Positions 1-64,000 of a DNA stretch of 64,000 bases are shown here, one piece after another. Source of the stretch: Cyanobacteria bacterium SIG26 (GTDB lineage Bacteria > Cyanobacteriota > Vampirovibrionia > Gastranaerophilales > Gastranaerophilaceae). The DNA lies in NCBI GenBank assembly GCA_015152555.1, contig SUTS01000003.1, forward strand, positions 62,001 to 126,000. The letters are read 5' to 3'. Under the pieces are notes generated by a model that was not told the DNA's origin, searched no databases, and saw only the letters and a list, made by a program, of their open reading frames with translations. Positions within the stretch are counted from its first letter, which is position 1. Every line of letters starts with the position of its first letter. The position numbers and the translations under genes were made by a program.

Positions 1-1888
1 ATTTGCCTTCTTTTGCCATATTATCAATCACTTCTAATTGCTTATAAAAATGTTTCCGAACTCCAAGTACCCGTTTATACCAATGATGAACACTTGATTT
101 CGATTTAGAAATCGAATTACACGGCTTACATAAACCTATAAAATTATTAAAGTCATTATCAAAACCTTCAACTTGCGGGTCTAAAAGACTCACTGTTGCA
201 ATACTTGGTTTAATTATGTTATATACAATCGTATAGAATTTATCTTTATCTGAAGTTGCATTTCTATCATCTGTTTTAGATAAGAAAGACATATATGATA
301 ATAATTTAATTCTAGTAACAACCCCACGTAAAAGAGATGGGGTTTCATCATTCATAAGATCAGATAAACAAGCTTCATTTAACTTATAAAATTCAAAATC
401 ATCAAATTTACCCTTGTCAACGTAATCCCAAATTCTTGAATTCACTTCATCAATCATCTCTGTAAATTTAGGATTTCCTGCATCTTCAAAATAATCTCTA
501 ATAACAACTAAATTATCCATAATTTCATAAAAATTCTTAGTATAATACGGTATCATTCGATATCTTAGAGTTTCAGCAAACTCATCATCGTCGATATTAG
601 GATTTTCCTCAACTATGTTGAAAAACTCATCTGCCAAATCACGTGAGACATCACCAATATACTTCTCATATTTTTTCAAAACATTCGAATAATCAATTAA
701 AGAATTGCATTTAGACAAATCTTGTTCAAATTTCACTTTAACGGAATGAGGCATCAATATTGTTTCACAAGACGCACAAGGAATATCTACGTCTTCTTGC
801 ATTAAAGGTTCAAACTCTCTATGATGTGAAGCTACATTCATCAAACTGGATAATCGATTTACAAAATAATCATCAAATTTAACGGTATCAAAAGAAGCTT
901 TATTTGAAGCAAATAAGAAATAAGGTATATATGAAAAATTCTTCTGAATATCACCTTTACCCATTAGAAATGCAATATCAGATATATAAAGTTTCAAATT
1001 CTCTTTTAAATTAGATTGTAAAGCGGGTTGTGTGGTTAAAAATGAGGTTTTACTTGCCCGAGAATTACATTTTTTACAAATTAAAACTTGATTATTATAC
1101 TTATCTTTATTTTTATCTAACTTTGATAACTGAGAAAAATCCTGTAAAGAACAAGAAAATATACGATTCGCTAATTCTTTAGAGATTTCAGTATCAGACA
1201 TCTGTTTATGCATAAAATTTGCTCTAAATATACTGGAATAGTGACTGGTTGCAGAAATTAACTCATTGTAAGAACCATGCAATTCTTGATTTTGTTCTCT
1301 GCTTAAATTTAATTTTGGCATTACATCAGCTATTTTCGTTTTAAAGACAGTTTTTGAATCTTTATTAGTAATAGATCGTACAGCATTTAATAACTCTTGT
1401 TTTAATGCTTCATCCTCAATAGTCTCGGCAAAGTCAAAAAACTTTTGCTTTGCAAATATAATTGACTGTTCATGACGTCTAAATGACTGACGACGAGCAT
1501 TTTGGAAAAACACATGCATATTATCATGTTCTGTATCTACAGAAAGAATTGAACGCATATTATTCGGTATAAAGTCAGAATAACGATTAAGTAACTTTAG
1601 AAAATCATCACCATTATCTATTTCTGCTGCGTCCTTTAATATGTTTGAAAATTCTTCTTCGGAAAGCATTTTTGTTCCGCAACAAGGACAGTGAATTCCA
1701 TTAATATTTTTATAATCAGCTAAATTAAAAGACGCTAATCCTTGAGTTTCAAAATTATCATCATTACATTGAAAAGAAATTTCAACAACATCTGACTTTA
1801 AGGGTTTTAAGTTATAACTCAATTGTGTTATCGGTGCCGAAGCATTAGGCTTTTGTAAAAAATTATATTTGTATGGAGTAATTATCAT
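1..1888 (-). CDS. HNH-like zinc-knuckle protein, paralogue of the 3809-5779 gene, 3' end beyond window
   Basis: I translated this gene directly: it opens at ATG 1888 with MIITPYKYNF and stays open to the window edge (about 629 codons), so the last few residues are missing. It aligns along its whole length with the protein at 3809-5779: an ISFQ tag near residue 38, a CPCC knuckle followed by K-M-L, helical stretches, a first N...CKKCN knuckle, a second half restarting at CASC followed by I-L-M-P-H, and a final N-F-I-G-L-CKPCN knuckle. The HNH D-H pair of the paralogue is replaced by leucine-rich sequence here, so this copy is probably not a nuclease. It lies 45 bp after the mTERF-like gene in the same direction, probably co-transcribed. 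Function unknown. Homology to the neighbour is certain; the HNH label is inference. Confidence 0.8.
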   Translation of the reverse strand, partial: MIITPYKYNFLQKPNASAPITQLSYNLKPLKSDVVEISFQCNDDNFETQGLASFNLADYKNINGIHCPCCGTKMLSEEEFSNILKDAAEIDNGDDFLKLLNRYSDFIPNNMRSILSVDTEHDNMHVFFQNARRQSFRRHEQSIIFAKQKFFDFAETIEDEALKQELLNAVRSITNKDSKTVFKTKIADVMPKLNLSREQNQELHGSYNELISATSHYSSIFRANFMHKQMSDTEISKELANRIFSCSLQDFSQLSKLDKNKDKYNNQVLICKKCNSRASKTSFLTTQPALQSNLKENLKLYISDIAFLMGKGDIQKNFSYIPYFLFASNKASFDTVKFDDYFVNRLSSLMNVASHHREFEPLMQEDVDIPCASCETILMPHSVKVKFEQDLSKCNSLIDYSNVLKKYEKYIGDVSRDLADEFFNIVEENPNIDDDEFAETLRYRMIPYYTKNFYEIMDNLVVIRDYFEDAGNPKFTEMIDEVNSRIWDYVDKGKFDDFEFYKLNEACLSDLMNDETPSLLRGVVTRIKLLSYMSFLSKTDDRNATSDKDKFYTIVYNIIKPSIATVSLLDPQVEGFDNDFNNFIGLCKPCNSISKSKSSVHHWYKRVLGVRKHFYKQLEVIDNMAKEGK

Positions 1889-1933
1889 AACATTCTTATT
1901 AAAACTGAACAAATTATTTTTTGCTTATTTTAT

Positions 1934-3808
1934 TTAACTATTAATAATTTGTAACAAAAATCTTTGCTTACCAAAATTATTTTGAGAATATATTTTCACA
2001 AATTCAACAAAATCCTCAGCGACTTTATTATCATTTGGAATAGAAAATGTATAAATTTTATCCTCAGGTTGTTCATTTATATAATCAACAAAATTTGTCG
2101 CATTTAACAACTTAGGTTTGTCCTGTTGTCGAACAAGATACATCAAAATATTTTGATATAAAACCTCATCCTTCGATGTCCTAATAGAAATCTCCCCATC
2201 TTCCTGATTTCTAACTTTTTTATAAAAATCTGCAATAGCAACTTTTTTAGATATAGATGAAGGATCTCTAACAAAAAATGCCGGATTTTTCATTCCCATC
2301 TGCATAAATTTATCCTTTGTCACATTATAAGCACTCGGAGCTTCATCAAGATTTCGTTTAAGTGTCTCTAGCTTTTTAACCAAAATTACAGGTTGAGATT
2401 TTGCAAGATTAATTGCCTGTTCAAAATCAATACTAAAAAGCTTTGAAATTTCTTGAGCTTTTTTCAATATAGTATTTGGAGAATAAACCAAAAGTGCGGG
2501 TACACTAACACACATTTTTCGATATTCATCTACACTTACCCCTAACAATTCCGCCCCTTTATCAAGCTTATTTTTTAAATTTTCAGATTTCAAATATAAT
2601 AACTCAGGAATTTGTTTACACATACCAACAAAAATCTTTTTTGTAACACCTAAAGCCTCAGATGTATCATTTATACTTTTATTAAAAAAGTCTTCATTGA
2701 AAGCAAGAATTGCTATATCTTTTCTTGCCATAGTTTTAAATTGTTCAGTTGTAATATCTAAAACCTTTGGAACATTTTTGATACGAGCCTTATATGTGTC
2801 TATATTTTCCGTAAGCATTACAGGAATACGAGAAAACAATGTTGAGACTCGAGCATGTGGTAGATTTAAAAGTTCAGAAAAATCATCGACTTTCTTTTTT
2901 ATAGTTTCAGGCGGATAAGCCAACAATTCAAAACGACGAATTAACATATCAGCATATTTTTCAGGAGGTAAATTTATCAACTTCGAAGTACTATCAATTT
3001 TAATAAAAATTTCATCAATATCTTTAGTCGCAAATTTTGCAAACGGTAATAACGATTCGATAATTTCATTTTCTGTTTGGTTTAATTTATAACGATTTTT
3101 TAATCCTGTTGCAAGATTAAAAAACTCTTGCGGTAATACATCATTTGCGCGTTGAATCTTTGCAATCCCTGATAAGACATATTGTCTTACAGTTGCTTCG
3201 GCAAAAGATAATAATGATGCAATTTTATTATATGATAACCCATCTGAACGCATTTCTAAAACTTTACGTTCATTTTGAGTCAAACTTACATCATTTAAAA
3301 CAGTATTTAATTTTTGTTTATCTACATCTCGTTCTTCATCACTGGGAGATGATACATAAGTATAAGCTTGAGATTCCGGAATAATTTCCTCATAAGAATA
3401 ATGAATATCAAAATTATTCACAAATTGAGCAGGAGCTTGAAAATCTCGAGATTTATGGACTCGTGCTTCTGTTTTTTCCGGACGAACTGAATTTAAAACA
3501 ACTAACAAGGCATCTGTATTTAATTCCCCTAGAGATTTTAAACTATCACAAGCTTCCAATAAAGAAAGATGTAACTTTTGAACATAGTCGGGTCTAAAAG
3601 AAGCAAAACGAGGGATTATATGATGCTTAGATTCTTTTTTAAAATAAGGATTGTATAAATCACACAATTGAGATTTTAAATCATTTATAGAGCAGTCAGA
3701 AGAAGCCGTATTTAACTCATCTAACAAAACATTAGATCTTTCTCTGGATTTTTTATCAAGTTCAATAGCCCTAAAAGATATCGCAGAAAACATAGCAGGA
3801 ATTTTCAT
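1934..3808 (-). CDS. HTH protein with seven 36-residue mTERF-like helical repeats
   Basis: This 624-residue protein begins MKIPAMFSAISFRA, which contains the SF-type tag found in other proteins here. Residues about 175-222 form a LuxR/sigma region 4-like helix-turn-helix (LTQNERKVLEMRSDGLSYNK, then AEATVRQYVLSGI). Residues 277-528 are seven contiguous repeats of exactly 36 residues, starting at 277, 313, 349, 385, 421, 457 and 493. The consensus is roughly LLGVsxexfxkM-x4-PxlL, then e-x-lkkk. This pattern resembles mitochondrial transcription termination factor (mTERF) repeats, which bind nucleic acid as a helical solenoid. The ATG follows the stop codon of the upstream HNH gene directly, so translation is probably coupled. 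A nucleic-acid-binding role is inference. Another alpha-solenoid repeat (PPR- or octotricopeptide-like) is the main alternative. Confidence 0.85.
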   Translation of the reverse strand: MKIPAMFSAISFRAIELDKKSRERSNVLLDELNTASSDCSINDLKSQLCDLYNPYFKKESKHHIIPRFASFRPDYVQKLHLSLLEACDSLKSLGELNTDALLVVLNSVRPEKTEARVHKSRDFQAPAQFVNNFDIHYSYEEIIPESQAYTYVSSPSDEERDVDKQKLNTVLNDVSLTQNERKVLEMRSDGLSYNKIASLLSFAEATVRQYVLSGIAKIQRANDVLPQEFFNLATGLKNRYKLNQTENEIIESLLPFAKFATKDIDEIFIKIDSTSKLINLPPEKYADMLIRRFELLAYPPETIKKKVDDFSELLNLPHARVSTLFSRIPVMLTENIDTYKARIKNVPKVLDITTEQFKTMARKDIAILAFNEDFFNKSINDTSEALGVTKKIFVGMCKQIPELLYLKSENLKNKLDKGAELLGVSVDEYRKMCVSVPALLVYSPNTILKKAQEISKLFSIDFEQAINLAKSQPVILVKKLETLKRNLDEAPSAYNVTKDKFMQMGMKNPAFFVRDPSSISKKVAIADFYKKVRNQEDGEISIRTSKDEVLYQNILMYLVRQQDKPKLLNATNFVDYINEQPEDKIYTFSIPNDNKVAEDFVEFVKIYSQNNFGKQRFLLQIINS

Positions 3809-5779
3809 TTATACACTATCTCCTTCTTCAAACAAATAACGCATATCAAAACGACCATACGTAGATTTATAAACTTTATCAGCTATAGTTTTTGCCCAAT
3901 CTTCATAACCGAAAATAATCCCGTCTTTTGACATTTTATCAACAATAAGTAAATGCTTATCAAAATTTTTTCTAACATTTATATTTTGACTAAACCAAGA
4001 ATTTATACTTTTTCTACCCTTTAAATTATTACAAGCTTTGCATAAACCTACCATGTTATATTTATCACTACTACCGCCAAGCGCCAGAGCATCCAAATGA
4101 TCACCTGTACCAACAGAAGCTTTAAACAAATTAAAAATAGTTGTATGTAATAAATTTTTATCAGTTCTGCCTGACAACAAATTTGGCTGAGTAATATTAT
4201 ATTTATATGCGATTTTCTTTAAATCTTCTAAAAAAATATAAGTCGATTTAGTACAATCATTATCCAAATCAATCCCATCTAAACATGCAATAACCAGATT
4301 TTTATAATTATAATCATTAAATTTACCGTCATAAATATAATTATAAACTCGTTTATATATAAGATCCATTGTTTCCAATTGCTTTAATGAGCCATTTTTA
4401 ACTAAATAACTACGACCTTTTTTATATTTATGAAGTATGTCGTACACCTCTTGATTTAATTTTGCTTCTAACCGGTGCAAAACTTTTTTATAAAACTGAG
4501 AAATTTCAATATCGGGGTTTTTCAAAAAAACACCATACATTATGTCTACAAGTTCGTTTGAATATTCTCCAACATATTTTTTATACTTTGCAACAACATC
4601 CATATAATCCTTTGTAGACCTACAATAAAGTAATGCTGTATCAATTTCTTTTTTTACATCATGAGGAAGCATTGTACTTGAACATCCTGCGCAAGGTACA
4701 TCAACTTTTGTCTGTATAGTAGGTTCAAAATCTTCATGACGAGAGGCTATACGAACAATTCTTAAAATATCTCTTATATCCGCTTCAGTAAAAGAAATCT
4801 TTTCCTTTGAAAACTTTGTTATAATATTACAAATATTTGTTAAATAAGCTTTACTAAATGGTAATACATCCTTTCCCATTAAATAAGCTAAATCAGTTAA
4901 GTAAGTTCGCAAATTTGAATCAAATTCAATATTATCAATCGAATTATAGGTTAAAAATATATTTTTAACAGAATTTTCATCACAACGTTTACAAACTAAA
5001 ACTTCATTATTAACCCAATCCTCAGGTAAAATTTGCGAAATTTTTGTATGTTTTTGACAAGAAAAAGCAAACACTCGTTTTACTAATTCTTGAGATAATT
5101 CCGCAACACTCATATCATCCACATTATTTATCCGAAAAACATTATAATAATCACAGCTATTACGTACATAAGCAAATGCACTTTTAGTCGCAGCAAACAG
5201 TTTCTTATCATCCAAACTTTTGAAACCTTTGATAATCGGATATAAACGCTGTCTGTAATAATAGCTCTTTTCTGTAGGTGAGACTTGACTTATGGCCTCT
5301 TGTAATTGGGCTTTTTCTTCCGGTAACAACTCTTCCGCCATATTTAGTAAATAAGAATTAGCAATACTCACATGATTTCGATGTCTATAATTTGCGTACT
5401 TAGCATTATCTATAAAAAACTCTTTAAAATCTTTATTTGCAAAAGCTTCCGGTTTATCAATTCCACGCAAAATACTTCTCATATTTTTGGGAACATAATC
5501 TTTATACTCCCTTAATAATTCAATAAATTCTTGCGTCGTATTTATTTTCCCTGCTCGTTCTACCAACGAATCATAAGATGCTTGAGTTAACATTTTTGCC
5601 CCACAATTAGGACAATGTATACCATCAATCTCTCTCGCAGGTAATAAATACGACATATCACCTTTAAAAGATATTTGTACACTATCTTGAGGCAAGTCAC
5701 ATTTTAATGGTTTTTGTTGTAATGAACTTACCGATAGAGGATTTATAAATAAATTATAATTTATAGGGAGAATTCTCAT
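3809..5779 (-). CDS. Duplicated zinc-knuckle protein with C-terminal HNH-like motif
   Basis: I start this at ATG 5779 (MRILPINYN, 656 residues), not the longer frame from 5803, because the paralogue starts at the matching point and a TATAAT lies exactly 6 nt before this ATG. An ISFKG tag is at residues 36-40. The protein has two similar halves. CPNC (56-59), followed by a K-M-L and a helical region, ends in a CKRC knuckle (263-266). CAGC (363-366), followed by T-M-L-P-H, ends in DH (560-561), GG, N and CKAC-N (580-584). The last block reads as an HNH/treble-clef motif (D-H...G-G...N...C-x2-C-N). The first half retains H, N and CxxC in similar spacing. No signal peptide is seen. Nuclease activity is plausible but unproven. 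Confidence 0.82.
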   Translation of the reverse strand: MRILPINYNLFINPLSVSSLQQKPLKCDLPQDSVQISFKGDMSYLLPAREIDGIHCPNCGAKMLTQASYDSLVERAGKINTTQEFIELLREYKDYVPKNMRSILRGIDKPEAFANKDFKEFFIDNAKYANYRHRNHVSIANSYLLNMAEELLPEEKAQLQEAISQVSPTEKSYYYRQRLYPIIKGFKSLDDKKLFAATKSAFAYVRNSCDYYNVFRINNVDDMSVAELSQELVKRVFAFSCQKHTKISQILPEDWVNNEVLVCKRCDENSVKNIFLTYNSIDNIEFDSNLRTYLTDLAYLMGKDVLPFSKAYLTNICNIITKFSKEKISFTEADIRDILRIVRIASRHEDFEPTIQTKVDVPCAGCSSTMLPHDVKKEIDTALLYCRSTKDYMDVVAKYKKYVGEYSNELVDIMYGVFLKNPDIEISQFYKKVLHRLEAKLNQEVYDILHKYKKGRSYLVKNGSLKQLETMDLIYKRVYNYIYDGKFNDYNYKNLVIACLDGIDLDNDCTKSTYIFLEDLKKIAYKYNITQPNLLSGRTDKNLLHTTIFNLFKASVGTGDHLDALALGGSSDKYNMVGLCKACNNLKGRKSINSWFSQNINVRKNFDKHLLIVDKMSKDGIIFGYEDWAKTIADKVYKSTYGRFDMRYLFEEGDSV

Positions 5780-5785
5780 TGTAAA

Positions 5786-5791
5786 ATTATA
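5786..5791 (-). promoter_or_regulatory. -10 hexamer TATAAT, predicted leaderless start
   Basis: On the minus strand TATAAT is followed by TTTACA and then the ATG at 5779. There is no Shine-Dalgarno sequence. The expected transcription start falls on or next to the A of ATG. The same hexamer-6 nt-ATG spacing recurs at other genes in this window. Confidence 0.6.
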
Positions 5792-5849
5792 AAAACCGAA
5801 CAAAATAAAATTTGCCTGAGTTTATAATTTTTATAAAAATCGTTAAATT

Positions 5850-6788
5850 TTATACACGGACTTCTTCTAACGTTTCCACATAACGAACAGCATATACTGC
5901 ACCTACTGCACCATCAGAAGCCGCCGTTATAACTTGACGCAATGGAGTATTTCTTACATCTCCAATAGCATAAACTCCCTCAATCGAAGTTTTCATTGTT
6001 TCATCCGTTATAATAAACCCTTTTTGATCTTGTGCAACTTGTCCGTTAAAATAATCTACATTAGGTAATATACCAATATAAGGGAATATTCCGTCAATTT
6101 TTAATTCAGATACATTAGCGGTTTTTACATTTTTAATAATTGCACAATTAACTAAGTCTTCTCCTGTAATTTCTGTTACCACAGAATCATATACAAATTC
6201 TAATTTATCATTTTTAAATGCACGTTCTTGAACAATTTTATCCGCGCGTAATTCATCACGGCGATGAATTAGATAAACTTTGGACGCGAATTTAGTAAGA
6301 TACATTGCTTCTTCAACAGCAGAATTACCGCCACCAACAACAGCAACAATTTTATCTTTATAAAAAGCACCGTCACAAACAGCACAATAGCTTACCCCAC
6401 GACCAACATATTCCAACTCACCAGGAACATTCAGTTTCATTGGTTTTGCGCCGGTAGCAACAATAATCGATTTTGCTCTAAATTCAAACTCTTTTGTTTT
6501 AATAATTTTTGGATTTGAAATTAAATCAATTGACTCAATTTCTTGCATAGGAAATTTCTCTACCCCAAACATGTCTGCATGTTCTTCAAATTTTTCCATC
6601 ATATCAAATCCGCCGATTTTCCCAAACCCCGGATAATTTTCTAACTCCAAATAATTTGAAGGTTGTCCTCCCAACATATTAACATCAACTATTGCAGTAG
6701 TTGCAGCTCCACGAGATGCATATATCGCAGCAGAAAATCCTGCAGGACCTCCTCCTAATATCACTATATCGAAATCTTTTACTTGCAT
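5850..6788 (-). CDS. trxB: Thioredoxin reductase
   Basis: This 312-residue cytoplasmic flavoenzyme transfers electrons from NADPH to thioredoxin. It has the FAD-binding GGGPAGFSAA at residues 12-21, the redox-active CAVC at 135-138, the NADPH-binding GGGNSAVEEA from 152, the HRRDELRA phosphate-binding stretch, and the C-terminal FAD motif YAIGDVR. Length and domain order match bacterial TrxB. GAGGG lies about 8 nt before the ATG. It is preceded in the same direction by a lipoprotein gene 14 bp away, so the two may be co-transcribed. No thioredoxin gene is nearby. Confidence 0.97.
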   Translation of the reverse strand: MQVKDFDIVILGGGPAGFSAAIYASRGAATTAIVDVNMLGGQPSNYLELENYPGFGKIGGFDMMEKFEEHADMFGVEKFPMQEIESIDLISNPKIIKTKEFEFRAKSIIVATGAKPMKLNVPGELEYVGRGVSYCAVCDGAFYKDKIVAVVGGGNSAVEEAMYLTKFASKVYLIHRRDELRADKIVQERAFKNDKLEFVYDSVVTEITGEDLVNCAIIKNVKTANVSELKIDGIFPYIGILPNVDYFNGQVAQDQKGFIITDETMKTSIEGVYAIGDVRNTPLRQVITAASDGAVGAVYAVRYVETLEEVRV

Positions 6789-6802
6789 GTTATTTCCCTC
6801 AA

Positions 6803-7315
6803 TTATTCTAATACACTATTACCAGATATTTTTTCTCCTAAAACAGAATACTTTGCCGTTTCTGTTTTAATTATTTTACCATTAACATCAGAAATTGTAT
6901 CTAATCTTAACTCATCGTAACCTTCAAAATTTTCAGCCGTTATTATTATACTAACCTTATCAGTCAAAATTTTATTACCCACCCTTCCGGTTTTAGTAAA
7001 TACAACCGAATTATCAGTTACATTTTCAATTTTTATATCCGCTGAAGCTCCTGAAAAAGGATTACTTAATACAATGACGTCATTTTCCTGCGATAAGTTC
7101 CAAAAATCAATCCCGCGAATTTTAAACACAGTCGGAGCATTAGTATCAATACGCTTAGACATAACCCTCCACGAACCGTAAATAACTTTAGGAACAGCCA
7201 CAACAGAACCCCTCAATAATATATTTAAAACATTTTCATCCGCTAATGCACTACAACCTGTTAAAGAAAAAAATAGCAACAGAAAAAGAAATATTGAGTT
7301 TAAGAACTTAGTCAT
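6803..7315 (-). CDS. Putative lipoprotein
   Basis: From ATG 7315 the product is about 170 residues. It begins MTKFLNSIFLFLLLFFSLTGC, a classic lipoprotein signal with lipobox LTGC, so the mature protein is probably lipid-anchored in the envelope. The rest is beta-rich with no motif I recognise (KVIYGSWRVMSKRID, then short hydrophobic strands). An in-frame upstream ATG at 7339 would add eight residues. I prefer 7315 because the signal peptide is then typical and AAGGG lies about 9 nt upstream, but a TATTAA six nt before the 7339 ATG keeps the longer start possible. Function unknown. Confidence 0.75.
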   Translation of the reverse strand: MTKFLNSIFLFLLLFFSLTGCSALADENVLNILLRGSVVAVPKVIYGSWRVMSKRIDTNAPTVFKIRGIDFWNLSQENDVIVLSNPFSGASADIKIENVTDNSVVFTKTGRVGNKILTDKVSIIITAENFEGYDELRLDTISDVNGKIIKTETAKYSVLGEKISGNSVLE

Positions 7316-7375
7316 AATGCATACCCTTATATTATACATTATCTATTAATAATGAAACAATCTAGTATTGTCAAA

Positions 7376-8764
7376 TTAGATATGAGACATTTTAGCTTGT
7401 AACATCTGAGCAGAATCCTCATAACCTGCTCGCCCCATTAATGCATAAGTATAATTTTTAGACTGCTCAACACCCGGCTGATTAAATGCATTTATATTAT
7501 ATAACTCACCTGCAATTGCTGTTTGAACCTCAAACATATATAATAATTGCGCTAAATAATATCCGTTGATTTTTGGCATAGTAATAGTTACAGACGGACG
7601 TTCATAATCTGATAATGATACTTTTGTTGAATCGGCCTCAGCATTCAACAAATCATTCATTGTCTTACCACCTAAATAACCGATACCGGTATATTCAAAA
7701 ATTCTAGGGATATCAACAGTCGTATCAAAATTTTCAACCCTAATAAAATTGATAATTTTGTCATTAGGTCCTTCATTATAAAGCTGAATTTGAGAATGTT
7801 GATCTGTTGCACCAAGAGCTTTTATTGGAGTTTGTCCAACATTGACAGCATTACCATTATTATCAACGTTCTTACCCAAAGACTCCGCCCATAATTGAAC
7901 ATACCAATCCGAAACATATTTCAAACGGCTGGAATATGGCATCATTACAGACAAATGCTTCTCTTTTTTAGTATCCATTAAAAACTGAATTAACGCATTT
8001 TGTGCTGCGATATTTTCATTTATATCGGTATTTTTAAGCGCCAAATCCATATCTTTAATGCCATTCATAATTTCATCGATATCAATACCAACAAGAGCAA
8101 ATGGCAACAACCCGACAGCCGAAAACACTGAAAATCTACCACCTACATCGTCAGGGACAACAAAAGTCTTATAACCTTCTTGTTCGGATATTTGTCTTAA
8201 CACACCGGTTTGTCTATCTGTTGTTGCAACAATATGTTTACGATAATCATCGCCCAATTTTTCTTTCATAAGGTTTTTTATCACCATAAATTGAGACATC
8301 GTTTCTGCAGTAGAGCCGGATTTAGTAATAACATTGACTAAAGTCTTTTTTAAATCCAAGATATGTAATAACCCGGAAACAGTATCAGGATCTATATTGT
8401 CTAAAAAGAAAATTCTTGGGAAATTATCACGTTGCTCAGGGGTTAATAAATTCCAATAAGGCTTTAATAAAGCTTCTGTTACTGCCAAACCACCTAAAGC
8501 TGAACCACCGATACCTAATACCAAAATATTTTCAAATCGATTACGAACCAAAGAAGCATATTCTTTAACATACCAAAGAGTTTCTTCATTATAGCCCAAA
8601 TTCATCCACTGAAGCCATTGTCCGGGTTTATCTTTTCTTTTATTTAAATCCGCAATAATCTCAGCTATACGAGATTTGTATCGGGTAAATTCACTTGCGA
8701 TATCTAAACCATGATTTTGCCCAACCACAGAAATATCCGCATTTCTATAATCCAAGGTAATCAT
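7376..8764 (-). CDS. pgi: Glucose-6-phosphate isomerase
   Basis: This 462-residue enzyme interconverts glucose-6-phosphate and fructose-6-phosphate in glycolysis. Recognisable blocks are the N-terminal LVLGIGGSALGG sugar-phosphate loop, VITKSGSTAETM, the VGGRFSVFSAVGLLP signature, and a C-terminal block with NQPGVEQSKNY. The length matches the short (Bacillus/cyanobacterial-type) bacterial Pgi. GAGGG lies just before the ATG at 8764. It is transcribed leftwards towards the lipoprotein and trxB, separated from the former by about 60 bp. Confidence 0.97.
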   Translation of the reverse strand: MITLDYRNADISVVGQNHGLDIASEFTRYKSRIAEIIADLNKRKDKPGQWLQWMNLGYNEETLWYVKEYASLVRNRFENILVLGIGGSALGGLAVTEALLKPYWNLLTPEQRDNFPRIFFLDNIDPDTVSGLLHILDLKKTLVNVITKSGSTAETMSQFMVIKNLMKEKLGDDYRKHIVATTDRQTGVLRQISEQEGYKTFVVPDDVGGRFSVFSAVGLLPFALVGIDIDEIMNGIKDMDLALKNTDINENIAAQNALIQFLMDTKKEKHLSVMMPYSSRLKYVSDWYVQLWAESLGKNVDNNGNAVNVGQTPIKALGATDQHSQIQLYNEGPNDKIINFIRVENFDTTVDIPRIFEYTGIGYLGGKTMNDLLNAEADSTKVSLSDYERPSVTITMPKINGYYLAQLLYMFEVQTAIAGELYNINAFNQPGVEQSKNYTYALMGRAGYEDSAQMLQAKMSHI

Positions 8765-8820
8765 ATATCCCTCAAAAAACCTTCCTGTTCTATAACTAAC
8801 CTATAATACCATTTTATATA

Positions 8821-9165
8821 AACAAGGGGTAAATGCAAGGGGGTAAATGTATTGGTGTTGATAACATTTGCCAAATTGTCATTCTGGTGAAGCGAAGAAT
8901 CTCCTAATATCTTTCTTTACAATTTTATGAGATTCTTCGGGCTAAAGCCCTCAGAATGACGGTACCACCACATCCACCCCTCACCTTATTAGATCCTGAA
9001 TCAAGTTCAAGATGACATGGCTGAGGGTGAGGTGACATAATACTTCCCCTCCCTGGATGGGGAGGGGGTAGGGGTGGGGTGATAAGATTGATGAGGTGAT
9101 ACAATACTCCCCTCCCTATCCAAGAACGTGAAAACAACTAAACAGAATTTGTCCAAGAAAGAGAA
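8821..9165. repeat. Composite non-coding repeat island A
   Basis: This gap upstream of pgi holds no convincing gene. It contains, in order: GGGGTAAATG repeats (about 8826-8850), an 83-bp inverted repeat (8878-8960), a TTCAAGATGACAT block (about 9005-9017), a GC-rich hairpin CCCTCCCTGGATGGGGAGGG (about 9049-9068) leading into a G-rich tract, and GTGAAAACAACTAAACAG (9128-9145). Most of these blocks recur in the same order at 33936-34200. The base composition is unlike the coding DNA around it. Confidence 0.6.
8878..8960. repeat. 83-bp imperfect inverted repeat
   Basis: The outer arms are GTCATTCTG and CAGAATGAC. Inner arms CGAAGAATCTC and GAGATTCTTCG flank an AT-rich loop. The element is MITE- or REP-like and non-coding, with no transposase nearby. 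Confidence 0.7.
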
Positions 9166-9168
9166 CAT

Positions 9169-9213
9169 AAAAAAACACCCCTCGCCATAATCGTGAGCGA
9201 AGGGTGTTTTTTT
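9169..9213 (-). terminator. Bidirectional rho-independent terminator
   Basis: The stem AACACCCCTCGC / GCGAAGGGTGTT (one mismatch) is flanked by an A-run on the left and a T-run on the right. It lies directly after the stop of the 9220-9660 gene, for which the minus-strand T-run serves. Confidence 0.85.
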
Positions 9214-9219
9214 ATAAAA

Positions 9220-9660
9220 TTAATCTAATCTAGTTGCTCTTTTTAGCATTTTGATATCTTTTGCATTATGAGGATTTATTTTTCTTAATAATTCATTAAA
9301 CATCTCTACGTGGATGTTTATATTATTGTTTGAAGGATGATTCATATTCATAATACTATTAATTGTGGCAAAATATTCTTTAGGACTACCTACAAATTCA
9401 CCTATAGATCCACTAAATATTTGTTTTTCCATTCCTGTTCGTTTGTCTTTAAAGAAGGTCTCTCCGTGCCCTTTAGGAAATACCAAACAAGGTGTATATC
9501 TAAAATCCAATTCTAAATCAGAATCCATATTTTTCATTATATTTTTCAAATTATAATATATATTTCTTAAATTTTTGATATTATTCAGCTCCCATTTTTC
9601 ATAACCTCTATTCCCAGGAGCTCCCATACGTTCAATCTCGTCGTCAATGCTCTCCTGCAT
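9220..9660 (-). CDS. Hypothetical protein, 5' end disrupted by a probable 1-nt frameshift
   Basis: This 146-residue frame (MQESIDDEIERMG...) has no domain I recognise. The region is charged and helical at the N-terminus, with FPKGHGETFFKDKRTG in the middle. It is probably the truncated body of a longer protein. A strong AGGAGA site precedes an ATG at 9737 in another frame, encoding MNIQKTGYTTPNVTFNGI then a stop. Adding one T to the ATTTAAG run (around 9683) would join that TFNG-tagged leader to the open stretch upstream of residue 1 here (LSKNLRKV-MQES). Expression from 9660 is possible through GAAAGG just upstream. A real mutation, a programmed shift and a sequencing error all remain possible. 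Confidence 0.6.
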   Translation of the reverse strand: MQESIDDEIERMGAPGNRGYEKWELNNIKNLRNIYYNLKNIMKNMDSDLELDFRYTPCLVFPKGHGETFFKDKRTGMEKQIFSGSIGEFVGSPKEYFATINSIMNMNHPSNNNINIHVEMFNELLRKINPHNAKDIKMLKRATRLD

Positions 9661-9680
9661 TACCTTTCGTAAATTCTTAC

Positions 9681-9737
9681 TTAAATACCATTAAAGGTAA
9701 CATTTGGGGTTGTATAGCCGGTTTTTTGAATGTTCAT
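9681..9737 (-). other. Out-of-frame 5' segment of the 9220-9660 gene (18-codon ORF)
   Basis: ATG 9737 is preceded by TATAGGAGAAATT, a good ribosome-binding site. It encodes 18 residues ending VTFNGI before TAA. The TFNG tag matches the N-terminus of the 34227-34865 protein (TNFNGS). It is read here as the original start of the downstream gene. Confidence 0.6.
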
Positions 9738-9855
9738 AATTTCTCCTATATAATTTTTTGTTATTATGTCACCTATATTAAATATGAACATTTTTAATTT
9801 ATTTATTTATATATATATTTATTTACAAATTTTAACATTCAACAGTTTTCAAAAC

Positions 9856-9887
9856 AAAAGAGGCCCCCGAACGGGTGCCTCTTTTTA
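9856..9887 (-). terminator. Rho-independent terminator after nifJ
   Basis: The stem AAAGAGGC / GCCTCTTT, with a GC-rich apical part (cccCGaacGGgt), lies about 20 bp past the stop of the pyruvate:ferredoxin oxidoreductase gene. It is A-rich on the left, giving U-rich RNA on the minus strand. Confidence 0.8.
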
Positions 9888-9905
9888 TCGTTAGCAATTT
9901 ATAAA

Positions 9906-12900
9906 TTACTTCATCAATTCGCCCACAGCTTTATAAACGTTCATTCTCTTAGCAGCATCTTCTTCAGCTTGAGTATAAAGCGCTTCTGCAGCTTCTGGGT
10001 TTGTTTTTAGAAGTGATTTATAACGGCCTTCGCTTCTGATGAAGTCTTGGTAGCTTCCTTGTGGTTCTTTAGCATCCCATGTAAATGGATTTTCATTTGC
10101 AGGGTTGTATCTGTAAAGTGGGAAGTAACCAGCTTCAACAGCACGTTTTTGTTCTGTTTGAGTTTTACTCATATCAATACCGTGAGCAATACATGGTGCA
10201 TAAGCGAATATGATTGATGGTCCGTTATAAGCTTCAGCTTCTTGGAATGCTTTTAGAGTTTGCATTCTATCAGCACCCAACGCAACTGATGCAACATATA
10301 CATAGCCATAAGACATACTCATCAAGCCCATATTTTTCTTATATGTTCTCTTACCGCCTGTTGCGAATTTTGCAACCGCACCTGTAGGTGTAGATTTAGA
10401 AGCCTGACCACCTGTATTTGAGTATACTTCTGTATCAAGAACAAGGATGTTTACGTTTTGGTTTTGAGCCAATACGTGGTCAATACCGCCGTATCCGATA
10501 TCGTTTGCCCATCCGTCACCACCGATAATCCAAATTGATTTATCAGTGAAGTAATCTTGAAGTTCTCTAACTTTTGCCAAATCTGCGCAATCAACATCAG
10601 CATATTTAGCAAGAACAGCTTTAGCGTTTTCTTGAGCAGCAACAGCTTCTTCTGTTTTTGAATTATCAAAATGAGCCATTGCACCTTCTAAAGCTTCTTT
10701 CAAGTCAGTAGGTGTTTTATCACATTCTAATACTTTTTCAACATAAGTTTTCAAAGTATCTCTGTTTTGATCTACAGCAAGTCTCATACCGAAACCAAAC
10801 TCAGCGTTATCTTCAAATAATGAGTTAGCCCAAGCTGGACCTCTACCATCCTTATTAGTTGTATAAGGGATTGTAGGGAATGTACCAGAGTAGATAGATG
10901 AACAGCCAGTTGCGTTTGCAACGATAGCATTTTCACCGAATAATTGTGATACTAATTTAACGTATGGAGTTTCACCACAACCAGCGCAAGCTCCTGAGAA
11001 TTCAAATAAAGGTTTTCTCAACATAGCACCTTTAATTGTTTTAGTTGTGTTTTTACCCATTACGTTATCAGGTAATTCATCAAAGAATTTTTCATTAACA
11101 AGTTCACATGCTTCAACTTCTTTTTCAATTGTTGACCAAGTAAGAGCTTGTTTTTCAGGGTTTTTGTTTGCTGGACATTGGTCTAAGCAAACACCACAAC
11201 CTGTACAGTCGTTGCAATAAACTTGAACTTTGAAATGCTCACCATTTGCGTTTGGTCTAGCTTCAATAGTATTGAATGAAGCTGGAGCATTTTCTAAGTT
11301 TTCTTTTTCAACTAATTTAGTTCTGATTGCTGCGTGTGGACAAGCTGAAGCACAGATACCACATTGTAAGCAGTATTCAGAGTTCCAGTGAGGTACACGA
11401 GGCGCGATACCACGTTTTTCTAAGCAAGCTGTACCAGTTGGGATTACACCATCATTAGACATTGCTGAAACAGGAATATCATCGCCTTTTTGTCTCATTG
11501 AAGGTTCAATGATTTTCTTAGCAAATTCAGAAGCATCGTCTGGTAATAATTTAACATCATCAACACATCCAACACCGTCTAATGTTGCAGGAATTACAAC
11601 TTCTTGACAAGCATCAACTGCAGCATCGATTAATGCTAAGTTCATATTTACAACATCGTCGCCTTTTTTCTTGAATGTTTTGATAGTCATTTCTTTCATT
11701 CCTTCGTAAGCTTGTTCGAATGGAATGATTCCAGAAACTTTGAAGTAAGCTACCATCATTACCGTGTTAGCACCCTTACCTCTTAAGCCAGGTTGTTCTT
11801 TAACAAGTTTTTCTGCATCTACGTTGTAGAATTTGATTTTCTTGTCAATGATTGTTTTTTGCATATCACGAGTTAAGTGAGCAAATGCTTCTTCTCTAGT
11901 GTATGGACTGTTTAGTAAGAATGTACCACCTTCTTTTATACCTTTTAATAGGTCATATCTGCCAACATAAGCGTGAGTTGAGCAAGATACAAAGTCAGGT
12001 GCCGTAATTAAATATGTTGATTTAATTGGGCTATCACCAAATCTCAAGTGAGAAACGGTTACACCAAATGATTTTTTAGAGTCATAAGCAAAATATGCTT
12101 GAGCATCTTTGTCTGTATATTGACCAATAATTTTAATTGAGTTTTTGTTAGCACCAACAGTACCATCAGAACCCAAGCCCCAGAACATACAGTTAGTTGT
12201 ACCAACTGGTTCAGTTACGATGTGTTCTGTTACTTTTAATGATAAGTTAGTAACGTCATCTTCGATACCAACAGTGAAGCCGTGGAAGCCATTAGCTTCT
12301 GAGTGTTTGTACACTGCAAGAACCATTGATGGTGTAAATTCTTTAGATGATAAACCATAACGTCCACCGATTACTCTGATATCTTTGTTTTCTAGAGCAG
12401 CTACAACATCTAAGAATAGAGGTTCACCGATAGAACCTGGTTCTTTTGTTCTGTCTAATGTTACAATACGTTTAACAGTTGCAGGTAATGCTTCGTTGAA
12501 ACGTTTAACATCAAATGGTCTGTATAATCTAACTTTAACTAAACCGTATTTAGTACCACGAGTAGAGTTCAAGTACTCAATTGTTTCTTCGATAGTTTCA
12601 CAACCAGAACCGATAGCTACGATAACATCAGTTGCATCTGGAGCACCAACATAATCGAATGGATGATATTGTCTACCAGTAATTTTTGCAACTTTATCCA
12701 TGTATTCTTGAACGATATCTGGAACTGCATCGTAGTATTTGTTAACTGTTTCACGACCTTGGAAATATACGTCAGTGTTTTGAGCACCAACTTTACAAAT
12801 TGGAGCTTCAGGACGTAGAGCTCTAGCTCTGAATTCTTCTATATATTGAGGTTCAACTAAACTTGCAATATCTTCGTATGAAATTTCTTCGATTTTGTGA

Positions 12901-13439
12901 ATCTCGTGAGAAGTTCTGAAACCGTCAAAGAATTGAAGGAAAGGAACTTTAGCTTTATATGTTGCTAAATGTGCAACTAAAGCCATATCCATTTCTTCTT
13001 GAACAGAGTTAGCAGCTAACATTGCATAACCTGTGTTGCGGCAACCCATAACGTCAGTATGATCACCGAAAATTGCCAATGATTGAGCAGCTAATGCACG
13101 AGCTGAAACGTGAATTACGTGAGGAAGCATTTCCCCTGCAGCTTTGTGCATTACTGGAATCATAAGTAATAAACCTTGTGATGCTGTGTATGTTGAAGTT
13201 AAAGAACCTGCTGCTAATGAACCGTGAACAGCACCTGCAGCACCTGCTTCTGATTGCATTTCTGCAACTTTAACTTGTTTTCCCCAGATATTTTTCTTAC
13301 CTTGAGAAGCCCATTCATCAATCCATTCACCCATTGTAGATGAAGGTGTGATAGGGTAGATTGCTGATACTTCACTCAACGCATAAGCGACGTGAGCGGC
13401 AGCATAGTTGCCATCAACTGTAATTGTTTTTCCTGGCAT
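9906..13439 (-). CDS. nifJ: Pyruvate:ferredoxin (flavodoxin) oxidoreductase
   Basis: This 1177-residue single-chain enzyme decarboxylates pyruvate to acetyl-CoA and CO2 while reducing ferredoxin or flavodoxin, the central step of anaerobic pyruvate metabolism. Domains in order: N-terminal pyrimidine-binding domain (AYALSEVSAIYPITPSSTMG), domain II, the gamma-like domain (FGLGSDGTVGANKNS near residue 420), a two-[4Fe-4S] ferredoxin domain (CLQCGICASACP and CNDCTGCGVCLDQCP, about residues 680-760), and the TPP domain (CAGCGETPYVKL, then IIGGDGWANDIGYGG). Length and order match homodimeric PFOR. A strong AAGGAGGG precedes ATG 13439. Codon use looks more optimised than in the neighbours, suggesting high expression. 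Confidence 0.98.
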   Translation of the reverse strand: MPGKTITVDGNYAAAHVAYALSEVSAIYPITPSSTMGEWIDEWASQGKKNIWGKQVKVAEMQSEAGAAGAVHGSLAAGSLTSTYTASQGLLLMIPVMHKAAGEMLPHVIHVSARALAAQSLAIFGDHTDVMGCRNTGYAMLAANSVQEEMDMALVAHLATYKAKVPFLQFFDGFRTSHEIHKIEEISYEDIASLVEPQYIEEFRARALRPEAPICKVGAQNTDVYFQGRETVNKYYDAVPDIVQEYMDKVAKITGRQYHPFDYVGAPDATDVIVAIGSGCETIEETIEYLNSTRGTKYGLVKVRLYRPFDVKRFNEALPATVKRIVTLDRTKEPGSIGEPLFLDVVAALENKDIRVIGGRYGLSSKEFTPSMVLAVYKHSEANGFHGFTVGIEDDVTNLSLKVTEHIVTEPVGTTNCMFWGLGSDGTVGANKNSIKIIGQYTDKDAQAYFAYDSKKSFGVTVSHLRFGDSPIKSTYLITAPDFVSCSTHAYVGRYDLLKGIKEGGTFLLNSPYTREEAFAHLTRDMQKTIIDKKIKFYNVDAEKLVKEQPGLRGKGANTVMMVAYFKVSGIIPFEQAYEGMKEMTIKTFKKKGDDVVNMNLALIDAAVDACQEVVIPATLDGVGCVDDVKLLPDDASEFAKKIIEPSMRQKGDDIPVSAMSNDGVIPTGTACLEKRGIAPRVPHWNSEYCLQCGICASACPHAAIRTKLVEKENLENAPASFNTIEARPNANGEHFKVQVYCNDCTGCGVCLDQCPANKNPEKQALTWSTIEKEVEACELVNEKFFDELPDNVMGKNTTKTIKGAMLRKPLFEFSGACAGCGETPYVKLVSQLFGENAIVANATGCSSIYSGTFPTIPYTTNKDGRGPAWANSLFEDNAEFGFGMRLAVDQNRDTLKTYVEKVLECDKTPTDLKEALEGAMAHFDNSKTEEAVAAQENAKAVLAKYADVDCADLAKVRELQDYFTDKSIWIIGGDGWANDIGYGGIDHVLAQNQNVNILVLDTEVYSNTGGQASKSTPTGAVAKFATGGKRTYKKNMGLMSMSYGYVYVASVALGADRMQTLKAFQEAEAYNGPSIIFAYAPCIAHGIDMSKTQTEQKRAVEAGYFPLYRYNPANENPFTWDAKEPQGSYQDFIRSEGRYKSLLKTNPEAAEALYTQAEEDAAKRMNVYKAVGELMK

Positions 13440-13493
13440 AATATTTAACCCTCCTTATTTATGCTAACTTAATTACAACTGTACCCCCACATG

Positions 13494-13499
13494 ATAATA
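13494..13499 (-). promoter_or_regulatory. Candidate -10 for nifJ
   Basis: TATTAT on the minus strand lies 55 bp upstream of the nifJ ATG. A TTGGTC-like -35 lies about 15 bp further upstream. It is plausible from position only. Confidence 0.35.
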
Positions 13500-13530
13500 C
13501 AAACAAAACTTTTGACCAATTTTTGGCTAT

Positions 13531-13547
13531 GTAAATTAATGTTACAA
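13531..13547. promoter_or_regulatory. 17-bp palindrome TGTAA-N7-TTACA between divergent nifJ and RelA/SpoT-like genes
   Basis: TGTAAATTAATGTTACA is an inverted repeat of the size bound by CRP/FNR-family dimers. It sits roughly 50 bp upstream of the predicted nifJ start and 81 bp upstream of the divergent ATG. A regulator-binding role is inference. Confidence 0.35.
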
Positions 13548-13627
13548 TTTGAAGTAATCTTTAAAATATAAGTAAATTTTTTTGATTTATTCGACTTACA
13601 ATAAGAGTGTAGTAGAAGGTGAATTTC

Positions 13628-14719
13628 ATGAATATACAATTTTTGACCCCAAGTTTATTATTCAATCGTAACAATATACAGAAAAATAATTCTGTTCAAA
13701 AGGATAGTTTTGTAAAATCTAATAATACAACTTATCCTAATCTTGCTCCGTTAGCAAAAGATACTGTATCTTTTACTGCAAGTCCGATGCAAAAAATCTT
13801 ATTAATGCGAAATGACAGGGTTGCTTATGGTGTATTACAAGATATTGTTGCTGAAGCTCAAAAAGATGTTGATAAGTTTGTTCGAACTTTAAAGGCCGGT
13901 TTGAAAGGACTTGTAGAATCTCCTGCGCATCCAGATAATCCTATTGTCGCAGGTACTGCAGGGATTAAAGGGAGAGCTAAAAGTGCTCGTTCTTTAGGTG
14001 ATAAAATCCCAGAGGATATGATTACAAAAGGAGAAATTGACAATGTGGGTGATTTAAGAGGTACCCGTATTGTTATGAGAGCTGGTACTCAACAGGATTA
14101 TGACAAGTTGTTTAAAGAATTAGGTAAAATGGTTACCAGAGGTGAGTTTAAACCTGTAAGTGTTGAAAATTATCGTCTAACAAGTAAAGATAGTTATGTT
14201 TCTCAATCAACATTAAATAAATTTGAAACCGTTTGCCAAAAAATGGGTATCTATCCTGAAATAATTTCAAAACCAAAGGAAAGTGGCTATACTGCTGTGC
14301 ATTTAAATGCATTATTGCCTAATGGTAAGCCTGTTGAAATACAAATTATGGGTCGTGATATGGAATTGAGTAAAGATATTCAGGATCAATATTACAAATG
14401 GATGTTCTGTCATAAAGATTTGGACCCTAAATATAGAAAAATTCAAAAAGTTTTTGAAGAAGAAATTCCAAAACTTGACGATTTTCAATTAGAAACATTA
14501 AAAAGATATATGGTCGACTCATTTGACCATGCCAGAAAAGTTCCTCCAAAGCAATCTAAACGTAATATGAATATGGCTAAGGACTTTTTAGATTTTCCAT
14601 ATTCACTGCCACAGAGATTAAGTTACAGAAGTATCTATGAAATGATGCAAGAGTGCGACAAAGCGGAAAAACTTGCTAAAGCTCAAAAAGCAGCAAAAAA
14701 CACATCTAATAAAGGTTAA
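13628..14719 (+). CDS. RelA/SpoT synthetase-domain protein with SFTA-tagged N-terminus
   Basis: From ATG 13628 (AGAAGGTG eight nt upstream; a GTG at 13619 is less likely) the product is 363 residues. An Asn-rich N-terminal stretch ends in VSFTAS (47-52). Residues about 60-245 read as a (p)ppGpp synthetase fold: IKGRAKSARSLGDK (113-126), VGDLRGTRIVM (140-150), GYTAVHLN (220-227) and VEIQIMG (236-242), corresponding to the RxKS, DixGiRi, GYxxxH and EIQIR motifs. There is no HD hydrolase, TGS or ACT domain, so it is a small stand-alone synthetase or a relative used as a toxin or effector. The C-terminus is basic and Lys/Ala-rich. No antitoxin-like neighbour is seen. Confidence 0.8.
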   Translation: MNIQFLTPSLLFNRNNIQKNNSVQKDSFVKSNNTTYPNLAPLAKDTVSFTASPMQKILLMRNDRVAYGVLQDIVAEAQKDVDKFVRTLKAGLKGLVESPAHPDNPIVAGTAGIKGRAKSARSLGDKIPEDMITKGEIDNVGDLRGTRIVMRAGTQQDYDKLFKELGKMVTRGEFKPVSVENYRLTSKDSYVSQSTLNKFETVCQKMGIYPEIISKPKESGYTAVHLNALLPNGKPVEIQIMGRDMELSKDIQDQYYKWMFCHKDLDPKYRKIQKVFEEEIPKLDDFQLETLKRYMVDSFDHARKVPPKQSKRNMNMAKDFLDFPYSLPQRLSYRSIYEMMQECDKAEKLAKAQKAAKNTSNKG

Positions 14720-14727
14720 ATTGATTC

Positions 14728-16074
14728 TTATTTCTTGATTATTGCAACGTTTTCAATATGATATGTATGACAGAACATATCAAAAGGTTGAATTGATTCC
14801 ACCCTACACCCTTTTTGAGTCAGATATTTCAAATCTCTGGCAAGAGTTGCCGGATTGCAGCTCACATATACAATAGTATCATTAGTTAATCGATAAGCTT
14901 CATCTAAAGATTGTTCAGTACAACCTTTTCTTGGGGGGTCTAATATTACTACGTCAAATTGTCGCTTTTCTTTTGCAAAAAACTTCCCTGCGTCCATATT
15001 ATTTATTTCAATATTTTTAACATTGTTGTTTTTTGCTACAATTTTTGCTAACTCACAAGATTCAGAATTTTCTTCAACAGTTACGACTTTTTGGCAGGCG
15101 TCAGATATGACGATCCCGAATGAACTAATTCCGGCATAAGCATCTAAAACAAGAGGATTTTCGAAATTCGCACAAATATAATCTCTAACATATCTAAAAA
15201 TATTTTCAGAACTTTTTGGATTAATCTGAAAAAACGTATTTGGACCAATTTTAAAAATCTTATCTAAAATTTGTTCTTCAACAAACTCCTCGCCATATAA
15301 ACATTCACTTTTAGCCCCTAAAATAACATTAGTCTTTTTAGAATTATAATTTACACAAACGCCACAAACTTCTTCAAATTCTTCATATATAGATTTTGCA
15401 AAATCCTTCAATCTATCAAAAGTTTTTGTAGCATTAACAACAAGAACCACCAAATTCTTTTTATTATAAGCCGAACTTCTTATAACAACATGACGCAAAT
15501 CTCCGGTATGTTTTTTTTCATTAAAACCTTGTATTCCAAAATCAAACGCTTTATCTCTGATAAATTGAATTATCTCATCACATATTTGTGGTTGAATTGG
15601 ACAATACTTAATATTAACTATTTCATGAGATTTAGGTTTATAATACCCTGCCAAAATTCTACCGGAATTTTTTGTTTGAGAAATCGGATACTGAATTTTG
15701 TGTCTATAATTTATTGTATCAGGACTGGGAATAACCTGCGGAATTTCAATATCTAACCCAGAAATTGTTTTAATAGTTTCTTGAACAATTTGCTGTTTTA
15801 TTTTCAACTGAAACTCATAATCGACAAACTGAAGTTGACAAGCACCACAAACCTTTTGCATAGGACAAAATGGCTCAACACGATGCGGCGAAGGCTCTAT
15901 AATTTCAAAAGTTGCATTTGCATAACTTTTATTAATCTTGGTAAGTTTAATCCTAACCAAATCCTCAGGACAAGTATTTTCGACAAAAACAACAAAATTA
16001 TCAACTTTAGCTAATCCAAGCCCAAGATTTGTAAGCTTTTCTATTTTTACAACATGTTCATCATTTACTTTCAT
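14728..16074 (-). CDS. 23S rRNA (uracil-5-)-methyltransferase, RumA/RlmD family
   Basis: This 448-residue SAM-dependent RNA methyltransferase has an N-terminal TRAM-like domain (about 1-60), an iron-sulfur cysteine set including CPMQKVCGACQ, the SAM motif LDAYAGISSFGI, DPPRKGC with the catalytic cysteine, and YVSCNPATLARDL near the C-terminus. The family makes m5U in 23S rRNA (or tRNA in some lineages). The exact site cannot be read from sequence. I start at ATG 16074 (MKVNDEHV) because TATAAT lies exactly 6 nt upstream and the in-frame ATG at 16089 has no ribosome-binding site. Confidence 0.92.
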   Translation of the reverse strand: MKVNDEHVVKIEKLTNLGLGLAKVDNFVVFVENTCPEDLVRIKLTKINKSYANATFEIIEPSPHRVEPFCPMQKVCGACQLQFVDYEFQLKIKQQIVQETIKTISGLDIEIPQVIPSPDTINYRHKIQYPISQTKNSGRILAGYYKPKSHEIVNIKYCPIQPQICDEIIQFIRDKAFDFGIQGFNEKKHTGDLRHVVIRSSAYNKKNLVVLVVNATKTFDRLKDFAKSIYEEFEEVCGVCVNYNSKKTNVILGAKSECLYGEEFVEEQILDKIFKIGPNTFFQINPKSSENIFRYVRDYICANFENPLVLDAYAGISSFGIVISDACQKVVTVEENSESCELAKIVAKNNNVKNIEINNMDAGKFFAKEKRQFDVVILDPPRKGCTEQSLDEAYRLTNDTIVYVSCNPATLARDLKYLTQKGCRVESIQPFDMFCHTYHIENVAIIKK

Positions 16075-16080
16075 AAAAGT

Positions 16081-16086
16081 ATTATA
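16081..16086 (-). promoter_or_regulatory. -10 hexamer TATAAT, predicted leaderless start
   Basis: TATAAT, then ACTTTT, then the ATG at 16074 on the minus strand. No Shine-Dalgarno sequence is present. Confidence 0.6.
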
Positions 16087-16160
16087 CATAAAATATCAGT
16101 TATTTAATATTTTTTAACAAACAAGCAATTAATTATATTCAGTATTTTTAAGAAATTACA

Positions 16161-16757
16161 ATGGAAAACATATCATTTACCTCAAGAATTAAATTTATTC
16201 CTCCAAAGATGTTCTACAAAGAAGTTAGAACTATGCCGCAAAATCAATATGTCGGCTATCCTTGGACTGTAAAACAAAGTGTTATTTCAGATAGCGCATA
16301 TACAACAGATATCATTGATTGTTCAGTTTGCGGAATAACAGACGGTCAAAAAGTATTTATGCTACATATCTGCCCTACAAGAGAAGAAAATTTTGATTTT
16401 TCTAAGATTGAAAACTTCATAAAAGAAAAGGTAGATTTAACTTCTAAAAACATACAAGCTTTATTGTTGGGTTCCAAAAATTATGGATATATGATGAGTG
16501 AAAAGAGTTGGAATTTGTTTGAAAACTTTGAAAAACTATTACAAAAATTTCAAATACCTTATTCAAAATTCAGGGGTGGGCCGGAAGCTCATAATGTAGC
16601 ATACAGAGGAAAACATGATGAATGGATAATTTCAAATATAGATGATTGTTTGCGCACCAAACAGACCCCAGAAGGTACAAAAGTTGATATCGAAAAAGAA
16701 TTTGAAGAAGTAAAAATATCACCACTTGATGAAATTTGCATAGACTTAATTCAATAA
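16161..16757 (+). CDS. Hypothetical protein with N-terminal ISFTSR tag
   Basis: This 198-residue protein begins MENISFTSRIKFIPP, the clearest copy here of the SF-type tag. I do not recognise the family. A central stretch, IIDCSVCGITDG followed by FMLHICPT, places a Cys and a His in an order seen in CheD/CNF1-type deamidases. The match is too short to claim. The remainder is soluble, with no membrane segment or signal peptide. The start is the only reasonable one, though it has neither a clear Shine-Dalgarno sequence nor a TATAAT six bases upstream. A terminator follows at 16778. Confidence 0.7.
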   Translation: MENISFTSRIKFIPPKMFYKEVRTMPQNQYVGYPWTVKQSVISDSAYTTDIIDCSVCGITDGQKVFMLHICPTREENFDFSKIENFIKEKVDLTSKNIQALLLGSKNYGYMMSEKSWNLFENFEKLLQKFQIPYSKFRGGPEAHNVAYRGKHDEWIISNIDDCLRTKQTPEGTKVDIEKEFEEVKISPLDEICIDLIQ

Positions 16758-16777
16758 CAAACCTGCTCAAAACACAC

Positions 16778-16803
16778 TAAAAAAGAGCCTTACGGCTCTT
16801 AAA
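16778..16803 (+). terminator. Rho-independent terminator
   Basis: The stem AAGAGCC / GGCTCTT with loop TTAC has A-runs on the left and TTAAATAAAT on the right. It lies between the 198-residue gene and tRNA-Val and could serve both convergent transcripts. Confidence 0.8.
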
Positions 16804-16807
16804 TAAA

Positions 16808-16883
16808 TGGTGGGTGTTGAGGGACTTGAACCCCCGACCCTCTCCTTGTAAGGGAGACGCTCTACCAACTGAGCTAAACACCC
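16808..16883 (-). tRNA. tRNA-Val (anticodon TAC)
   Basis: This 76-nt tRNA includes an encoded CCA. The acceptor arm is GGGTGTT / AACACCC, with D-arm AGCTCAGTTGGTAGAGC. The anticodon stem TCTCC/GGAGA carries loop CTTACAA (anticodon TAC), and the T-arm contains GGTTCAAGTCC-like sequence. Confidence 0.97.
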
Positions 16884-17024
16884 AAATTACTATTTAATTT
16901 TCAAACTAGTGTTACGTTAGCGGTTTTAATCTCCGCAAGATTTATATTAACAAGAACAAATTTTAATGTCAAGCAATTTGTTGAAACTTTTTTATAAAAC
17001 TTTCGTCTAATAAAATACAGAAGA

Positions 17025-17030
17025 TATAAA
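17025..17030 (+). promoter_or_regulatory. -10 hexamer TATAAA, predicted leaderless start of the sigma gene
   Basis: TATAAA, then AGACAA, then ATG 17037. The only GGAGG nearby lies inside the coding sequence (17040-17044), too close to the next ATG (17046) to act as its ribosome-binding site. Confidence 0.5.
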
Positions 17031-17036
17031 AGACAA

Positions 17037-17981
17037 ATGGAGGTTATGGTGGGAGTAAATCTAGAGAGCTTAAATTCGATAAATTATTATCCGACTTATC
17101 TTGACATTGAAGAAAAGGATAACGAAGTAAAATGCTTCAATGCAATAGCACATGAAGACGACATTTTACAAACCTATCTTAAAGAAATCGGTAAAATTAA
17201 ATTACTAAAAGCAGAAGATGAAAAAGAGTTAGGCAAGCTGATAAAAGAGCAAAAATGCAATATCGCAAAAAGAAAACTAATCCAAGCTAATTTACGTCTT
17301 GTTGTAAGCATTGCAAAGCGTTACGTTGGACAAGGTGTGTTGTTTATGGATCTTGTCCAAGAAGGTTCTATCGGCTTAATAAGGGCTGTCGAAAAATTTG
17401 ACTACAGTAAAAATTTCAAATTCTCAACCTATGCAACATGGTGGATAAAACAATCTATAATCAGAGCAATTGCAAACAATTCAAAATCTATAAGAATACC
17501 CGTGCACATGGCAGATAAAATCAGAAAATACAAAAAAGCTTATTCTTACTTATACTCACAATTAAATAGAGAACCAACAGAGCAAGAATTAGCCGAAAAA
17601 CTTGACGTGCCGATAAATAAATTAAGAAAAATAAGCCAATCAATCATGCTTGAACCTGTCAGTTTAGAAACCGCAATCACAGATGATTTATGTCTTGGAG
17701 ATTATATAGAGGATAAAACATGCAATTCACCTGAAGAAAACGCCAAAGAAGAATTTTTAAAAAGCGGATTACCTCAAGTGTTTGAAGAGTTAACAGATAG
17801 AGAGCGGAAAGTTCTAATTTCCAGGTTCGGAATTGATTCCTCTCCCCCTAAAACTCTTGCCCAACTGGGAGAATCTCTTGGATATTCAAAAGAAAGAATA
17901 AGACAAATCGAAGATTGCGCAATTAAAAAAATTAGAAATAATAAAAAATACATTTATCTCAAAGACTACATAGAAAACTAA
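17037..17981 (+). CDS. RNA polymerase sigma-70 factor, RpoD-like (group 2)
   Basis: This 314-residue primary-type sigma factor lacks region 1.1. Region 1.2 is [17 protein letters not shown] (about 42-58). Region 2 includes [35 protein letters not shown] and [13 protein letters not shown]. Region 3 follows, and region 4 ends the protein with [15 protein letters not shown] and [17 protein letters not shown]. Such short RpoD-like factors in cyanobacteria are usually group 2 (conditional) sigmas. The start is uncertain by a few codons: ATG 17037 fits the leaderless pattern, while ATG 17046 and GTG 17049 lie just after GGAGG. A terminator follows. Confidence 0.95.
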
Positions 17982-18020
17982 TCATACTTACTCATAGTTG
18001 TATATTCATCATCTTTCATC

Positions 18021-18056
18021 ACTGATATCACCCCCGATTGATATCAGTTTTTATTA
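18021..18056 (+). terminator. Rho-independent terminator after the sigma gene
   Basis: The stem CTGATATCA / TGATATCAG, with a C-rich loop, is followed by TTTTTATTATTTT. It overlaps the 3' end of the convergent recN gene by a few bases. Confidence 0.85.
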
Positions 18057-19709
18057 TTTTGACTCTAAAAGAGATTTCGCAAATTCAATAGACTGCTCAT
18101 TAATATTACCACCGGCTAGTTCTGCCAATGCTTTAACCTTATTTTCGCCGTTTAAAACATAAACCTCGACTTTTGTCTGATCTTGTTGGGATTTTCTCAC
18201 ATAAAAATGTTTATCCGCCTTGGATGCTATGATAGCTTGGTGAGTAATGACGATAATTTGATGAGATTTACTTAACTCCACCATTTCGTCGGCAACACTT
18301 TGGGTTGCTTTACCGGAAATACCTGTATCAATTTCGTCAAAAATTACGGTATCAATTTCATCGTTTTGTGCGAATATAGATTTTATAGCAAGCATAACTC
18401 GAGAAATTTCACCACCTGATGCAACTTTTGCAAGAGGCTTTAAATCCTCTGATATATTTGTCGAAATCATAAACTCAACATTATCTATACCATTAGCAGA
18501 AATATCTTTCGGCAAAATCCTGATTTCAAATCGAGCTTTTGGTAATTCAAGACACGCCAATTTATCCTGAATTAATACAGACAAAACTTGTGCATAATTT
18601 TGACGATGCTCACTTATTACTCGACCAAGTGACAATAACAACTCTCGTTGCTCTGAAATCTCTTTTTCTAATTTTTCAACATTTTGAGTAGAAAATTCAA
18701 TTCCGGCTAATTCATCAGATAAATTATTATAAGTTTCTATAACTCCCTCTAAAGTTCCACAATATTTTCTTTTTAATTTATCAAATAGAAACAACCTCGA
18801 CTGAATTTCATCAAGACGTTCAGTATCATTATTCAAGTTTTGACTATAATTTCTTAACTCTGATGATAAATCTCTTAAATTCTCAATAGTATCCAACAAC
18901 TGACTGTTTAAACCTTCCAGAGTTGAATCATATCCGACGGCTTTAGCAATATCAGTTTTAATTCTTGACAAAACCTCTAAAATAGAACCATCATCACCAT
19001 TAATCGTCCAATAAGAACTTCCGGTCAATTCCTTCAGTTTTTCGGCATTTACTAAAACCTCAAGTTCTTTTTCCAGCTCAATATCTTCTGTTGGATTTTG
19101 AATATTAGCTTCTTCTATCTCGTTTATTTGAAACTTCAAAAAATCAATTTGAGATTCAGTGGCATTTGCAGATTTTTTTGCTAAATCAAGTTGCGCCAAT
19201 AAAGATTCATAATAATCAAACTTAGACTTATAATCATCCAATAATATCCCATAATCATCCTTACCATAAGAATCCAACAGATTAATATGATATTGCGGCT
19301 GCAAAAAAGTATATGTTTGATGCTGTGAATGAATATCAACAAAAAGAGTACGTAAACTTTTTAAAAGCTCTTGATTTACTAGGGTTCCATTAATTCTTGA
19401 ACGAACAGCATTTTGAGTAATCTCTTTAGTAATAATAATCTCTTCACCCCAATTATCAATACCGTTTTCTTCATAAAATTCGGTCAAGTCATGTTTTGTA
19501 TTACTCAAAATAATCTCTATAATTGCTTTTTCACAACCTGTTTTTATAACATCCTTGGAAACCCTTGATGAAAAAACCAAATCGATTGCATTCAGGATAA
19601 TACTTTTACCCGCGCCTGTTTCACCGGTTATTATATTCAAACCATTATCAAAACCGGCACAAAGTTCATCTATTAAAATATAATCCTTTAATTTAATTTG
19701 TTTAATCAT
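18054..19709 (-). CDS. recN: DNA repair protein RecN
   Basis: This 551-residue SMC-like ATPase acts in recombinational double-strand break repair. It has an N-terminal Walker A GETGAGKS (residues 29-36) after DGLNIIT-type sequence. A Q-loop region (FVDIHSQHQTY) and a long coiled coil (about 150-360) follow. The C-terminal part has ABC signature ASGGEISRVMLAIK and Walker B TVIFDEIDTGISG. It begins 10 bp after the SEC-C protein gene, in the same direction, so it probably shares its transcript. No LexA box was recognised. Confidence 0.97.
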   Translation of the reverse strand: MIKQIKLKDYILIDELCAGFDNGLNIITGETGAGKSIILNAIDLVFSSRVSKDVIKTGCEKAIIEIILSNTKHDLTEFYEENGIDNWGEEIIITKEITQNAVRSRINGTLVNQELLKSLRTLFVDIHSQHQTYTFLQPQYHINLLDSYGKDDYGILLDDYKSKFDYYESLLAQLDLAKKSANATESQIDFLKFQINEIEEANIQNPTEDIELEKELEVLVNAEKLKELTGSSYWTINGDDGSILEVLSRIKTDIAKAVGYDSTLEGLNSQLLDTIENLRDLSSELRNYSQNLNNDTERLDEIQSRLFLFDKLKRKYCGTLEGVIETYNNLSDELAGIEFSTQNVEKLEKEISEQRELLLSLGRVISEHRQNYAQVLSVLIQDKLACLELPKARFEIRILPKDISANGIDNVEFMISTNISEDLKPLAKVASGGEISRVMLAIKSIFAQNDEIDTVIFDEIDTGISGKATQSVADEMVELSKSHQIIVITHQAIIASKADKHFYVRKSQQDQTKVEVYVLNGENKVKALAELAGGNINEQSIEFAKSLLESK

Positions 19710-19719
19710 AAATTATAAT

Positions 19720-21012
19720 TTAAGCAACTGCTCCACAACATTTTTTATATTTCTTGCCACTACCACAAGGACAAGGTTCATTTCTACCGACCTTTTGAGA
19801 TAAATCTATTTCCGGTTTATTTTCATTGTCCTCTATTATACCTAACGTACTTGAAAAAGCATTCGAACGATACAACACAGTTGTTGAAGATATAATCTTA
19901 TTATTAATATATCGACGCTTATAGTTACGTAATAACTCTTCTAAAGTATAATTTTTGGCAATTACGGAATTAACAATTCCCATAAAATTCTTATGCTTAG
20001 ATGCAACCATTCTGATTAAATTTGCAGAATATTTATCATTCTGCAAGAAATATTTAATACAAGAATCATAATTAACAATCTTGGTATAATCTTTAACCTC
20101 AAAAATTTTATTAAATGTACCATAAAACGGAATAGCATATAAACCAAGTTCTTCATCATAGATTATGCCAACATCATAAGTTTCTTTGTGCGAAGAAAAA
20201 CCGCCCAACGAATTTTCCAAGAAGTTATCATAGGAATTATTAAATTCACTGACATTAAAGAATTTATATTCTTCGGGTTCGACAATTAATTCTTTATAAT
20301 CAACCATCTTACCTTCTTCAGCATAATCATTAAAAATTCCAATGATATCATCAGCATATTTATTTGTTGTAATAATTTCATTAGTGCCGAAAAACTCCAA
20401 GAATTTCTTATTAATATCTGCAACATCTTCTTCAATTTCTTTTTGTTTTTCAGGATTATCAAGATAAACAAGTTCAGGATTTTGTATAATTTTAGCTACA
20501 GCAAATCTATACGCATCATCTTTTTTAGTTGCTGGCAACACTCCTGAAATCTCTAACAGATAATAATCACCATTTATATTTACAATTCTTGCAATAACAT
20601 AATCCCCGGAACCAAGACCTCTTAAAGTTGTCATTTTCATTAATGAAACAACCATATACTTACGCTCATTAACGATATTTAAAAGTTCAAAACCACTTTT
20701 TGTAACTTTCTTGATTTCAAACACAGAAGAAATTGAATCATCAATAGCTGTAACAATATTCTTAACATCACTGTCTAAACCCTTTGAATTTTCAAGATAT
20801 AGTTGAGGAATACTTTTTAATTCTTCCCCTAAATTACGTTCTAAAATGTAGTTAAAACAAGCAGTTTGAATAGGAATACCATTTTTTGCATTTGCACCTA
20901 TGGTTCTTAGGTATTCTTCAAAATCCGTTTTTACCTCTTCATTAGTCTGTATAAATTCTGCTATATTTTTAATAACTTCATTTATGCTATCCATTCTTTC
21001 TTGAATATTCAT
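19720..21012 (-). CDS. SEC-C motif protein of unknown function
   Basis: This is a 430-residue soluble protein. Only the C-terminus is recognisable: [19 protein letters not shown], a SEC-C zinc-binding motif (C-x-C-x8-C-C) like the tail of SecA. Here it is fused to an uncharacterised acidic body rather than an ATPase. SEC-C tails bind zinc and can contact ribosomes or SecB. GGGAGAAATT precedes the ATG. Its position directly upstream of recN suggests co-expression, but no shared function can be claimed. Confidence 0.8.
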
Positions 21013-21115
21013 AATTTCTCCCTTTGTCTGATGTATATATGTTCTCTAGGATATAATACTCTTTATTTAAACTCAATATATTAAGATAATAAATTAAACG
21101 CCTTACCGATTGTAA

Positions 21116-21613
21116 CTAATCCGTAAGCTTAAAATCACCATTCTTTTTAATATGTTCAACAAGTCCACCATCTTCCAATAATTTTATCATTACAGGTGGT
21201 AATGGTTCTATTTGAATAATCGCACCATTTGTAAGATTGGTAATAATGCCTTTTTCAATATCAAGCTCTAACTCATCCCCTTCATCAATAGAATCCGTAT
21301 CACACTCTATAGCTAAAAGCCCTATATTTATAGCATTTCTATAAAAAATTCTTGCAAACGATTTTGCTAAAACAGCACCAACTCCGGCTATTTTCATAAT
21401 TAATGGAGCATGCTCACGAGAAGAACCCAAACCAAAATTACTTCCTGCAACCACAAAATCGCCTTTTTTCATACGTGATGCAAAGGTTTCATCTGCATCT
21501 TCCAAAACGTGTTTTGCAAACTCCGGCAGATTAGAACGTAGGTGATATAATCTACCCGGCGCAATATGATCTGTAGAAATATCGTCTCCGAATTTAAAAG
21601 CTGTACCTTTCAT
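21116..21613 (-). CDS. leuD: 3-isopropylmalate dehydratase small subunit (LeuD family)
   Basis: This 165-residue swivel-domain subunit pairs with LeuC to isomerise 2- to 3-isopropylmalate in leucine synthesis. Typical motifs are FGDDISTDHIAPG near the start, VAGSNFGLGSSREHAPL, and AKSFARIFYRNAINIGL. The short form resembles the archaeal/cyanobacterial-type small subunit, also close to homoaconitase HacB. GGAGGGGGACATG gives a strong start. The partner leuC is 36 kb away at 57406, so the two subunits are not in one operon here. Confidence 0.92.
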   Translation of the reverse strand: MKGTAFKFGDDISTDHIAPGRLYHLRSNLPEFAKHVLEDADETFASRMKKGDFVVAGSNFGLGSSREHAPLIMKIAGVGAVLAKSFARIFYRNAINIGLLAIECDTDSIDEGDELELDIEKGIITNLTNGAIIQIEPLPPVMIKLLEDGGLVEHIKKNGDFKLTD

Positions 21614-21691
21614 GTCCCCCTCCTTTTTTACTTAATACTACCGCAAAAACAAAAAGCATGCTATAATGTAAACAACAAAAGGTGGTTTAAT

Positions 21692-22312
21692 ATGTATTTT
21701 CAAAGAAAATGTAAAATAACATTCATTTGTCACGGAGCAACAATTCATTCTGAAGAAGGACGATTATCAGATGCCGGTAACTACCCTCCATTATCAGAAT
21801 TAGGTATTGAAGAAATGGAAAACCTTACAAAATACCTTAAAAACAGAGGGGTTAAAAACGATAGCATCTATACATCACCATCTATACGAACTGTTCAATC
21901 AGCAATGATGGTCGGAAAACTTTTCAAACAGGAATATATAGTTGTGGAAGAACTTACCCCACGTAAATTTGGAAAATTAAATGGGTTAACCGTATCTCAA
22001 CTGTTAGACAAATATCCGGAAGGATACACGAGCCTATTAAATAACCCTCACACAACATTGCAAGATACGGAAAGTTCTACAGAACTAATTGACAGAGTTA
22101 ATAAAATTATAGAGAACTTAGTTGAAAAAAATATTGGCAATAGAATTATTATAGTAACTCACCCGGAAATAATACAAGCTGCAATTTGCGCAGCCTTAAA
22201 AATTCCCGCAAAAAACCTGTCAAATATATTTATAAGAACAGGTAGTGCAACTCAAATAAGTTATTTTGACAACTGGGCAAGTTTAGTTTATTCAGATTAC
22301 ACACCGTTATAA
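21692..22312 (+). CDS. Histidine phosphatase-family protein lacking the RHG arginine
   Basis: I start at ATG 21692 (AAAGGTGG seven nt upstream), giving 206 residues. The longer frame from 21566 runs back across the divergent leuD start. The fold is phosphoglycerate mutase/histidine phosphatase-like, with YTSPSIRTVQSA, EELTPRKFGKLNG and a C-terminal VTHPEII supplying the second histidine. The defining LVRHGxT motif reads FICHGAT, so the catalytic arginine is Cys13. Activity may be altered or lost. Substrate unknown. Confidence 0.85.
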   Translation: MYFQRKCKITFICHGATIHSEEGRLSDAGNYPPLSELGIEEMENLTKYLKNRGVKNDSIYTSPSIRTVQSAMMVGKLFKQEYIVVEELTPRKFGKLNGLTVSQLLDKYPEGYTSLLNNPHTTLQDTESSTELIDRVNKIIENLVEKNIGNRIIIVTHPEIIQAAICAALKIPAKNLSNIFIRTGSATQISYFDNWASLVYSDYTPL

Positions 22313-22313
22313 A

Positions 22314-22673
22314 CTACGCAGCTCGATCAAGCGCAGCTCTTAAAGCCATTTCTTCTTCTTTAGTTGCCGGTTTACCAAATCTTTCAACAAACATATCATA
22401 AACCTTAAATCCGGCTTCTGCTAATTTTTCAAAAGCAAGAATAATTCCTGTTGCAGTAGCCATAACGGCTGCAGGATTGAAAGATGCCATTGCTTTTGCA
22501 GGGCTACCTAAACGTTCTTCTGTTTTGTTGCATACATAACAATCAGCATCAGGAGTTCTTTGTAAATCATTTTTCTTATGCTTATAATGTTCAACAACAG
22601 CTTTTCTAACCTCAGCCTTTTGCGTATCTGTTAAATTATTCAAGCCTACATTTGACATATTAACTTTATCCAT
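22314..22673 (-). CDS. Small hypothetical protein
   Basis: This 119-residue protein (MDKVNMSNVGLNNLTDTQKA...) has one CxxC (CYVC, about residues 45-48) and a helical, Ala-rich second half (ASFNPAAVMATATGIILAFEKL) that is mildly hydrophobic but not a clear membrane segment. TAGGAG lies about 9 nt before the ATG. It is convergent with the histidine phosphatase gene, with 1 bp between stops. No family is recognised. Confidence 0.7.
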   Translation of the reverse strand: MDKVNMSNVGLNNLTDTQKAEVRKAVVEHYKHKKNDLQRTPDADCYVCNKTEERLGSPAKAMASFNPAAVMATATGIILAFEKLAEAGFKVYDMFVERFGKPATKEEEMALRAALDRAA

Positions 22674-22794
22674 AAAAAACTCCTACATTAAACTACTACT
22701 ATATATATAAAAAAATACTTTTCAAAAATTTTGCTAATAATTGAGTAATTTATGAAGATATATTAATGTCATTTACAAAAATAAATTTATCGGC

Positions 22795-22800
22795 TACAAT
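22795..22800 (+). promoter_or_regulatory. -10 hexamer TACAAT, predicted leaderless start
   Basis: TACAAT, then GATGAT, then ATG 22807. There is no Shine-Dalgarno sequence. Confidence 0.5.
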
Positions 22801-22806
22801 GATGAT

Positions 22807-23862
22807 ATGGAAAATATAAGTTTAAATGAGAAGATTAACGACTTAGTCGTAAGAATGGCAAAAGAGCCAAAAAACACAGATTTATACCATCAACTATCAG
22901 AATTGTACATGCAAGTACCGGATTATGATAAAGTGATGAACGTTTTAGATAGTTTACTTGCTATAAAACCGGATGATGTACAAGCTCTTGTCGGTATGGG
23001 CACAATGTGGTTCTATGAAAGAGATTTCAGAAAATCCTTGTCATATTACAATAAAGCATTAGAAATCAATCCAAAAAATTATCTGATTTATTTTAATATA
23101 GGAAACGTTTTTGCAGAGTGGAAAAACTTTTCCAAAGCTTTATTCTACTACAATAGAGCAATAGATTTAAATGCAAATAACCCTGATATATATAATGCAA
23201 TTGCACTTTTATACCAAGATATAGAAGATTACGTTGAAGCAAAAGCGTATTATGAAAAAGCATTATCATTAGATCCGGAAAATTGCAATGCTTTAATAGA
23301 TATGGGTAACGTATGTTTCAAATTAAACGACTACGAAACTGCCCTAAAATTATTCAAAAAAGTTTTCGTATTACACCCAAACAATGAATTGGTTGCAGTA
23401 TGTATTGCAAATGCTTTAACTCTTACTAAAGACGATAAACAAGCGTATGCTTACTATGAAAAAGCTTTATCTATGACTGATGACAAATACAAAATCTATA
23501 TTTGTTATGCTATTTCACTTACAGAGTTCAAAGAATACGCTCGCGCAGAAGAAATGTTTAAAACAGCTATTGATTTTGATCCAGAATCAGCTAATGCTAT
23601 TGTTCTTTTAGCTAACTTCTATTCTAGCCATAATAGAATTGAAGAAGCTATTGAATTATACAAAAAAGCATTAAGAGTTCAACCAAATAACCCTGAAACA
23701 TACATGTTACTTGGTAATGCACACTACTTGAATAATGATATAGAACAATCTATTCATTCATACAGAGCCTCAATTAGCTTGGCTCCGGATAACGATGAAT
23801 ACCGATTAATATACAGCCAAGTTATAGAAGACTACGTAAAATCTGTACGCGGAGAATTATAA
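22807..23862 (+). CDS. Tetratricopeptide repeat protein
   Basis: This 351-residue protein is built almost entirely of about nine 34-residue TPR units, for example ALVGMGTMWFYERDFRKSL and LGNAHYLNNDIEQSIHSY. It has no signal peptide and no added domain. TPR solenoids are protein-docking scaffolds; no partner can be named. Its stop overlaps the start of the Tic20-like membrane protein (ATAATG), so the two are probably translationally coupled and may work together at the membrane. Confidence 0.92.
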   Translation: MENISLNEKINDLVVRMAKEPKNTDLYHQLSELYMQVPDYDKVMNVLDSLLAIKPDDVQALVGMGTMWFYERDFRKSLSYYNKALEINPKNYLIYFNIGNVFAEWKNFSKALFYYNRAIDLNANNPDIYNAIALLYQDIEDYVEAKAYYEKALSLDPENCNALIDMGNVCFKLNDYETALKLFKKVFVLHPNNELVAVCIANALTLTKDDKQAYAYYEKALSMTDDKYKIYICYAISLTEFKEYARAEEMFKTAIDFDPESANAIVLLANFYSSHNRIEEAIELYKKALRVQPNNPETYMLLGNAHYLNNDIEQSIHSYRASISLAPDNDEYRLIYSQVIEDYVKSVRGEL

Positions 23863-24272
23863 TGAAAAAAAGAACTTCTGTCGGATTATTCGATAGAATT
23901 GTTAGCTGTCTAACATATTTATCAGCCGGTTGGGTTGGTATGATTGTTTTAGTGCTTTATTATTTCAAAAAACGGAAGCCTTCTATATTTTTACAATATA
24001 ATGTATTCCAATCTATTTTTATATCATTATTATTTTTTGTAATCGGTATGACTCTAGGATTAATCTTTAAAATGCTATCGTTTATACCATTTTTAGATTA
24101 TCTTGTAGCTCAGGTGTCATTTATCTTTAACGTACCTGTCTTTTTTAATTATTCAATTATTCAGGCCTTCACAACTTGTTTAATTTTGTACATGGCAATA
24201 TTATCTGCGATGGGTAAATACCCAAGGGTTTATTGGGTTTCAAGACGAATAATTGACAGGGCCGTAAAATAA
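23862..24272 (+). CDS. Tic20-like small integral membrane protein
   Basis: This 136-residue protein has about four predicted transmembrane segments (around 15-34, 48-68, 75-95 and 103-120). FLQYNVFQSIFISLLFF resembles the FNxxQ block of Tic20/Ycf60 proteins of cyanobacteria and plastids. The flanking loop lengths are also similar, but the match is short. It is coupled to the upstream TPR gene by a 1-bp overlap. It ends 198 bp before rpsL, whose promoter lies in that gap. The alternative is an unrelated four-helix membrane protein. Confidence 0.55.
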   Translation: MKKRTSVGLFDRIVSCLTYLSAGWVGMIVLVLYYFKKRKPSIFLQYNVFQSIFISLLFFVIGMTLGLIFKMLSFIPFLDYLVAQVSFIFNVPVFFNYSIIQAFTTCLILYMAILSAMGKYPRVYWVSRRIIDRAVK

Positions 24273-24305
24273 ATAATTACAACTTATTATCCTGTTACAA
24301 ACCTC

Positions 24306-24334
24306 TTGACAATTGAGTTTGGTTGATGTTTGAT
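24306..24334 (+). promoter_or_regulatory. Promoter of rpsL-rpsG
   Basis: A perfect -35 TTGACA (24306-24311) is followed, 17 nt on, by TTTGAT (24329-24334). A leader of roughly 130 nt follows, which can form a GCCCAAGC / GCTT..TGGGC stem (24410-24443) before the AGGAG of rpsL. Confidence 0.5.
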
Positions 24335-24470
24335 AGATACTGTACTAGTCGAAATTTTCGTGCTGGATTTGACGGCTGGTATATTAAGTGTAAAAAGCCG
24401 AAATGTGACGCCCAAGCGTTTCGAAAAAGCTTTGTGTATGGGCAAATTGGTAAAATTAAAAGGAGAAATT

Positions 24471-24857
24471 ATGCCAACTATTAACCAGCTTGTACGTGCA
24501 GAACGTAAAAAGCTTCAAGACAAAACTAAATCTCCGGCTTTGATGAATTGTCCTCAAAGACGTGGAGTATGTACAAGGGTTTATACTACAACCCCTAAAA
24601 AACCAAACTCAGCACTTAGAAAAGTTGCCAGAGTAAGATTAACAAACGGATTTGAAGTTACTTCATATATTCCGGGTATTGGCCACAACTTACAAGAACA
24701 CAGTGTTGTTCTAATTCGTGGTGGTCGTGTTAAGGATTTACCTGGTGTTCGTTATCACATCGTTCGTGGTACATTAGATACTGCAGGTGTTGCTAACAGA
24801 ACTCAAAGTAGATCAAAATATGGTGCTAAGAAAAATGCAAAGGGAGGTAAGAAGTAA
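24471..24857 (+). CDS. rpsL: 30S ribosomal protein S12
   Basis: This 128-residue protein begins [15 protein letters not shown]. The annotated-style longer frame from 24330 is not real: AAAGGAG lies 7 nt before ATG 24471 and the family begins here. The conserved [12 protein letters not shown] and [16 protein letters not shown] loops are intact, with lysines at the usual streptomycin-determining positions. rpsG follows with a 1-bp TAATG overlap. fusA and tuf, which usually follow, are absent. Confidence 0.98.
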
Positions 24858-25327
24858 TGTCAAGACGTTCTAAACCTGCAAGAAGAATACCTTTAGCAGA
24901 TCCCGTATATAATAGCGTTGATATTTCAAAATTTATCAATAGAATTATGAGACGTGGTAAAAAATCATTAGCAGAAAAGATTTTCTATGCAACAATGGAA
25001 AGAATTAAAGAAAGAACTAATGAAGATCCAATCGAAATTTTCCAAAAAGCGATGACAAATGCAACTCCATTATTGGAAGTTAAAGCTCGTCGTATCGGTG
25101 GTTCTACTTACCAAGTTCCAATCGAAGTTAAAGCAGACAGAGGTTTCGCACTTTCTTCTTCTTGGTTGATTGAAGCAGCTAAGAAAAGAGGCGGAAAATC
25201 ATTTATCGATAAATTAACTAACGAATTACTTGATGCTTCAAACGGTCAAGGTGCAGCTTGCAAAAAACGTGAAGATACTCACAGAATGGCTGAAGCTAAC
25301 AAGGCATTCGCTCACTATAGATACTAA
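24857..25327 (+). CDS. rpsG: 30S ribosomal protein S7
   Basis: This 156-residue protein, the normal length, nucleates assembly of the 30S head by binding the 3' domain of 16S rRNA. Conserved blocks include [48 protein letters not shown]-type ATPLLEVKARRIGGSTYQVP and REDTHRMAEANKAFAHYRY. It is coupled to rpsL, and a strong terminator 21 bp later ends the two-gene operon. Confidence 0.98.
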   Translation: MSRRSKPARRIPLADPVYNSVDISKFINRIMRRGKKSLAEKIFYATMERIKERTNEDPIEIFQKAMTNATPLLEVKARRIGGSTYQVPIEVKADRGFALSSSWLIEAAKKRGGKSFIDKLTNELLDASNGQGAACKKREDTHRMAEANKAFAHYRY

Positions 25328-25347
25328 TACTATTTAGTTAATATAAA

Positions 25348-25379
25348 AGAAAGCACTCAAACTATTGAGTGCTTTTTTT
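25348..25379 (+). terminator. Terminator of rpsL-rpsG, overlapping the convergent coding end
   Basis: The stem AAAGCACTCAA / TTGAGTGCTTT, loop ACTA, is followed by a T-run. The stop codon of the convergent 25362-26975 gene lies in this hairpin's loop region, so its last codons form one arm. Confidence 0.9.
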
Positions 25380-26975
25380 GTTACGTATATTATCTAAATC
25401 TTTAGTTGCGACCGTTGTAGTTTTAACATTATATTTGGATTGCAGAGTTGCATATACAGACGGATTTATGAGCATGGGTGGACATTTAACCATATACAAA
25501 CTTTTCGCATTATGTTTTTTGAGCATAATTAAACCGGAAACACTCATAACATCACAAGTTGTAAAAAAGAAAGTTATACGTTCATCTTCAATAGAAATTT
25601 TATTAAATATTTCAACCAGAATCTTTGATACAACAGGGGTATAATTTCCAACAGGAATAGTTAAAACATTATCTTTATAACTCGAATATGAAAAACTTAT
25701 CACAAACTCGTCATCATTCAATTCTTTAAAAAAGTCATTAAAATATTCTTTTTGAATTTCCAAATGAGCATCAATACCAACGAAATACAAATGTTTTATT
25801 TGTTGGTTATTAAACTTTGTACAAATAACATCTAAATCTCGTTCTAAATCAATAAAATTATAACCGACAACACTGTCCGGCTTTATTTTACCCTTCATAA
25901 AACCTTTTGCATTTTTTGAAGCCTCAATTAAGGGCCCAAAATTATTATTCTCTATTTTAATAACACCTTGTGGTACTATATAATCCGTAGTAAATAATCT
26001 TCCTCGATAATAATATTCCGTATTATTAACGGAATTTTTTGTAAGCAAAATAGCACCCGGAAAAATTGCAAAATCAATCAAACAATTTTCTGTTTTATCA
26101 CCAAAATGACCTTTCAAATTAGCAAATTCTTTAAATTTATTAAGGGAATGAGCGATTAATAGATTAGAGTGGGTATACACATCAATATCAATATCTTTAG
26201 TAGCCTCTAGAAGTTTTAACAAATCAAAAAAATTATTTCCTGAGACCAAAATAGCTTTACCTTTTGCTGTTGAGTGAGACACATTAGTTTCAGAAAGCCC
26301 ATCAAATTTATCCAATAATAATTCACTAATTTTTAGCTGTAATTCACCATCTAAAACAGACAATTCTGAAATAAGCTGTATTAATTTTTGAGAATTTATT
26401 TTATTATGATTAAACAGATCCAAAATATTTATTATGAAATCAATACTAGAACTTTCATTTTCACCAAAATCCAAAAGATTTGAAATATTAAAACAAACGC
26501 TTTTTAAAATCATTTCTAAAATTATAATTAGATTTTTCTGCTCATTATCATATTTTTTATATCTGTCTAAGATAATTTTCTCACCAAGGGCAATAGCTTG
26601 TGGCAAACTTGTATTTTCAAAAAATTTTATACCGTTTTTTAAACGCTTAGGTAATATATTACTTGTTTTACATAAGTTTAAATAAGTCTCCTTAGTGTTT
26701 TTCAATAAAAAATACTCATTTTTAATAATAGAAAACAGTTGGGTATCACTAAACTCATTTACAGAAACTAAACTAGCCAAAGAAATTGCGAGTCGATTAG
26801 AGACACTTTCATTTCTGGCGCCCAGTTGCTCTAGTAATAATATGTAGTGAGAAATTTGTTGCAACATTAAAAAAGCGACTTCTTGAAGTGCGGCAATTGA
26901 TGGCGATACAGAACAAGTCCCTCTGGATGTACATTCATTTACATCTTCAATATGTTTATTATAATTGTTTACCAT
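25362..26975 (-). CDS. Hybrid-cluster protein (Hcp) homologue that has lost its metal ligands
   Basis: This 537-residue protein follows Hcp/prismane end to end: N-terminal CTSRGTCSVSPSIAALQE, ILVSGNNFFDLLKLLEAT, DVYTHSNLLIAHSLNKF, FAIFPGAILLTKNS, YYRGRLFTTDYIVPQGV, HLYFVGIDAHLE, and the C-terminal YNVKTTTVATKDLDNI. Canonical Hcp (hydroxylamine/NO reductase) ligands are changed: the GH histidine (now SGNN), HGEML glutamate (HSNLL), TxNC cysteine (KNS), GGCD (VGID), LACGKY (FSYSSY) and WxEQKA (DVMSVSG). Only two N-terminal cysteines, C15 and C21, remain. A hybrid cluster therefore cannot be built in the usual way. It is preceded 2 bp upstream by a glutaredoxin gene, so the two form an operon. 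A structural or regulatory role is inference. Confidence 0.85.
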   Translation of the reverse strand: MVNNYNKHIEDVNECTSRGTCSVSPSIAALQEVAFLMLQQISHYILLLEQLGARNESVSNRLAISLASLVSVNEFSDTQLFSIIKNEYFLLKNTKETYLNLCKTSNILPKRLKNGIKFFENTSLPQAIALGEKIILDRYKKYDNEQKNLIIILEMILKSVCFNISNLLDFGENESSSIDFIINILDLFNHNKINSQKLIQLISELSVLDGELQLKISELLLDKFDGLSETNVSHSTAKGKAILVSGNNFFDLLKLLEATKDIDIDVYTHSNLLIAHSLNKFKEFANLKGHFGDKTENCLIDFAIFPGAILLTKNSVNNTEYYYRGRLFTTDYIVPQGVIKIENNNFGPLIEASKNAKGFMKGKIKPDSVVGYNFIDLERDLDVICTKFNNQQIKHLYFVGIDAHLEIQKEYFNDFFKELNDDEFVISFSYSSYKDNVLTIPVGNYTPVVSKILVEIFNKISIEDERITFFFTTCDVMSVSGLIMLKKHNAKSLYMVKCPPMLINPSVYATLQSKYNVKTTTVATKDLDNIRNKKSTQ

Positions 26976-26977
26976 AG

Positions 26978-27214
26978 TTATATACCTTTTAAATTTTTCA
27001 CATAATTTATTATATCTTGTGACTCATAAATCCTATCACCAGTCTCCTCGTTAAATAAAAATGGAACTTGGTCTTTACCACCTAAAGTCATTAACCTTAA
27101 GACATTATCACGATTTGATGTATCAAATTTATGATATTTAATATTGTTATCTTTCAAAAAACTCATTACCTTTTGGCAATATGGACACGACTCTAATATA
27201 AATAAATCAAACAT
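26978..27214 (-). CDS. Glutaredoxin-like protein
   Basis: This 78-residue thioredoxin-fold protein has a redox CPYC at residues 10-13, the cis-proline block QVPFLF and the C-terminal helix starting YESQDIINYV, typical of glutaredoxin/NrdH. It reduces disulfides or glutathionylated targets using glutathione or thioredoxin reductase. GGAGGG lies 7 nt before the ATG. It is the first gene of a two-gene operon with the Hcp-like protein. Confidence 0.92.
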   Translation of the reverse strand: MFDLFILESCPYCQKVMSFLKDNNIKYHKFDTSNRDNVLRLMTLGGKDQVPFLFNEETGDRIYESQDIINYVKNLKGI

Positions 27215-27334
27215 AATAATCCCTCCAAGTGTATTTTGTAAACTATTCTTTTAAGATAGAATTAGGCACTCGGGTATAGTTATGTATAATTTGGACAATT
27301 GCATATTTATAATTTTTATAATAAACTCAATAAT

Positions 27335-28456
27335 ATGAATAAGAAGAATATATTATTTGTCTTTGGGACACGCCCTGAAGTTATAAAATTAGCTCCGATA
27401 ATTTTAGAATTAAGAAATTATCCGGATTTATATAAAGTAATTATATGTAATACTGAACAACAAAAAGAACTATCCAATCAAACATTAGCATATTTTGGTC
27501 TGCAAGCAGATATAAACTTAGATTGTATGCGACCTGATCAATCTTTAGTAGAAATACAAGCTCGTATTCTAACATCACTAGACAAGGTTTTTGCCGATAA
27601 CAAAGTTGATGCAACAATTGTACAGGGCGATACTATGACAGTATTATGCGGTGCTCTTACCAGTTATTATAGAAAAATTCCTATATTTCACGTAGAAGCA
27701 GGACTCCGTTCTTATGATATTTACGAGCCATTTCCTGAAGAAGTTATGAGACAAATGACCTCTCGTGTGGCCCAATTACATTTTGCGCCTACTGACAAAA
27801 ATAAAACTGCATTAATAAATGAAGATATTTCGGAGACTAAAATCCACGTTACCGGCAACACGGTTATTGATGCATTATTTTGCCTTTCAAACGAGACAAT
27901 GGAGAAAGCTAAAGAATTTTTTAAATCAAAAAATATTACTATTGATGATAAGCTGGTGTTAATAACAGCTCACAGACGAGAAAACCACGGTGAACGTATA
28001 GATAGAATTCTTGATGCTATCGAATGCTTAGTAAAAACTTATACCGATCACAAGTTTGTTATACCGGTTCACCCGAACCCTAACGTAAAATGTAAAATAT
28101 ATTCAAGATTAAGTGAATATAATAATGTATACTTATTAAATCCGTTAGACTATCCATATTTAGTATATTTAATGAAAAACGCAAAATTAATATTAACAGA
28201 TTCCGGTGGCATTCAAGAAGAAGCTCCGTCTTTTGGATGTCCAACACTTGTAATGCGATATGAAACAGAAAGACAAGAAGGTATCGATGCCGGGGTATCA
28301 GTACTTGTTGGAGCAGATTATGATAAAATTGTTTCAATTTCATCCGAAATCTTATCAAAAACAAAAGAACAAACAAGATTAACTGCACAAAATCCTTACG
28401 GAAAAGGGAATTCCGCAAAAATAATCGAATCAATTATCAGAAAATATTTTGGCTAA
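27335..28456 (+). CDS. wecB: UDP-N-acetylglucosamine 2-epimerase (non-hydrolysing)
   Basis: This 373-residue enzyme interconverts UDP-GlcNAc and UDP-ManNAc for surface polysaccharide synthesis. Blocks seen: FVFGTRPEVIKLAPII at the start, HVEAGLRSYD, ITAHRRENHG, and the C-terminal UDP-binding LTDSGGIQEEAPSFG. I start at ATG 27335 (MNKKNILFVFGTRPE). A TTG at 27299 would add 12 residues not typical of the family. There is no clear ribosome-binding site. Its 3' end overlaps the convergent radical SAM gene by 20 bp. Confidence 0.95.
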   Translation: MNKKNILFVFGTRPEVIKLAPIILELRNYPDLYKVIICNTEQQKELSNQTLAYFGLQADINLDCMRPDQSLVEIQARILTSLDKVFADNKVDATIVQGDTMTVLCGALTSYYRKIPIFHVEAGLRSYDIYEPFPEEVMRQMTSRVAQLHFAPTDKNKTALINEDISETKIHVTGNTVIDALFCLSNETMEKAKEFFKSKNITIDDKLVLITAHRRENHGERIDRILDAIECLVKTYTDHKFVIPVHPNPNVKCKIYSRLSEYNNVYLLNPLDYPYLVYLMKNAKLILTDSGGIQEEAPSFGCPTLVMRYETERQEGIDAGVSVLVGADYDKIVSISSEILSKTKEQTRLTAQNPYGKGNSAKIIESIIRKYFG

Positions 28457-29996
28457 ACCCTATTAATTTCTTACTTTCATTAATAAGAAATTCTTTACCG
28501 GGAACAATATCTATAAAATTCCAAGGAAAATCTTTGTCATAAGGATAAGTGACTGTTGCATAATAATCCGTATCTATACCTAAGGATTTAGCTGCTTTTT
28601 TAAAAGCACCCAATTTTCCACCTTGTTTATAAACTTCAATCATATAATCAGTTAAATTAGAATCTCCTCTGGACAATACAGCCTGATAATAATCCCACTT
28701 AGCACTTGATATTGTTACCTGAATCCCTAATTTATGTAACTCTTTCTTTAAATAATTTGCTTTTGCCTCAACAGATTTTTCCGCCTCACGTCCAAACCAT
28801 TGGAATGGTGTATTAGCCTTTGGTACAAATGTAGAAAAACCAAAAGAGATCTCAAATCTTTTATATTTTGCTTTTATTCTTTTGCACAAATTTACAATTT
28901 CTTCTATATCATCTTGCGTTTCTGTAGGCAAACCAATCATACCGTAAAACTTTATACCTTTTAATCCACACTTTTGTGCGACTTCGATTGCTGAATAGAT
29001 CTGTTCTTCTGTCAAATTCTTATTAATAACTTTTCTAAGTCTTTCGCTACCTGCTTCAATAGCTAAGGTGAGATTTTTTTGACCGGCTTTTACAAGAGTT
29101 TTAACAATGGGTTCGGTAAAAGAATCCACCCTAAGAGAAGATACACTCATCTCTATAGAAAAACCTTCATCAATCTTAGCTTCAATATATTTACAAACAT
29201 CACCGAATTTTGGATGAGCAGTTATCTGAGCGCCCAACAATGCTATTTTATTAGTATATTTTAGCCCTAATTCAATTGTTTCTATAATTTTTTCATAATC
29301 TACAAATCTTATTGGTAAATTTAAATAAGAGGCCAAACAGAAACCACAACGATTTGCGCAACCTCGCTCCACTTCTAAAATAAACGTATTTGAAAAAAAC
29401 GCATTTTTACTAATTATCGGGGTGTAAATACATTCTGTTAATTTTTTAGTAGTTTTTTTAACATAATTTTTTTCGAGTGATGGAACATAAACACCTTCTA
29501 TTTGAGATAAAGCCTTCAAAACTTCTTTTTTCGGGCTTCCTTTTAATTGTTTACAAAGCTTTATCGCTTCTATATTTGCATCTTCACCATCTCCGATTAT
29601 AATAAAATCAAAAATTTGACTATAAGGTTCAGGATTAGCGCTAACTACAGGTCCACCTGCAAATAATATCGGATCAATTTCTTTTCTGTCAGCAGATTTA
29701 AATTCAAACTTATTCCATTCCAAGAACTTAAAAATTGTCAGAAAATCCATGTCAAAACTAAAAGAAAAACCTATTAAATCGACTTTATCACGCATAATAC
29801 GAGTAGTTTTTGTATCTGAATAAACTCTTTCAATATCAACATCACCGAGCATATCAATAGATCTATATAACCACAAGTAACCCAAAGATGACAAAGCAAA
29901 AGATTCCGGTCCGGCAAACATAAACCACATATTATAATCAAAATCTTTTTTTATTTCTCTATCATATAAAAAGGTTTCGGCACTAATTTTGTTCAA
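28437..29996 (-). CDS. B12-binding-domain radical SAM protein
   Basis: This is a 519-residue protein. Residues about 70-160 resemble a degenerate cobalamin-binding Rossmann domain (DLIGFSFSFDMDFLT, ILFAGGPVVSANPEP, IIIGDGED). The radical SAM core starts at ERGCANRCGFC (CxxxCxxC) and continues through AIEAGSERLRKVINK and KFYGMIGLPTETQDDI. The C-terminal region is family-specific. It belongs to the broad group annotated as B12-binding radical SAM proteins. Its substrate cannot be predicted. It overlaps the upstream AI-2E permease gene by 14 bp, so they are co-translated. Confidence 0.88.
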   Translation of the reverse strand: MNKISAETFLYDREIKKDFDYNMWFMFAGPESFALSSLGYLWLYRSIDMLGDVDIERVYSDTKTTRIMRDKVDLIGFSFSFDMDFLTIFKFLEWNKFEFKSADRKEIDPILFAGGPVVSANPEPYSQIFDFIIIGDGEDANIEAIKLCKQLKGSPKKEVLKALSQIEGVYVPSLEKNYVKKTTKKLTECIYTPIISKNAFFSNTFILEVERGCANRCGFCLASYLNLPIRFVDYEKIIETIELGLKYTNKIALLGAQITAHPKFGDVCKYIEAKIDEGFSIEMSVSSLRVDSFTEPIVKTLVKAGQKNLTLAIEAGSERLRKVINKNLTEEQIYSAIEVAQKCGLKGIKFYGMIGLPTETQDDIEEIVNLCKRIKAKYKRFEISFGFSTFVPKANTPFQWFGREAEKSVEAKANYLKKELHKLGIQVTISSAKWDYYQAVLSRGDSNLTDYMIEVYKQGGKLGAFKKAAKSLGIDTDYYATVTYPYDKDFPWNFIDIVPGKEFLINESKKLIGFSQNIF

Positions 29997-31032
29997 TTTC
30001 TTTTACCACTTCTTTTTCATTTATCGGAGTTAAATACAGCTCATCTATTAATATACAAATAGTTGCAGCAATTGCCGGAGATAATATTACCCCCCAAACA
30101 CCCAAAAATTCCTCAGCAACAAAAATGGCAACCATAATTGTAATTGGATGAAGTTTCATAAATTTACCAAACAAAAACGGTCTAATCATATAATTTGATA
30201 TTTGTTGCACTACTAAAAATAAAATAATAGCTAGAATAATTTTTACAACACCTAACGGAAAGGCAATTGCAACAATAACAGCAATAGCAATTGCCGGACC
30301 TAAAAGGGGTATAATTTCACAAATACCCGCAATTAAGCCCAGTAAAATAGGATAATCAATACCCAACAACGCCAAAACAACAGTTACCATAAGCCCCACA
30401 GTTATCATTGACAAAACCTGAGCCCTGACATAATTACCAACTCTGGATGTTATATTATATAATATACAACCGGCCTTATCTTTCAATTCCGGAGGAAAGA
30501 ACTCCAAAAACTTACTTCTTAAATAATGTTTATCCACTAATATATAATAAACAAACATAGTCAACGCCAAAGTAACAAAAATCATCTGCATAGCCGTCAT
30601 TGTAATGTTTACAGACTGATTTAGTAAATTTTGAGCGATATTAGATGAAGCTTCCGCCAATTGATTCAAAGACACAAAATCCGCAACAGAACGCCCATAT
30701 AATTTCATATTTGTTATGAATGTATACAAATTCATTGCTTTTTGCGGCATGATTGAAACGAAAAGTTCTATTTCTTTATAACACATAATTATAATAGGAA
30801 GAATTAAAGCAAAAAGAGTTATAATCGCGGTTAAAACAATAATAGTAGCTGATACAGCCCTATTTTTAACCCTTTCTTGTAATTTATTAACATAAGGATT
30901 TAAAGCTGCCGCAAACACATAAGAGGCAAATAATAACATTAATAAGCCTGTTACTTTTGGCATAAACCACAATAAACCAACCAATAATATTAAAAAAATT
31001 ATCGTTTTTGAGTTAAAAATCTTCTTAAACAT
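29983..31032 (-). CDS. AI-2E/PerM-family membrane protein
   Basis: The start at ATG 31032 (GGGGAG seven nt upstream) gives 349 residues. There are about seven or eight transmembrane segments, beginning with two near the N-terminus (TIIFLILLVGLLWF, LLMLLFASYVFAAALNPYV). The family's C-terminal block LLGLIAGICEIIPLLGPAIA with VQQISNYMIRPFLFGK is present. Family members have been linked to AI-2 export and Na+/H+ antiport; the substrate here is unknown. Confidence 0.93.
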   Translation of the reverse strand: MFKKIFNSKTIIFLILLVGLLWFMPKVTGLLMLLFASYVFAAALNPYVNKLQERVKNRAVSATIIVLTAIITLFALILPIIIMCYKEIELFVSIMPQKAMNLYTFITNMKLYGRSVADFVSLNQLAEASSNIAQNLLNQSVNITMTAMQMIFVTLALTMFVYYILVDKHYLRSKFLEFFPPELKDKAGCILYNITSRVGNYVRAQVLSMITVGLMVTVVLALLGIDYPILLGLIAGICEIIPLLGPAIAIAVIVAIAFPLGVVKIILAIILFLVVQQISNYMIRPFLFGKFMKLHPITIMVAIFVAEEFLGVWGVILSPAIAATICILIDELYLTPINEKEVVKEIEQN

Positions 31033-31274
31033 GCAAAATCTCCCCATTAATTGATTAAAAATCAATAAAATATTACACAAAAAATAAAAAAATAGCAACA
31101 GGCTATACTCGCGTAAATACTGGGATAGATACTCTGCGATATAAAAAGTATATACTCAATTATTGCATAAGTTTGTAACATAACTTAACAAAACGCCTCA
31201 AAAAAAGCAATTATCAATTAAAGAAATTTTTTATATAAATACGAGGACACAAATACAACACAAGGATTAGAAAA

Positions 31275-31847
31275 ATGGTTTTCTTATTAGGAGCATTCGG
31301 AAAATTATCGGCCGGCAGGCAACGAAGACAATTGCAAGCCAAGCTATTGCGTGTTCGCTCTAGATTGACTCGTGCCACTCGTCAAGCTGCCGAAATGGAC
31401 AAACAACTCCAAAGACAAGAAAAAACTATGCTAAACCAAATCAAAAGCCAAGCTATGCTTGCTAAGCAAGCTGCGTACAATGGCTTGCCTGTAAATGGTC
31501 AATTACAGACGTTGTTGGAAAAAATGAATAGTGGGGCTGAATTAACACAAGCAGAACAAACCCAATATTCAGCATTGCAAAACCAAGCAAACCAAGGCAA
31601 GTTAAGCATAGATACCTTCTATCAGGATTATTTGTCACAAGCGGAACAAAGAGTTGCCGATTACATTGAGTATTTGCGCGAAACGCAATACGAACCACTT
31701 AAAGCTGAAGAAGACTTGTTGCAATCAGAAAAAGATTCATTAGAATCTCAAATCGAACTTGCAAATCAAGACTACGAAGCTATGAAGAAAATGGAACAAC
31801 AAGGCGCTAAAGATATGGCACCGAACTACACCGGTGGCGGTCAATAG
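31275..31847 (+). CDS. Coiled-coil protein of unknown function
   Basis: This 190-residue protein has a short hydrophobic start (MVFLLGAFGKL), then long heptad-like helices rich in Gln, Lys, Glu and Ala (about 18-70 and 120-175), and ends in a Gly-rich tail (NYTGGGQ). AAGGAT lies 8 nt before the ATG. Base composition is more GC-rich than the surroundings. Its size and helical build resemble filament or secretion accessory proteins, but no family is recognised. Confidence 0.75.
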   Translation: MVFLLGAFGKLSAGRQRRQLQAKLLRVRSRLTRATRQAAEMDKQLQRQEKTMLNQIKSQAMLAKQAAYNGLPVNGQLQTLLEKMNSGAELTQAEQTQYSALQNQANQGKLSIDTFYQDYLSQAEQRVADYIEYLRETQYEPLKAEEDLLQSEKDSLESQIELANQDYEAMKKMEQQGAKDMAPNYTGGGQ

Positions 31848-31952
31848 AACTTGACGTAAGTAGCAGAAATTAGAACTTAGTAATTAAATCAAATTTTAAA
31901 ATGGGGAAAGTAACTTTTTAAAGTAGAAATTAGAAGAAACTAAGGTTTAATA

Positions 31953-31985
31953 AAGGGCGATTTTTGCGATGCAAAAATCGCCCTT
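31953..31985. terminator. Perfect 15-bp hairpin after the coiled-coil gene
   Basis: AAGGGCGATTTTTGC, loop GAT, GCAAAAATCGCCCTT. The stem is perfect but lacks a strong T-run, so it may be a processing or stability element rather than a standard terminator. The 31848-31952 stretch before it holds AT-rich imperfect repeats (AGAAATTAGAA). Confidence 0.55.
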
Positions 31986-32004
31986 ACATATTCTTCATAG
32001 GGCT

Positions 32005-32040
32005 AAAAAAATAAAAAAAGCAAGTATTTTTCAACTTGCC
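32005..32040 (-). terminator. Terminator of the AMIN-like gene
   Basis: The GCAAGT / ACTTGC stem has an A-rich left flank (AAAAAAATAAAAAA), giving a U-run on the minus strand. It lies 50 bp past the stop of the 32090-32737 gene. Confidence 0.65.
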
Positions 32041-32089
32041 AGACATAAAATGTTTTAGGGATATATTTAAGTTTTTTGAGGTTTAAACC

Positions 32090-32737
32090 TTATCTTAAAG
32101 ATGCTGTAAGACGTTCATCAATTTTGCGGTCTATTTTTTTCATCATCTTTTTCATTCTGAAATCTTTACTTAGCCCCATATCAGGGTTGGTAACCATTTC
32201 TTGTTTATATTTTCGATATAATTCAATTTCTCTTTCTTTAATATCTTTTCTGATAAGAATTTTATCTTCTTCTTCAGTTATTTCTTTGCTTATTCTGAAA
32301 ATTACAGAAAACATAGCAACGACAAATACTGACCATAAAATCTTATCAAGAGGCAGAGACTCGCCAACAATTGTAGGTTCACCATAAATAGGATCAACAA
32401 TCAAAGTAGAATTTCTAATATTATCTGCTTTGATATGAACCCTCAACTTGTTTTGAGCAATATTTTCAATAATCAAACTGTCAATACTGTTTGTACCTTT
32501 ATAAATTGCATTTACAGTTTCTGCTGAATTAATCCCGTTAATAGTCAACATCAATTCGTTATCAGAAATAACTTTTTTATTAACTTTAACAACTTTATCA
32601 GAAACAAGTATTATATTGTATCCTGCATTATTTTTTTCTAATGTAATTGTATGCAAAGCATTATCCGCAGCCTTAACCACCGCACTTGTAAATATAAATG
32701 TAATTAAGAATGCGAATATTAAAAATAATCTTTTCAA
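32090..32737 (-). CDS. Exported AMIN-like domain protein with one membrane anchor
   Basis: This 215-residue protein has a Sec-type signal (MKRLFLIFAFLITFIFTSAVVKA). A beta-rich periplasmic region (about 24-115: HTITLEKNNAGYNIILVS, LMLTINGI) resembles AMIN domains that bind peptidoglycan. A transmembrane segment follows near 130-147 (ILWSVFVVAMFSVIF), then a highly charged cytoplasmic tail with coiled-coil character. The order suggests an envelope protein linking cell wall and cytoplasm. The AMIN assignment is tentative. GGGAGGGAAAG lies before the ATG. Confidence 0.7.
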   Translation of the reverse strand: MKRLFLIFAFLITFIFTSAVVKAADNALHTITLEKNNAGYNIILVSDKVVKVNKKVISDNELMLTINGINSAETVNAIYKGTNSIDSLIIENIAQNKLRVHIKADNIRNSTLIVDPIYGEPTIVGESLPLDKILWSVFVVAMFSVIFRISKEITEEEDKILIRKDIKEREIELYRKYKQEMVTNPDMGLSKDFRMKKMMKKIDRKIDERLTASLR

Positions 32738-32930
32738 TTCTTTCCCTCCCTAATCTACACATCAATATTACAACCATTTTTGCAAAAGCACATCAACCCA
32801 TGGGTTTAGATAGCTAATCCAAAAGTTTTAAATTTACATTAAGAATTGTAACGAAAAACAACCATGCTGAAATTGGAGATATTTTTAAACCTTTATATAA
32901 ATGTAAACCACGAGATATTAGGAGTAACTT

Positions 32931-33311
32931 ATGATATTACTATTTGGAAACAAAGCAAAAACAGGCAAAAATACTAATGCTCAAAGAAACAATAAGGTAA
33001 ACAAAAGCCATCCGGTTGAAAATGCAGGAATATTGGCAATGAGTATTAGCCAAGCTAAAAGCTTGTTAACAATGGGCGAGTTCGATACTTTTATATCTCA
33101 ACACCCTGTAGCAATAGATTATTCAATGTACTCAAGCTTTGATTTTTCGTCAGAAGACGGAGATGGTGGATTTTTAGGCGGTTTTTCCGCAGCCGTCGCA
33201 ATGTTGGGCGGAGATTGCGGATTTGGTTTTGGTGGCGGCGGATTTGACTGCGGAGGCGGAGCGTCGTTCTGCGGTGGCGGTTCTTGCTCATCATTTTCCT
33301 CTGTCGGATAG
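32931..33311 (+). CDS. Small protein with Gly/Cys-rich C-terminal tail
   Basis: This 126-residue protein has a basic N-terminal half (MILLFGNKAKTGKNTNAQRN), a short helical middle, then from about residue 78 a Gly/Ser/Phe-rich tail with four spaced cysteines (C96, C107, C114, C119) in GGDC, FDCGGG, SFCGGG and GSCSS contexts. TAGGAG lies before the ATG. The tail resembles the core of some ribosomally made modified peptides, such as microcin B17-type. No modifying enzyme or transporter is adjacent. It could equally be a low-complexity surface tail. A strong terminator follows. Confidence 0.75.
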   Translation: MILLFGNKAKTGKNTNAQRNNKVNKSHPVENAGILAMSISQAKSLLTMGEFDTFISQHPVAIDYSMYSSFDFSSEDGDGGFLGGFSAAVAMLGGDCGFGFGGGGFDCGGGASFCGGGSCSSFSSVG

Positions 33312-33348
33312 TGATTTGTACCTGATTAAAAGATGATGGATGATATAG

Positions 33349-33378
33349 CGGCGGGATTTGTATTAACAAATCCCGCCG
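33349..33378 (+). terminator. Perfect 13-bp terminator-like hairpin
   Basis: CGGCGGGATTTGT / ACAAATCCCGCCG with loop ATTA, 38 bp after the Gly/Cys-rich gene. A short AT-rich stretch follows instead of a clean T-run. Confidence 0.65.
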
Positions 33379-33438
33379 TAATAATATCTAATTTCTCTTA
33401 AATATCAAATACATATACCCTTTTAGCTTATAAGATAA

Positions 33439-33482
33439 AAAAGAGAGCCTCACAAAGACTCCCTTTAATGGTGCCGCAACTC
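33439..33482. repeat. Copy of the tRNA-Phe 3' end and its terminator
   Basis: These 44 bp match 34927-34970 at 41 positions. That segment holds the last 14 nt of tRNA-Phe including CCA (GAGTTGCGGCACCA on the minus strand) and the following terminator. Such a duplicated tRNA 3' end is the usual footprint of site-specific integration, or of an old tRNA duplication. Confidence 0.8.
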
Positions 33483-33556
33483 ACTCTGCCGCAGGAAAAA
33501 CCGAACCGTTGAGGTTTTTCCGAGAGGGCACGGCTCGACCGTGCATCCGAGTAAGG
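33439..33556 (-). ncRNA. Candidate structured small RNA (three-way junction plus terminator)
   Basis: On the minus strand CTTACTC (33555-33549) pairs with GAGTGAG (33486-33480), with one G-U pair. This encloses two hairpins: GCACGG-TCGAG-CCGTGC (33544-33528) and GGAAAAACC-N10-GGTTTTTCC (33521-33494). It is followed by the tRNA-Phe-like GAGTTGCGGCACCA and a terminator-like stem with a U-run. No known RNA family is recognised. Transcription is unproven. Confidence 0.4.
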
Positions 33557-33619
33557 TTTACGCAAACACCCATTTTGAGAAGAAAGAACCAAGAGTTTGG
33601 GGATTTTAGCATTAAGTTG

Positions 33620-33697
33620 GTCGTGTTGAACAGTTTAATCCAACACGACATTTATTAAATATATTTGTCGTGTTCAATGACAATTGCTGAACACGCC
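33620..33697. repeat. Two related hairpins sharing TCGTGTT arms
   Basis: GTCGTGTTG / CAACACGAC (33620-33649) is perfect. GTCGTGTTCA / TGAACACGCC (33667-33697) has one mismatch. It is non-coding and adjacent to the 54-codon ORF, and could be a protein-binding site, a recombination site, or the terminator of that ORF. Confidence 0.6.
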
Positions 33698-33709
33698 CTA
33701 CAGGCTAAT

Positions 33710-33874
33710 TTATTGTCGAAAACCAAGTTTTGTAAATTCCTGGTTACGTGATGCTACAAAATCTTTTATTGCATCATATAAGTTCTCGCAGGTTAAATGC
33801 TCGTTATTTTTAGATAATTTCAATACAATTTCTCTTAAATCCGCCTGTGAAAAATCCTCAGAAGCTATGTTCAA
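33710..33874 (-). CDS. Possible small protein of 54 residues
   Basis: The open frame runs from TTG 33874 to TAA, with AAGGGGTG about 9 nt upstream. The product is acidic-to-neutral and helical (NIASEDFSQADLREIVLKLS..., ending FVASRNQEFTKLGFRQ) with a plausible amphipathic pattern. It is below common gene-finder cut-offs, uses a TTG start and has no recognised family. A remnant of a longer gene is also possible. Confidence 0.4.
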   Translation of the reverse strand: MNIASEDFSQADLREIVLKLSKNNEHLTCENLYDAIKDFVASRNQEFTKLGFRQ

Positions 33875-33935
33875 TTCAAATCACCCCTTCCGGCTCCGCC
33901 ACCTTCCCCATCCGGGGCAGGGAATTTAGAATTAC

Positions 33936-34200
33936 CTTAAAAGCTCCTGAAACAGCAAGTAGGAACAGAAAATCACGTTTCGTATCCTCATCGGATTTTC
34001 TAGTCAGTTCAGGATGACATAGTAAGGGGGGTAAATATTTGCTACCAACCGTGGGTTAGTTTAGTCAACCAATGTGCTCCGCACGGGTGTAAACGCTCCC
34101 TTCCCTGGATGGGAAGGGGGATGGGATGAGATGCATAACCAACGTTACCGCAGGGGTAAATGATATAGTAATAGAGTGAACAAACTAAACAAAAACTGAT
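33936..34200. repeat. Composite non-coding repeat island B
   Basis: Holds the same ordered blocks as the 8821-9165 island: TTCAGGATGACAT, GGGGTAAAT, a CCCTTCCCTGGATGGGAAGGG hairpin (about 34098-34118) with the same CTGGAT loop, a G-rich tract, and GTGAACAAACTAAACAAAAA (34176-34195). A third CCTTCC...GGGGCAGGG fragment lies at about 33885-33920. No gene is seen in it. Confidence 0.55.
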
Positions 34201-34226
34201 CTTACACACTATTATATTAACTAAGT

Positions 34227-34865
34227 TTATATATCCTCTCTAAATTTTAGCTCAGGTTCTGTTAATCTTGGAATTCCAGCCCATTTACGTTGATTTGCTT
34301 TTAGTGTTAACATTTTATCAATATCTTTTGGATCACAATCTTTTACGAGTTCAGATGCCCATTTGTCTATTCTTTTAAGATTTTCAGGCTGAAGAGTGTC
34401 ACAAAAGTCTGTAAGTTTATTGAAAATATGTGCAAAAAAACCAACAGATTGTTGTGGCCATTCATTAGTATATATACCAACTGTTTCATTTAAGATTTTA
34501 ACTTTTTTACCAATTGTCTTAAACCCCATATAATCTTTCCCGCCATAATATGCCTCATGTGCTCCGGCTATACTTTCATTTGTTTTTGTATTCACAAAGA
34601 AATAATAAAGATCCTTATTAATATGTGATTGTTTAGAGTGTTTAGATAAAACTAATGTTGTATCTGGGGATGTTTTTTTCATAAAAGTATCTAATTTCTC
34701 AAGAATTTTAGGTGCAGTTTCATTAACATAAGCTACATATTTTGAGTTTGGAGGATAATTTTTTATAACATCTTTTTGTACTTTCTTTACATATTTCACA
34801 AATGACTTATCAATAGAACCATTAAAATTAGTATTATAATCTGAATTTATTGCGTTAATTTTCAT
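34227..34865 (-). CDS. Hypothetical protein with N-terminal NFNG tag
   Basis: This 212-residue protein begins MKINAINSDYNTNFNGS, then a Lys-rich helical region and a beta-rich middle (LVLSKHSKQSHINKDLYYFF). No domain is recognised and there is no signal peptide. AAAGGTTG lies 7 nt before the ATG. Its N-terminal tag and position next to a repeat island parallel the disrupted gene at 9220-9737. A PKDIDKMLTLK stretch near the end weakly echoes AKDIKMLKRA at the end of that protein. It sits between the two copies of the tRNA-Phe 3' end, so it may be mobile cargo. Confidence 0.75.
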   Translation of the reverse strand: MKINAINSDYNTNFNGSIDKSFVKYVKKVQKDVIKNYPPNSKYVAYVNETAPKILEKLDTFMKKTSPDTTLVLSKHSKQSHINKDLYYFFVNTKTNESIAGAHEAYYGGKDYMGFKTIGKKVKILNETVGIYTNEWPQQSVGFFAHIFNKLTDFCDTLQPENLKRIDKWASELVKDCDPKDIDKMLTLKANQRKWAGIPRLTEPELKFREDI

Positions 34866-34917
34866 TTTATCAACCTTTCTGAAACTTTTTTAATACACAT
34901 TCCCATTTTATTATATT

Positions 34918-34954
34918 ATAAAAATAAAAAGAGAGCCTCTTAAAGACTCTCTTT
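34918..34954 (-). terminator. Terminator of tRNA-Phe
   Basis: The stem AAAGAGAG / CTCTCTTT has an A-run at its left, giving a U-run on the minus strand directly after the tRNA. Confidence 0.75.
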
Positions 34955-34970
34955 AATGGTGCCGCAACTC
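34927..34970. repeat. tRNA-Phe 3' end copy 2 (within the intact tRNA)
   Basis: Partner of the 33439-33482 copy (41 of 44 identical, same orientation). It spans the last 14 nt of the intact tRNA and its terminator. The two copies bracket about 1.44 kb. Confidence 0.8.
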
Positions 34971-35032
34971 GGAATTGAACCAAGGACACAGGGATTTTCA
35001 GTCCCTTGCTCTACCAACTGAGCTATTGCGGC
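34957..35032 (-). tRNA. tRNA-Phe (anticodon GAA)
   Basis: This 76-nt tRNA includes CCA. Acceptor GCCGCAA / TTGCGGC, D-arm AGCTCAGTTGGTAGAGC, anticodon loop CTGAAAA with anticodon GAA, and T-arm CTTGG-TTCAATT-CCGAG. Confidence 0.97.
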
Positions 35033-35115
35033 TAGCCAATCAGTTGAATAACCCATGCAGGTTACGTATTTAATAATACCTGCTGAATATCTTATGTCAA
35101 GTTATTTTCAAAAAA

Positions 35116-35658
35116 TTATGATTGACCGGTCAGATATAAAGTAACGTTTCTACCTTCTAATTGAGGTTTTTTCTCAACCTGAATCGGATCATTTTCTAAA
35201 TCAGCAATAAATCTATTTGCAAGCTCAAACGCCAAATTAGAATGTTGCATTTCGCGACCGCGAAGCATTACCACAATTTTGACCTTATTACCTTGAGATA
35301 TAAATTTTCTAACACTTTTTAGACGAACTTCATAGTCATGAACATCAATTTTATATCTTACTTTAACTTCTTTAACTTCAACAACATGCTGCTTTTTCTT
35401 AGCTTCTTTAGCACGTTTTGCCATTTCATACTTGTATTTACCGTAATCTAAGATTTTTGCAACAGGTGGAGCCTGATTTGGGCTAATCAATACTAAATCT
35501 AGACCTGCATCATCCGCCATTTCTAAGGCTTTTGCGGTTGGTACGACACCGTGATTTGTACCATTTTCGTCAATTAATCTTACTTCTTTTGAACGGATTT
35601 TATCGTTCATAATTGTTTTTTCCTTGTCTTTTGCAGACACTCTAGTATCGTTAGCTAT
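35116..35658 (-). CDS. infC: Translation initiation factor IF-3, probable AUA start
   Basis: IF-3 binds the 30S subunit, prevents premature 50S joining and proofreads start codons. The N-domain (NDKIRSKEVRLIDENG, LVLISPNQAPPVAKILDYGKYKYE) and C-domain (VKEVKVRYKIDVHDYEVRLK, VMLRGREMQHSNLAFEL) are complete. No ATG has a good ribosome-binding site. AGGAG at about 35672-35668 lies 8 nt before an in-frame ATA (35658), giving an extra M-A-N-D-T-R before the GTG at 35640. infC in many bacteria starts at a rare codon (AUU, AUA or AUC) so that IF-3 represses its own translation. Alternatives are GTG 35640 (174 aa) and ATG 35610. Confidence 0.93.
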   Translation of the reverse strand: MANDTRVSAKDKEKTIMNDKIRSKEVRLIDENGTNHGVVPTAKALEMADDAGLDLVLISPNQAPPVAKILDYGKYKYEMAKRAKEAKKKQHVVEVKEVKVRYKIDVHDYEVRLKSVRKFISQGNKVKIVVMLRGREMQHSNLAFELANRFIADLENDPIQVEKKPQLEGRNVTLYLTGQS

Positions 35659-35901
35659 TGTTTTATCTCCTATATTAAAGTTACATCACAAAAAAATAAT
35701 ACCATAAAAATAAAAATAAAGCTATCATTTAACCTCACGTTATTATTAAGTTTTGTAAACCCCGAAACGCTTTATTTATGAGGGTTAAAAAAAAAAGCCT
35801 TGATTTCATTAAATTAAATTAAAGTTTATAAAAAAAATGTCGATATATATATTGTTGAAAGAAAGGATGTTTACCCGCAAATTAAATAAGGAGTATCAAG
35901 T

Positions 35902-36078
35902 ATGAAAACAACAAAAGCACAGATCCGAAAGATGATTAACACAATGGAACTCAAACACATCGACTTAAAGCCGGTCGAAACCGAAGTTAAAGAAATTGAC
36001 GTACCTCTGCAAACTTTATTTGACAACTGTTTAAACTTTATTACAGGCGAAGAAGCATTTAAAAACATGACACTTTAA
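35902..36078 (+). CDS. Small hypothetical protein (58 residues)
   Basis: AAGGAG lies 8 nt before ATG 35902. The 58-codon frame (MKTTKAQIRKMINTMELK..., ending GEEAFKNMTL) is lysine/glutamate-rich and helical with one cysteine, and is followed 28 bp later by a perfect terminator. The ribosome-binding site, codon use and terminator together make it a convincing monocistronic gene. No family is recognised. The open frame on the opposite strand here is its shadow. Confidence 0.75.
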   Translation: MKTTKAQIRKMINTMELKHIDLKPVETEVKEIDVPLQTLFDNCLNFITGEEAFKNMTL

Positions 36079-36104
36079 ACAACATGAAAAACTTAAAAAG
36101 ATTT

Positions 36105-36139
36105 ATAAGAGTAAGATAATCTATTATCTTACTCTTTTT
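36105..36139 (+). terminator. Rho-independent terminator
   Basis: A perfect 13-bp stem AAGAGTAAGATAA / TTATCTTACTCTT, loop TCTA, followed by TTTG. Confidence 0.85.
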
Positions 36140-36226
36140 GAATTATATACAGAAATTTACAATTAACCTGTTGTGTATATACACGACAAGAAAATTATAC
36201 TAAAATGTGGGAAAGAGGGAGCAAAC

Positions 36227-38356
36227 ATGAAAAAAACATTTGCAACATTAGCAAAAGCAATAATCATAGTAGGGTTACTTAACGGCATAAGCTATGCAGG
36301 GTTTAGAGAACACTTTGACCTTGGTCAAAGCTACATGACTCAGTACCAATACTCCGGAGCTATCACGGAATTCAAAAGCGCATTAAAAATAAATTATTTA
36401 GATACCTCGGCAAGAATAGGACTGATTAACGCATACTTGGCAAGAGCTACCGAATACGCAAATAAAGACCGCAATTGGGCAAAAGCAGCGGATGATTATC
36501 GCAGTGCACTATTTTACATGACGTATTATCCTGAAACTAATCAAGCCAGAAACCATGCTTCTAACATCCCTCAAGTCGAACAGAATTTAGATTTATGCTT
36601 AGATTATATGAATTTTAATATGTCGGCAGAAAACAGATATAACACAGCAAAACGTTTACGCGCAGAAGGCAACTTCCCAGCCGCGGCATACGAATTTAAT
36701 CAAGCCTTAGGTAGTAAAAACCTACAAAAAAGTAGCTTTGAACAGGTTGGCGACATTATGAAAATTTTAGGCAATGAACCTAAAGCTGCCGAATTTTACC
36801 AAAAAGCTATATTTGTTGCACCTACAGACTTAGACCTAAGATTATCTTATGCAAAAATTTTAGACAATTTGGGGTCTCACGATTTAGCACTTAAAGAATA
36901 CAGTTATGTTCTTGAAAAAGCAGGGACAGAAGATAAAAACATACTATACGTTTTGGAAAGAACATTCAACAAAAAAGTACAATCCACACCTAATAACGCG
37001 AATTTTAACGCAAATTTAGGTGCGATATTACAAAAAGAAGGCAGACTTGATGAAGCGCTTAACTACTACAAACAAGCAGAAACACTCGACCCTTCAAACT
37101 TAAACACAAGAATAAACACAGGTACTTTATACCAACAAAAAGGTGATTACAGAACAGCAATAAAAGCGTATGAATCAGTATTAATACTGGAACCAAATAA
37201 TATTAACGCAAATATTTACAGAGCACAATGTTACGAAAAACTTGGAGATACAAAAACAGCTCAAGAAGGTTTCAAAAAGGTTATGGCACTTGACCCTGAC
37301 AACAAATATATGAAAGCTCATTTACTTGAAAATGCTAAAAAAACACTGCCACCAGAACAATTTGTTGAGTATGTAAAAACAAATATGGCGGACTCAAATC
37401 CTTCTAACATAATATATAACTATGCAATTGATTTACATAAAAAAGAAAAACTTACAGAAGCAATTACAATGTACAATGCGGCAATCCAGTTAAATTCACA
37501 AAATTCGGAAATGTATGTAAATTTGGCACTGGCACAAGCCCAAAGTAAAAATTATAATGACGCATTAAATACATTGCAAAGTGCAAAATCGAAATTCCCA
37601 AGTGACAAAACTGTTCAAGACACAATAAAAAACATAACCTCAATGAAAACAGATGAACAACTGCTTCTTGCTGCAAATGCATACAAAAACAAAAATTATC
37701 AAGAAGCGATCCAACATTACCTATCAATTACTCCGGCTACGGCCAACACAATGTTAGGGGTGGCAACAGCTTATCAAGAACTTCAAGATACGGATAATGC
37801 GTTAATCTATTATAAAAAGGCTCTTGAATTAAAACCTATTGACAGCGATATTGCCTATGCAATCGCATGTTTATACGGAGAAAAAGAGGATTACACTAAC
37901 GCAAAAAATTATTTAGAAAAAGCAATAACATTTAACAAAAACAACACACAAGCTATAGAATATCTACAATCTATAGACTCAATGAATAGAGCTAATTTAC
38001 TTAACGAGGCAATAACCTTATATGAAGCGAATAATCACAACGCAAGCTTGTCAAAACTAAATGAAATAATATCAAAAGACCCAATGAATGCATACGCTTT
38101 TTATTATCGTGGTATGATATATGATGCAAGGCAACAACGTAAACAAGCAATTGCAGATATGCAAAAAGCTTATGAATTGAACAAAGAATTTACTATCTGC
38201 AATTATTTAATCGCATCAGATTATGATGCACTTGGCCAATATAAAGACGCGTACGATTATTACCTTGCTTATGCCAATTCAAATGCCCAAGATGATGAAT
38301 ATAAACAGTATGCAAAAGCACGAGCTGAAGAATTAAAAGAACATGCAACAAAATAA
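36227..38356 (+). CDS. Exported TPR-repeat protein
   Basis: ATG 36227 (GAGGGAG before it) begins MKKTFATLAKAIIIVGLLNG, a Sec signal peptide with cleavage likely after SYA. The upstream in-frame ATG at 36173 would bury the signal. The mature part of the 709-residue protein is a long TPR solenoid (for example ANLGAILQKEGRLDEALNYY, RINTGTLYQQKGDYRTAIKA), probably more than a dozen units, consistent with a periplasmic scaffold. The 3' end overlaps dus by 14 bp, so translation may be coupled. Confidence 0.92.
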   Translation: MKKTFATLAKAIIIVGLLNGISYAGFREHFDLGQSYMTQYQYSGAITEFKSALKINYLDTSARIGLINAYLARATEYANKDRNWAKAADDYRSALFYMTYYPETNQARNHASNIPQVEQNLDLCLDYMNFNMSAENRYNTAKRLRAEGNFPAAAYEFNQALGSKNLQKSSFEQVGDIMKILGNEPKAAEFYQKAIFVAPTDLDLRLSYAKILDNLGSHDLALKEYSYVLEKAGTEDKNILYVLERTFNKKVQSTPNNANFNANLGAILQKEGRLDEALNYYKQAETLDPSNLNTRINTGTLYQQKGDYRTAIKAYESVLILEPNNINANIYRAQCYEKLGDTKTAQEGFKKVMALDPDNKYMKAHLLENAKKTLPPEQFVEYVKTNMADSNPSNIIYNYAIDLHKKEKLTEAITMYNAAIQLNSQNSEMYVNLALAQAQSKNYNDALNTLQSAKSKFPSDKTVQDTIKNITSMKTDEQLLLAANAYKNKNYQEAIQHYLSITPATANTMLGVATAYQELQDTDNALIYYKKALELKPIDSDIAYAIACLYGEKEDYTNAKNYLEKAITFNKNNTQAIEYLQSIDSMNRANLLNEAITLYEANNHNASLSKLNEIISKDPMNAYAFYYRGMIYDARQQRKQAIADMQKAYELNKEFTICNYLIASDYDALGQYKDAYDYYLAYANSNAQDDEYKQYAKARAEELKEHATK

Positions 38357-39320
38357 AGTTAAACAATTAATACAAAGTAAAGTATCCCTGGCTCCAATGG
38401 CCGGGATAACTGATTACGTTTTGCGCTCACTGGTGAGAAAATACGCACCTGACGCTCTTTTAACAACAGAAATGATTAGTTCTGAATTTTTAGCCCAAAA
38501 CGTTCAAACAGAAATCACAAAACTTGACGAAAACCACCATCCGATTGTTTACCAAATATGCGGACATAAACCTCACTTAATGAATTTTTCGGCAAAATAC
38601 TTAACACAATTTGCAGATATGCTGGATATAAATATGGGGTGTCCGGTTAATAAAGTAGTAAAAGGTCAAGACGGTTCAGCCCTTATGAGAAATCCAGGTT
38701 TAGCTGCAGATTTAGTTAGAGCAGTCAAAGATGGTACAGATAAACCTGTTAGCGTGAAATTTAGGCTAGGATATACTCAAGATGAAATGAACTATATTGA
38801 ATTTGGTCAACAAATGCAAGAAGCCGGAGCTGATTTTATAACAATCCACGCAAGAACCCGCTCGCAATTTTATTCAGGTAAAGCAGATTGGTCAAAAATT
38901 AAAGCCTTAAAAACAAATGTCGACATTCCGGTTTTTGCTAATGGAGACATTACATCAATTGATAGTGCAATTGAATGCTTAGAACAAAGCCAAGCAGATG
39001 GAATCGCTGTTGGAAGAGGTATTTTGGGAGACCCGACTTTAATAGGAAGAATTGCACATTATCTAAAAACCGGAGAAAAGCTACCAATCCCAACGCTCGA
39101 TGAAAAACTTAATATCTTAAAACTCCATCTGGATGAAGAAATAAAACTTCGCGGAGAACTTGTAGCTATCAAATTCTTCCGAAAGTTTTACCCCTATTAT
39201 ATTGCAGGAATTAAAAACGCATCAAAAATCAGAGGCGTAATGGTTATGGAAGAAGATTATAATAAAATCTTAGAATACATTGAATATATCAGAAAAGAAA
39301 ATTCAACCTTGATATCCTAA
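38343..39320 (+). CDS. dus: tRNA-dihydrouridine synthase
   Basis: This 325-residue FMN enzyme reduces uridine to dihydrouridine in tRNA D-loops. Motifs: LAPMAGITDYVLRSL, MLDINMGCPVNKVVKGQDGS with the catalytic cysteine, VKFRLGY, ITIHARTRSQFYSG and FANGDI. It is closest to the DusB/YhdG type by pattern. It overlaps the preceding TPR gene. A -35 for the next gene lies in its last codons. Confidence 0.95.
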   Translation: MQQNKVKQLIQSKVSLAPMAGITDYVLRSLVRKYAPDALLTTEMISSEFLAQNVQTEITKLDENHHPIVYQICGHKPHLMNFSAKYLTQFADMLDINMGCPVNKVVKGQDGSALMRNPGLAADLVRAVKDGTDKPVSVKFRLGYTQDEMNYIEFGQQMQEAGADFITIHARTRSQFYSGKADWSKIKALKTNVDIPVFANGDITSIDSAIECLEQSQADGIAVGRGILGDPTLIGRIAHYLKTGEKLPIPTLDEKLNILKLHLDEEIKLRGELVAIKFFRKFYPYYIAGIKNASKIRGVMVMEEDYNKILEYIEYIRKENSTLIS

Positions 39321-39336
39321 AAAAAACTGTTATAAT
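39309..39336 (+). promoter_or_regulatory. Promoter TTGATA-N16-TATAAT, near-leaderless
   Basis: -35 TTGATA (39309-39314) overlaps the dus stop region. -10 TATAAT (39331-39336) lies 7 nt before ATG 39344. There is no Shine-Dalgarno sequence. Confidence 0.6.
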
Positions 39337-39343
39337 AACATTT

Positions 39344-39970
39344 ATGAAAAGATTATTAGGTTTACTTTTTATAATTATATTTCTTGGAGCTTGCAACGCA
39401 ATATCACAAGCCCAAACACAAGAAGTTGTGCAACCAATACAACTTGAAATGAGAAATTACGACGAGATTACATTACCTGTGGGGACTTTCATACCTGTAA
39501 TTACTACTCAAGAAATATCAACTGAAACATGTCCTGAAGGGTTCAAAACAAAATTTATATCAACTACAGATTTGTTTATGTACGAAACAAACATAATTCC
39601 CAAAAATACGGAATTTTTTGGTTACATAGAAAAAATACACGAACCGGTAATCGGAACAAACGCTTCTATGAAAATAAAAATAACAAAATTAATTATACCC
39701 GATGGTTTCGAAATACCAATAAAAGGTTACATCTACACATCGAACGATAATCTGATAGGCGGAGAGTTAACACCACCTTCTCAATGGGTAAAAATGCCAC
39801 ATTATCAAAGTAAATTTCAAGGTATATCTTGGAATCACAGAGGCGCGACTTTACAAATCCGCCCAGGCGGGAAAAGAAGTATGGGCGTACATAAAAAAAT
39901 ACCGGCAGGAGAACAACAAATAATCATTTTAATTGCACCAACCCCAATCACACACACAATTACACAATAA
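39344..39970 (+). CDS. Lipoprotein with VirB10/TrbI-like beta domain, paralogue of the next gene
   Basis: This 208-residue protein begins MKRLLGLLFIIIFLGACNA, a lipoprotein signal with lipobox LGAC. The body aligns with the next gene: GTFIPVITTQEISTET matches GETFKAVVTSPVSSET, followed by IIPKNTEFFGYI / IAPAGSTIYGSV, then IPDGFEIPIKGYI / TPTGLDIPISAVV and LIGG. The P-x-G-T/S...G...G-x-x-I-P pattern recalls the outer-membrane VirB10/TrbI fold. That link is inference, and the paralogy is visible directly. It is probably an outer-membrane or periplasmic protein. Confidence 0.75.
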   Translation: MKRLLGLLFIIIFLGACNAISQAQTQEVVQPIQLEMRNYDEITLPVGTFIPVITTQEISTETCPEGFKTKFISTTDLFMYETNIIPKNTEFFGYIEKIHEPVIGTNASMKIKITKLIIPDGFEIPIKGYIYTSNDNLIGGELTPPSQWVKMPHYQSKFQGISWNHRGATLQIRPGGKRSMGVHKKIPAGEQQIIILIAPTPITHTITQ

Positions 39971-40051
39971 TTACCCATTAATAAATTGACATTTATAATA
40001 CTTTTGAAGTAGAATATTGATAATAAGTAAGGTTTTAGGGAGGGTTAATTC

Positions 40052-40801
40052 ATGAAAAAATTATTGCTTGCCACAGTTGCTTTATTAAGCATAAATACCG
40101 TTTTTGCTGAACAAAACTATAATATACAACAAAACACAACACCCGCAACATACCAACCTGCATATTACACAAACGAAAGTTTTAAATTAAATAATAACAC
40201 ATTAAAAGGAAGAGTTGTAACGGTTCCCGCAGGCGAAACTTTTAAAGCTGTCGTAACATCACCTGTAAGTTCAGAAACAGCAACACCTGGCCAATCTATT
40301 ACAATGGCATTAGGTTCTGATTTCTATTATAACGGTGACAGAATAGCACCTGCTGGTAGTACAATTTATGGTTCTGTAATTGATGTCTCAAAAGCTAAAC
40401 ACGGTAGTATGAACGGTAAATTAGCACTTAGATTTACGCAAATAATAACACCCACCGGTTTAGATATTCCAATTTCTGCGGTTGTAAAAACTGATGATTA
40501 CACAGGAACATTAATAGGCGGAACAAAACTTGATGTAACAAAAGAATACACAAAAGATCTTGCCGTTGGAGCAGGGGCAGGAGCCTTAGCGGGTGTTATA
40601 ATATCTCCATTATCCGGAGGTAGTATTGGAAAAGGTACAGCCTTAGCTACAGCCGTAGGTGCAGGTGGCGGACTTATAAAATCAATTTGGGATAAAGGTA
40701 ATGATGTTGAAATTCCTGTTAATGCCAGACTCGAACTTATCTTAACCCAACCGATAACTGTAAACCCAACTAGTACTGAAAATCAGTCATTTGGGCAATA
40801 A
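40052..40801 (+). CDS. Exported VirB10/TrbI-like protein, paralogue of the preceding gene
   Basis: This 249-residue protein has a Sec signal (MKKLLLATVALLSINTVFA) and a strong AGGGAGGG site. The central domain (about 50-165) is shared with the preceding lipoprotein. It also has a Gly/Ala-rich hydrophobic segment (LAVGAGAGALAGVIISPLSG) and a second strand set ending IPVNARLELILTQPI. The general order resembles VirB10/TrbI-type proteins, but no other type IV secretion gene is nearby. It lies upstream of tonB-exbBD, so an envelope role is likely. Confidence 0.75.
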   Translation: MKKLLLATVALLSINTVFAEQNYNIQQNTTPATYQPAYYTNESFKLNNNTLKGRVVTVPAGETFKAVVTSPVSSETATPGQSITMALGSDFYYNGDRIAPAGSTIYGSVIDVSKAKHGSMNGKLALRFTQIITPTGLDIPISAVVKTDDYTGTLIGGTKLDVTKEYTKDLAVGAGAGALAGVIISPLSGGSIGKGTALATAVGAGGGLIKSIWDKGNDVEIPVNARLELILTQPITVNPTSTENQSFGQ

Positions 40802-40864
40802 TAAACTTACAAATTTTAACTAGAATTAAAACAAATAAGAGAATATTTGTTGTTAGGGAATAAA

Positions 40865-42094
40865 ATGTCAATCTTAGGTAAATACACTGAAAATACGAGC
40901 AATAGTAAAGAGTTATTAAAAAACAAACATAATGACGGCGAATTCAAAATGCCGGCAGTCACAAGAGAAGATAAAGATTGCATTAGCTTAAAAAAAGCTA
41001 TGGTTATATCATCTATATTACATCCAACCGCAATCGGATCTTTGTGGTTAATCTTGACGATATTAGCATTTTTCGGAATAACTTTCGCAATATTTGAAAA
41101 ACCAAAACCAAAAATTAATGATATTGAATTTGTTTTAGTGGACAAAGAAGATACACCATTGAACAAAAACACAAAATACAGAGCTGATAGAAATTCTAGG
41201 ACAGGCGGGATAAATGACCCTAAAAAACCGGTATCAATGCCATCAGCTAATCCGGCAAAAAAACCTCAGCCATCATCACCTGCTCCGGCTCCGAAAAAGA
41301 AAACAGTTACGGATAGAATTTCACAACCGGTAACTCCGAAAAAACAAGTTACTCAAACTCCATCAGCAACAACTCCACAGAAAAACGTTCAACCGGCAAC
41401 AACTCCGCAGCAAGCAATTCCAAAACCACAAGCGGCAAGACCGGCACCACCAACCGAACGACCATCTGTGCGACCGACAAACACTCCAAAACCGGTTCCA
41501 AAACCTTCAGGAACACCATTTAGAGTACCAGTTCCAACAGGAGGAACACAAACCGGACAATACTCAACAGGCCCAATAGCCGGTTCAGGTTCTGCTGCAA
41601 AAGGAGGTTCTACAGGCGGAGGAACGTATGCTCCTAATCCATCATTAGCCCCTATTGGCAGTGGCTCAGGCTCAAAAACAAACGGTTCCGGTTCAGCAGG
41701 ATCAGGTACAGGCTCTGGTTATGGCAGAAGTGGCTCAGGCTCTGGTGGCGGCAACCCAGGTGGTGGCGGTGGCAGACCAGGTATTGATGCAATTAGAGAA
41801 CCTGATTTTGGACCATACATGAGAGAATTACAGCGCAGAATCAAGATGAATTGGGATCCGCCAAAAGGTAATGAAAGTAAACGTGTTGTTCTTTTATTCA
41901 AGATAGCAAAAGACGGTAGACTATTAAATTGTAGCGTGTTCAAATCATCAGGTTTACAAAATGCGGATAAAGCAGCGCTGAATGCGGTTCAATTAGCGGC
42001 ACCATTCAGACCGCTACCACCTGAATTTAAAGGACAAAGTATAGATATTCAATTTACATTTGACTATAACGTATTCGGTGCGACAAAATATTAA
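40865..42094 (+). CDS. tonB: TonB-family energy transducer
   Basis: The start at ATG 40865 (TTAGGGA before it) gives 409 residues. A single transmembrane anchor lies at about 47-75, then a Pro/Thr-rich spacer (about 90-225) and a Gly/Ser-rich stretch (about 235-305), spanning the periplasm. The C-terminal TonB domain (about 315-405) has MRELQRRIKMNWDPPKG, LLFKIAKDGRLLNCSVFKSS and AALNAVQLAAPFRPLP. It transmits proton-motive force from ExbB/ExbD, encoded directly downstream, to the outer membrane. A TolA-like role is possible. The long mixed spacer is unusual. Confidence 0.9.
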   Translation: MSILGKYTENTSNSKELLKNKHNDGEFKMPAVTREDKDCISLKKAMVISSILHPTAIGSLWLILTILAFFGITFAIFEKPKPKINDIEFVLVDKEDTPLNKNTKYRADRNSRTGGINDPKKPVSMPSANPAKKPQPSSPAPAPKKKTVTDRISQPVTPKKQVTQTPSATTPQKNVQPATTPQQAIPKPQAARPAPPTERPSVRPTNTPKPVPKPSGTPFRVPVPTGGTQTGQYSTGPIAGSGSAAKGGSTGGGTYAPNPSLAPIGSGSGSKTNGSGSAGSGTGSGYGRSGSGSGGGNPGGGGGRPGIDAIREPDFGPYMRELQRRIKMNWDPPKGNESKRVVLLFKIAKDGRLLNCSVFKSSGLQNADKAALNAVQLAAPFRPLPPEFKGQSIDIQFTFDYNVFGATKY

Positions 42095-42129
42095 TTAGAG
42101 TTATTATAAAAAAGTGAGGATAAAAAATT

Positions 42130-42780
42130 ATGGAATTACTTATTGAAGCGATTAAAATGGACTGGGCGGTACTATTACCGATTTTTATCTGCTCAATCCT
42201 AGTAGTAGGCGTTGTTATTAACAAATGGTCTTTTTACCAACAAAATCAACGTGATATTACAATTTACATGAGAGAATTAAACAAAGACTTATCTAAAAAT
42301 GACCTAAACGCAGCTCAAAATACTGCAGTACGTTGTGGCGGAGTTATAGGCGAAGTTATCGAAGAAGCTGTTAGAATTTTCTCAGAGCAAAAAAGCGGAT
42401 TTTCACGTTCTTTTGATATCTCAGCAGCTTTAGCTACAAGAAAATTAGAAAGTCATTTAACTATATTAGGTACAATTGGTGGTGTAGCACCATTCTTAGG
42501 CTTGTTTGGTACAGTTGTCAGAATTCTTTTAACCTTTAACATCTTAGCAGATTCAGGCAACCAAGCTGCAGCTGTAGCTTCAGGTATTGGTTCAGCGTTG
42601 ATTGCAACAGCATTTGGTCTTGGTGTAGCAATTGTTGCGGTTATCTTCTTCAACTCTTTCCAATCAATCGTAAAACATTATGAAGATGATTTCCAATTAA
42701 TCAAATTACTATTCTTAAGTTTTGTAGATTCAGAACCTGAAACTCAAACAAAATATTCATCTACACAAATTAAATTATAA
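42130..42780 (+). CDS. exbB: ExbB/TolQ/MotA-family proton channel subunit
   Basis: This 216-residue protein has three transmembrane segments (about 12-30, 114-135 and 153-176). The conserved cores are TIGGVAPFLGLFGTVVRIL and IGSALIATAFGLGVAIVAV. It forms the inner-membrane proton channel with ExbD. It is the second gene of the tonB-exbB-exbD-exbD cluster, with a GTGAGGA site upstream. Confidence 0.95.
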   Translation: MELLIEAIKMDWAVLLPIFICSILVVGVVINKWSFYQQNQRDITIYMRELNKDLSKNDLNAAQNTAVRCGGVIGEVIEEAVRIFSEQKSGFSRSFDISAALATRKLESHLTILGTIGGVAPFLGLFGTVVRILLTFNILADSGNQAAAVASGIGSALIATAFGLGVAIVAVIFFNSFQSIVKHYEDDFQLIKLLFLSFVDSEPETQTKYSSTQIKL

Positions 42781-42792
42781 TGGGTAATAAAA

Positions 42793-43260
42793 ATGGCATT
42801 TTCTACTAATAAAAAACAAAAAATGTTCAATGAAATTAACATCACACCTTTAACAGATATCTTTTTAGTACTGTTGATCATAATGATGGTAGTTGCACCT
42901 TCTTTTCAGTCTATGGACAACGCTGTTGATGTGCCGGAAGTAAACTATGGTGTAAATATAGAAGATCCAAAAGTGACAGTTTCGATAATAAAAGACGGCT
43001 CGATGTTTGTAAACGGTGAGAGCATCAGCATAAACCAACTTACAGACAAATTAATCGCTTTAAAAGGTGATAACGAAAAACCGGAAGTTATAGTAAAAGC
43101 AGATAAAACCATAAAAAGCTCTACTATTATGGATGTAATGAATGCGGCTCAGAATGCAGAATACAAAAAACTTGTTGTTGCCGGAGAACCTTTGAACAAA
43201 AAAGAACAAAAAGAATTAGAAGAATCTGCAAAAATCAACATTCCTCAAGACGGAGAATAA
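42793..43260 (+). CDS. exbD: ExbD/TolR-family protein, copy 1
   Basis: This 155-residue protein has a short cytoplasmic N-terminus and one transmembrane helix starting ITPLTDIFLVLLIIMMVVAP, with the proton-carrying aspartate D22, then a periplasmic ExbD domain. It has a longer acidic/lysine-rich C-terminal tail (KKEQKELEESAKIN) than copy 2. It lies between exbB and the second exbD, with 2 bp before the next gene. Confidence 0.95.
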   Translation: MAFSTNKKQKMFNEINITPLTDIFLVLLIIMMVVAPSFQSMDNAVDVPEVNYGVNIEDPKVTVSIIKDGSMFVNGESISINQLTDKLIALKGDNEKPEVIVKADKTIKSSTIMDVMNAAQNAEYKKLVVAGEPLNKKEQKELEESAKINIPQDGE

Positions 43261-43262
43261 AA

Positions 43263-43643
43263 ATGAGAGAATCCTTTAACGAAATAAATATAACACCACT
43301 AACAGATATTTTCCTTGTGTTACTAATCATTATGATGGTTATAGCACCGCTACTTGATCAACAAGGAATAAGCTTGACTGTGCCGGAAAATGTCGAACAA
43401 TCTCAAGTTAAAGATACACCACAAATTCTTACTGTTGTTGTAACTCATAATGATAAATATCTCATTAATAACGAAGAAATTTCTTCAGAGGATTTAGGAA
43501 CAATACTATCACAACAGATAAAAGATTATCCTGATGGTTTACTGATTCAATCAGACGGGGAGTCAACTCACGGCGCAATGGTACAACTTATGGATAAAGC
43601 AAGATATGCAGGCTTTAAAGCAATATCAGTTGACCAAATTTAA
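43263..43643 (+). CDS. exbD: ExbD/TolR-family protein, copy 2
   Basis: This 126-residue protein has the same ITPLTDIFLVLLIIMMVIAP helix (aspartate D15) and a periplasmic domain ending in GAMVQLMDKARYAGFKAIS. Tandem ExbD copies with one ExbB occur in several phyla and probably assemble a mixed complex. It is last in the operon; its stop overlaps the convergent mtaB by 4 bp. Confidence 0.95.
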   Translation: MRESFNEINITPLTDIFLVLLIIMMVIAPLLDQQGISLTVPENVEQSQVKDTPQILTVVVTHNDKYLINNEEISSEDLGTILSQQIKDYPDGLLIQSDGESTHGAMVQLMDKARYAGFKAISVDQI

Positions 43644-44926
43644 TTAATTATTTCGCCAAAAAGTATTCCATTTTCATATTTAGTAATAACAACTTGTTGT
43701 AAAGAATTATACAAATCCTCACGTTCAGACACAATCTGTAATGTGAGGTAATTTCTTGTAATACCTTTTAAATTTCCAGAATGCTTATCTCGGCGTTTTT
43801 CAATAAGCAATTCAACCTGACGCCCTAAATTTTTATTAATAAAATCAGTAAATTTTCTTTTCGAAATGTTTTTGACAATATCTGCACGTTTATTTTTTAT
43901 CTCATCCGAATTTTGATCAGGCAGACTTTCTCCAATTGTACCTTTTCGCTTAGAATATGGGAATGTATGAATTTGAGTTAATCCTGATTTTTCTAAATTT
44001 TGACGTGTAATTTCAAAATCCTCATCAGTTTCACCCGCAAAACCGACGATAATATCTGAGCCTAAAAACGGCAATTCAAAAACTTGATTAATTTTGTCAA
44101 TTTGCTCTAAGTAATCATCAGTTTTATAAAACCTGTTCATTGATCGTAAAGTCTTATCGTTCGCAGATTGCAAAGACAAATGAAAATGCGGACAAAACTT
44201 ATTTGATCTTTTTAAAAACTCCAACATCTCATCAGTAATTTCAGTAGGGCTTAAAGAACCTAATCGATAACGTTCAATAGTTGTTTTATCTTCAATTTCT
44301 TTTAGTAAATCTAATAACGTTAACCCGATATCTTTACCCCATTGGCCAATATGAATTCCGGTTAACATAACTTCTTTAAAACCTCTAGCCGAAAAATTAT
44401 TTATTTGTTCTAAAATAAACGGGATATCAGCGCTTCGACTTTTACCGCGAGCTTTCCAAATAATACAATAAGTACAACGATTATCACAACCATCTTGAAT
44501 TTTTAAACTCGCACGAGTTTTAGACGTATCAATGAGAGAAACTTTATTAAATTCAGATTGTTGCATAATGTCTCTAACTACAAATTTTGTTGATGAAATT
44601 AGATAATCATACAGATTTAATTTTTCATCATTTCCAATAATATAATCGACAAAATCATACTCAAGTAAACTATCTTTTTCAATTTGAGCATAACAACCGG
44701 TTAAAACAGTTATTATTTTGGGATTTTTATTTTTTGCAGCCCTTAATAAGTATAAGGCTTCATTATCACTTTTGTGGGTAACCGAACAGGAATTCAATAT
44801 ATAAAAATCAGCATCAACAACTGATTTAACCTTTTCTAATCCATTAGAAATGAGATTTTCTTCGATTATTGAACTTTCAAATTGGTTAGCTTTACAGCCC
44901 ATTGTATGGATGTTAAATTTATTCAT
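43640..44926 (-). CDS. mtaB: MiaB-type tRNA methylthiotransferase (MtaB-like)
   Basis: This 428-residue radical SAM enzyme adds a methylthio group to t6A37 of tRNA (by family). The N-terminal cluster cysteines lie in HTMGCKANQFES, NSCSVTHKSDNEA and LTGCYAQ. The radical SAM site is GCDNRCTYC, followed by IIWKARGKSRS. The C-terminal TRAM-like domain starts near GRQVELLIEK. It reads in the order expected for MtaB. It is preceded by TATTAT 6 nt before its ATG and has no Shine-Dalgarno sequence. Confidence 0.92.
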   Translation of the reverse strand: MNKFNIHTMGCKANQFESSIIEENLISNGLEKVKSVVDADFYILNSCSVTHKSDNEALYLLRAAKNKNPKIITVLTGCYAQIEKDSLLEYDFVDYIIGNDEKLNLYDYLISSTKFVVRDIMQQSEFNKVSLIDTSKTRASLKIQDGCDNRCTYCIIWKARGKSRSADIPFILEQINNFSARGFKEVMLTGIHIGQWGKDIGLTLLDLLKEIEDKTTIERYRLGSLSPTEITDEMLEFLKRSNKFCPHFHLSLQSANDKTLRSMNRFYKTDDYLEQIDKINQVFELPFLGSDIIVGFAGETDEDFEITRQNLEKSGLTQIHTFPYSKRKGTIGESLPDQNSDEIKNKRADIVKNISKRKFTDFINKNLGRQVELLIEKRRDKHSGNLKGITRNYLTLQIVSEREDLYNSLQQVVITKYENGILFGEIIN

Positions 44927-44932
44927 TTCTTA

Positions 44933-44938
44933 ATAATA
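44933..44938 (-). promoter_or_regulatory. -10 hexamer TATTAT, predicted leaderless start
   Basis: TATTAT, then TAAGAA, then the ATG at 44926 on the minus strand. Confidence 0.45.
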
Positions 44939-45052
44939 TAAAAAATAAACAAAATTGTAAATATTTGTGTATTTATTTATAAAAAATAGCAAAAAATTTT
45001 ACTTTCCGTTTTAATATGTGTATAATCAAAATGTGGAAAGGTAAAGGTGTGT

Positions 45053-45838
45053 ATGCAAGTAAATTCAATTTCACCGCAAATGGTCTCAAAACAAACATTT
45101 GGCAATCAAAGAGGTTTCGATTTAAGAACGTTTGCTGAATTAGATGATATGTCAGTAAGAAAGCTAGCCGTAAGTGCAGCTTCTGAAAAAGTAAACTCTA
45201 AAAAACACAAAAGAATCAGTAATGCAATTATTTATAGCATTCCATTAGCAGCAGGTTTGGCTGCAGCTATTAAAAATCCGGCTTCAAGAATTGGCAGACT
45301 TGGTTCATTCGCTAAAACAGCAGCAGGATGGGGTGCAGGATTTGCAGTTATAGATTTAGCACTTAATGCTAAACATAAACTAGAAAAGAAAATGCCTAAA
45401 GCTCAAAAATTCAACAGAGAACACCCTGTGTTATCATTTATAGGCTCTATGGCTACAGCAGCAGTTGCATTATTTGCGGGTGGAAAGATCGCTAGCAAAG
45501 TTGCGAATTCAAAAGTATTTGCAAAGTACGCTAACAATGCAATGACTAAAATCAAACCATTTATTAACAAGATTAGTGCACGTTTAGACGGAAGCAAACT
45601 TATTAATAAAGTTGCTGATATCGTAAAAACTGCACCTAAATCAGTAAAATCTATTGCAAAAGGTATTATCAACAATGGAATTTGGATTTTAGCAGGTACA
45701 AGTGTTGCTCATTCTATCGGTCACGAAAGAGCTAGAAATAAAGAATGTATCAATACATATATCGGGCTAAAAAATGCACAAGCGCAAATCAGAGACAAAT
45801 TTGCAGAGATGGAAGAAGCTCAAGCTGAACAAGTTTAA
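45053..45838 (+). CDS. Membrane protein with N-terminal TFGN tag
   Basis: From ATG 45053 (AAAGG upstream; a GTG at 45047 is less likely) the product is 261 residues, starting MQVNSISPQMVSKQTFGNQ. That is a variant of the SF-type tag. It then shows three or four moderately hydrophobic, Ala/Gly-rich segments (around IIYSIPLAAGLAAAI, AAGWGAGFAVIDLAL, LSFIGSMATAAVALFAG, IINNGIWILAGTSVAHSI) separated by basic stretches. No family is recognised. A terminator follows. Confidence 0.75.
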   Translation: MQVNSISPQMVSKQTFGNQRGFDLRTFAELDDMSVRKLAVSAASEKVNSKKHKRISNAIIYSIPLAAGLAAAIKNPASRIGRLGSFAKTAAGWGAGFAVIDLALNAKHKLEKKMPKAQKFNREHPVLSFIGSMATAAVALFAGGKIASKVANSKVFAKYANNAMTKIKPFINKISARLDGSKLINKVADIVKTAPKSVKSIAKGIINNGIWILAGTSVAHSIGHERARNKECINTYIGLKNAQAQIRDKFAEMEEAQAEQV

Positions 45839-45866
45839 AAAAGTGTTGGTAACTTAATATAAATTT

Positions 45867-45905
45867 AAAAAGTATGTCAAAGCAATGAAATGACATACTT
45901 TTTAG
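45867..45905 (+). terminator. Rho-independent terminator
   Basis: A 13-bp perfect stem AAAAAGTATGTCA / TGACATACTTTTT ends in T's, just 4 bp before the -10 of the next gene. Confidence 0.85.
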
Positions 45906-45907
45906 TT

Positions 45908-45913
45908 TATAAT
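45908..45913 (+). promoter_or_regulatory. -10 hexamer TATAAT, predicted leaderless start
   Basis: TATAAT, then GAGTGC, then ATG 45920. There is no Shine-Dalgarno sequence, and a terminator hairpin lies directly upstream. Confidence 0.6.
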
Positions 45914-45919
45914 GAGTGC

Positions 45920-46876
45920 ATGAAAGTTGTTGTTTTAGGCAAAGGGTTAATGCTTGCAAATATTGTGCTTGGTGCACTCGATGCAGGTGCTGAAATTGTT
46001 GGAGTTTTTCGCTATGAACAAACATCAACAAATCCAATTAAATTATTCATTAAAGATATGCTTTGTTCGGCCCCTGAAGTTACATTGCTAAAAAAACTAA
46101 AACTTAACGAAATAAAAATGAAATCCGCAAACTCAAAAGAGTTCAGAAAGCTCATGGTTAAATTAAATGTAGATTTAATCATTGTTGGCACCTGGAAAGA
46201 AAAATTAACCAAAGAAACGTTTAATATACCCAAAATAGCAACAGTGAATGTTCACCCATCTCTTTTGCCAAAATATAGAGGCCCAAACCCATATATGCAA
46301 ACAATATTACAGGGAGAAGAATACTCCGGAATAACCTTACACTTAATGGATGAAAACTTCGATTCAGGACCAATTTTAGCTCAGGAAAAAATAAAAATCT
46401 TACCCGAAGACACATCCAAAGAACTTAGAGAACGAACGGTAAAAGAAGCAAGAAAACTTATTCGAGAATTAATTACGGATTTAAACGATAAAATAATAAC
46501 ACCAATCCAGCAAAATGAGAAAGCTGCAACATATTTTGCAAATATTTCAGGGGATGAAAAAATGATTGATTTCTCTACACAAAGTTCAGATGAAATATCA
46601 AGAACTGTACGCGCTCTTCACCCGTTTTTACCTTGTTATATTACACATAAAAAAGATTATTTTATTATAAATCCATATAAAATTAAAATTTTACAACATA
46701 AAAGTTCAGATTATAAACCCAATGATATTATAGCCAAGAATGCAAAAACATCATCACTTACTATAATTTGTAAAGATAATAATGCAATCGCATTCTCTGA
46801 TTTAAAATTATACAAAAAACCACTTCGAACAAAAAAGTATATAGAAAAACACGTAAAAATCACTTGCGAGCAATAG
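45920..46876 (+). CDS. Formyltransferase, methionyl-tRNA formyltransferase (Fmt)-like
   Basis: This 318-residue protein has an N-terminal formyltransferase fold (about 1-190) with the N10-formyl-THF catalytic set: VNVHPSLLPKYRGPNP (Asn and His) and HLMDENFDSGPIL (Asp). A C-terminal domain (about 205-300: IDFSTQSSDEISRTVRALHPF) resembles the Fmt C-domain. Fmt makes fMet-tRNA for initiation. A sugar-formylating relative is the alternative, since the GPNP loop differs from the usual GAAP. Its last 17 bp overlap the convergent mnmG. Confidence 0.85.
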   Translation: MKVVVLGKGLMLANIVLGALDAGAEIVGVFRYEQTSTNPIKLFIKDMLCSAPEVTLLKKLKLNEIKMKSANSKEFRKLMVKLNVDLIIVGTWKEKLTKETFNIPKIATVNVHPSLLPKYRGPNPYMQTILQGEEYSGITLHLMDENFDSGPILAQEKIKILPEDTSKELRERTVKEARKLIRELITDLNDKIITPIQQNEKAATYFANISGDEKMIDFSTQSSDEISRTVRALHPFLPCYITHKKDYFIINPYKIKILQHKSSDYKPNDIIAKNAKTSSLTIICKDNNAIAFSDLKLYKKPLRTKKYIEKHVKITCEQ

Positions 46877-48743
46877 TATTTTTATCAAGCATAACCATTA
46901 AGATAGAAATATCTGCAGGTTTAACACCACCTATACGTGCAGCTTGAGCTAGGGTTTTGGGTTTGATTTTTGCAAGTTTTTCTTTAGTTTCTGTTGAAAT
47001 ATGAGCAATTGAATCATAGTCAATATTATCAGGAATTTTAAACTTTTCCAGTTTACCTGCTTGATTTACCTGATCTTCTTGGCGCTTAATATAACCATCA
47101 TATTTTATAATAACTTCAACTTGCTCATAAACATCTCTTGAAACATTTAGATGAGCGGTAGACCCATCAAGCTCTTGTAAAATTTTGTAAGACATATTTG
47201 GACGTTTTAGAAGTTCTGATGCTCTCATTCCTCGTTCAATATGTTCTCCATATTTTGCCAAAATCTCATTAACCGATTCTGACGCAGGAATTTTTAAGGC
47301 TTCAAGGCGTTCTTTTTCATCTTTTATAGCCTGTTGTTTAGTTAAAAATCTTGTATATTGCGCGTCGTCAATCAATCCAATTTTGTGTCCTATTTCAGTT
47401 AATCTTTCATCAGCATTGTCTTGTCTTAATAACAGACGGTACTCTGAGCGTGAGGTAAGCATTCTATAAGGGTCTTGGATATCTTTTGTTACTAAATCAT
47501 CAATCAACGTTCCTGTGTATGATGAACTACGCGATAACTCCAACATTTCAGAATTATTAATATAATTAAACGCATTTATACCAGCAATTAACCCCTGCGC
47601 TGCAGCTTCTTCATAACCACTTGTTCCGTTAATTTGCCCTCCAAAGAACAATCCTTTTACCTTCTTAGACATCAACGAATGTGTTGTTTGAACAGCAGGT
47701 ACATAATCGTATTCAACCGCATAAGCAGGTTTTATAATATGAGCATTTTCTAATCCCGGCAAACTTCTTATCATAAGCTCTTGAACATCAGCCGGTAAAC
47801 TAGTTGAGAACCCTTGAATATATGCTTCATAAGTTCCCAAACCTTCAGGCTCAATAAAAATATGATGTGAAGGATTTGATGCGAATCTTACAATTTTATC
47901 CTCAATTGATGGACAATATCTTGGACCAACACCGTGAATAAGACCTTGATACATTGGTGATTTATCAAGATTTGCTTTGATAATATTATGTGTTTCTTCA
48001 TTTGTTCTTGTTAAATAACAAGGATAAGTCTTGCGAATTGGACGATTTGGTTTAAATGAGAAGAAATTTAATTCATCATCCCCAGGTTGAATTTCCATTT
48101 TGGAATAATCAATTGTACGCTTATCTACACGAGCAGGTGTACCTGTTTTTAGCTTCTTGGTTTCAATTCCTAATCTGTGTAAAGACTCAGAAAGCCCAAT
48201 CGCTGCAGCTTCCCCTAATCTACCTGCACTATAAGAACGTAAACCGACAAAAATACGACCTTCTAAAGAAGTACCCGTTGTTAAAACAACCGCTCGAGTT
48301 CTATATTCAATACCAAATTCATCAACCGCACCGATTATTTCATCATTTTCAACAAGTAATTCTGTTATACAACATTGTTTAAGATAAATGTTTTCGTTAC
48401 TTTCGATTAAATTTCGCATATAACGAGTATATTCAGCTTTGTCAGACTGTGCGCGCAATGCTCTTACTGCAGGTCCTTTTGAAGAATTTAGAATTTTTAA
48501 TTGCAGATAAGTCGCATCTGTAACTTCCCCCATAACACCACCTAATGCGTCAATTTCTCGCACTAAAGTTGATTTTGCAGGCCCACCAATAGCAGGATTA
48601 CAAGGTTGAAGCGCAATATTATCAACATTAAGTGTACAAAGTAAAACCTTTGCACCTAACTTTGCACACGCTAAAGCTGCCTCACAGCCTGCGTGTCCGG
48701 CTCCAACTACCATAATATCAAATTTATTCTTTAAGTAATCCAT
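46860..48743 (-). CDS. mnmG: tRNA uridine-5-carboxymethylaminomethyl modification enzyme MnmG
   Basis: This FAD protein of 627 residues from ATG 48743 partners MnmE in wobble-uridine modification. Seen: VVGAGHAGCEAALA at the N-terminus, CNPAIGGPAKSTLVREIDALGG, the catalytic cysteine region, GPRYCPSIEDKIVRF, GLFFGGQINGTSGYEEAAAQG and the C-terminal helical domain (ISTETKEKLAKIKPKTLAQA). I reject the 14 extra residues from 48785 because the family starts here and TATAAT lies 6 nt before this ATG. Confidence 0.97.
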   Translation of the reverse strand: MDYLKNKFDIMVVGAGHAGCEAALACAKLGAKVLLCTLNVDNIALQPCNPAIGGPAKSTLVREIDALGGVMGEVTDATYLQLKILNSSKGPAVRALRAQSDKAEYTRYMRNLIESNENIYLKQCCITELLVENDEIIGAVDEFGIEYRTRAVVLTTGTSLEGRIFVGLRSYSAGRLGEAAAIGLSESLHRLGIETKKLKTGTPARVDKRTIDYSKMEIQPGDDELNFFSFKPNRPIRKTYPCYLTRTNEETHNIIKANLDKSPMYQGLIHGVGPRYCPSIEDKIVRFASNPSHHIFIEPEGLGTYEAYIQGFSTSLPADVQELMIRSLPGLENAHIIKPAYAVEYDYVPAVQTTHSLMSKKVKGLFFGGQINGTSGYEEAAAQGLIAGINAFNYINNSEMLELSRSSSYTGTLIDDLVTKDIQDPYRMLTSRSEYRLLLRQDNADERLTEIGHKIGLIDDAQYTRFLTKQQAIKDEKERLEALKIPASESVNEILAKYGEHIERGMRASELLKRPNMSYKILQELDGSTAHLNVSRDVYEQVEVIIKYDGYIKRQEDQVNQAGKLEKFKIPDNIDYDSIAHISTETKEKLAKIKPKTLAQAARIGGVKPADISILMVMLDKNTIARK

Positions 48744-48749
48744 AAAACT

Positions 48750-48755
48750 ATTATA
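48750..48755 (-). promoter_or_regulatory. -10 hexamer TATAAT, predicted leaderless start of mnmG
   Basis: TATAAT, then AGTTTT, then the ATG at 48743 on the minus strand. There is no Shine-Dalgarno sequence. Confidence 0.6.
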
Positions 48756-48922
48756 ATTCAAAAATATATGAATTATAATTTTCACACAACAAACTTTACG
48801 TTTAACTCTTAAACGTACTTTCTACACTAAAAACGAACCATACTACTCTTGATGTCAAAAAAACTAATTTTACAATGTCAGCTTTGGAGTGAATTTCCCG
48901 ATAATGGAAACTTAATTTACCC

Positions 48923-49015
48923 CTAGCCTTCTGCTGTTAATTCTTCCCAAATGCTTGGTACTACAATCAATGCAGTGTAGACAATGAAACCGAATAAAAT
49001 TAAGTTAATTGCCAT
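48923..49015 (-). CDS. 30-residue single-span membrane peptide with a perfect Shine-Dalgarno
   Basis: ATG 49015 is preceded by AAAGGAGGTTATC, a full-length anti-16S match at ideal spacing. The 30 codons encode MAINLILFGFIVYTALIVVP then S-I-W-E-E-L-T-A-E-G: one transmembrane helix (about 3-20) and a short acidic tail. This layout is like the very small subunits of cyanobacterial membrane complexes, but I cannot assign it to any. It lies upstream of mnmG in the same direction. It is far below normal gene-finder limits. The strong ribosome-binding site and clear membrane pattern make it convincing. Confidence 0.65.
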   Translation of the reverse strand: MAINLILFGFIVYTALIVVPSIWEELTAEG

Positions 49016-49111
49016 GATAACCTCCTTTGGTTACATGTATATTAATCCCATTTTTTAAGGTAAAATAACAATATATCATACAAATAATTGAAAACTTTAC
49101 AAAAATTAATA

Positions 49112-49117
49112 TAAAAT
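49112..49117 (+). promoter_or_regulatory. -10 hexamer TAAAAT, predicted leaderless start
   Basis: TAAAAT, then ATTGAT, then ATG 49124. There is no Shine-Dalgarno sequence. Confidence 0.5.
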
Positions 49118-49123
49118 ATTGAT

Positions 49124-49411
49124 ATGAAAAACTTTACTCAAAAAGATATAAAAACACTATTTTCAGGGCTTTGTTGCTCTCGATGCAAAAACGAATTTTC
49201 AAAAGATGATATAAAAATTTTGGAAAGGGATTGCGATATTTTGCTCTGTAGTTTATCATGTGCAAAATGCGGTAAAGATTTTGGACAAATTGTGTTTAAT
49301 TTTAACAGAAGATCTGAAAAACATACACCATTAGAACTTGTTGATGGACCAGCTCCGATTAGTTATGATGATGTAATTGCTGCGCACGATTATATTGTAA
49401 AAAATTTGTAA
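49124..49411 (+). CDS. Small zinc-ribbon protein
   Basis: This 95-residue protein has two CxxC knuckles (C18-C21 in CCSRCKNEF, C46-C49 in SCAKCGKDFG) spaced like a zinc ribbon, then a C-terminal helical segment (SYDDVIAAHDYIVKNL). Such proteins often bind nucleic acid or protein. No function is recognised. Its start matches the leaderless pattern. Confidence 0.8.
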   Translation: MKNFTQKDIKTLFSGLCCSRCKNEFSKDDIKILERDCDILLCSLSCAKCGKDFGQIVFNFNRRSEKHTPLELVDGPAPISYDDVIAAHDYIVKNL

Positions 49412-49490
49412 TATTTACTCTAAATTAATCAATTTTTATTTTCAGGATGCTTTATAAATGCACGGTAGAAGTTTATAGAAAGGAATGAAT

Positions 49491-49751
49491 ATGGAAACTC
49501 GTGTAACTCAACCAACAGTACCAGTTATTAAGAAAGGTCTAGAAATCAATCGTAAACCTGTTATTATGGTTTCGACTAAAGCTATACCTAGAAAAGAAAT
49601 TATTATTCCAAAAATTTATCATAGTACTCCACCTACTCAACCTAAAGGTGTAATTACAACGGATCTTAAAGCTCTATTAAAAAATTATGAAATGGAAAAT
49701 TTTGCGCAACTTAATAAGTTCTGTAAAAAGGGACTTAATGTATTAGTATAG
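49491..49751 (+). CDS. Small hypothetical protein
   Basis: From ATG 49491 (AGAAAGGA upstream; the ATG at 49485 lies on the ribosome-binding site) the product is 86 residues, METRVTQPTVPVIKKG.... It is basic, with a Pro-rich middle (IYHSTPPTQPKG) and a helical C-terminus. No family is recognised. It lies 23 bp before a second small gene in the same direction, and together they are closed by a terminator. Confidence 0.65.
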   Translation: METRVTQPTVPVIKKGLEINRKPVIMVSTKAIPRKEIIIPKIYHSTPPTQPKGVITTDLKALLKNYEMENFAQLNKFCKKGLNVLV

Positions 49752-49774
49752 AAAAATAAAAAGAGGAAAATAAA

Positions 49775-50125
49775 ATGCAAACAGCAATAACAGGAATGTT
49801 TCAACATCCAATGAATGAACCATTCAAACAGAAATCAAACAAAACTAATCATAAATTACCCAAACTACCATCAATGCCACAAGCTCCAACAGACGTAAAC
49901 AAATTGCCACAGTTAGATCCGATGGTGGTTTATAAAACACCTGTCAAACCCAAAGAATTAATCGCAGCTATTGCCGGAGGTAATGGAGGATTCCCACCTA
50001 TTGACCCTGATAAAATCTTCAAGAAAAAATTATCAACAAAAATACTTGAAAAGATCAAAACATTATACAAAGACAATAAATTTAATTCTTTAGACTTTTC
50101 AAGATTTTTAAAACAAATTCGCTAA
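49775..50125 (+). CDS. Small basic hypothetical protein
   Basis: This 116-residue protein (MQTAITGMFQHPMNEPFKQK...) is Pro/Lys-rich in the first half (KLPKLPSMPQAP), with a Gly-rich turn (AAIAGGNGGFPP) and an amphipathic basic C-terminal helix. AGAGGA lies 8 nt before the ATG. It is second gene of a two-gene unit with the 49491 gene. No family is recognised and no signal peptide is seen. Confidence 0.7.
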   Translation: MQTAITGMFQHPMNEPFKQKSNKTNHKLPKLPSMPQAPTDVNKLPQLDPMVVYKTPVKPKELIAAIAGGNGGFPPIDPDKIFKKKLSTKILEKIKTLYKDNKFNSLDFSRFLKQIR

Positions 50126-50156
50126 AAAAGAGCCGATATCTCGGCTCTTTTTTTGT
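50126..50156 (+). terminator. Rho-independent terminator
   Basis: The stem AAAGAGCCGA / TCGGCTCTTT, loop TATC, is followed by a T-run directly after the stop codon. Confidence 0.9.
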
Positions 50157-50190
50157 ATATATCTTACTAAATAAGTTAGTAATAATTCAT

Positions 50191-51975
50191 TTACGCCTTA
50201 CCCATATTTGCAGTAGATTTGATGTGCAATTCTCTTAATTGTTGTAATGAAGCTTCACCAGGAGCATCACTCATCAAGCATTTTGCACCAGCGTTTTTAG
50301 GGAACGCAATAACGTCACGAATAGAATCAGTTCTTGCAAGTAATGCAACTAATCTGTCCAAACCGATAGCCAAACCTGCATGAGGTGGAGTACCGTATTG
50401 TAATGCATTAACCATAAATCCGAATTTTTCTTGAGCTTCTTCTTCTGTTAAGCCTAATGCTTTAAAGATTTTCTTTTGAACTTCTGATGAGTGGATTCTC
50501 ACAGACCCGCCACCTAATTCGCAACCGTTATAAACGATATCATAAGCGATAGATTTTACGTTACCCAAATCTCCGGAATCCAACTTATCAACATCTTCTA
50601 AGTTTGGAGATGTAAATGGGTGGTGCATTGCCATAAATCTACCTTCTTCTTCTGAGTATTCGAACATTGGGAAGTCAACAACCCATAACAAGTCATGTTT
50701 AGCTTCGTCAATTAAGTTCAAAGACTTACCAAAATGTAATCTCAATCTACCCATTACATCATAAACTAATTTTGGTTTATCTGCTACGAAGAAGATTATA
50801 TCGCCTGCTTGAGCGCCAGCTCTTTCTTGAATAGCTTTTGCTTGTTCTTCTGTAACGAATTTTAATACTGGAGATTTAGCAGTGCCATCTTCGTTATAAA
50901 TAATATTTGCAAGAGCTTTTGCACCAAATGAAACAGCAATTTTTGTAATATCATCGATATCTTTTCTAGAGTAGCTTGCACCACCTGGAATTCTGATACC
51001 GCGAACGATACCACCGTTTTGCAACGTATTTTTAACGATTTGGAATTCAGATTCTAAGATAATATCGCCGATATCGAATAATTCTAAGCCAAATCTTGTA
51101 TCCGGTTTGTCAGAACCATATTTATCCATAGCTTCTTGCCAAGGAATTTGTCTGAACGGAGGTTTAACTTCAACTCCTGCAGCTTTAAACGCGTCAACAA
51201 TTAGACCTTCAACAACTTTAATAACGTCTTTTTGTTCTACAAAAGACATCTCGATATCAACTTGAGTAAATTCAGGTTGTCTATCAGCACGTAAATCTTC
51301 ATCTCTGAAACATTTTGCAATTTGATAATATCTTTCGATACCACCAACCATTAGTAATTGTTTGAAAATTTGTGGTGATTGTGGAAGTGCATAGAATTTA
51401 CCTTCTTGAACACGAGATGGAACTAAATAATCTCTAGCACCCTCCGGAGTTGTTTTAATTAAAATTGGTGTTTCTACTTCCAAGAAATCCAAATTGTTCA
51501 TATAATTTCTGATAGCTTTAACAATATTATGACGCATAACCATTTTTGAAAGCATTGGCTCACGTCTTAAATCTAAGTATCTATATTTTAATCTAATATC
51601 TTCTGATACATTATTATCATCTAAAACAAAAGGTAAAACCTTTGATTCGGATAGAATTTCAACAGAATCAGGATACATTTCAACTTGACCTGTAGGGTAT
51701 TTTTCGTTGTATGTTTCATCCGGCCTTTTGGAAACTTTACCAACAGCTTTTATAACATATTCTGATCTAACTTGTTCTAAAACTTTATGAACTTGTGGGT
51801 TGATTTGTGGATTTGCTACAATTTGAAAAAATCCGCTTCTATCACGCAATTCAACAAACAAAATACCGCCCAAGTCTCTAACACAAGATACCCAACCTGA
51901 CAAAGTTACAGTTTGGTCAACGTTTGTCAAATTAAGCTGTCCACAATTGTGGTCTTTATACATAGTTTTAATCAT
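50191..51975 (-). CDS. aspS: Aspartyl-tRNA synthetase
   Basis: This 594-residue class II synthetase has the N-terminal OB-fold anticodon-binding domain (VTLSGWVSCVRDLGGILFVELRD), motif 1 and 2 (FLEVETPILIKTTPEGARDYLV, YQIAKCFRDEDLRADRQPEFTQVD), the bacterial GAD insertion (about 290-410) and motif 3 (GLAIGLDRLVALLAR). The length matches the bacterial type. It may be discriminating or non-discriminating (also charging Asn); this is not decided from the sequence. GAGGG lies upstream of ATG 51975. An alternative ATG is at 51963. Confidence 0.98.
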   Translation of the reverse strand: MIKTMYKDHNCGQLNLTNVDQTVTLSGWVSCVRDLGGILFVELRDRSGFFQIVANPQINPQVHKVLEQVRSEYVIKAVGKVSKRPDETYNEKYPTGQVEMYPDSVEILSESKVLPFVLDDNNVSEDIRLKYRYLDLRREPMLSKMVMRHNIVKAIRNYMNNLDFLEVETPILIKTTPEGARDYLVPSRVQEGKFYALPQSPQIFKQLLMVGGIERYYQIAKCFRDEDLRADRQPEFTQVDIEMSFVEQKDVIKVVEGLIVDAFKAAGVEVKPPFRQIPWQEAMDKYGSDKPDTRFGLELFDIGDIILESEFQIVKNTLQNGGIVRGIRIPGGASYSRKDIDDITKIAVSFGAKALANIIYNEDGTAKSPVLKFVTEEQAKAIQERAGAQAGDIIFFVADKPKLVYDVMGRLRLHFGKSLNLIDEAKHDLLWVVDFPMFEYSEEEGRFMAMHHPFTSPNLEDVDKLDSGDLGNVKSIAYDIVYNGCELGGGSVRIHSSEVQKKIFKALGLTEEEAQEKFGFMVNALQYGTPPHAGLAIGLDRLVALLARTDSIRDVIAFPKNAGAKCLMSDAPGEASLQQLRELHIKSTANMGKA

Positions 51976-52032
51976 CTTTTCTATTTCCCTCTTTAATCTA
52001 TTTATATCGCAACTATAATACTAACAAAAACA

Positions 52033-52075
52033 CAAAAAAAAGACTACAATATGTAACATTTGTAATCTTTTTTTT
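52033..52075 (-). terminator. Terminator-like hairpin between two minus-strand genes
   Basis: AAAAAAAAGACTACAA and TTGTAATCTTTTTTTT arms pair with one mismatch around ATGTAACA. It lies just past the stop of the 52082-52378 gene. Confidence 0.6.
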
Positions 52076-52081
52076 AATATA

Positions 52082-52378
52082 TTAATCTTCTATAATTTTA
52101 CAAGAATGAACGATATTTAAATTCACATTGTAATACTTAATATGCTCAGGTAAATATTCTACTTCCTTTTTACGCATAACAGTACAGTTTTCTAAAGCAA
52201 TAAACATATTTCCACAATTCAACGCGTAAAATAATAAATTTTCATTGGTAGGATTTTCAACAACAGAATGAATAGGAAGTCTTAAATCGCCAGTAATATG
52301 ATATTCCTCAGTTACCAATAAAACTTTAATGGTATTTTGCGTACGCTTTAATCTATCTAAATCTTTTTCTTTTGCCAT
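52082..52378 (-). CDS. Small hypothetical protein
   Basis: From ATG 52378 (AAGGAGC seven nt upstream; the longer frame from 52432 is rejected) the product is 98 residues: MAKEKDLDRLKRTQNTIKVL.... It has a beta-rich layout (KVLLVTEEYHITGDLRLPI), one CNCG-like pair near the middle and no membrane segment. It is reminiscent of small conserved proteins near aspS in cyanobacteria, but I cannot name it. A terminator follows at 52033-52075. Confidence 0.75.
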   Translation of the reverse strand: MAKEKDLDRLKRTQNTIKVLLVTEEYHITGDLRLPIHSVVENPTNENLLFYALNCGNMFIALENCTVMRKKEVEYLPEHIKYYNVNLNIVHSCKIIED

Positions 52379-52424
52379 ATTCAAGCTCCTTATAACAAAA
52401 CTAATTTTATCATAAAATTTGCTA

Positions 52425-52454
52425 TTGGACAAGAAATAAGCTTTTTAGTAAAAT
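52425..52454 (+). promoter_or_regulatory. Promoter TTGGAC-N18-TAAAAT, predicted leaderless start
   Basis: -35 TTGGAC (52425-52430) and -10 TAAAAT (52449-52454) are followed by TTTAAT and ATG 52461. There is no Shine-Dalgarno sequence. Confidence 0.6.
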
Positions 52455-52460
52455 TTTAAT

Positions 52461-53882
52461 ATGATAACATTTGATAATTTAACATTAAACGCTTTTTACG
52501 AAGAACAAAAAGAATTCATAATAGGTGCACGAATAAATAAAATTCAGCAACCTACAAGACGTGAGTTCTTAATAACTCTACGTAACCTTGGAGAAACAAA
52601 ACAACTGTATATCAACATAAATCCTCAAATGTATCATATTTGTGTTGCATCAAAAGAAAATATTACAAAACGCGAACTTGAGATTCCAAAATCTCCACCG
52701 ATGTTTTGTATGTTATTGCGAAAATATCTTGAAAATTCAAAAATCGCAAAACTTGAATGTCAAAAAGGTGAACGAATTTTAGAATTCTATATTGAAACAT
52801 ACAATGAATTAAAAGATAAAATATTCCTATGTTTAGCAATTGAACTTATGGGCAAACACTCAAATATAATATTATATAACACAGATACAGGAATTATACT
52901 TGGTTGTGCCCACAATGTCGGAGCAGACAAAAGCAGAGAACGTGAAATCTACGGAGGAATTCCATACACTTACCCTCCTCAACAAAAACAACTAACCAAA
53001 ACTTGGGATAGTTTAATTGAAAAGGTGAAACCACAAACAAATGTAAATGATTTAATTGATAATTACTATGCAAACATTATTGCAGTTCACAAATATAACA
53101 TGTTAAAAAACAACTACAAAGCAATAGTTACTCAAAAACTAAAAAAAATAAATAAATCCATTGCGCAAATAAACAATAAGCTATTATCAAACTCAGATAG
53201 CGACAAATTCCGACTTTGGGGAGATTTGATAATGGCCAATTTATATAACTTACCGGATTATTCATCTAAAATAGAAGTCTTTGATTACGAAAACAACAAG
53301 CAAATAGAATTAAAACTTGATAAAAATAAAACATTGAAAGAAAATGCAAACAGATTTTATCGCCAATATACAAAAGCAAAATCTGCCAACTCAAAAATTA
53401 ATGAACTTATTGAAAAATACACACAAGATAAGCAATACATCGAACAATTACTATATTCAATAAATTCTGCAAAAACAATCGATGATTTAAAAGAAATCTC
53501 GCCAGAAGTAGAACATAAAAAAGAAATAAAAAAGACTAAACAACAAATAGATATACCAAAGATCGAATTTGAAAACGGCACACGAATTTATATAGGGAAA
53601 AACAACAAACAAAACGACTATATAATATCAAAATTAGCATCAGATGATGATTTGTGGTTTCATACCCATAATTGTGCAGGTTCACATGTTTTATTAAAAA
53701 CACAAAACCTAACCGATGAACTCATCTTAAAATGCGCAAAACTGGCAAAAGAGAATTCCTCTGCAAAAGACTCTTCTAAAATTGGAGTAATCTACACAAA
53801 AAGGAAATATTTAAGAAAGCCTCCGGCCGCCAATTTAGGGTATGTTACTTACAAAAACGAAAAAGAAATAATAATTGACTAA
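52461..53882 (+). CDS. NFACT-family protein (RqcH/FbpA-like)
   Basis: In this 473-residue protein the N-terminal NFACT-N domain has MITFDNLTLNAFYEEQ, ARINKIQQP, SPPMFCMLLRKYL (79-91) and E104-R105 at the family's D-R pair. A Lys-rich helical middle (coiled coil) follows, then the NFACT-R domain at the C-terminus (RIYIGKNNKQNDYIISKL, DDLWFHTHNCAGSHVLL, VIYTKRKYLRKPPAANLG). RqcH binds obstructed 50S subunits and directs Ala tailing of stalled chains. Family members are usually about 550-570 residues, so this one is short, mainly in the middle. The start fits the leaderless pattern. Confidence 0.93.
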   Translation: MITFDNLTLNAFYEEQKEFIIGARINKIQQPTRREFLITLRNLGETKQLYININPQMYHICVASKENITKRELEIPKSPPMFCMLLRKYLENSKIAKLECQKGERILEFYIETYNELKDKIFLCLAIELMGKHSNIILYNTDTGIILGCAHNVGADKSREREIYGGIPYTYPPQQKQLTKTWDSLIEKVKPQTNVNDLIDNYYANIIAVHKYNMLKNNYKAIVTQKLKKINKSIAQINNKLLSNSDSDKFRLWGDLIMANLYNLPDYSSKIEVFDYENNKQIELKLDKNKTLKENANRFYRQYTKAKSANSKINELIEKYTQDKQYIEQLLYSINSAKTIDDLKEISPEVEHKKEIKKTKQQIDIPKIEFENGTRIYIGKNNKQNDYIISKLASDDDLWFHTHNCAGSHVLLKTQNLTDELILKCAKLAKENSSAKDSSKIGVIYTKRKYLRKPPAANLGYVTYKNEKEIIID

Positions 53883-53921
53883 AAAAAATCGGTGTAGATA
53901 AAACCTACACCGACTCTTTTT
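53883..53921 (+). terminator. Bidirectional terminator between NFACT and secY
   Basis: The stem CGGTGTAG / CTACACCG has a left A-run and TCTTTTTG on the right. It serves both convergent genes. Confidence 0.85.
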
Positions 53922-53935
53922 GTATTTATAAAATC

Positions 53936-55273
53936 CTACTCTTTCAAGAATGATTCATAATTTCTCGCAAGTAAATGAGTACGAACTTGATTGATTAAAT
54001 CAAGAGCTACACCAACCATAATGATTAATGAAGTAGCACCAATACCTTGCAAGGTTTCTATTTTTGTCAAATAACTTGCTAAAGACGGAACCAATGCAAC
54101 AATACCTAAACCTATAGCTCCGATAAAAGTTGTCTTTGATAAAATTTTATCTAAAGCATCAGCTGTAGGTTTGCCTGGCTTAATACCCGGAATTGAAGAT
54201 CCATACTTTTTCAAGTTATCCGCAATATCTTTTGGCTGCATATTTGGCATAATTGATGCATAGAAGAAAGTCAACGCGATAATTAAACCTACATACAAAA
54301 GATAATATACAAATCCGTCCGGACTCATAATTTGATTAAGCTTAACAATAAAATTACTCAATGCTACAGACTTAATCGCAGTTTGTCCGACTAAAGCTAA
54401 TATTGTTGATGGGAATAACAATATTGCAATAGCAAAGATAATTGGCATTACACCACCTGGGTTAAGTTTAAATGGAATAAATGAATTCATACCACCATAA
54501 ACTTTGTTACCAATTTGTCTTTTTGGATTTACAATGATTACTTTTCTAACAGCTTCTTGCATAATAACAATAAGAATCATAGCTAAGAAAAATATTGCTA
54601 ATAACAAGAATAATGCCATTTGCATTTGTGGATTTGATTTTACTAGCATATGAGTTCTGGACGCATAAATTGGAATACCAGACAATATACCACAGAAGAT
54701 TACTAAAGAACCACCATTACCGATGCCATTTTCTGTAATCAATTCTGAAATCCACATAACAAGTACAGCCCCTGCTGTTAAAACACATATTGAACTTGCA
54801 TAAAATGCCAAAGGATTAACCTGCGGCATTATTGCACCTGGTAGATGATGCAAGTACAACATAAATACAAATGATTGGAAGATTGCCAATATCACAGTAA
54901 ATACTCTCGTATACTGAGATAATTTTCTTCTTCCTGCTTCGCCCTCTTCTTTTTGTAGTTTCTCTAAAGCAGGGATAACTACAGAAACAAGTTGCACAAT
55001 GATTGACGATGTGATGAATGGACCAATACCTAGAGCAAGGATAGAAACTTTACCCAAAGCTCCGCCGGTAAATAAATCCAAGAAACCAATAATATTATTT
55101 CCATTTGCAATATTGGCAAAAACTTCGTTGTTAATACCATATAACGGCATTTGAACACCAAATCTCCAAACTGCAATCATCATAAATGTGAAAATGATTT
55201 TCTCCTTTAATCCAGAGACTTTCCACATTGACATCAAATCATCGGTAGTAGGCATTTTTACACCTTGTGCCAT
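53936..55273 (-). CDS. secY: Protein translocase subunit SecY
   Basis: This is a 445-residue ten-span channel of the Sec pathway. The start region (MTTDDLMSMWKVSGLKEKI) and the conserved ITSSIIVQLVSVVIPALEKL, LITENGIGNGGSLVIFCGIL and FYTAIMPNMQP-like FFYASIMPNMQPKDIADNL segments are present. It is overlapped 1 bp by rplO upstream. adk, which often follows secY, is not here. Confidence 0.97.
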   Translation of the reverse strand: MAQGVKMPTTDDLMSMWKVSGLKEKIIFTFMMIAVWRFGVQMPLYGINNEVFANIANGNNIIGFLDLFTGGALGKVSILALGIGPFITSSIIVQLVSVVIPALEKLQKEEGEAGRRKLSQYTRVFTVILAIFQSFVFMLYLHHLPGAIMPQVNPLAFYASSICVLTAGAVLVMWISELITENGIGNGGSLVIFCGILSGIPIYASRTHMLVKSNPQMQMALFLLLAIFFLAMILIVIMQEAVRKVIIVNPKRQIGNKVYGGMNSFIPFKLNPGGVMPIIFAIAILLFPSTILALVGQTAIKSVALSNFIVKLNQIMSPDGFVYYLLYVGLIIALTFFYASIMPNMQPKDIADNLKKYGSSIPGIKPGKPTADALDKILSKTTFIGAIGLGIVALVPSLASYLTKIETLQGIGATSLIIMVGVALDLINQVRTHLLARNYESFLKE

Positions 55274-55722
55274 TATACTAACTCAACCTTTCCGCCTGCT
55301 GCTTCAATTTTTTCTTTTGCTGATGGTGTTACATAAGCTGCTTTTACAGTAATAGCTGATTTAATTTCACCATTACCCAAAACTCTTAAACCAACACAAG
55401 TTGGATGAATAGTAAGAATTTCTTTTAAAGATTCAAAAGATACTTCTTTTAAACCTAAATCATCTAATCTACCAACATTAATTTGTGCATAGTTAAGTTT
55501 TGAATAAACTTGGAAACCTTTTAATTTTGGTAATCTTCTGTAAGCAGGCATTTGTCCGCCTTCAAAACCTCTTTTACTAGAGTTGCCAGATCTTTGACCT
55601 TCACCGTTATGACCACGGCAAGATGTTTTACCATGACCTGATGAACGACCACGTCCAACTCTTTTTGATTTAGAGGTTGAACCTTGAGCAGGTCTTAAAT
55701 CTTCTAATGTTATATTTGCCAT
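55273..55722 (-). CDS. rplO: 50S ribosomal protein L15
   Basis: This is a 149-residue protein. The N-terminal basic Gly-rich tail (SKRVGRGRSSGHGKTSCRG) penetrates the 50S subunit. The RLPKLKGFQV block and the C-terminal VTPSAKEKIEAAGGKVELV are typical. A 1-bp overlap with secY indicates coupled translation. GAGGA lies before the ATG. Confidence 0.97.
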   Translation of the reverse strand: MANITLEDLRPAQGSTSKSKRVGRGRSSGHGKTSCRGHNGEGQRSGNSSKRGFEGGQMPAYRRLPKLKGFQVYSKLNYAQINVGRLDDLGLKEVSFESLKEILTIHPTCVGLRVLGNGEIKSAITVKAAYVTPSAKEKIEAAGGKVELV

Positions 55723-55770
55723 ATTATTTTCCTCTTTCTTTGTATTAAATAATTATAACTTCTCGGGTAA

Positions 55771-55962
55771 TTACTTGATAACTTCTACTAAGTGAGAAAC
55801 TTTATTTACCATACCCATAATTGTTGCAGATGCTGCGTGTTCTACAACTTGATCTTTTTTAGAAAGACCTAAGCCTTTTACAACTCTGCGTTGGTGCTCA
55901 GATGAGCCGATTAAACTTTTAACAAGCTTAATTTGAATCATATTTTCTTTTTTATTTGCCAT
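55771..55962 (-). CDS. rpmD: 50S ribosomal protein L30
   Basis: This is a 63-residue protein (MIQIKLVKSLIGSSEHQR..., ending MVNKVSHLVEVIK), the usual length. It lies in the expected position between rpsE and rplO. L30 is often missing in plastids and cyanobacteria, so its presence is worth noting. Confidence 0.95.
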   Translation of the reverse strand: MANKKENMIQIKLVKSLIGSSEHQRRVVKGLGLSKKDQVVEHAASATIMGMVNKVSHLVEVIK

Positions 55963-55998
55963 AATTTTATTTCCTTATATTTTAATTTCAATTAGTCA

Positions 55999-56640
55999 CT
56001 AGTTTAAAAGTTCTGCCATTGTTAAGCCACGTTTTTTAGCAACTTCGTTAAATGGAGTCAATGCTTTTAATGCTTCGATTGTAGCATTAGCTGCGTTTAG
56101 AGGTGATTTTGAACCTAAAGATTTTGAAAGAATATTTTCAATACCAGCAAGTTCTAATACTGAACGAACAGCACCACCAGCAATGATACCTGTACCAGCT
56201 GAAGCAGGTCTCAACATTACAGCACCAGCACCTGATTTACCAGTAATTGGGTGAGGTATTGTTGTATTAAAGATAGGTACTGTAATAACATTTTTTCTAC
56301 CATCAGCAATAGCTTTTTGGATAGCGATGATAACTTCTGCAGCTTTAGCACAACCGATACCAACTTGTCCTTTTTGGTTACCAACAATAACGATTGCACG
56401 GAAGCTTAATTTTTTACCACCTTTAACAACTTTTGTTACACGGCTGATTTGAACAACTCTTTCTGTCCATTCAGATTGTGGCTTTTCTTCAGTTGTTTCA
56501 ATTTTTTGTTTTCTTCCACGGCCTTTTCTAGCTTTAGAAGGTTTTTCTTCAGTAGCAGCTTCAACTTCAACTGTAGATTCTTCTACAACAGTTTCTTCAG
56601 CCGCAACTTCAGTTACATTTAATTCTTCATTGTTTTCCAT
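55999..56640 (-). CDS. rpsE: 30S ribosomal protein S5 with acidic N-terminal extension
   Basis: This is a 213-residue protein. The conserved core (about 60-210) includes [59 protein letters not shown] and [16 protein letters not shown]. About 45 residues at the N-terminus (Glu/Thr/Val-rich, then [11 protein letters not shown]) are additional to the E. coli S5. It heads a partial spc cluster; the usual upstream genes (rplF, rplR) are not in the 750 bp before it, which is a hairpin-rich gap. Confidence 0.96.
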
Positions 56641-56879
56641 TGATTTTTACCTTTCTTGTAAGTTTATTACTTTCTAAATATTTTATCAGGTTGGGTGACC
56701 TGATTTACAGGAATACGCCAAAATACAAGCTATTTAAAGCTATTTTGAAATCGTATTCGAACTTTTACTTCTGACTCAATAACCATAACGCAAAGCAAGG
56801 TTAATGTCAACATTTTTGTTAAGAAATACGTATAAAATATATTATGTAGAAAATTTAAAAATCAAATCGAATATCACCA

Positions 56880-57251
56880 CTTTGAACCTTCACGCAGCGA
56901 GCACTCAATGTTTGTGAAACAATAACAAAGGCAAGTTTTGTTTGAGCGAAAGCGAGTTAACTTGCCAAAAGTTGAACAATTACAATTGAGTAGCGAGCGA
57001 AGTTCAGGTTCTGGTTTTGTGGAACTTTTGACACCAAAAGTTCCCCTGTCTGGAAGATCCGTCGGAGACGAAACAAGAGAAATCCCGAAAAGGTATAATT
57101 TGTTTAACATATATTCCAGATTTCTTTGACCGCAAAGAAACGTGGAGCAAAGAAACTCTTGGGCTGAGCTTCGTTCACTAATAAATTGTAAATGCTCAAC
57201 TATAAAACACACAACTCACTACGTTCAAACAAATGTGTTTTTGTAGTTGTT
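56880..57251. repeat. Hairpin-rich non-coding island before leuC
   Basis: The 765-bp gap between rpsE and leuC has no convincing gene. It holds several stems: GGCAAGTT / AACTTGCC (about 56930-56965), GGAACTTTT / AAAAGTTCC (57021-57044), TTTCTTTG / CAAAGAAA (57119-57138), and a long CAACT..AAACACA / TGTGTTT..AGTTG stem (about 57197-57251). Short frames on either strand here are shadows of this repeat-like DNA. Confidence 0.55.
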
Positions 57252-57405
57252 TCGCATAACATTTATTGTTCACTCCGCAAAGCCCAAACCCATTTTAACT
57301 AATTTTTATTATATACATTTACCCCTACATAATATATTTTATATGAACTTATTTACCTATTACTCTATTTGTGTTAAAATCATTTTATTGAAAGAGGGAT
57401 TATTT

Positions 57406-58647
57406 ATGGGACAAACTTTAGTTGAAAAAATCATATCAAACCACGCAGGAAAAGTAGTTAAAGCTGGAGAATTAGTTATTGCAAATGTTGATGTTTGTGC
57501 AGTTCAAGACGGAACCGGTCCTTTAACTGTTCAAGAATTCAAAAAACTTGGTAAAGAAAAGTTATATAACCCTGAGCGTACAATTTTGTTCATCGACCAC
57601 GCCTCACCAAGCCCGAAAAAAGAATTATCAAACATGCACACTATTTTACGTGATTTTTCAAAGGAATATGGTGCAGTTCTATCAGAAGTTGGTTCCGGAG
57701 TTTGTCACCAAAGACTTGTAGAAACATTTGTAAACCCTACTGAGATTTTAGTAGGCGCAGATTCTCATACTTGTACATCAGGCGCACTTGGAGCTTTCGC
57801 AACCGGTATGGGATCTACTGACGTTGCCGTGGCAATGGCTCTAGGTAAGACATGGTTAAAAGTCCCTCAGACATATAAGATTGTTGTAAATGGCAAATTC
57901 AAAGAAGGCATCTGCTCGAAAGATTTAATGTTGCATTTAATCGGTATGATTGGCGCAGATGGTGCTACCTATAAAGCATTAGAATTTTGCGGTCAAACAA
58001 TAGAAAATATGTGTATGGCTGAAAGATTCACTTTGGCTAACATGGCAGTTGAAGCCGGAGCAAAATGCGGATTATTTGTTCCTGATAACAAAACAAAAGA
58101 ATTTTTAGCATCAAGGGGTAGAGTAGAAAAATTCAAAGAAATCAAACCTGATGCGGATGCAATTTATGAAAGAATTATTGAAATCGATGCGGCAACAATA
58201 GAACATACCGTTTCTTGTCCCCACACCGTTGATAACACTAAACTTGCAAGCGAATTGAACGATGTAAAAGTTCATCAAGTATTTGTTGGGACTTGCACAA
58301 ACGGCCGTATTGAAGATATGCGCACTGTTGCAAATATCTTGAGAGGTAAAAAAGTAAATAAAGATGTAAGAATGTTAATTTGCCCAGCATCTAGAGATGT
58401 TTATAAACAAGCACTACAGGAAGGCCTGCTAGAAACATTTATTGATGCTAACGCAACAATATTACCTCCGGGATGCGGACCTTGTGTGGGTATACACGCG
58501 GGGATATTAGCAGATGACGAAGTCTGCTTAACAACTCAAAATAGAAATTTCCAAGGCAGATTAGGCAACACAAAAGGTTATATTTACTTATCATCACCTT
58601 ATGTTGCGGCATATTCTGCAATTAATGGTTATATTTCAGATAAATAA
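57406..58647 (+). CDS. leuC: 3-isopropylmalate dehydratase large subunit (LeuC/homoaconitase family)
   Basis: The start at ATG 57406 (AAAGAGGGATT upstream) gives 413 residues: MGQTLVEKIISNHAGK. The longer frame upstream is not supported. The [4Fe-4S] and active-site segments HTCTSGALGAFATGMGSTD, FVGTCTNGR and LPPGCGPCVGIHAG are intact. The length matches the compact archaeal/Thermotoga-type subunit. It partners the LeuD at 21116, or acts as a homoaconitase. leuA and leuB are not in this window. Confidence 0.94.
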   Translation: MGQTLVEKIISNHAGKVVKAGELVIANVDVCAVQDGTGPLTVQEFKKLGKEKLYNPERTILFIDHASPSPKKELSNMHTILRDFSKEYGAVLSEVGSGVCHQRLVETFVNPTEILVGADSHTCTSGALGAFATGMGSTDVAVAMALGKTWLKVPQTYKIVVNGKFKEGICSKDLMLHLIGMIGADGATYKALEFCGQTIENMCMAERFTLANMAVEAGAKCGLFVPDNKTKEFLASRGRVEKFKEIKPDADAIYERIIEIDAATIEHTVSCPHTVDNTKLASELNDVKVHQVFVGTCTNGRIEDMRTVANILRGKKVNKDVRMLICPASRDVYKQALQEGLLETFIDANATILPPGCGPCVGIHAGILADDEVCLTTQNRNFQGRLGNTKGYIYLSSPYVAAYSAINGYISDK

Positions 58648-59736
58648 TTATTTCCGCTTGCCACGTTCAAAGTTTCCGCCAGTAATTTTTGTCCCGCGGT
58701 TTTGTCCGGCGTATAAATCTTGATGCGTTTCTAGCGGTAACAGTTTAATTTCATCATTTATACCTAAGGATTTGAGGACTAGCCTACGTTGATAAGCTAA
58801 AGACTGGTCACCAGTGCCGTCGTTGTTTTTCTTTCTTGTGCGATTCCACTTGTAATCCTTAAAGTTTTCTGGACTAAGCTTGCCTTTTGCCTTAAGCGTT
58901 GCGACAATTTCTTTAACTTCGGCTGGGTAGAAACCTCTAATTATATCCTGAGTAAAGTACTCATTTTTTCCACTTAATTTATATGCATCTATCAAATCTT
59001 GTGATGCATATGTAATATTCATATCATATTGCCCGACTTTTAATTTTACGATTAATTCACCTAATGTTTCTGGGTCATCACATTTCAAAATACCTTCTTT
59101 TACAAGCGATGCCATGTTTTTGGAAACATATAAACTTGAATTAACCGGACCGGTTTTAAAATCTTCTTTGAAAGAACTATATTTAGTTAATTCAATTTCT
59201 CGGTTTCGTTGATCATTAAATAGCTTCATTAAAGTTTCATCATCCACCCCATTTTTATGTGAATGCCAGTCAGGTAGACCTTCCAAATATTGCTCCTTAA
59301 AATCTTCAAAATTCCAAGTTTTCATAATGTAGTCTTTATTATATTCAACCTTATCTTGAGATTTTAAACCATTAATAAACTTCAAGACTTTTTGCTGTTC
59401 TTCAGGCTTCATGCCAGATGTTGCTTCGAGAAAATCAGTAATTTCTTTCACAGACATTGCTTCGCCTTTTTGTGAACCGATTGCCAGAATTTCTTTGGAT
59501 AAATCATAAACAGAAGCCTCTGTTTTATATTCACTAAGCGCCTTTGTAATCGTTTTGATATCTTGTTGATTAAACCTATCCGCACCATCTTTTAACGTAG
59601 CTAGTTCCAGACGCTTTGCAACCATTTCAATATCTTTGGAAACTGTTTCACTAAGCGTATCACCTACTTTAGCAACCGGTTTTGGCAAACAATCATAAGC
59701 TTTAGCAACTAATTTTGAAGGATTAATAGAAACCAT
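58648..59736 (-). CDS. Hypothetical helical protein
   Basis: From ATG 59736 (AAAGGGG before it) the product is 362 residues: MVSINPSKLVAKAYDCLPKP. It is all-helical in character and rich in Lys/Glu/Asp, with no membrane segment and a very basic C-terminus (GTKITGGNFERGKRK). No domain is recognised. It lies 81 bp after the GH13 gene in the same direction, and is convergent with leuC with no gap. It may belong to the same transcript as the GH13 protein and the large membrane protein upstream. Confidence 0.75.
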   Translation of the reverse strand: MVSINPSKLVAKAYDCLPKPVAKVGDTLSETVSKDIEMVAKRLELATLKDGADRFNQQDIKTITKALSEYKTEASVYDLSKEILAIGSQKGEAMSVKEITDFLEATSGMKPEEQQKVLKFINGLKSQDKVEYNKDYIMKTWNFEDFKEQYLEGLPDWHSHKNGVDDETLMKLFNDQRNREIELTKYSSFKEDFKTGPVNSSLYVSKNMASLVKEGILKCDDPETLGELIVKLKVGQYDMNITYASQDLIDAYKLSGKNEYFTQDIIRGFYPAEVKEIVATLKAKGKLSPENFKDYKWNRTRKKNNDGTGDQSLAYQRRLVLKSLGINDEIKLLPLETHQDLYAGQNRGTKITGGNFERGKRK

Positions 59737-59817
59737 CAGAACCCCTTTCATTTTATATTCATATTAAATATAAAACATTTTTTCTGGGCTTTTTGACAAT
59801 TTCTAAAGTTTTATTAA

Positions 59818-61551
59818 CTAGTGCTGCTTATATACCTGATTTGTATAATTTTCAATATATGGTGTATCAATTTCAAACACATGAATTCTTCCAGGAGCTA
59901 AATCTAACGAAATTTCACCTTGTCGTAATTGGAATTTAGAAGTTTCTCCATACGCAGGCAAAAGATTATTCAATTCCTGATTAGGTTTTAAAGTTGGAAC
60001 TTGAACTTTACAAGCTACTGACCTATTCACATTTTTATTAGCCAAAACTAATAACGTTTTGCCTTGTCTATGACGAGCAAATGCAATTACTTGATCTTGT
60101 TTATCTTTTTTCTTATCTAAAATTATATAAGACCCGCGCTTAACCACATCTGAATATTTATCACGTAACTTCATAGCCTCAGCCGCAAAATCACCAATTT
60201 CAGGTTCATTTCCTCCCGGTTTACGCGACAAATTAAATATATCTAATTTACCTTGGTGTACAGTCATATCGTTACAATCAGTCATAGTGTTTGTAGAATG
60301 CATATCTCTGTATGCATAATCATACTTATCGCCGGAATGGAATCCATCAACAAAATACGGATTTAACATTGGTAGAGTAGCTTGTAAACCAGATGTAAGA
60401 TTACAATAATCTGCACCACCGTGATACATAGGAGAAATATCATCATGCGTTGCAAAAGATCCGATTAAAGATTTCCCTTTCTCAACACGATATGATAAAT
60501 TCAAATTATCGATTACATAATCGTGTAACTCTTTTGCAGTATTCCACTCGTGGAAAATATGATACTGGCCATAATAAGCATCGAACCCAGCACGAAGTGA
60601 ATCCTCCGGTCTATCAAACGGCATATTCGCTTGAGGTGAAGCATCTTCATAAGTATAAGTCTCTGCCAACCACGCAAATTCAGGATCACGTTTTCTGGAA
60701 TATGGAATTATAATATCCCAAAATTCAACAGGTTTTGCTCGAGCAACATCGGCTCTTATTCCATCTACCCCTGCATCAATCATCATATCTACAAATTTCT
60801 TATGATATTCTAATAACGCAGGATTTAGAGTTCGCTTACCTTCATCTTCCCATGGTTGAAACATTCTAATATCATTCCAACCTTGAGGGGTTTTTGCCAA
60901 TCCATTACGCTCGAAAGCCATCAAATCAGGTCTGTTCATAAACAAATCATAAGATGCACAACTTGGCATATCAACCATGACTTTAATATCTCTATCATGA
61001 CAAGCATCAACAAAAGCCTTAAACTGTTCAATATCAGAACGTGAATCGTTTTTATCAATTAATATAGGATCAATTTTCAACATATCTAACGGAGAGTACA
61101 CGGAACCCGCTGTACCCATCGCATTATTTTTCCCAGGAGGATTTATTGGTAGAACGTGTAATGTATTTATCCCATAAGATTTTACTTCGTCTAATCTGTC
61201 AATTGCATTTAAAAATGTCCCATGAATTTCTTTACCATCGATATATTCATTACCATTAGTATCTTGAGCATTAAAAGTCCTTGGTATCATCGCTAATATA
61301 CTTGCACTATTAGTTAAAAACATGGATCTTAAATTATTTTTATATGGTTTTGATATAGAAGAAGTCGGCTGACTAACTTTTACAACAGGAGAATTAATAG
61401 TCGCCAGACCTTCTAGATATTTAGCAATTAAAGAAGATCCATTACCTTGTTGCTTAGGAACAGATATATTTTGTTCAGGTAAAGACTGTTGAGTTTTTTC
61501 CTTAGCTAAATTCACCCTTTGAGCAATCAAATTTGTAGATACATTAATCAT
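59818..61551 (-). CDS. GH13 (alpha-amylase family) glycoside hydrolase with EF-hand-like loop
   Basis: This 577-residue protein has a TIM-barrel with the four GH13 regions: VMVDMPSC (191-198), GIRADVAR (264-271, nucleophile D268), AETYT (296-300, acid/base E297) and FATHDD (366-371). A C-terminal beta domain ends near IHVFEID. Residues 97-108 (DTNGNEYIDGKE) match a calcium-binding EF-hand loop, placed just before the barrel. No signal peptide is present, so it should be cytoplasmic unless exported otherwise. The N-terminal 60 residues are Gln/Ser/Pro-rich and unlike other GH13. Likely substrate: glycogen or maltodextrin. GGAGG lies before the ATG, which follows the stop of the upstream gene. 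Confidence 0.88.
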   Translation of the reverse strand: MINVSTNLIAQRVNLAKEKTQQSLPEQNISVPKQQGNGSSLIAKYLEGLATINSPVVKVSQPTSSISKPYKNNLRSMFLTNSASILAMIPRTFNAQDTNGNEYIDGKEIHGTFLNAIDRLDEVKSYGINTLHVLPINPPGKNNAMGTAGSVYSPLDMLKIDPILIDKNDSRSDIEQFKAFVDACHDRDIKVMVDMPSCASYDLFMNRPDLMAFERNGLAKTPQGWNDIRMFQPWEDEGKRTLNPALLEYHKKFVDMMIDAGVDGIRADVARAKPVEFWDIIIPYSRKRDPEFAWLAETYTYEDASPQANMPFDRPEDSLRAGFDAYYGQYHIFHEWNTAKELHDYVIDNLNLSYRVEKGKSLIGSFATHDDISPMYHGGADYCNLTSGLQATLPMLNPYFVDGFHSGDKYDYAYRDMHSTNTMTDCNDMTVHQGKLDIFNLSRKPGGNEPEIGDFAAEAMKLRDKYSDVVKRGSYIILDKKKDKQDQVIAFARHRQGKTLLVLANKNVNRSVACKVQVPTLKPNQELNNLLPAYGETSKFQLRQGEISLDLAPGRIHVFEIDTPYIENYTNQVYKQH

Positions 61552-64000
61552 CTAACCGGCCTCCTTATTAACCTGCGGAGCCTTCATCTTCCCAAAGAAA
61601 AACTGAGAAATTAAAGTCACACCTGCAACTCCTGCACCTAACTTACCAAACTTTGATAACCAAGTTTTACTATTAAATTTATTATTAAATAATTTAAAAA
61701 TAAATTCATCCGGCGCACTTCCCAATTTATTAAATCTTTCAAAAGAAGTCGCCCAATATTCTTTACCATCTAAAAGTACATGCGGAAATGCAAAATACTT
61801 TTCGCCACCAAGTTTTTCTAAAACAGTACGCCTAAAAGCTTTATAATCATCGAAGAATGCTTCATTTTTAAATTTATTTTCTATATCAGGATGAATATCA
61901 CCACCGAACATCATATTCATAACTTTTGAAAAATAATTTTTATCATGAGGAACTTCAACTTTTTCACCATTAGGAACATTATTCAAATATCTATTAACAA
62001 CCTTACCCTCTTTTACTTCAATTTGTGAAGTATCAGTCACCTCAGGATTTAAATTCCGACGTTGAGCAAATTTAACAGCAAAATCAGAAGTATGCCCTTC
62101 TAATAATGTAGATTTTGCTAATTCCACCAATTCCTCTTTGACTTCTCTTAGCATCTTATCATCAAGAACAGCTCCTAAACCTTCTAAGTGAGACACCTTA
62201 TAATACAAATTATTTAACTCTAAAAATCTATAGAAAGAACTTCTTACACCAGTAATTCTATCCGCTACAAAGTCCAAATAAGCTTGCTTTAAAGACGCAC
62301 GATTACTATTATCATAACCCCATAAAGTTTCTATCGTTTTACCCATATTATGTGGCATTAAATCATTTTTAACATTATCAAAAGTCGTTGATACTAGAGA
62401 TTTATATAAATTATTATCATTATCAACAGACATGCCGGAAGTTTTTGAATACATTTTAACAAAAATAGTTCTCATATCATTCAAAAAAGAATCAAAAAGC
62501 TGTTTATCTGATGTAATAGTCTCAATTTTATTTCTTAATACGGCACCGGCAAATTCTCTATCTAACTTTCCTTTAGAAATTTCATCAGGAGTAAATTTTA
62601 GAGCTTTCATTATATCATCAGAAGTGTTATTCCAAACATCAGCAAGTAACGTATGTTCAGCTTGTCCAACTTGTTCATGAGCATACTTAGCTAACACATT
62701 TGTATTTGCAGCAAACTTAACGATAATATCATTGATAGAAGTAAGTTTGTTAATTAAACCTTCAGATAAAATCTTTGCAGGTCTTGCCTCAAAAACTTGT
62801 TCTAAAGGAGTCTTTTGAGAGGTTTGCGCTGAATGATTTATGTTCATCAATATAAACTCTAATCTTTTTGCAAGCTTCGTATCTGGATTATCCCCCAAAT
62901 AGTTTTTAATATTTTGTTCAAGTAAATTATTGATAACTTTTGTATGGTTAGAAAACTCAGGAGTTTGAGCATCCATTATCCCTGCGTTTCTAAAATTTTC
63001 GGCAATAACATCTCGATTTGGTATAATCTTATCAAGCTCATCATCAGGTAATTTTACCGCTTCAAAGTGCGATTTTAACACATTCCGAAGCTCATCAATA
63101 GTATCGCCATTTATACTATATGCACTCTTATAATCTAAATCTTTAGCCAAATCAAACTTCACAGCCTCAGCTAATGATGGATTTAAACCTTTTGTCAAAA
63201 CAGATTCAACATCTTTTACAACAGTTTCTGATAATGGTTGACCCTTATGAGTATCTAAAACGGATTTTAAACCTTCAATTCGCTCGCTATAATCATATTT
63301 TGCAGCTTCTTGATTGAAATTAGCAAGCAGATTTTTAGTTTGAGCTTCTTTACGATTATACAAATATTTTTCAACAGGTTTTTCTAAACCATTACAGATT
63401 AATGCACTCATTATAGGAGCCGCAAAACCTGAGGTTAACATCCACATAGTGTTATTTTGTAATGCAATCTTGCGCATTTTTTCTTGAATAAATTCGCGTC
63501 TATTAGGAATATCTTTAGGAACATTTAATTTATCACCAATTTTATTTATCTCTTTATCAGAATACAAATCCCACGGAATAAATTGATGATCCTGATAAAA
63601 CATCTTTTTACGCCCAAAACTATCTTCATATTGTTGTCTTACATTTACCCCATGGATTAAGTATGCCGGCAATTGTAAAAATAATTTTGGCCAAATATCC
63701 ATTGCTGCAAAAAATGAAGTTAAACCAATAAATTCAAATAGCTTGGCCTGTGAAGTTTGTTTTTTAGTAAACAGATAAGTTGCAATAGCTAAACCGCCTA
63801 ACTTCATACCAACATCATTTAAACGCCCCAATTCATGATCATTTGCTTTACCTTTAACAGCCTTTCCAAAAGCTTTTACGTCATATTTAAAATCTTTCGC
63901 CAACTCTGACGGGCCATCAAACAACCCCTTTTTCAAAAGTTTGCCATTACTTGGCAACGGTTTAATAAACGTTCTGTTTGACAATTCTTTATTAATATCA
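61552..64000 (-). CDS. Large membrane-associated hypothetical protein, 5' end beyond window
   Basis: At least 815 residues. The frame is still open at the window edge (codons before the TTG at 63984 read D-I-N-K-E), so the true start lies outside. Hydrophobic segments near residues 55-70, 85-115 and 180-205 (ATYLFTKK, FIGLTSFFAAMDIWP, WMLTSGFAAPIMSALICN), and one at the C-terminus (GVAGVTLISQFFFGK), flank a long helical, highly charged central body. No domain is recognised. It ends next to the GH13 start and probably forms an operon with it. Confidence 0.75.
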   Translation of the reverse strand, partial: DINKELSNRTFIKPLPSNGKLLKKGLFDGPSELAKDFKYDVKAFGKAVKGKANDHELGRLNDVGMKLGGLAIATYLFTKKQTSQAKLFEFIGLTSFFAAMDIWPKLFLQLPAYLIHGVNVRQQYEDSFGRKKMFYQDHQFIPWDLYSDKEINKIGDKLNVPKDIPNRREFIQEKMRKIALQNNTMWMLTSGFAAPIMSALICNGLEKPVEKYLYNRKEAQTKNLLANFNQEAAKYDYSERIEGLKSVLDTHKGQPLSETVVKDVESVLTKGLNPSLAEAVKFDLAKDLDYKSAYSINGDTIDELRNVLKSHFEAVKLPDDELDKIIPNRDVIAENFRNAGIMDAQTPEFSNHTKVINNLLEQNIKNYLGDNPDTKLAKRLEFILMNINHSAQTSQKTPLEQVFEARPAKILSEGLINKLTSINDIIVKFAANTNVLAKYAHEQVGQAEHTLLADVWNNTSDDIMKALKFTPDEISKGKLDREFAGAVLRNKIETITSDKQLFDSFLNDMRTIFVKMYSKTSGMSVDNDNNLYKSLVSTTFDNVKNDLMPHNMGKTIETLWGYDNSNRASLKQAYLDFVADRITGVRSSFYRFLELNNLYYKVSHLEGLGAVLDDKMLREVKEELVELAKSTLLEGHTSDFAVKFAQRRNLNPEVTDTSQIEVKEGKVVNRYLNNVPNGEKVEVPHDKNYFSKVMNMMFGGDIHPDIENKFKNEAFFDDYKAFRRTVLEKLGGEKYFAFPHVLLDGKEYWATSFERFNKLGSAPDEFIFKLFNNKFNSKTWLSKFGKLGAGVAGVTLISQFFFGKMKAPQVNKEAG

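Follow-up and report, generated by a model that had tools for sequence, protein, structure and literature searches.

The Locus and Its Gene Content

The gene described here comes from a gut bacterium of the order Gastranaerophilales. It lies on the minus strand of the window, by which we mean the whole stretch of 64,000 nucleotides that was analyzed, and encodes, from an ATG start, a protein of 624 aa in which a sigma-like half is followed by an mTERF-type solenoid and a C-terminal alpha/beta domain (table 1). Its ATG directly abuts the stop codon of the upstream gene, which encodes an HNH-type, CxxC-containing protein, and a Shine-Dalgarno-like AAGGAG is found approximately 11 nt ahead of the start, within the 3' end of that preceding gene; the two genes probably form an operon. 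The downstream neighbor is a paralogue of the upstream HNH-type protein, the two flanking proteins being 31% identical over 672 aligned positions (E 2.6e-108). The upstream protein also displays a weak IscB-like HNH match. The family to which both flanking proteins belong is patchy across the genus and includes relatives in genomes where searches for mTERF genes came up empty; moreover, across 39 further stretches, which between them take in most of the remaining mTERF loci, no mTERF gene had an HNH relative as its neighbor. On both counts, the association between HNH and mTERF genes is probably local. The contig is bacterial, 157 kb in length, and carries secY, a ribosomal protein gene, and other bacterial genes. 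Eukaryotic contamination of the assembly was ruled out, given that bacterial genes occur throughout the contig and that relatives of the protein recur in numerous independent genomes within one bacterial family.

Table 1. Location of the mTERF-Repeat Gene, Its Predicted Parts and Its Neighbors in the Window
Feature (residues)	Position	Strand	Basis
Upstream neighbor: HNH-nuclease-like, CxxC-containing protein	3809..5779	-	Pfam HNH 24.6 bits, cut-off 21.4
mTERF-repeat gene, whole (1-624)	1934..3808	-	ORF list with translations
N-terminal motif ISFRA (10-14), lineage-typical [VI][ST]F.[GAS] signature	3767..3781	-	Conserved in position across most of the family
Putative sigma region 2-like helical domain (18-112)	3473..3757	-	AF2 helices 19-34, 38-63, 66-92
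Sigma region 4/LuxR-type HTH (157-224)	3137..3340	-	GerE, VIA, profile A6
Leading helices capping the solenoid (227-276)	2981..3130	-	AF2 helices 227-240, 246-261, 264-277; inside VIA alignment to MTERF1 (230..558)
mTERF-like repeat 1 (277-312)	2873..2980	-	Self-similarity, AF2
mTERF-like repeat 2 (313-348)	2765..2872	-	Self-similarity, AF2
mTERF-like repeat 3 (349-384)	2657..2764	-	Self-similarity, AF2
mTERF-like repeat 4 (385-420)	2549..2656	-	Self-similarity, AF2; Pfam mTERF best stretch 367-451
mTERF-like repeat 5 (421-456)	2441..2548	-	Pfam mTERF, self-similarity, AF2
mTERF-like repeat 6 (457-492)	2333..2440	-	Self-similarity, AF2
mTERF-like repeat 7 (493-528)	2225..2332	-	Self-similarity, AF2
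C-terminal alpha/beta domain (529-624), ending in F.IP...FI.F...S....GK.IF	1937..2224	-	Conserved across relatives
Downstream neighbor: HNH-type paralogue of the upstream neighbor, cut off by the window edge, 45 nt away from the mTERF-repeat gene	1..1888	-	

An mTERF-Type Repeat Array in a Bacterial Protein

The first-pass annotation had described seven exact 36-residue repeats in this protein and likened them to the mTERF motif. The array is indeed exact and gapless, spanning residues 277-528 with the seven starting points given in table 1, and the self-similarity of the region is maximal at lags of 36 and 72 residues (BLOSUM62 0.69 and 0.85 per residue, respectively), the lag-36 value being attained in 0 of 2000 shuffles at any lag from 20 to 59. 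In the AlphaFold (AF2) model of the window protein, built with eight sequences, each repeat folds into three helices of approximately 15, 10, and 4-5 residues, a conserved proline starting the third, and pLDDT in the repeats is mostly above 90. This proline is conserved across the family, in which the repeat length is 36 or 39 residues. Compared with the near-perfect repeat consensus of the relatives, the repeats of the window copy are degenerate. Most relatives are basic, with a pI above 8.5, and the repeats of the window copy are weakly basic (charge +8 over residues 230-528), the basic positions 30 and 34 of the relatives' repeats not being kept. Since position 34, occupied by K or R in approximately 70% of the relatives' 36-mers, is so poorly kept in the window copy, we make no strong claim for a common positively charged ridge.

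Sequence and predicted fold both point to mTERF. The best Pfam match of the window protein is PF02536 (mTERF; 46 bits, E 4.4e-12, curated cut-off 23.1), a model that also scores above its cut-off in 9 of the 10 relatives scanned, reaching 77.5 bits at the highest. When a profile of ten relatives was compared with all PDB sequences, human MTERF1 chains came first (E 3.3e-4), with MTERF3 further down. In Foldseek, the window model retrieved mTERF proteins from the PDB at all of ranks 1-17; in VIA, they occupied ranks 1-11, MTERF3 being first (Z 14.0 over 250 residues, rmsd 6.1) and MTERF1 reaching Z 13.8. Because a VIA Z near 14 can arise by chance with helical models, the comparison was repeated with a second protein, L105, a homologue with repeats nearer the consensus than those of the window copy. 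All of its top 20 matches were mTERF proteins (MTERF1 Z 16.8 over 310 residues, rmsd 5.8), and its TM-score against MTERF3 was 0.67. The case from fold thus draws on the exclusivity of the mTERF ranking, the higher Z of L105, and the sequence evidence, taken together. Among the matched structures are MTERF4-NSUN4 on the mitoribosome as well as mitoribosomal proteins of Tetrahymena, Chlamydomonas, and Polytomella. Sequence identity is low, at 10-17% in pairwise comparison with eukaryotic mTERF proteins.

The designation of the repeats as mTERF-like is therefore borne out by the Pfam score and by the first place of mTERF proteins in the PDB, by fold and by profile. In the Pfam and Foldseek comparisons that had been proposed as a check, the mTERF signal was the best and no unrelated helical repeat ranked ahead of it, and the predicted solenoid, putatively left-handed, superposes as a model on MTERF structures. 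The Pfam score, the PDB profile, and the fold ranking rule out a chance or generic helical repeat; Pfam matches inflated by the repeats themselves, such as HP0268 and RuvA_C, had no passing stretch and were disregarded. On sequence and model grounds, we consider it supported that the repeat half is a member of the mTERF family and that the whole protein represents a previously undescribed bacterial branch of it, joined to a sigma-like half. The mTERF proteins bind nucleic acids in mitochondria and chloroplasts and, as a family, have been described as missing from bacteria (PMC6686911). A bacterial mTERF gene with an HTH had been called unusual beforehand; the eukaryotic nuclear or organellar setting is not found here. 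Yet that setting reflects the occurrence of the family as reported to date, and is not a sequence criterion; a gene outside organelles can still be filed as mTERF.

A Sigma-Like N-Terminal Half

The HTH of the protein, placed at approximately residues 173-223, is recognized by Pfam GerE (27.0 bits, cut-off 23.5, residues 175-223). Its earlier description as LuxR/sigma-4-like was right as to the HTH but incomplete, for the whole N-terminal half is sigma-70/ECF-like. The resemblance to the LuxR family is confined to the HTH, with no receiver or autoinducer domain found by the Pfam scan. In structure comparison, sigma factors align over residues 16-224. Region 4 matches that of sigF (8jzt) in VIA with Z 8.8 and an rmsd of 1.6 over 56 residues, sigma-4 structures giving Z 8.4-8.8, and the region 2 domain of L105 alone matches sigma-2 of CnrH (Z 8.1, 82 residues, rmsd 2.5) and SigW (Z 7.7). 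A profile of 18 N-termini of the family (A6) finds RpoD/SigA, with a best E of 1.8e-7 and an alignment that starts at the linker preceding region 4; region 2 of SigB was found separately (E 0.013). The match of the N-terminal half to the window's own RpoD similarly reaches past the HTH. The NCBIfam model sigma70-ECF (TIGR02937) covers residues 74-220 with 34.2 bits (E 1.8e-8), below its cut-off of 42.9, and region-2 Pfam models gave no score in the window protein or the relatives scanned. In sigma factors, regions 2.3-2.4 serve the recognition and melting of the -10 element; in our reading of the family alignment they are not recognizable. Given this and the score of TIGR02937 below its cut-off, polymerase contact may have been lost. 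As judged from sequence and model, the N-terminal half is divergent sigma-70/ECF-like and not a proven sigma factor.

Ahead of this half, the ISFRA motif belongs to a signature, approximately M[KR][IV]...[VIN][STN]F.[GAS] within the first 20 residues, that many unrelated proteins in these genomes carry (loci L065-L103), CheR-like and RelA/SpoT-like proteins included. Its density, family members counted in, is 2.99 per 1000 positions at residues 0-9 and 0.18 beyond residue 120, a difference of approximately 16 times, and a control version with Y in place of F was not enriched. The signature may be a sorting or processing signal. In the window itself, a short, stand-alone RelA/SpoT-domain protein (13619-14719; PF04607, 38 bits) has a similar N-terminal motif, VSFTAS. 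Elsewhere (L107:1463-5926), a 1487-aa HD-domain protein (PF01966) opens with an N-terminal module of approximately 110 residues that is nearly the same as that of the neighboring mTERF protein family. The occurrence of the module suggests that it has been shuffled among different C-terminal parts. At the other end of the protein, the C-terminal domain is small and uncharacterized, and is modeled by AF2 as two helices followed by a beta-alpha-beta unit.

Distribution and Evolution of the Family

More than 40 full or partial relatives were collected, with a patchy distribution over about 12-19 of the 41 sampled genera of one bacterial family; those that are named belong to Candidatus Gastranaerophilales/Melainabacteria. 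The window protein is 23-27% identical to relatives in other genomes over nearly its full length, and it is recovered by the family profile with E 5.8e-265, the window protein itself being one of the five profile sequences. In a whole-genome search of the same bacterial family, profile A2 found relatives in 90 of 383 genomes, a figure that includes weak hits, through the HTH alone, to sigma-like or regulatory proteins of the ordinary kind; by our count, clear members are present in approximately 60 genomes. In a sample drawn across the phylum (386 genomes, 142 genera), a family profile devoid of the sigma half (A8) matched 32 genomes; within the order, it matched 32 of 192. Among the matches listed, all fall in one family and 12 genera. 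Relatives elsewhere in the phylum were not found in this sample, and PF02536 had no match in 14 control genomes outside the phylum. Eight loci from profile A3 were reached through N-terminal patterns and have no bearing on distribution. A phage or plasmid origin was rejected after searches of phages, plasmids, and IMG/VR (the latter with two short peptide patterns only) gave nothing, as was membership of a known defense family, PADLOC giving no match beyond the HTH. A frame of 23,026 aa in genome G184 is an artifact of an N run, that stretch containing 9,999 N.

The architecture is variable. The sigma-like half, the repeats, and the C-terminal domain occur together in the window protein and in L003, L009, and L010; another HTH precedes the repeats in L028; and the repeats stand without an HTH in L006, L015, and L030. 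Since several relatives, L012 as well as these last three among them, are devoid of the sigma half, the solenoid apparently works without it in some genes. Tandem clusters of two to four paralogues are seen at L072, L073, and L079. In the first (L072:8080-15248), four tandem genes have a common N-terminus (F.AI.L...E) and only some of them recognizable mTERF repeats; the others may have diverged or carry other repeats. In close pairs of relatives, dN/dS ranges from 0.07 to 0.28, a rough estimate with synonymous distances near saturation in some pairs, and indicates purifying selection in those pairs; the window copy has no close orthologue, and the estimate covers relatives only. Repeat number changes by whole units: L085 and L089, although 87% identical over aligned positions, differ by whole 39-residue units, and L074 and L075 by whole 36-residue units. 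As repeat copy numbers are subject to collapse by short-read assembly, this change could reflect real modular evolution or assembly repeat collapse.

Functional Interpretation

The first-pass annotation had proposed a transcription or translation regulator. Of the two, regulation of transcription is the best-supported function, and a role in translation or on RNA its main rival. We suggest that the protein is a chromosomal transcription regulator with its sigma-like half on RNA polymerase and its mTERF solenoid on DNA, a reading to which we give an even chance. By analogy with human MTERF1, the solenoid would wrap along double-stranded DNA at a site picked by the combination of repeats, the sigma-2/sigma-4-like half would contact RNA polymerase, and the bound protein might recruit, hold or pause, or block the polymerase at that site, the sign of such regulation being conjectural. 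Besides the mTERF and sigma-type matches, the basic pI of most relatives and the purifying selection in their close pairs favor this reading; the weakly basic repeats of the window copy, the unrecognizable regions 2.3-2.4, and the relatives devoid of a sigma half speak against it. Nucleic-acid binding, a preference for DNA over RNA, polymerase contact, and cell location are features that we infer from such analogies. A more elaborate proposal is that of a protein-guided transcription factor, in which the promoter recognition of a sigma-derived module would have been replaced by a modular and evolvable mTERF solenoid, with repeat number and repeat-specific residues directing RNA polymerase; we regard it as rather unlikely. 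Sigma factors guided by nuclease-dead Cas12f exist, and the proposed factor would be their protein analogue.

The main rival places the solenoid on RNA or the ribosome, like MTERF3, MTERF4, and the mitoribosomal mTERFs, in a post-transcriptional or translational factor whose sigma half would be vestigial or would serve as a general module for docking on nucleic acids. The mitoribosomal structures among the model matches, the first place of MTERF3 in the VIA comparison of the window model, and the lack of the sigma half in some relatives are consistent with such a role; most relatives, however, keep the sigma half or another HTH, which points to transcription, and the best match of L105 is DNA-bound MTERF1. 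We therefore consider an RNA or ribosomal function possible but unlikely. Convergence, by which a lineage-specific, protein-binding helical repeat would merely resemble mTERF, is highly improbable: occurrence in one bacterial family only, in the genomes sampled, and the low pairwise identity to eukaryotic mTERF proteins would agree with it, but the curated Pfam score is far above the cut-off, MTERF1 is first by PDB sequence profile, and mTERF proteins are exclusively first by fold.

Other readings take the protein out of the cell or into an accessory island. An exported or surface-delivered effector, carried by the ISF.A-type N-terminal signature and acting on a host, protist, or competitor cell, seems improbable. 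Enrichment of the signature at the N-termini of many unrelated proteins, the patchy distribution and quickly changing repeat number, and the contig on which an HD-domain protein carries this N-terminal module would all suit an effector; nevertheless, secretion genes are not seen beside the gene, the motif is without any known export function and is borne by CheR-like and RelA/SpoT-like proteins too, and a sigma-like half makes little sense outside the bacterium. Neither export nor the earlier suggestion that the protein is aimed at a host organelle has direct support. It is distinctly improbable, in turn, that a DNA-binding protein of a defense or accessory island partners the flanking HNH proteins, for instance to guide a nuclease or hold it in check. 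Tight packing of the gene between the HNH paralogues would suit such a partnership, and the HNH cut-off is passed; but HNH relatives occur in genomes of the genus where no mTERF was found, none is a neighbor in the other 39 stretches, and the only matches from PADLOC were weak and to the HTH.

Comparison with Known Systems

Human MTERF1 has eight motifs of three short helices each, with conserved prolines capping the central helix, and is a superhelical DNA-binding factor that tracks the major groove (PMC4705650). Like MTERF1 and MTERF3, the window protein displays tandem three-helix motifs, a conserved proline, a P-x-L-L core, and a predicted superhelical solenoid. Unlike them, it is encoded by a bacterial chromosomal gene, has no organelle, and combines the repeats with a sigma-like N-terminal half and an extra C-terminal alpha/beta domain; the bacterial repeats, moreover, are exactly 36 (or 39) residues long and, in the relatives, far more regular. 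In plants, mTERFs constitute a multi-member family in organellar gene expression, some acting on bacterial-type RNA polymerase (PMC6085346; PMC7909791), and one plastid mTERF works by binding DNA, its effect falling on a transcript from the bacterial-type gene system of the plastid (PMC6085346). In contrast with the bacterial protein, chloroplast and mitochondrial mTERFs of plants are nuclear-encoded and organelle-targeted. We know of no plant mTERF with a sigma half in the same chain. ECF and sigma-70 factors have a region 4 domain, as the window protein does, together with a linker and a region 2 domain of which it has a putative counterpart; the window protein differs in scoring below the sigma70-ECF cut-off, in its unrecognizable regions 2.3-2.4, and in the solenoid that follows.

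Among the papers searched, none mentions mTERF together with Gastranaerophilales, though automatic database tags on some proteins may exist. With a bacterial branch, the origin of the mTERF family becomes open to test: genes may have passed from a eukaryote to bacteria or in the opposite direction. Among bacterial proteins, TAL effectors and BurrH of Burkholderia also have helical repeats in variable number, and their structural similarity to the L105 model is weak (Z 7.0 for TALE, 6.6 for BurrH). The structure matches of L105 also include a PDB entry titled "RNA-guided transcription complex". TAL effectors and BurrH differ from the mTERF-type family in repeat sequence and length and have no mTERF motif, their repeats being 33-34 residues long with a base-specifying pair. 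The arrays of the mTERF-type family are simple and regular, and might allow a recognition code to be deciphered and perhaps put to use in engineering, as with TAL effectors and PPR proteins.
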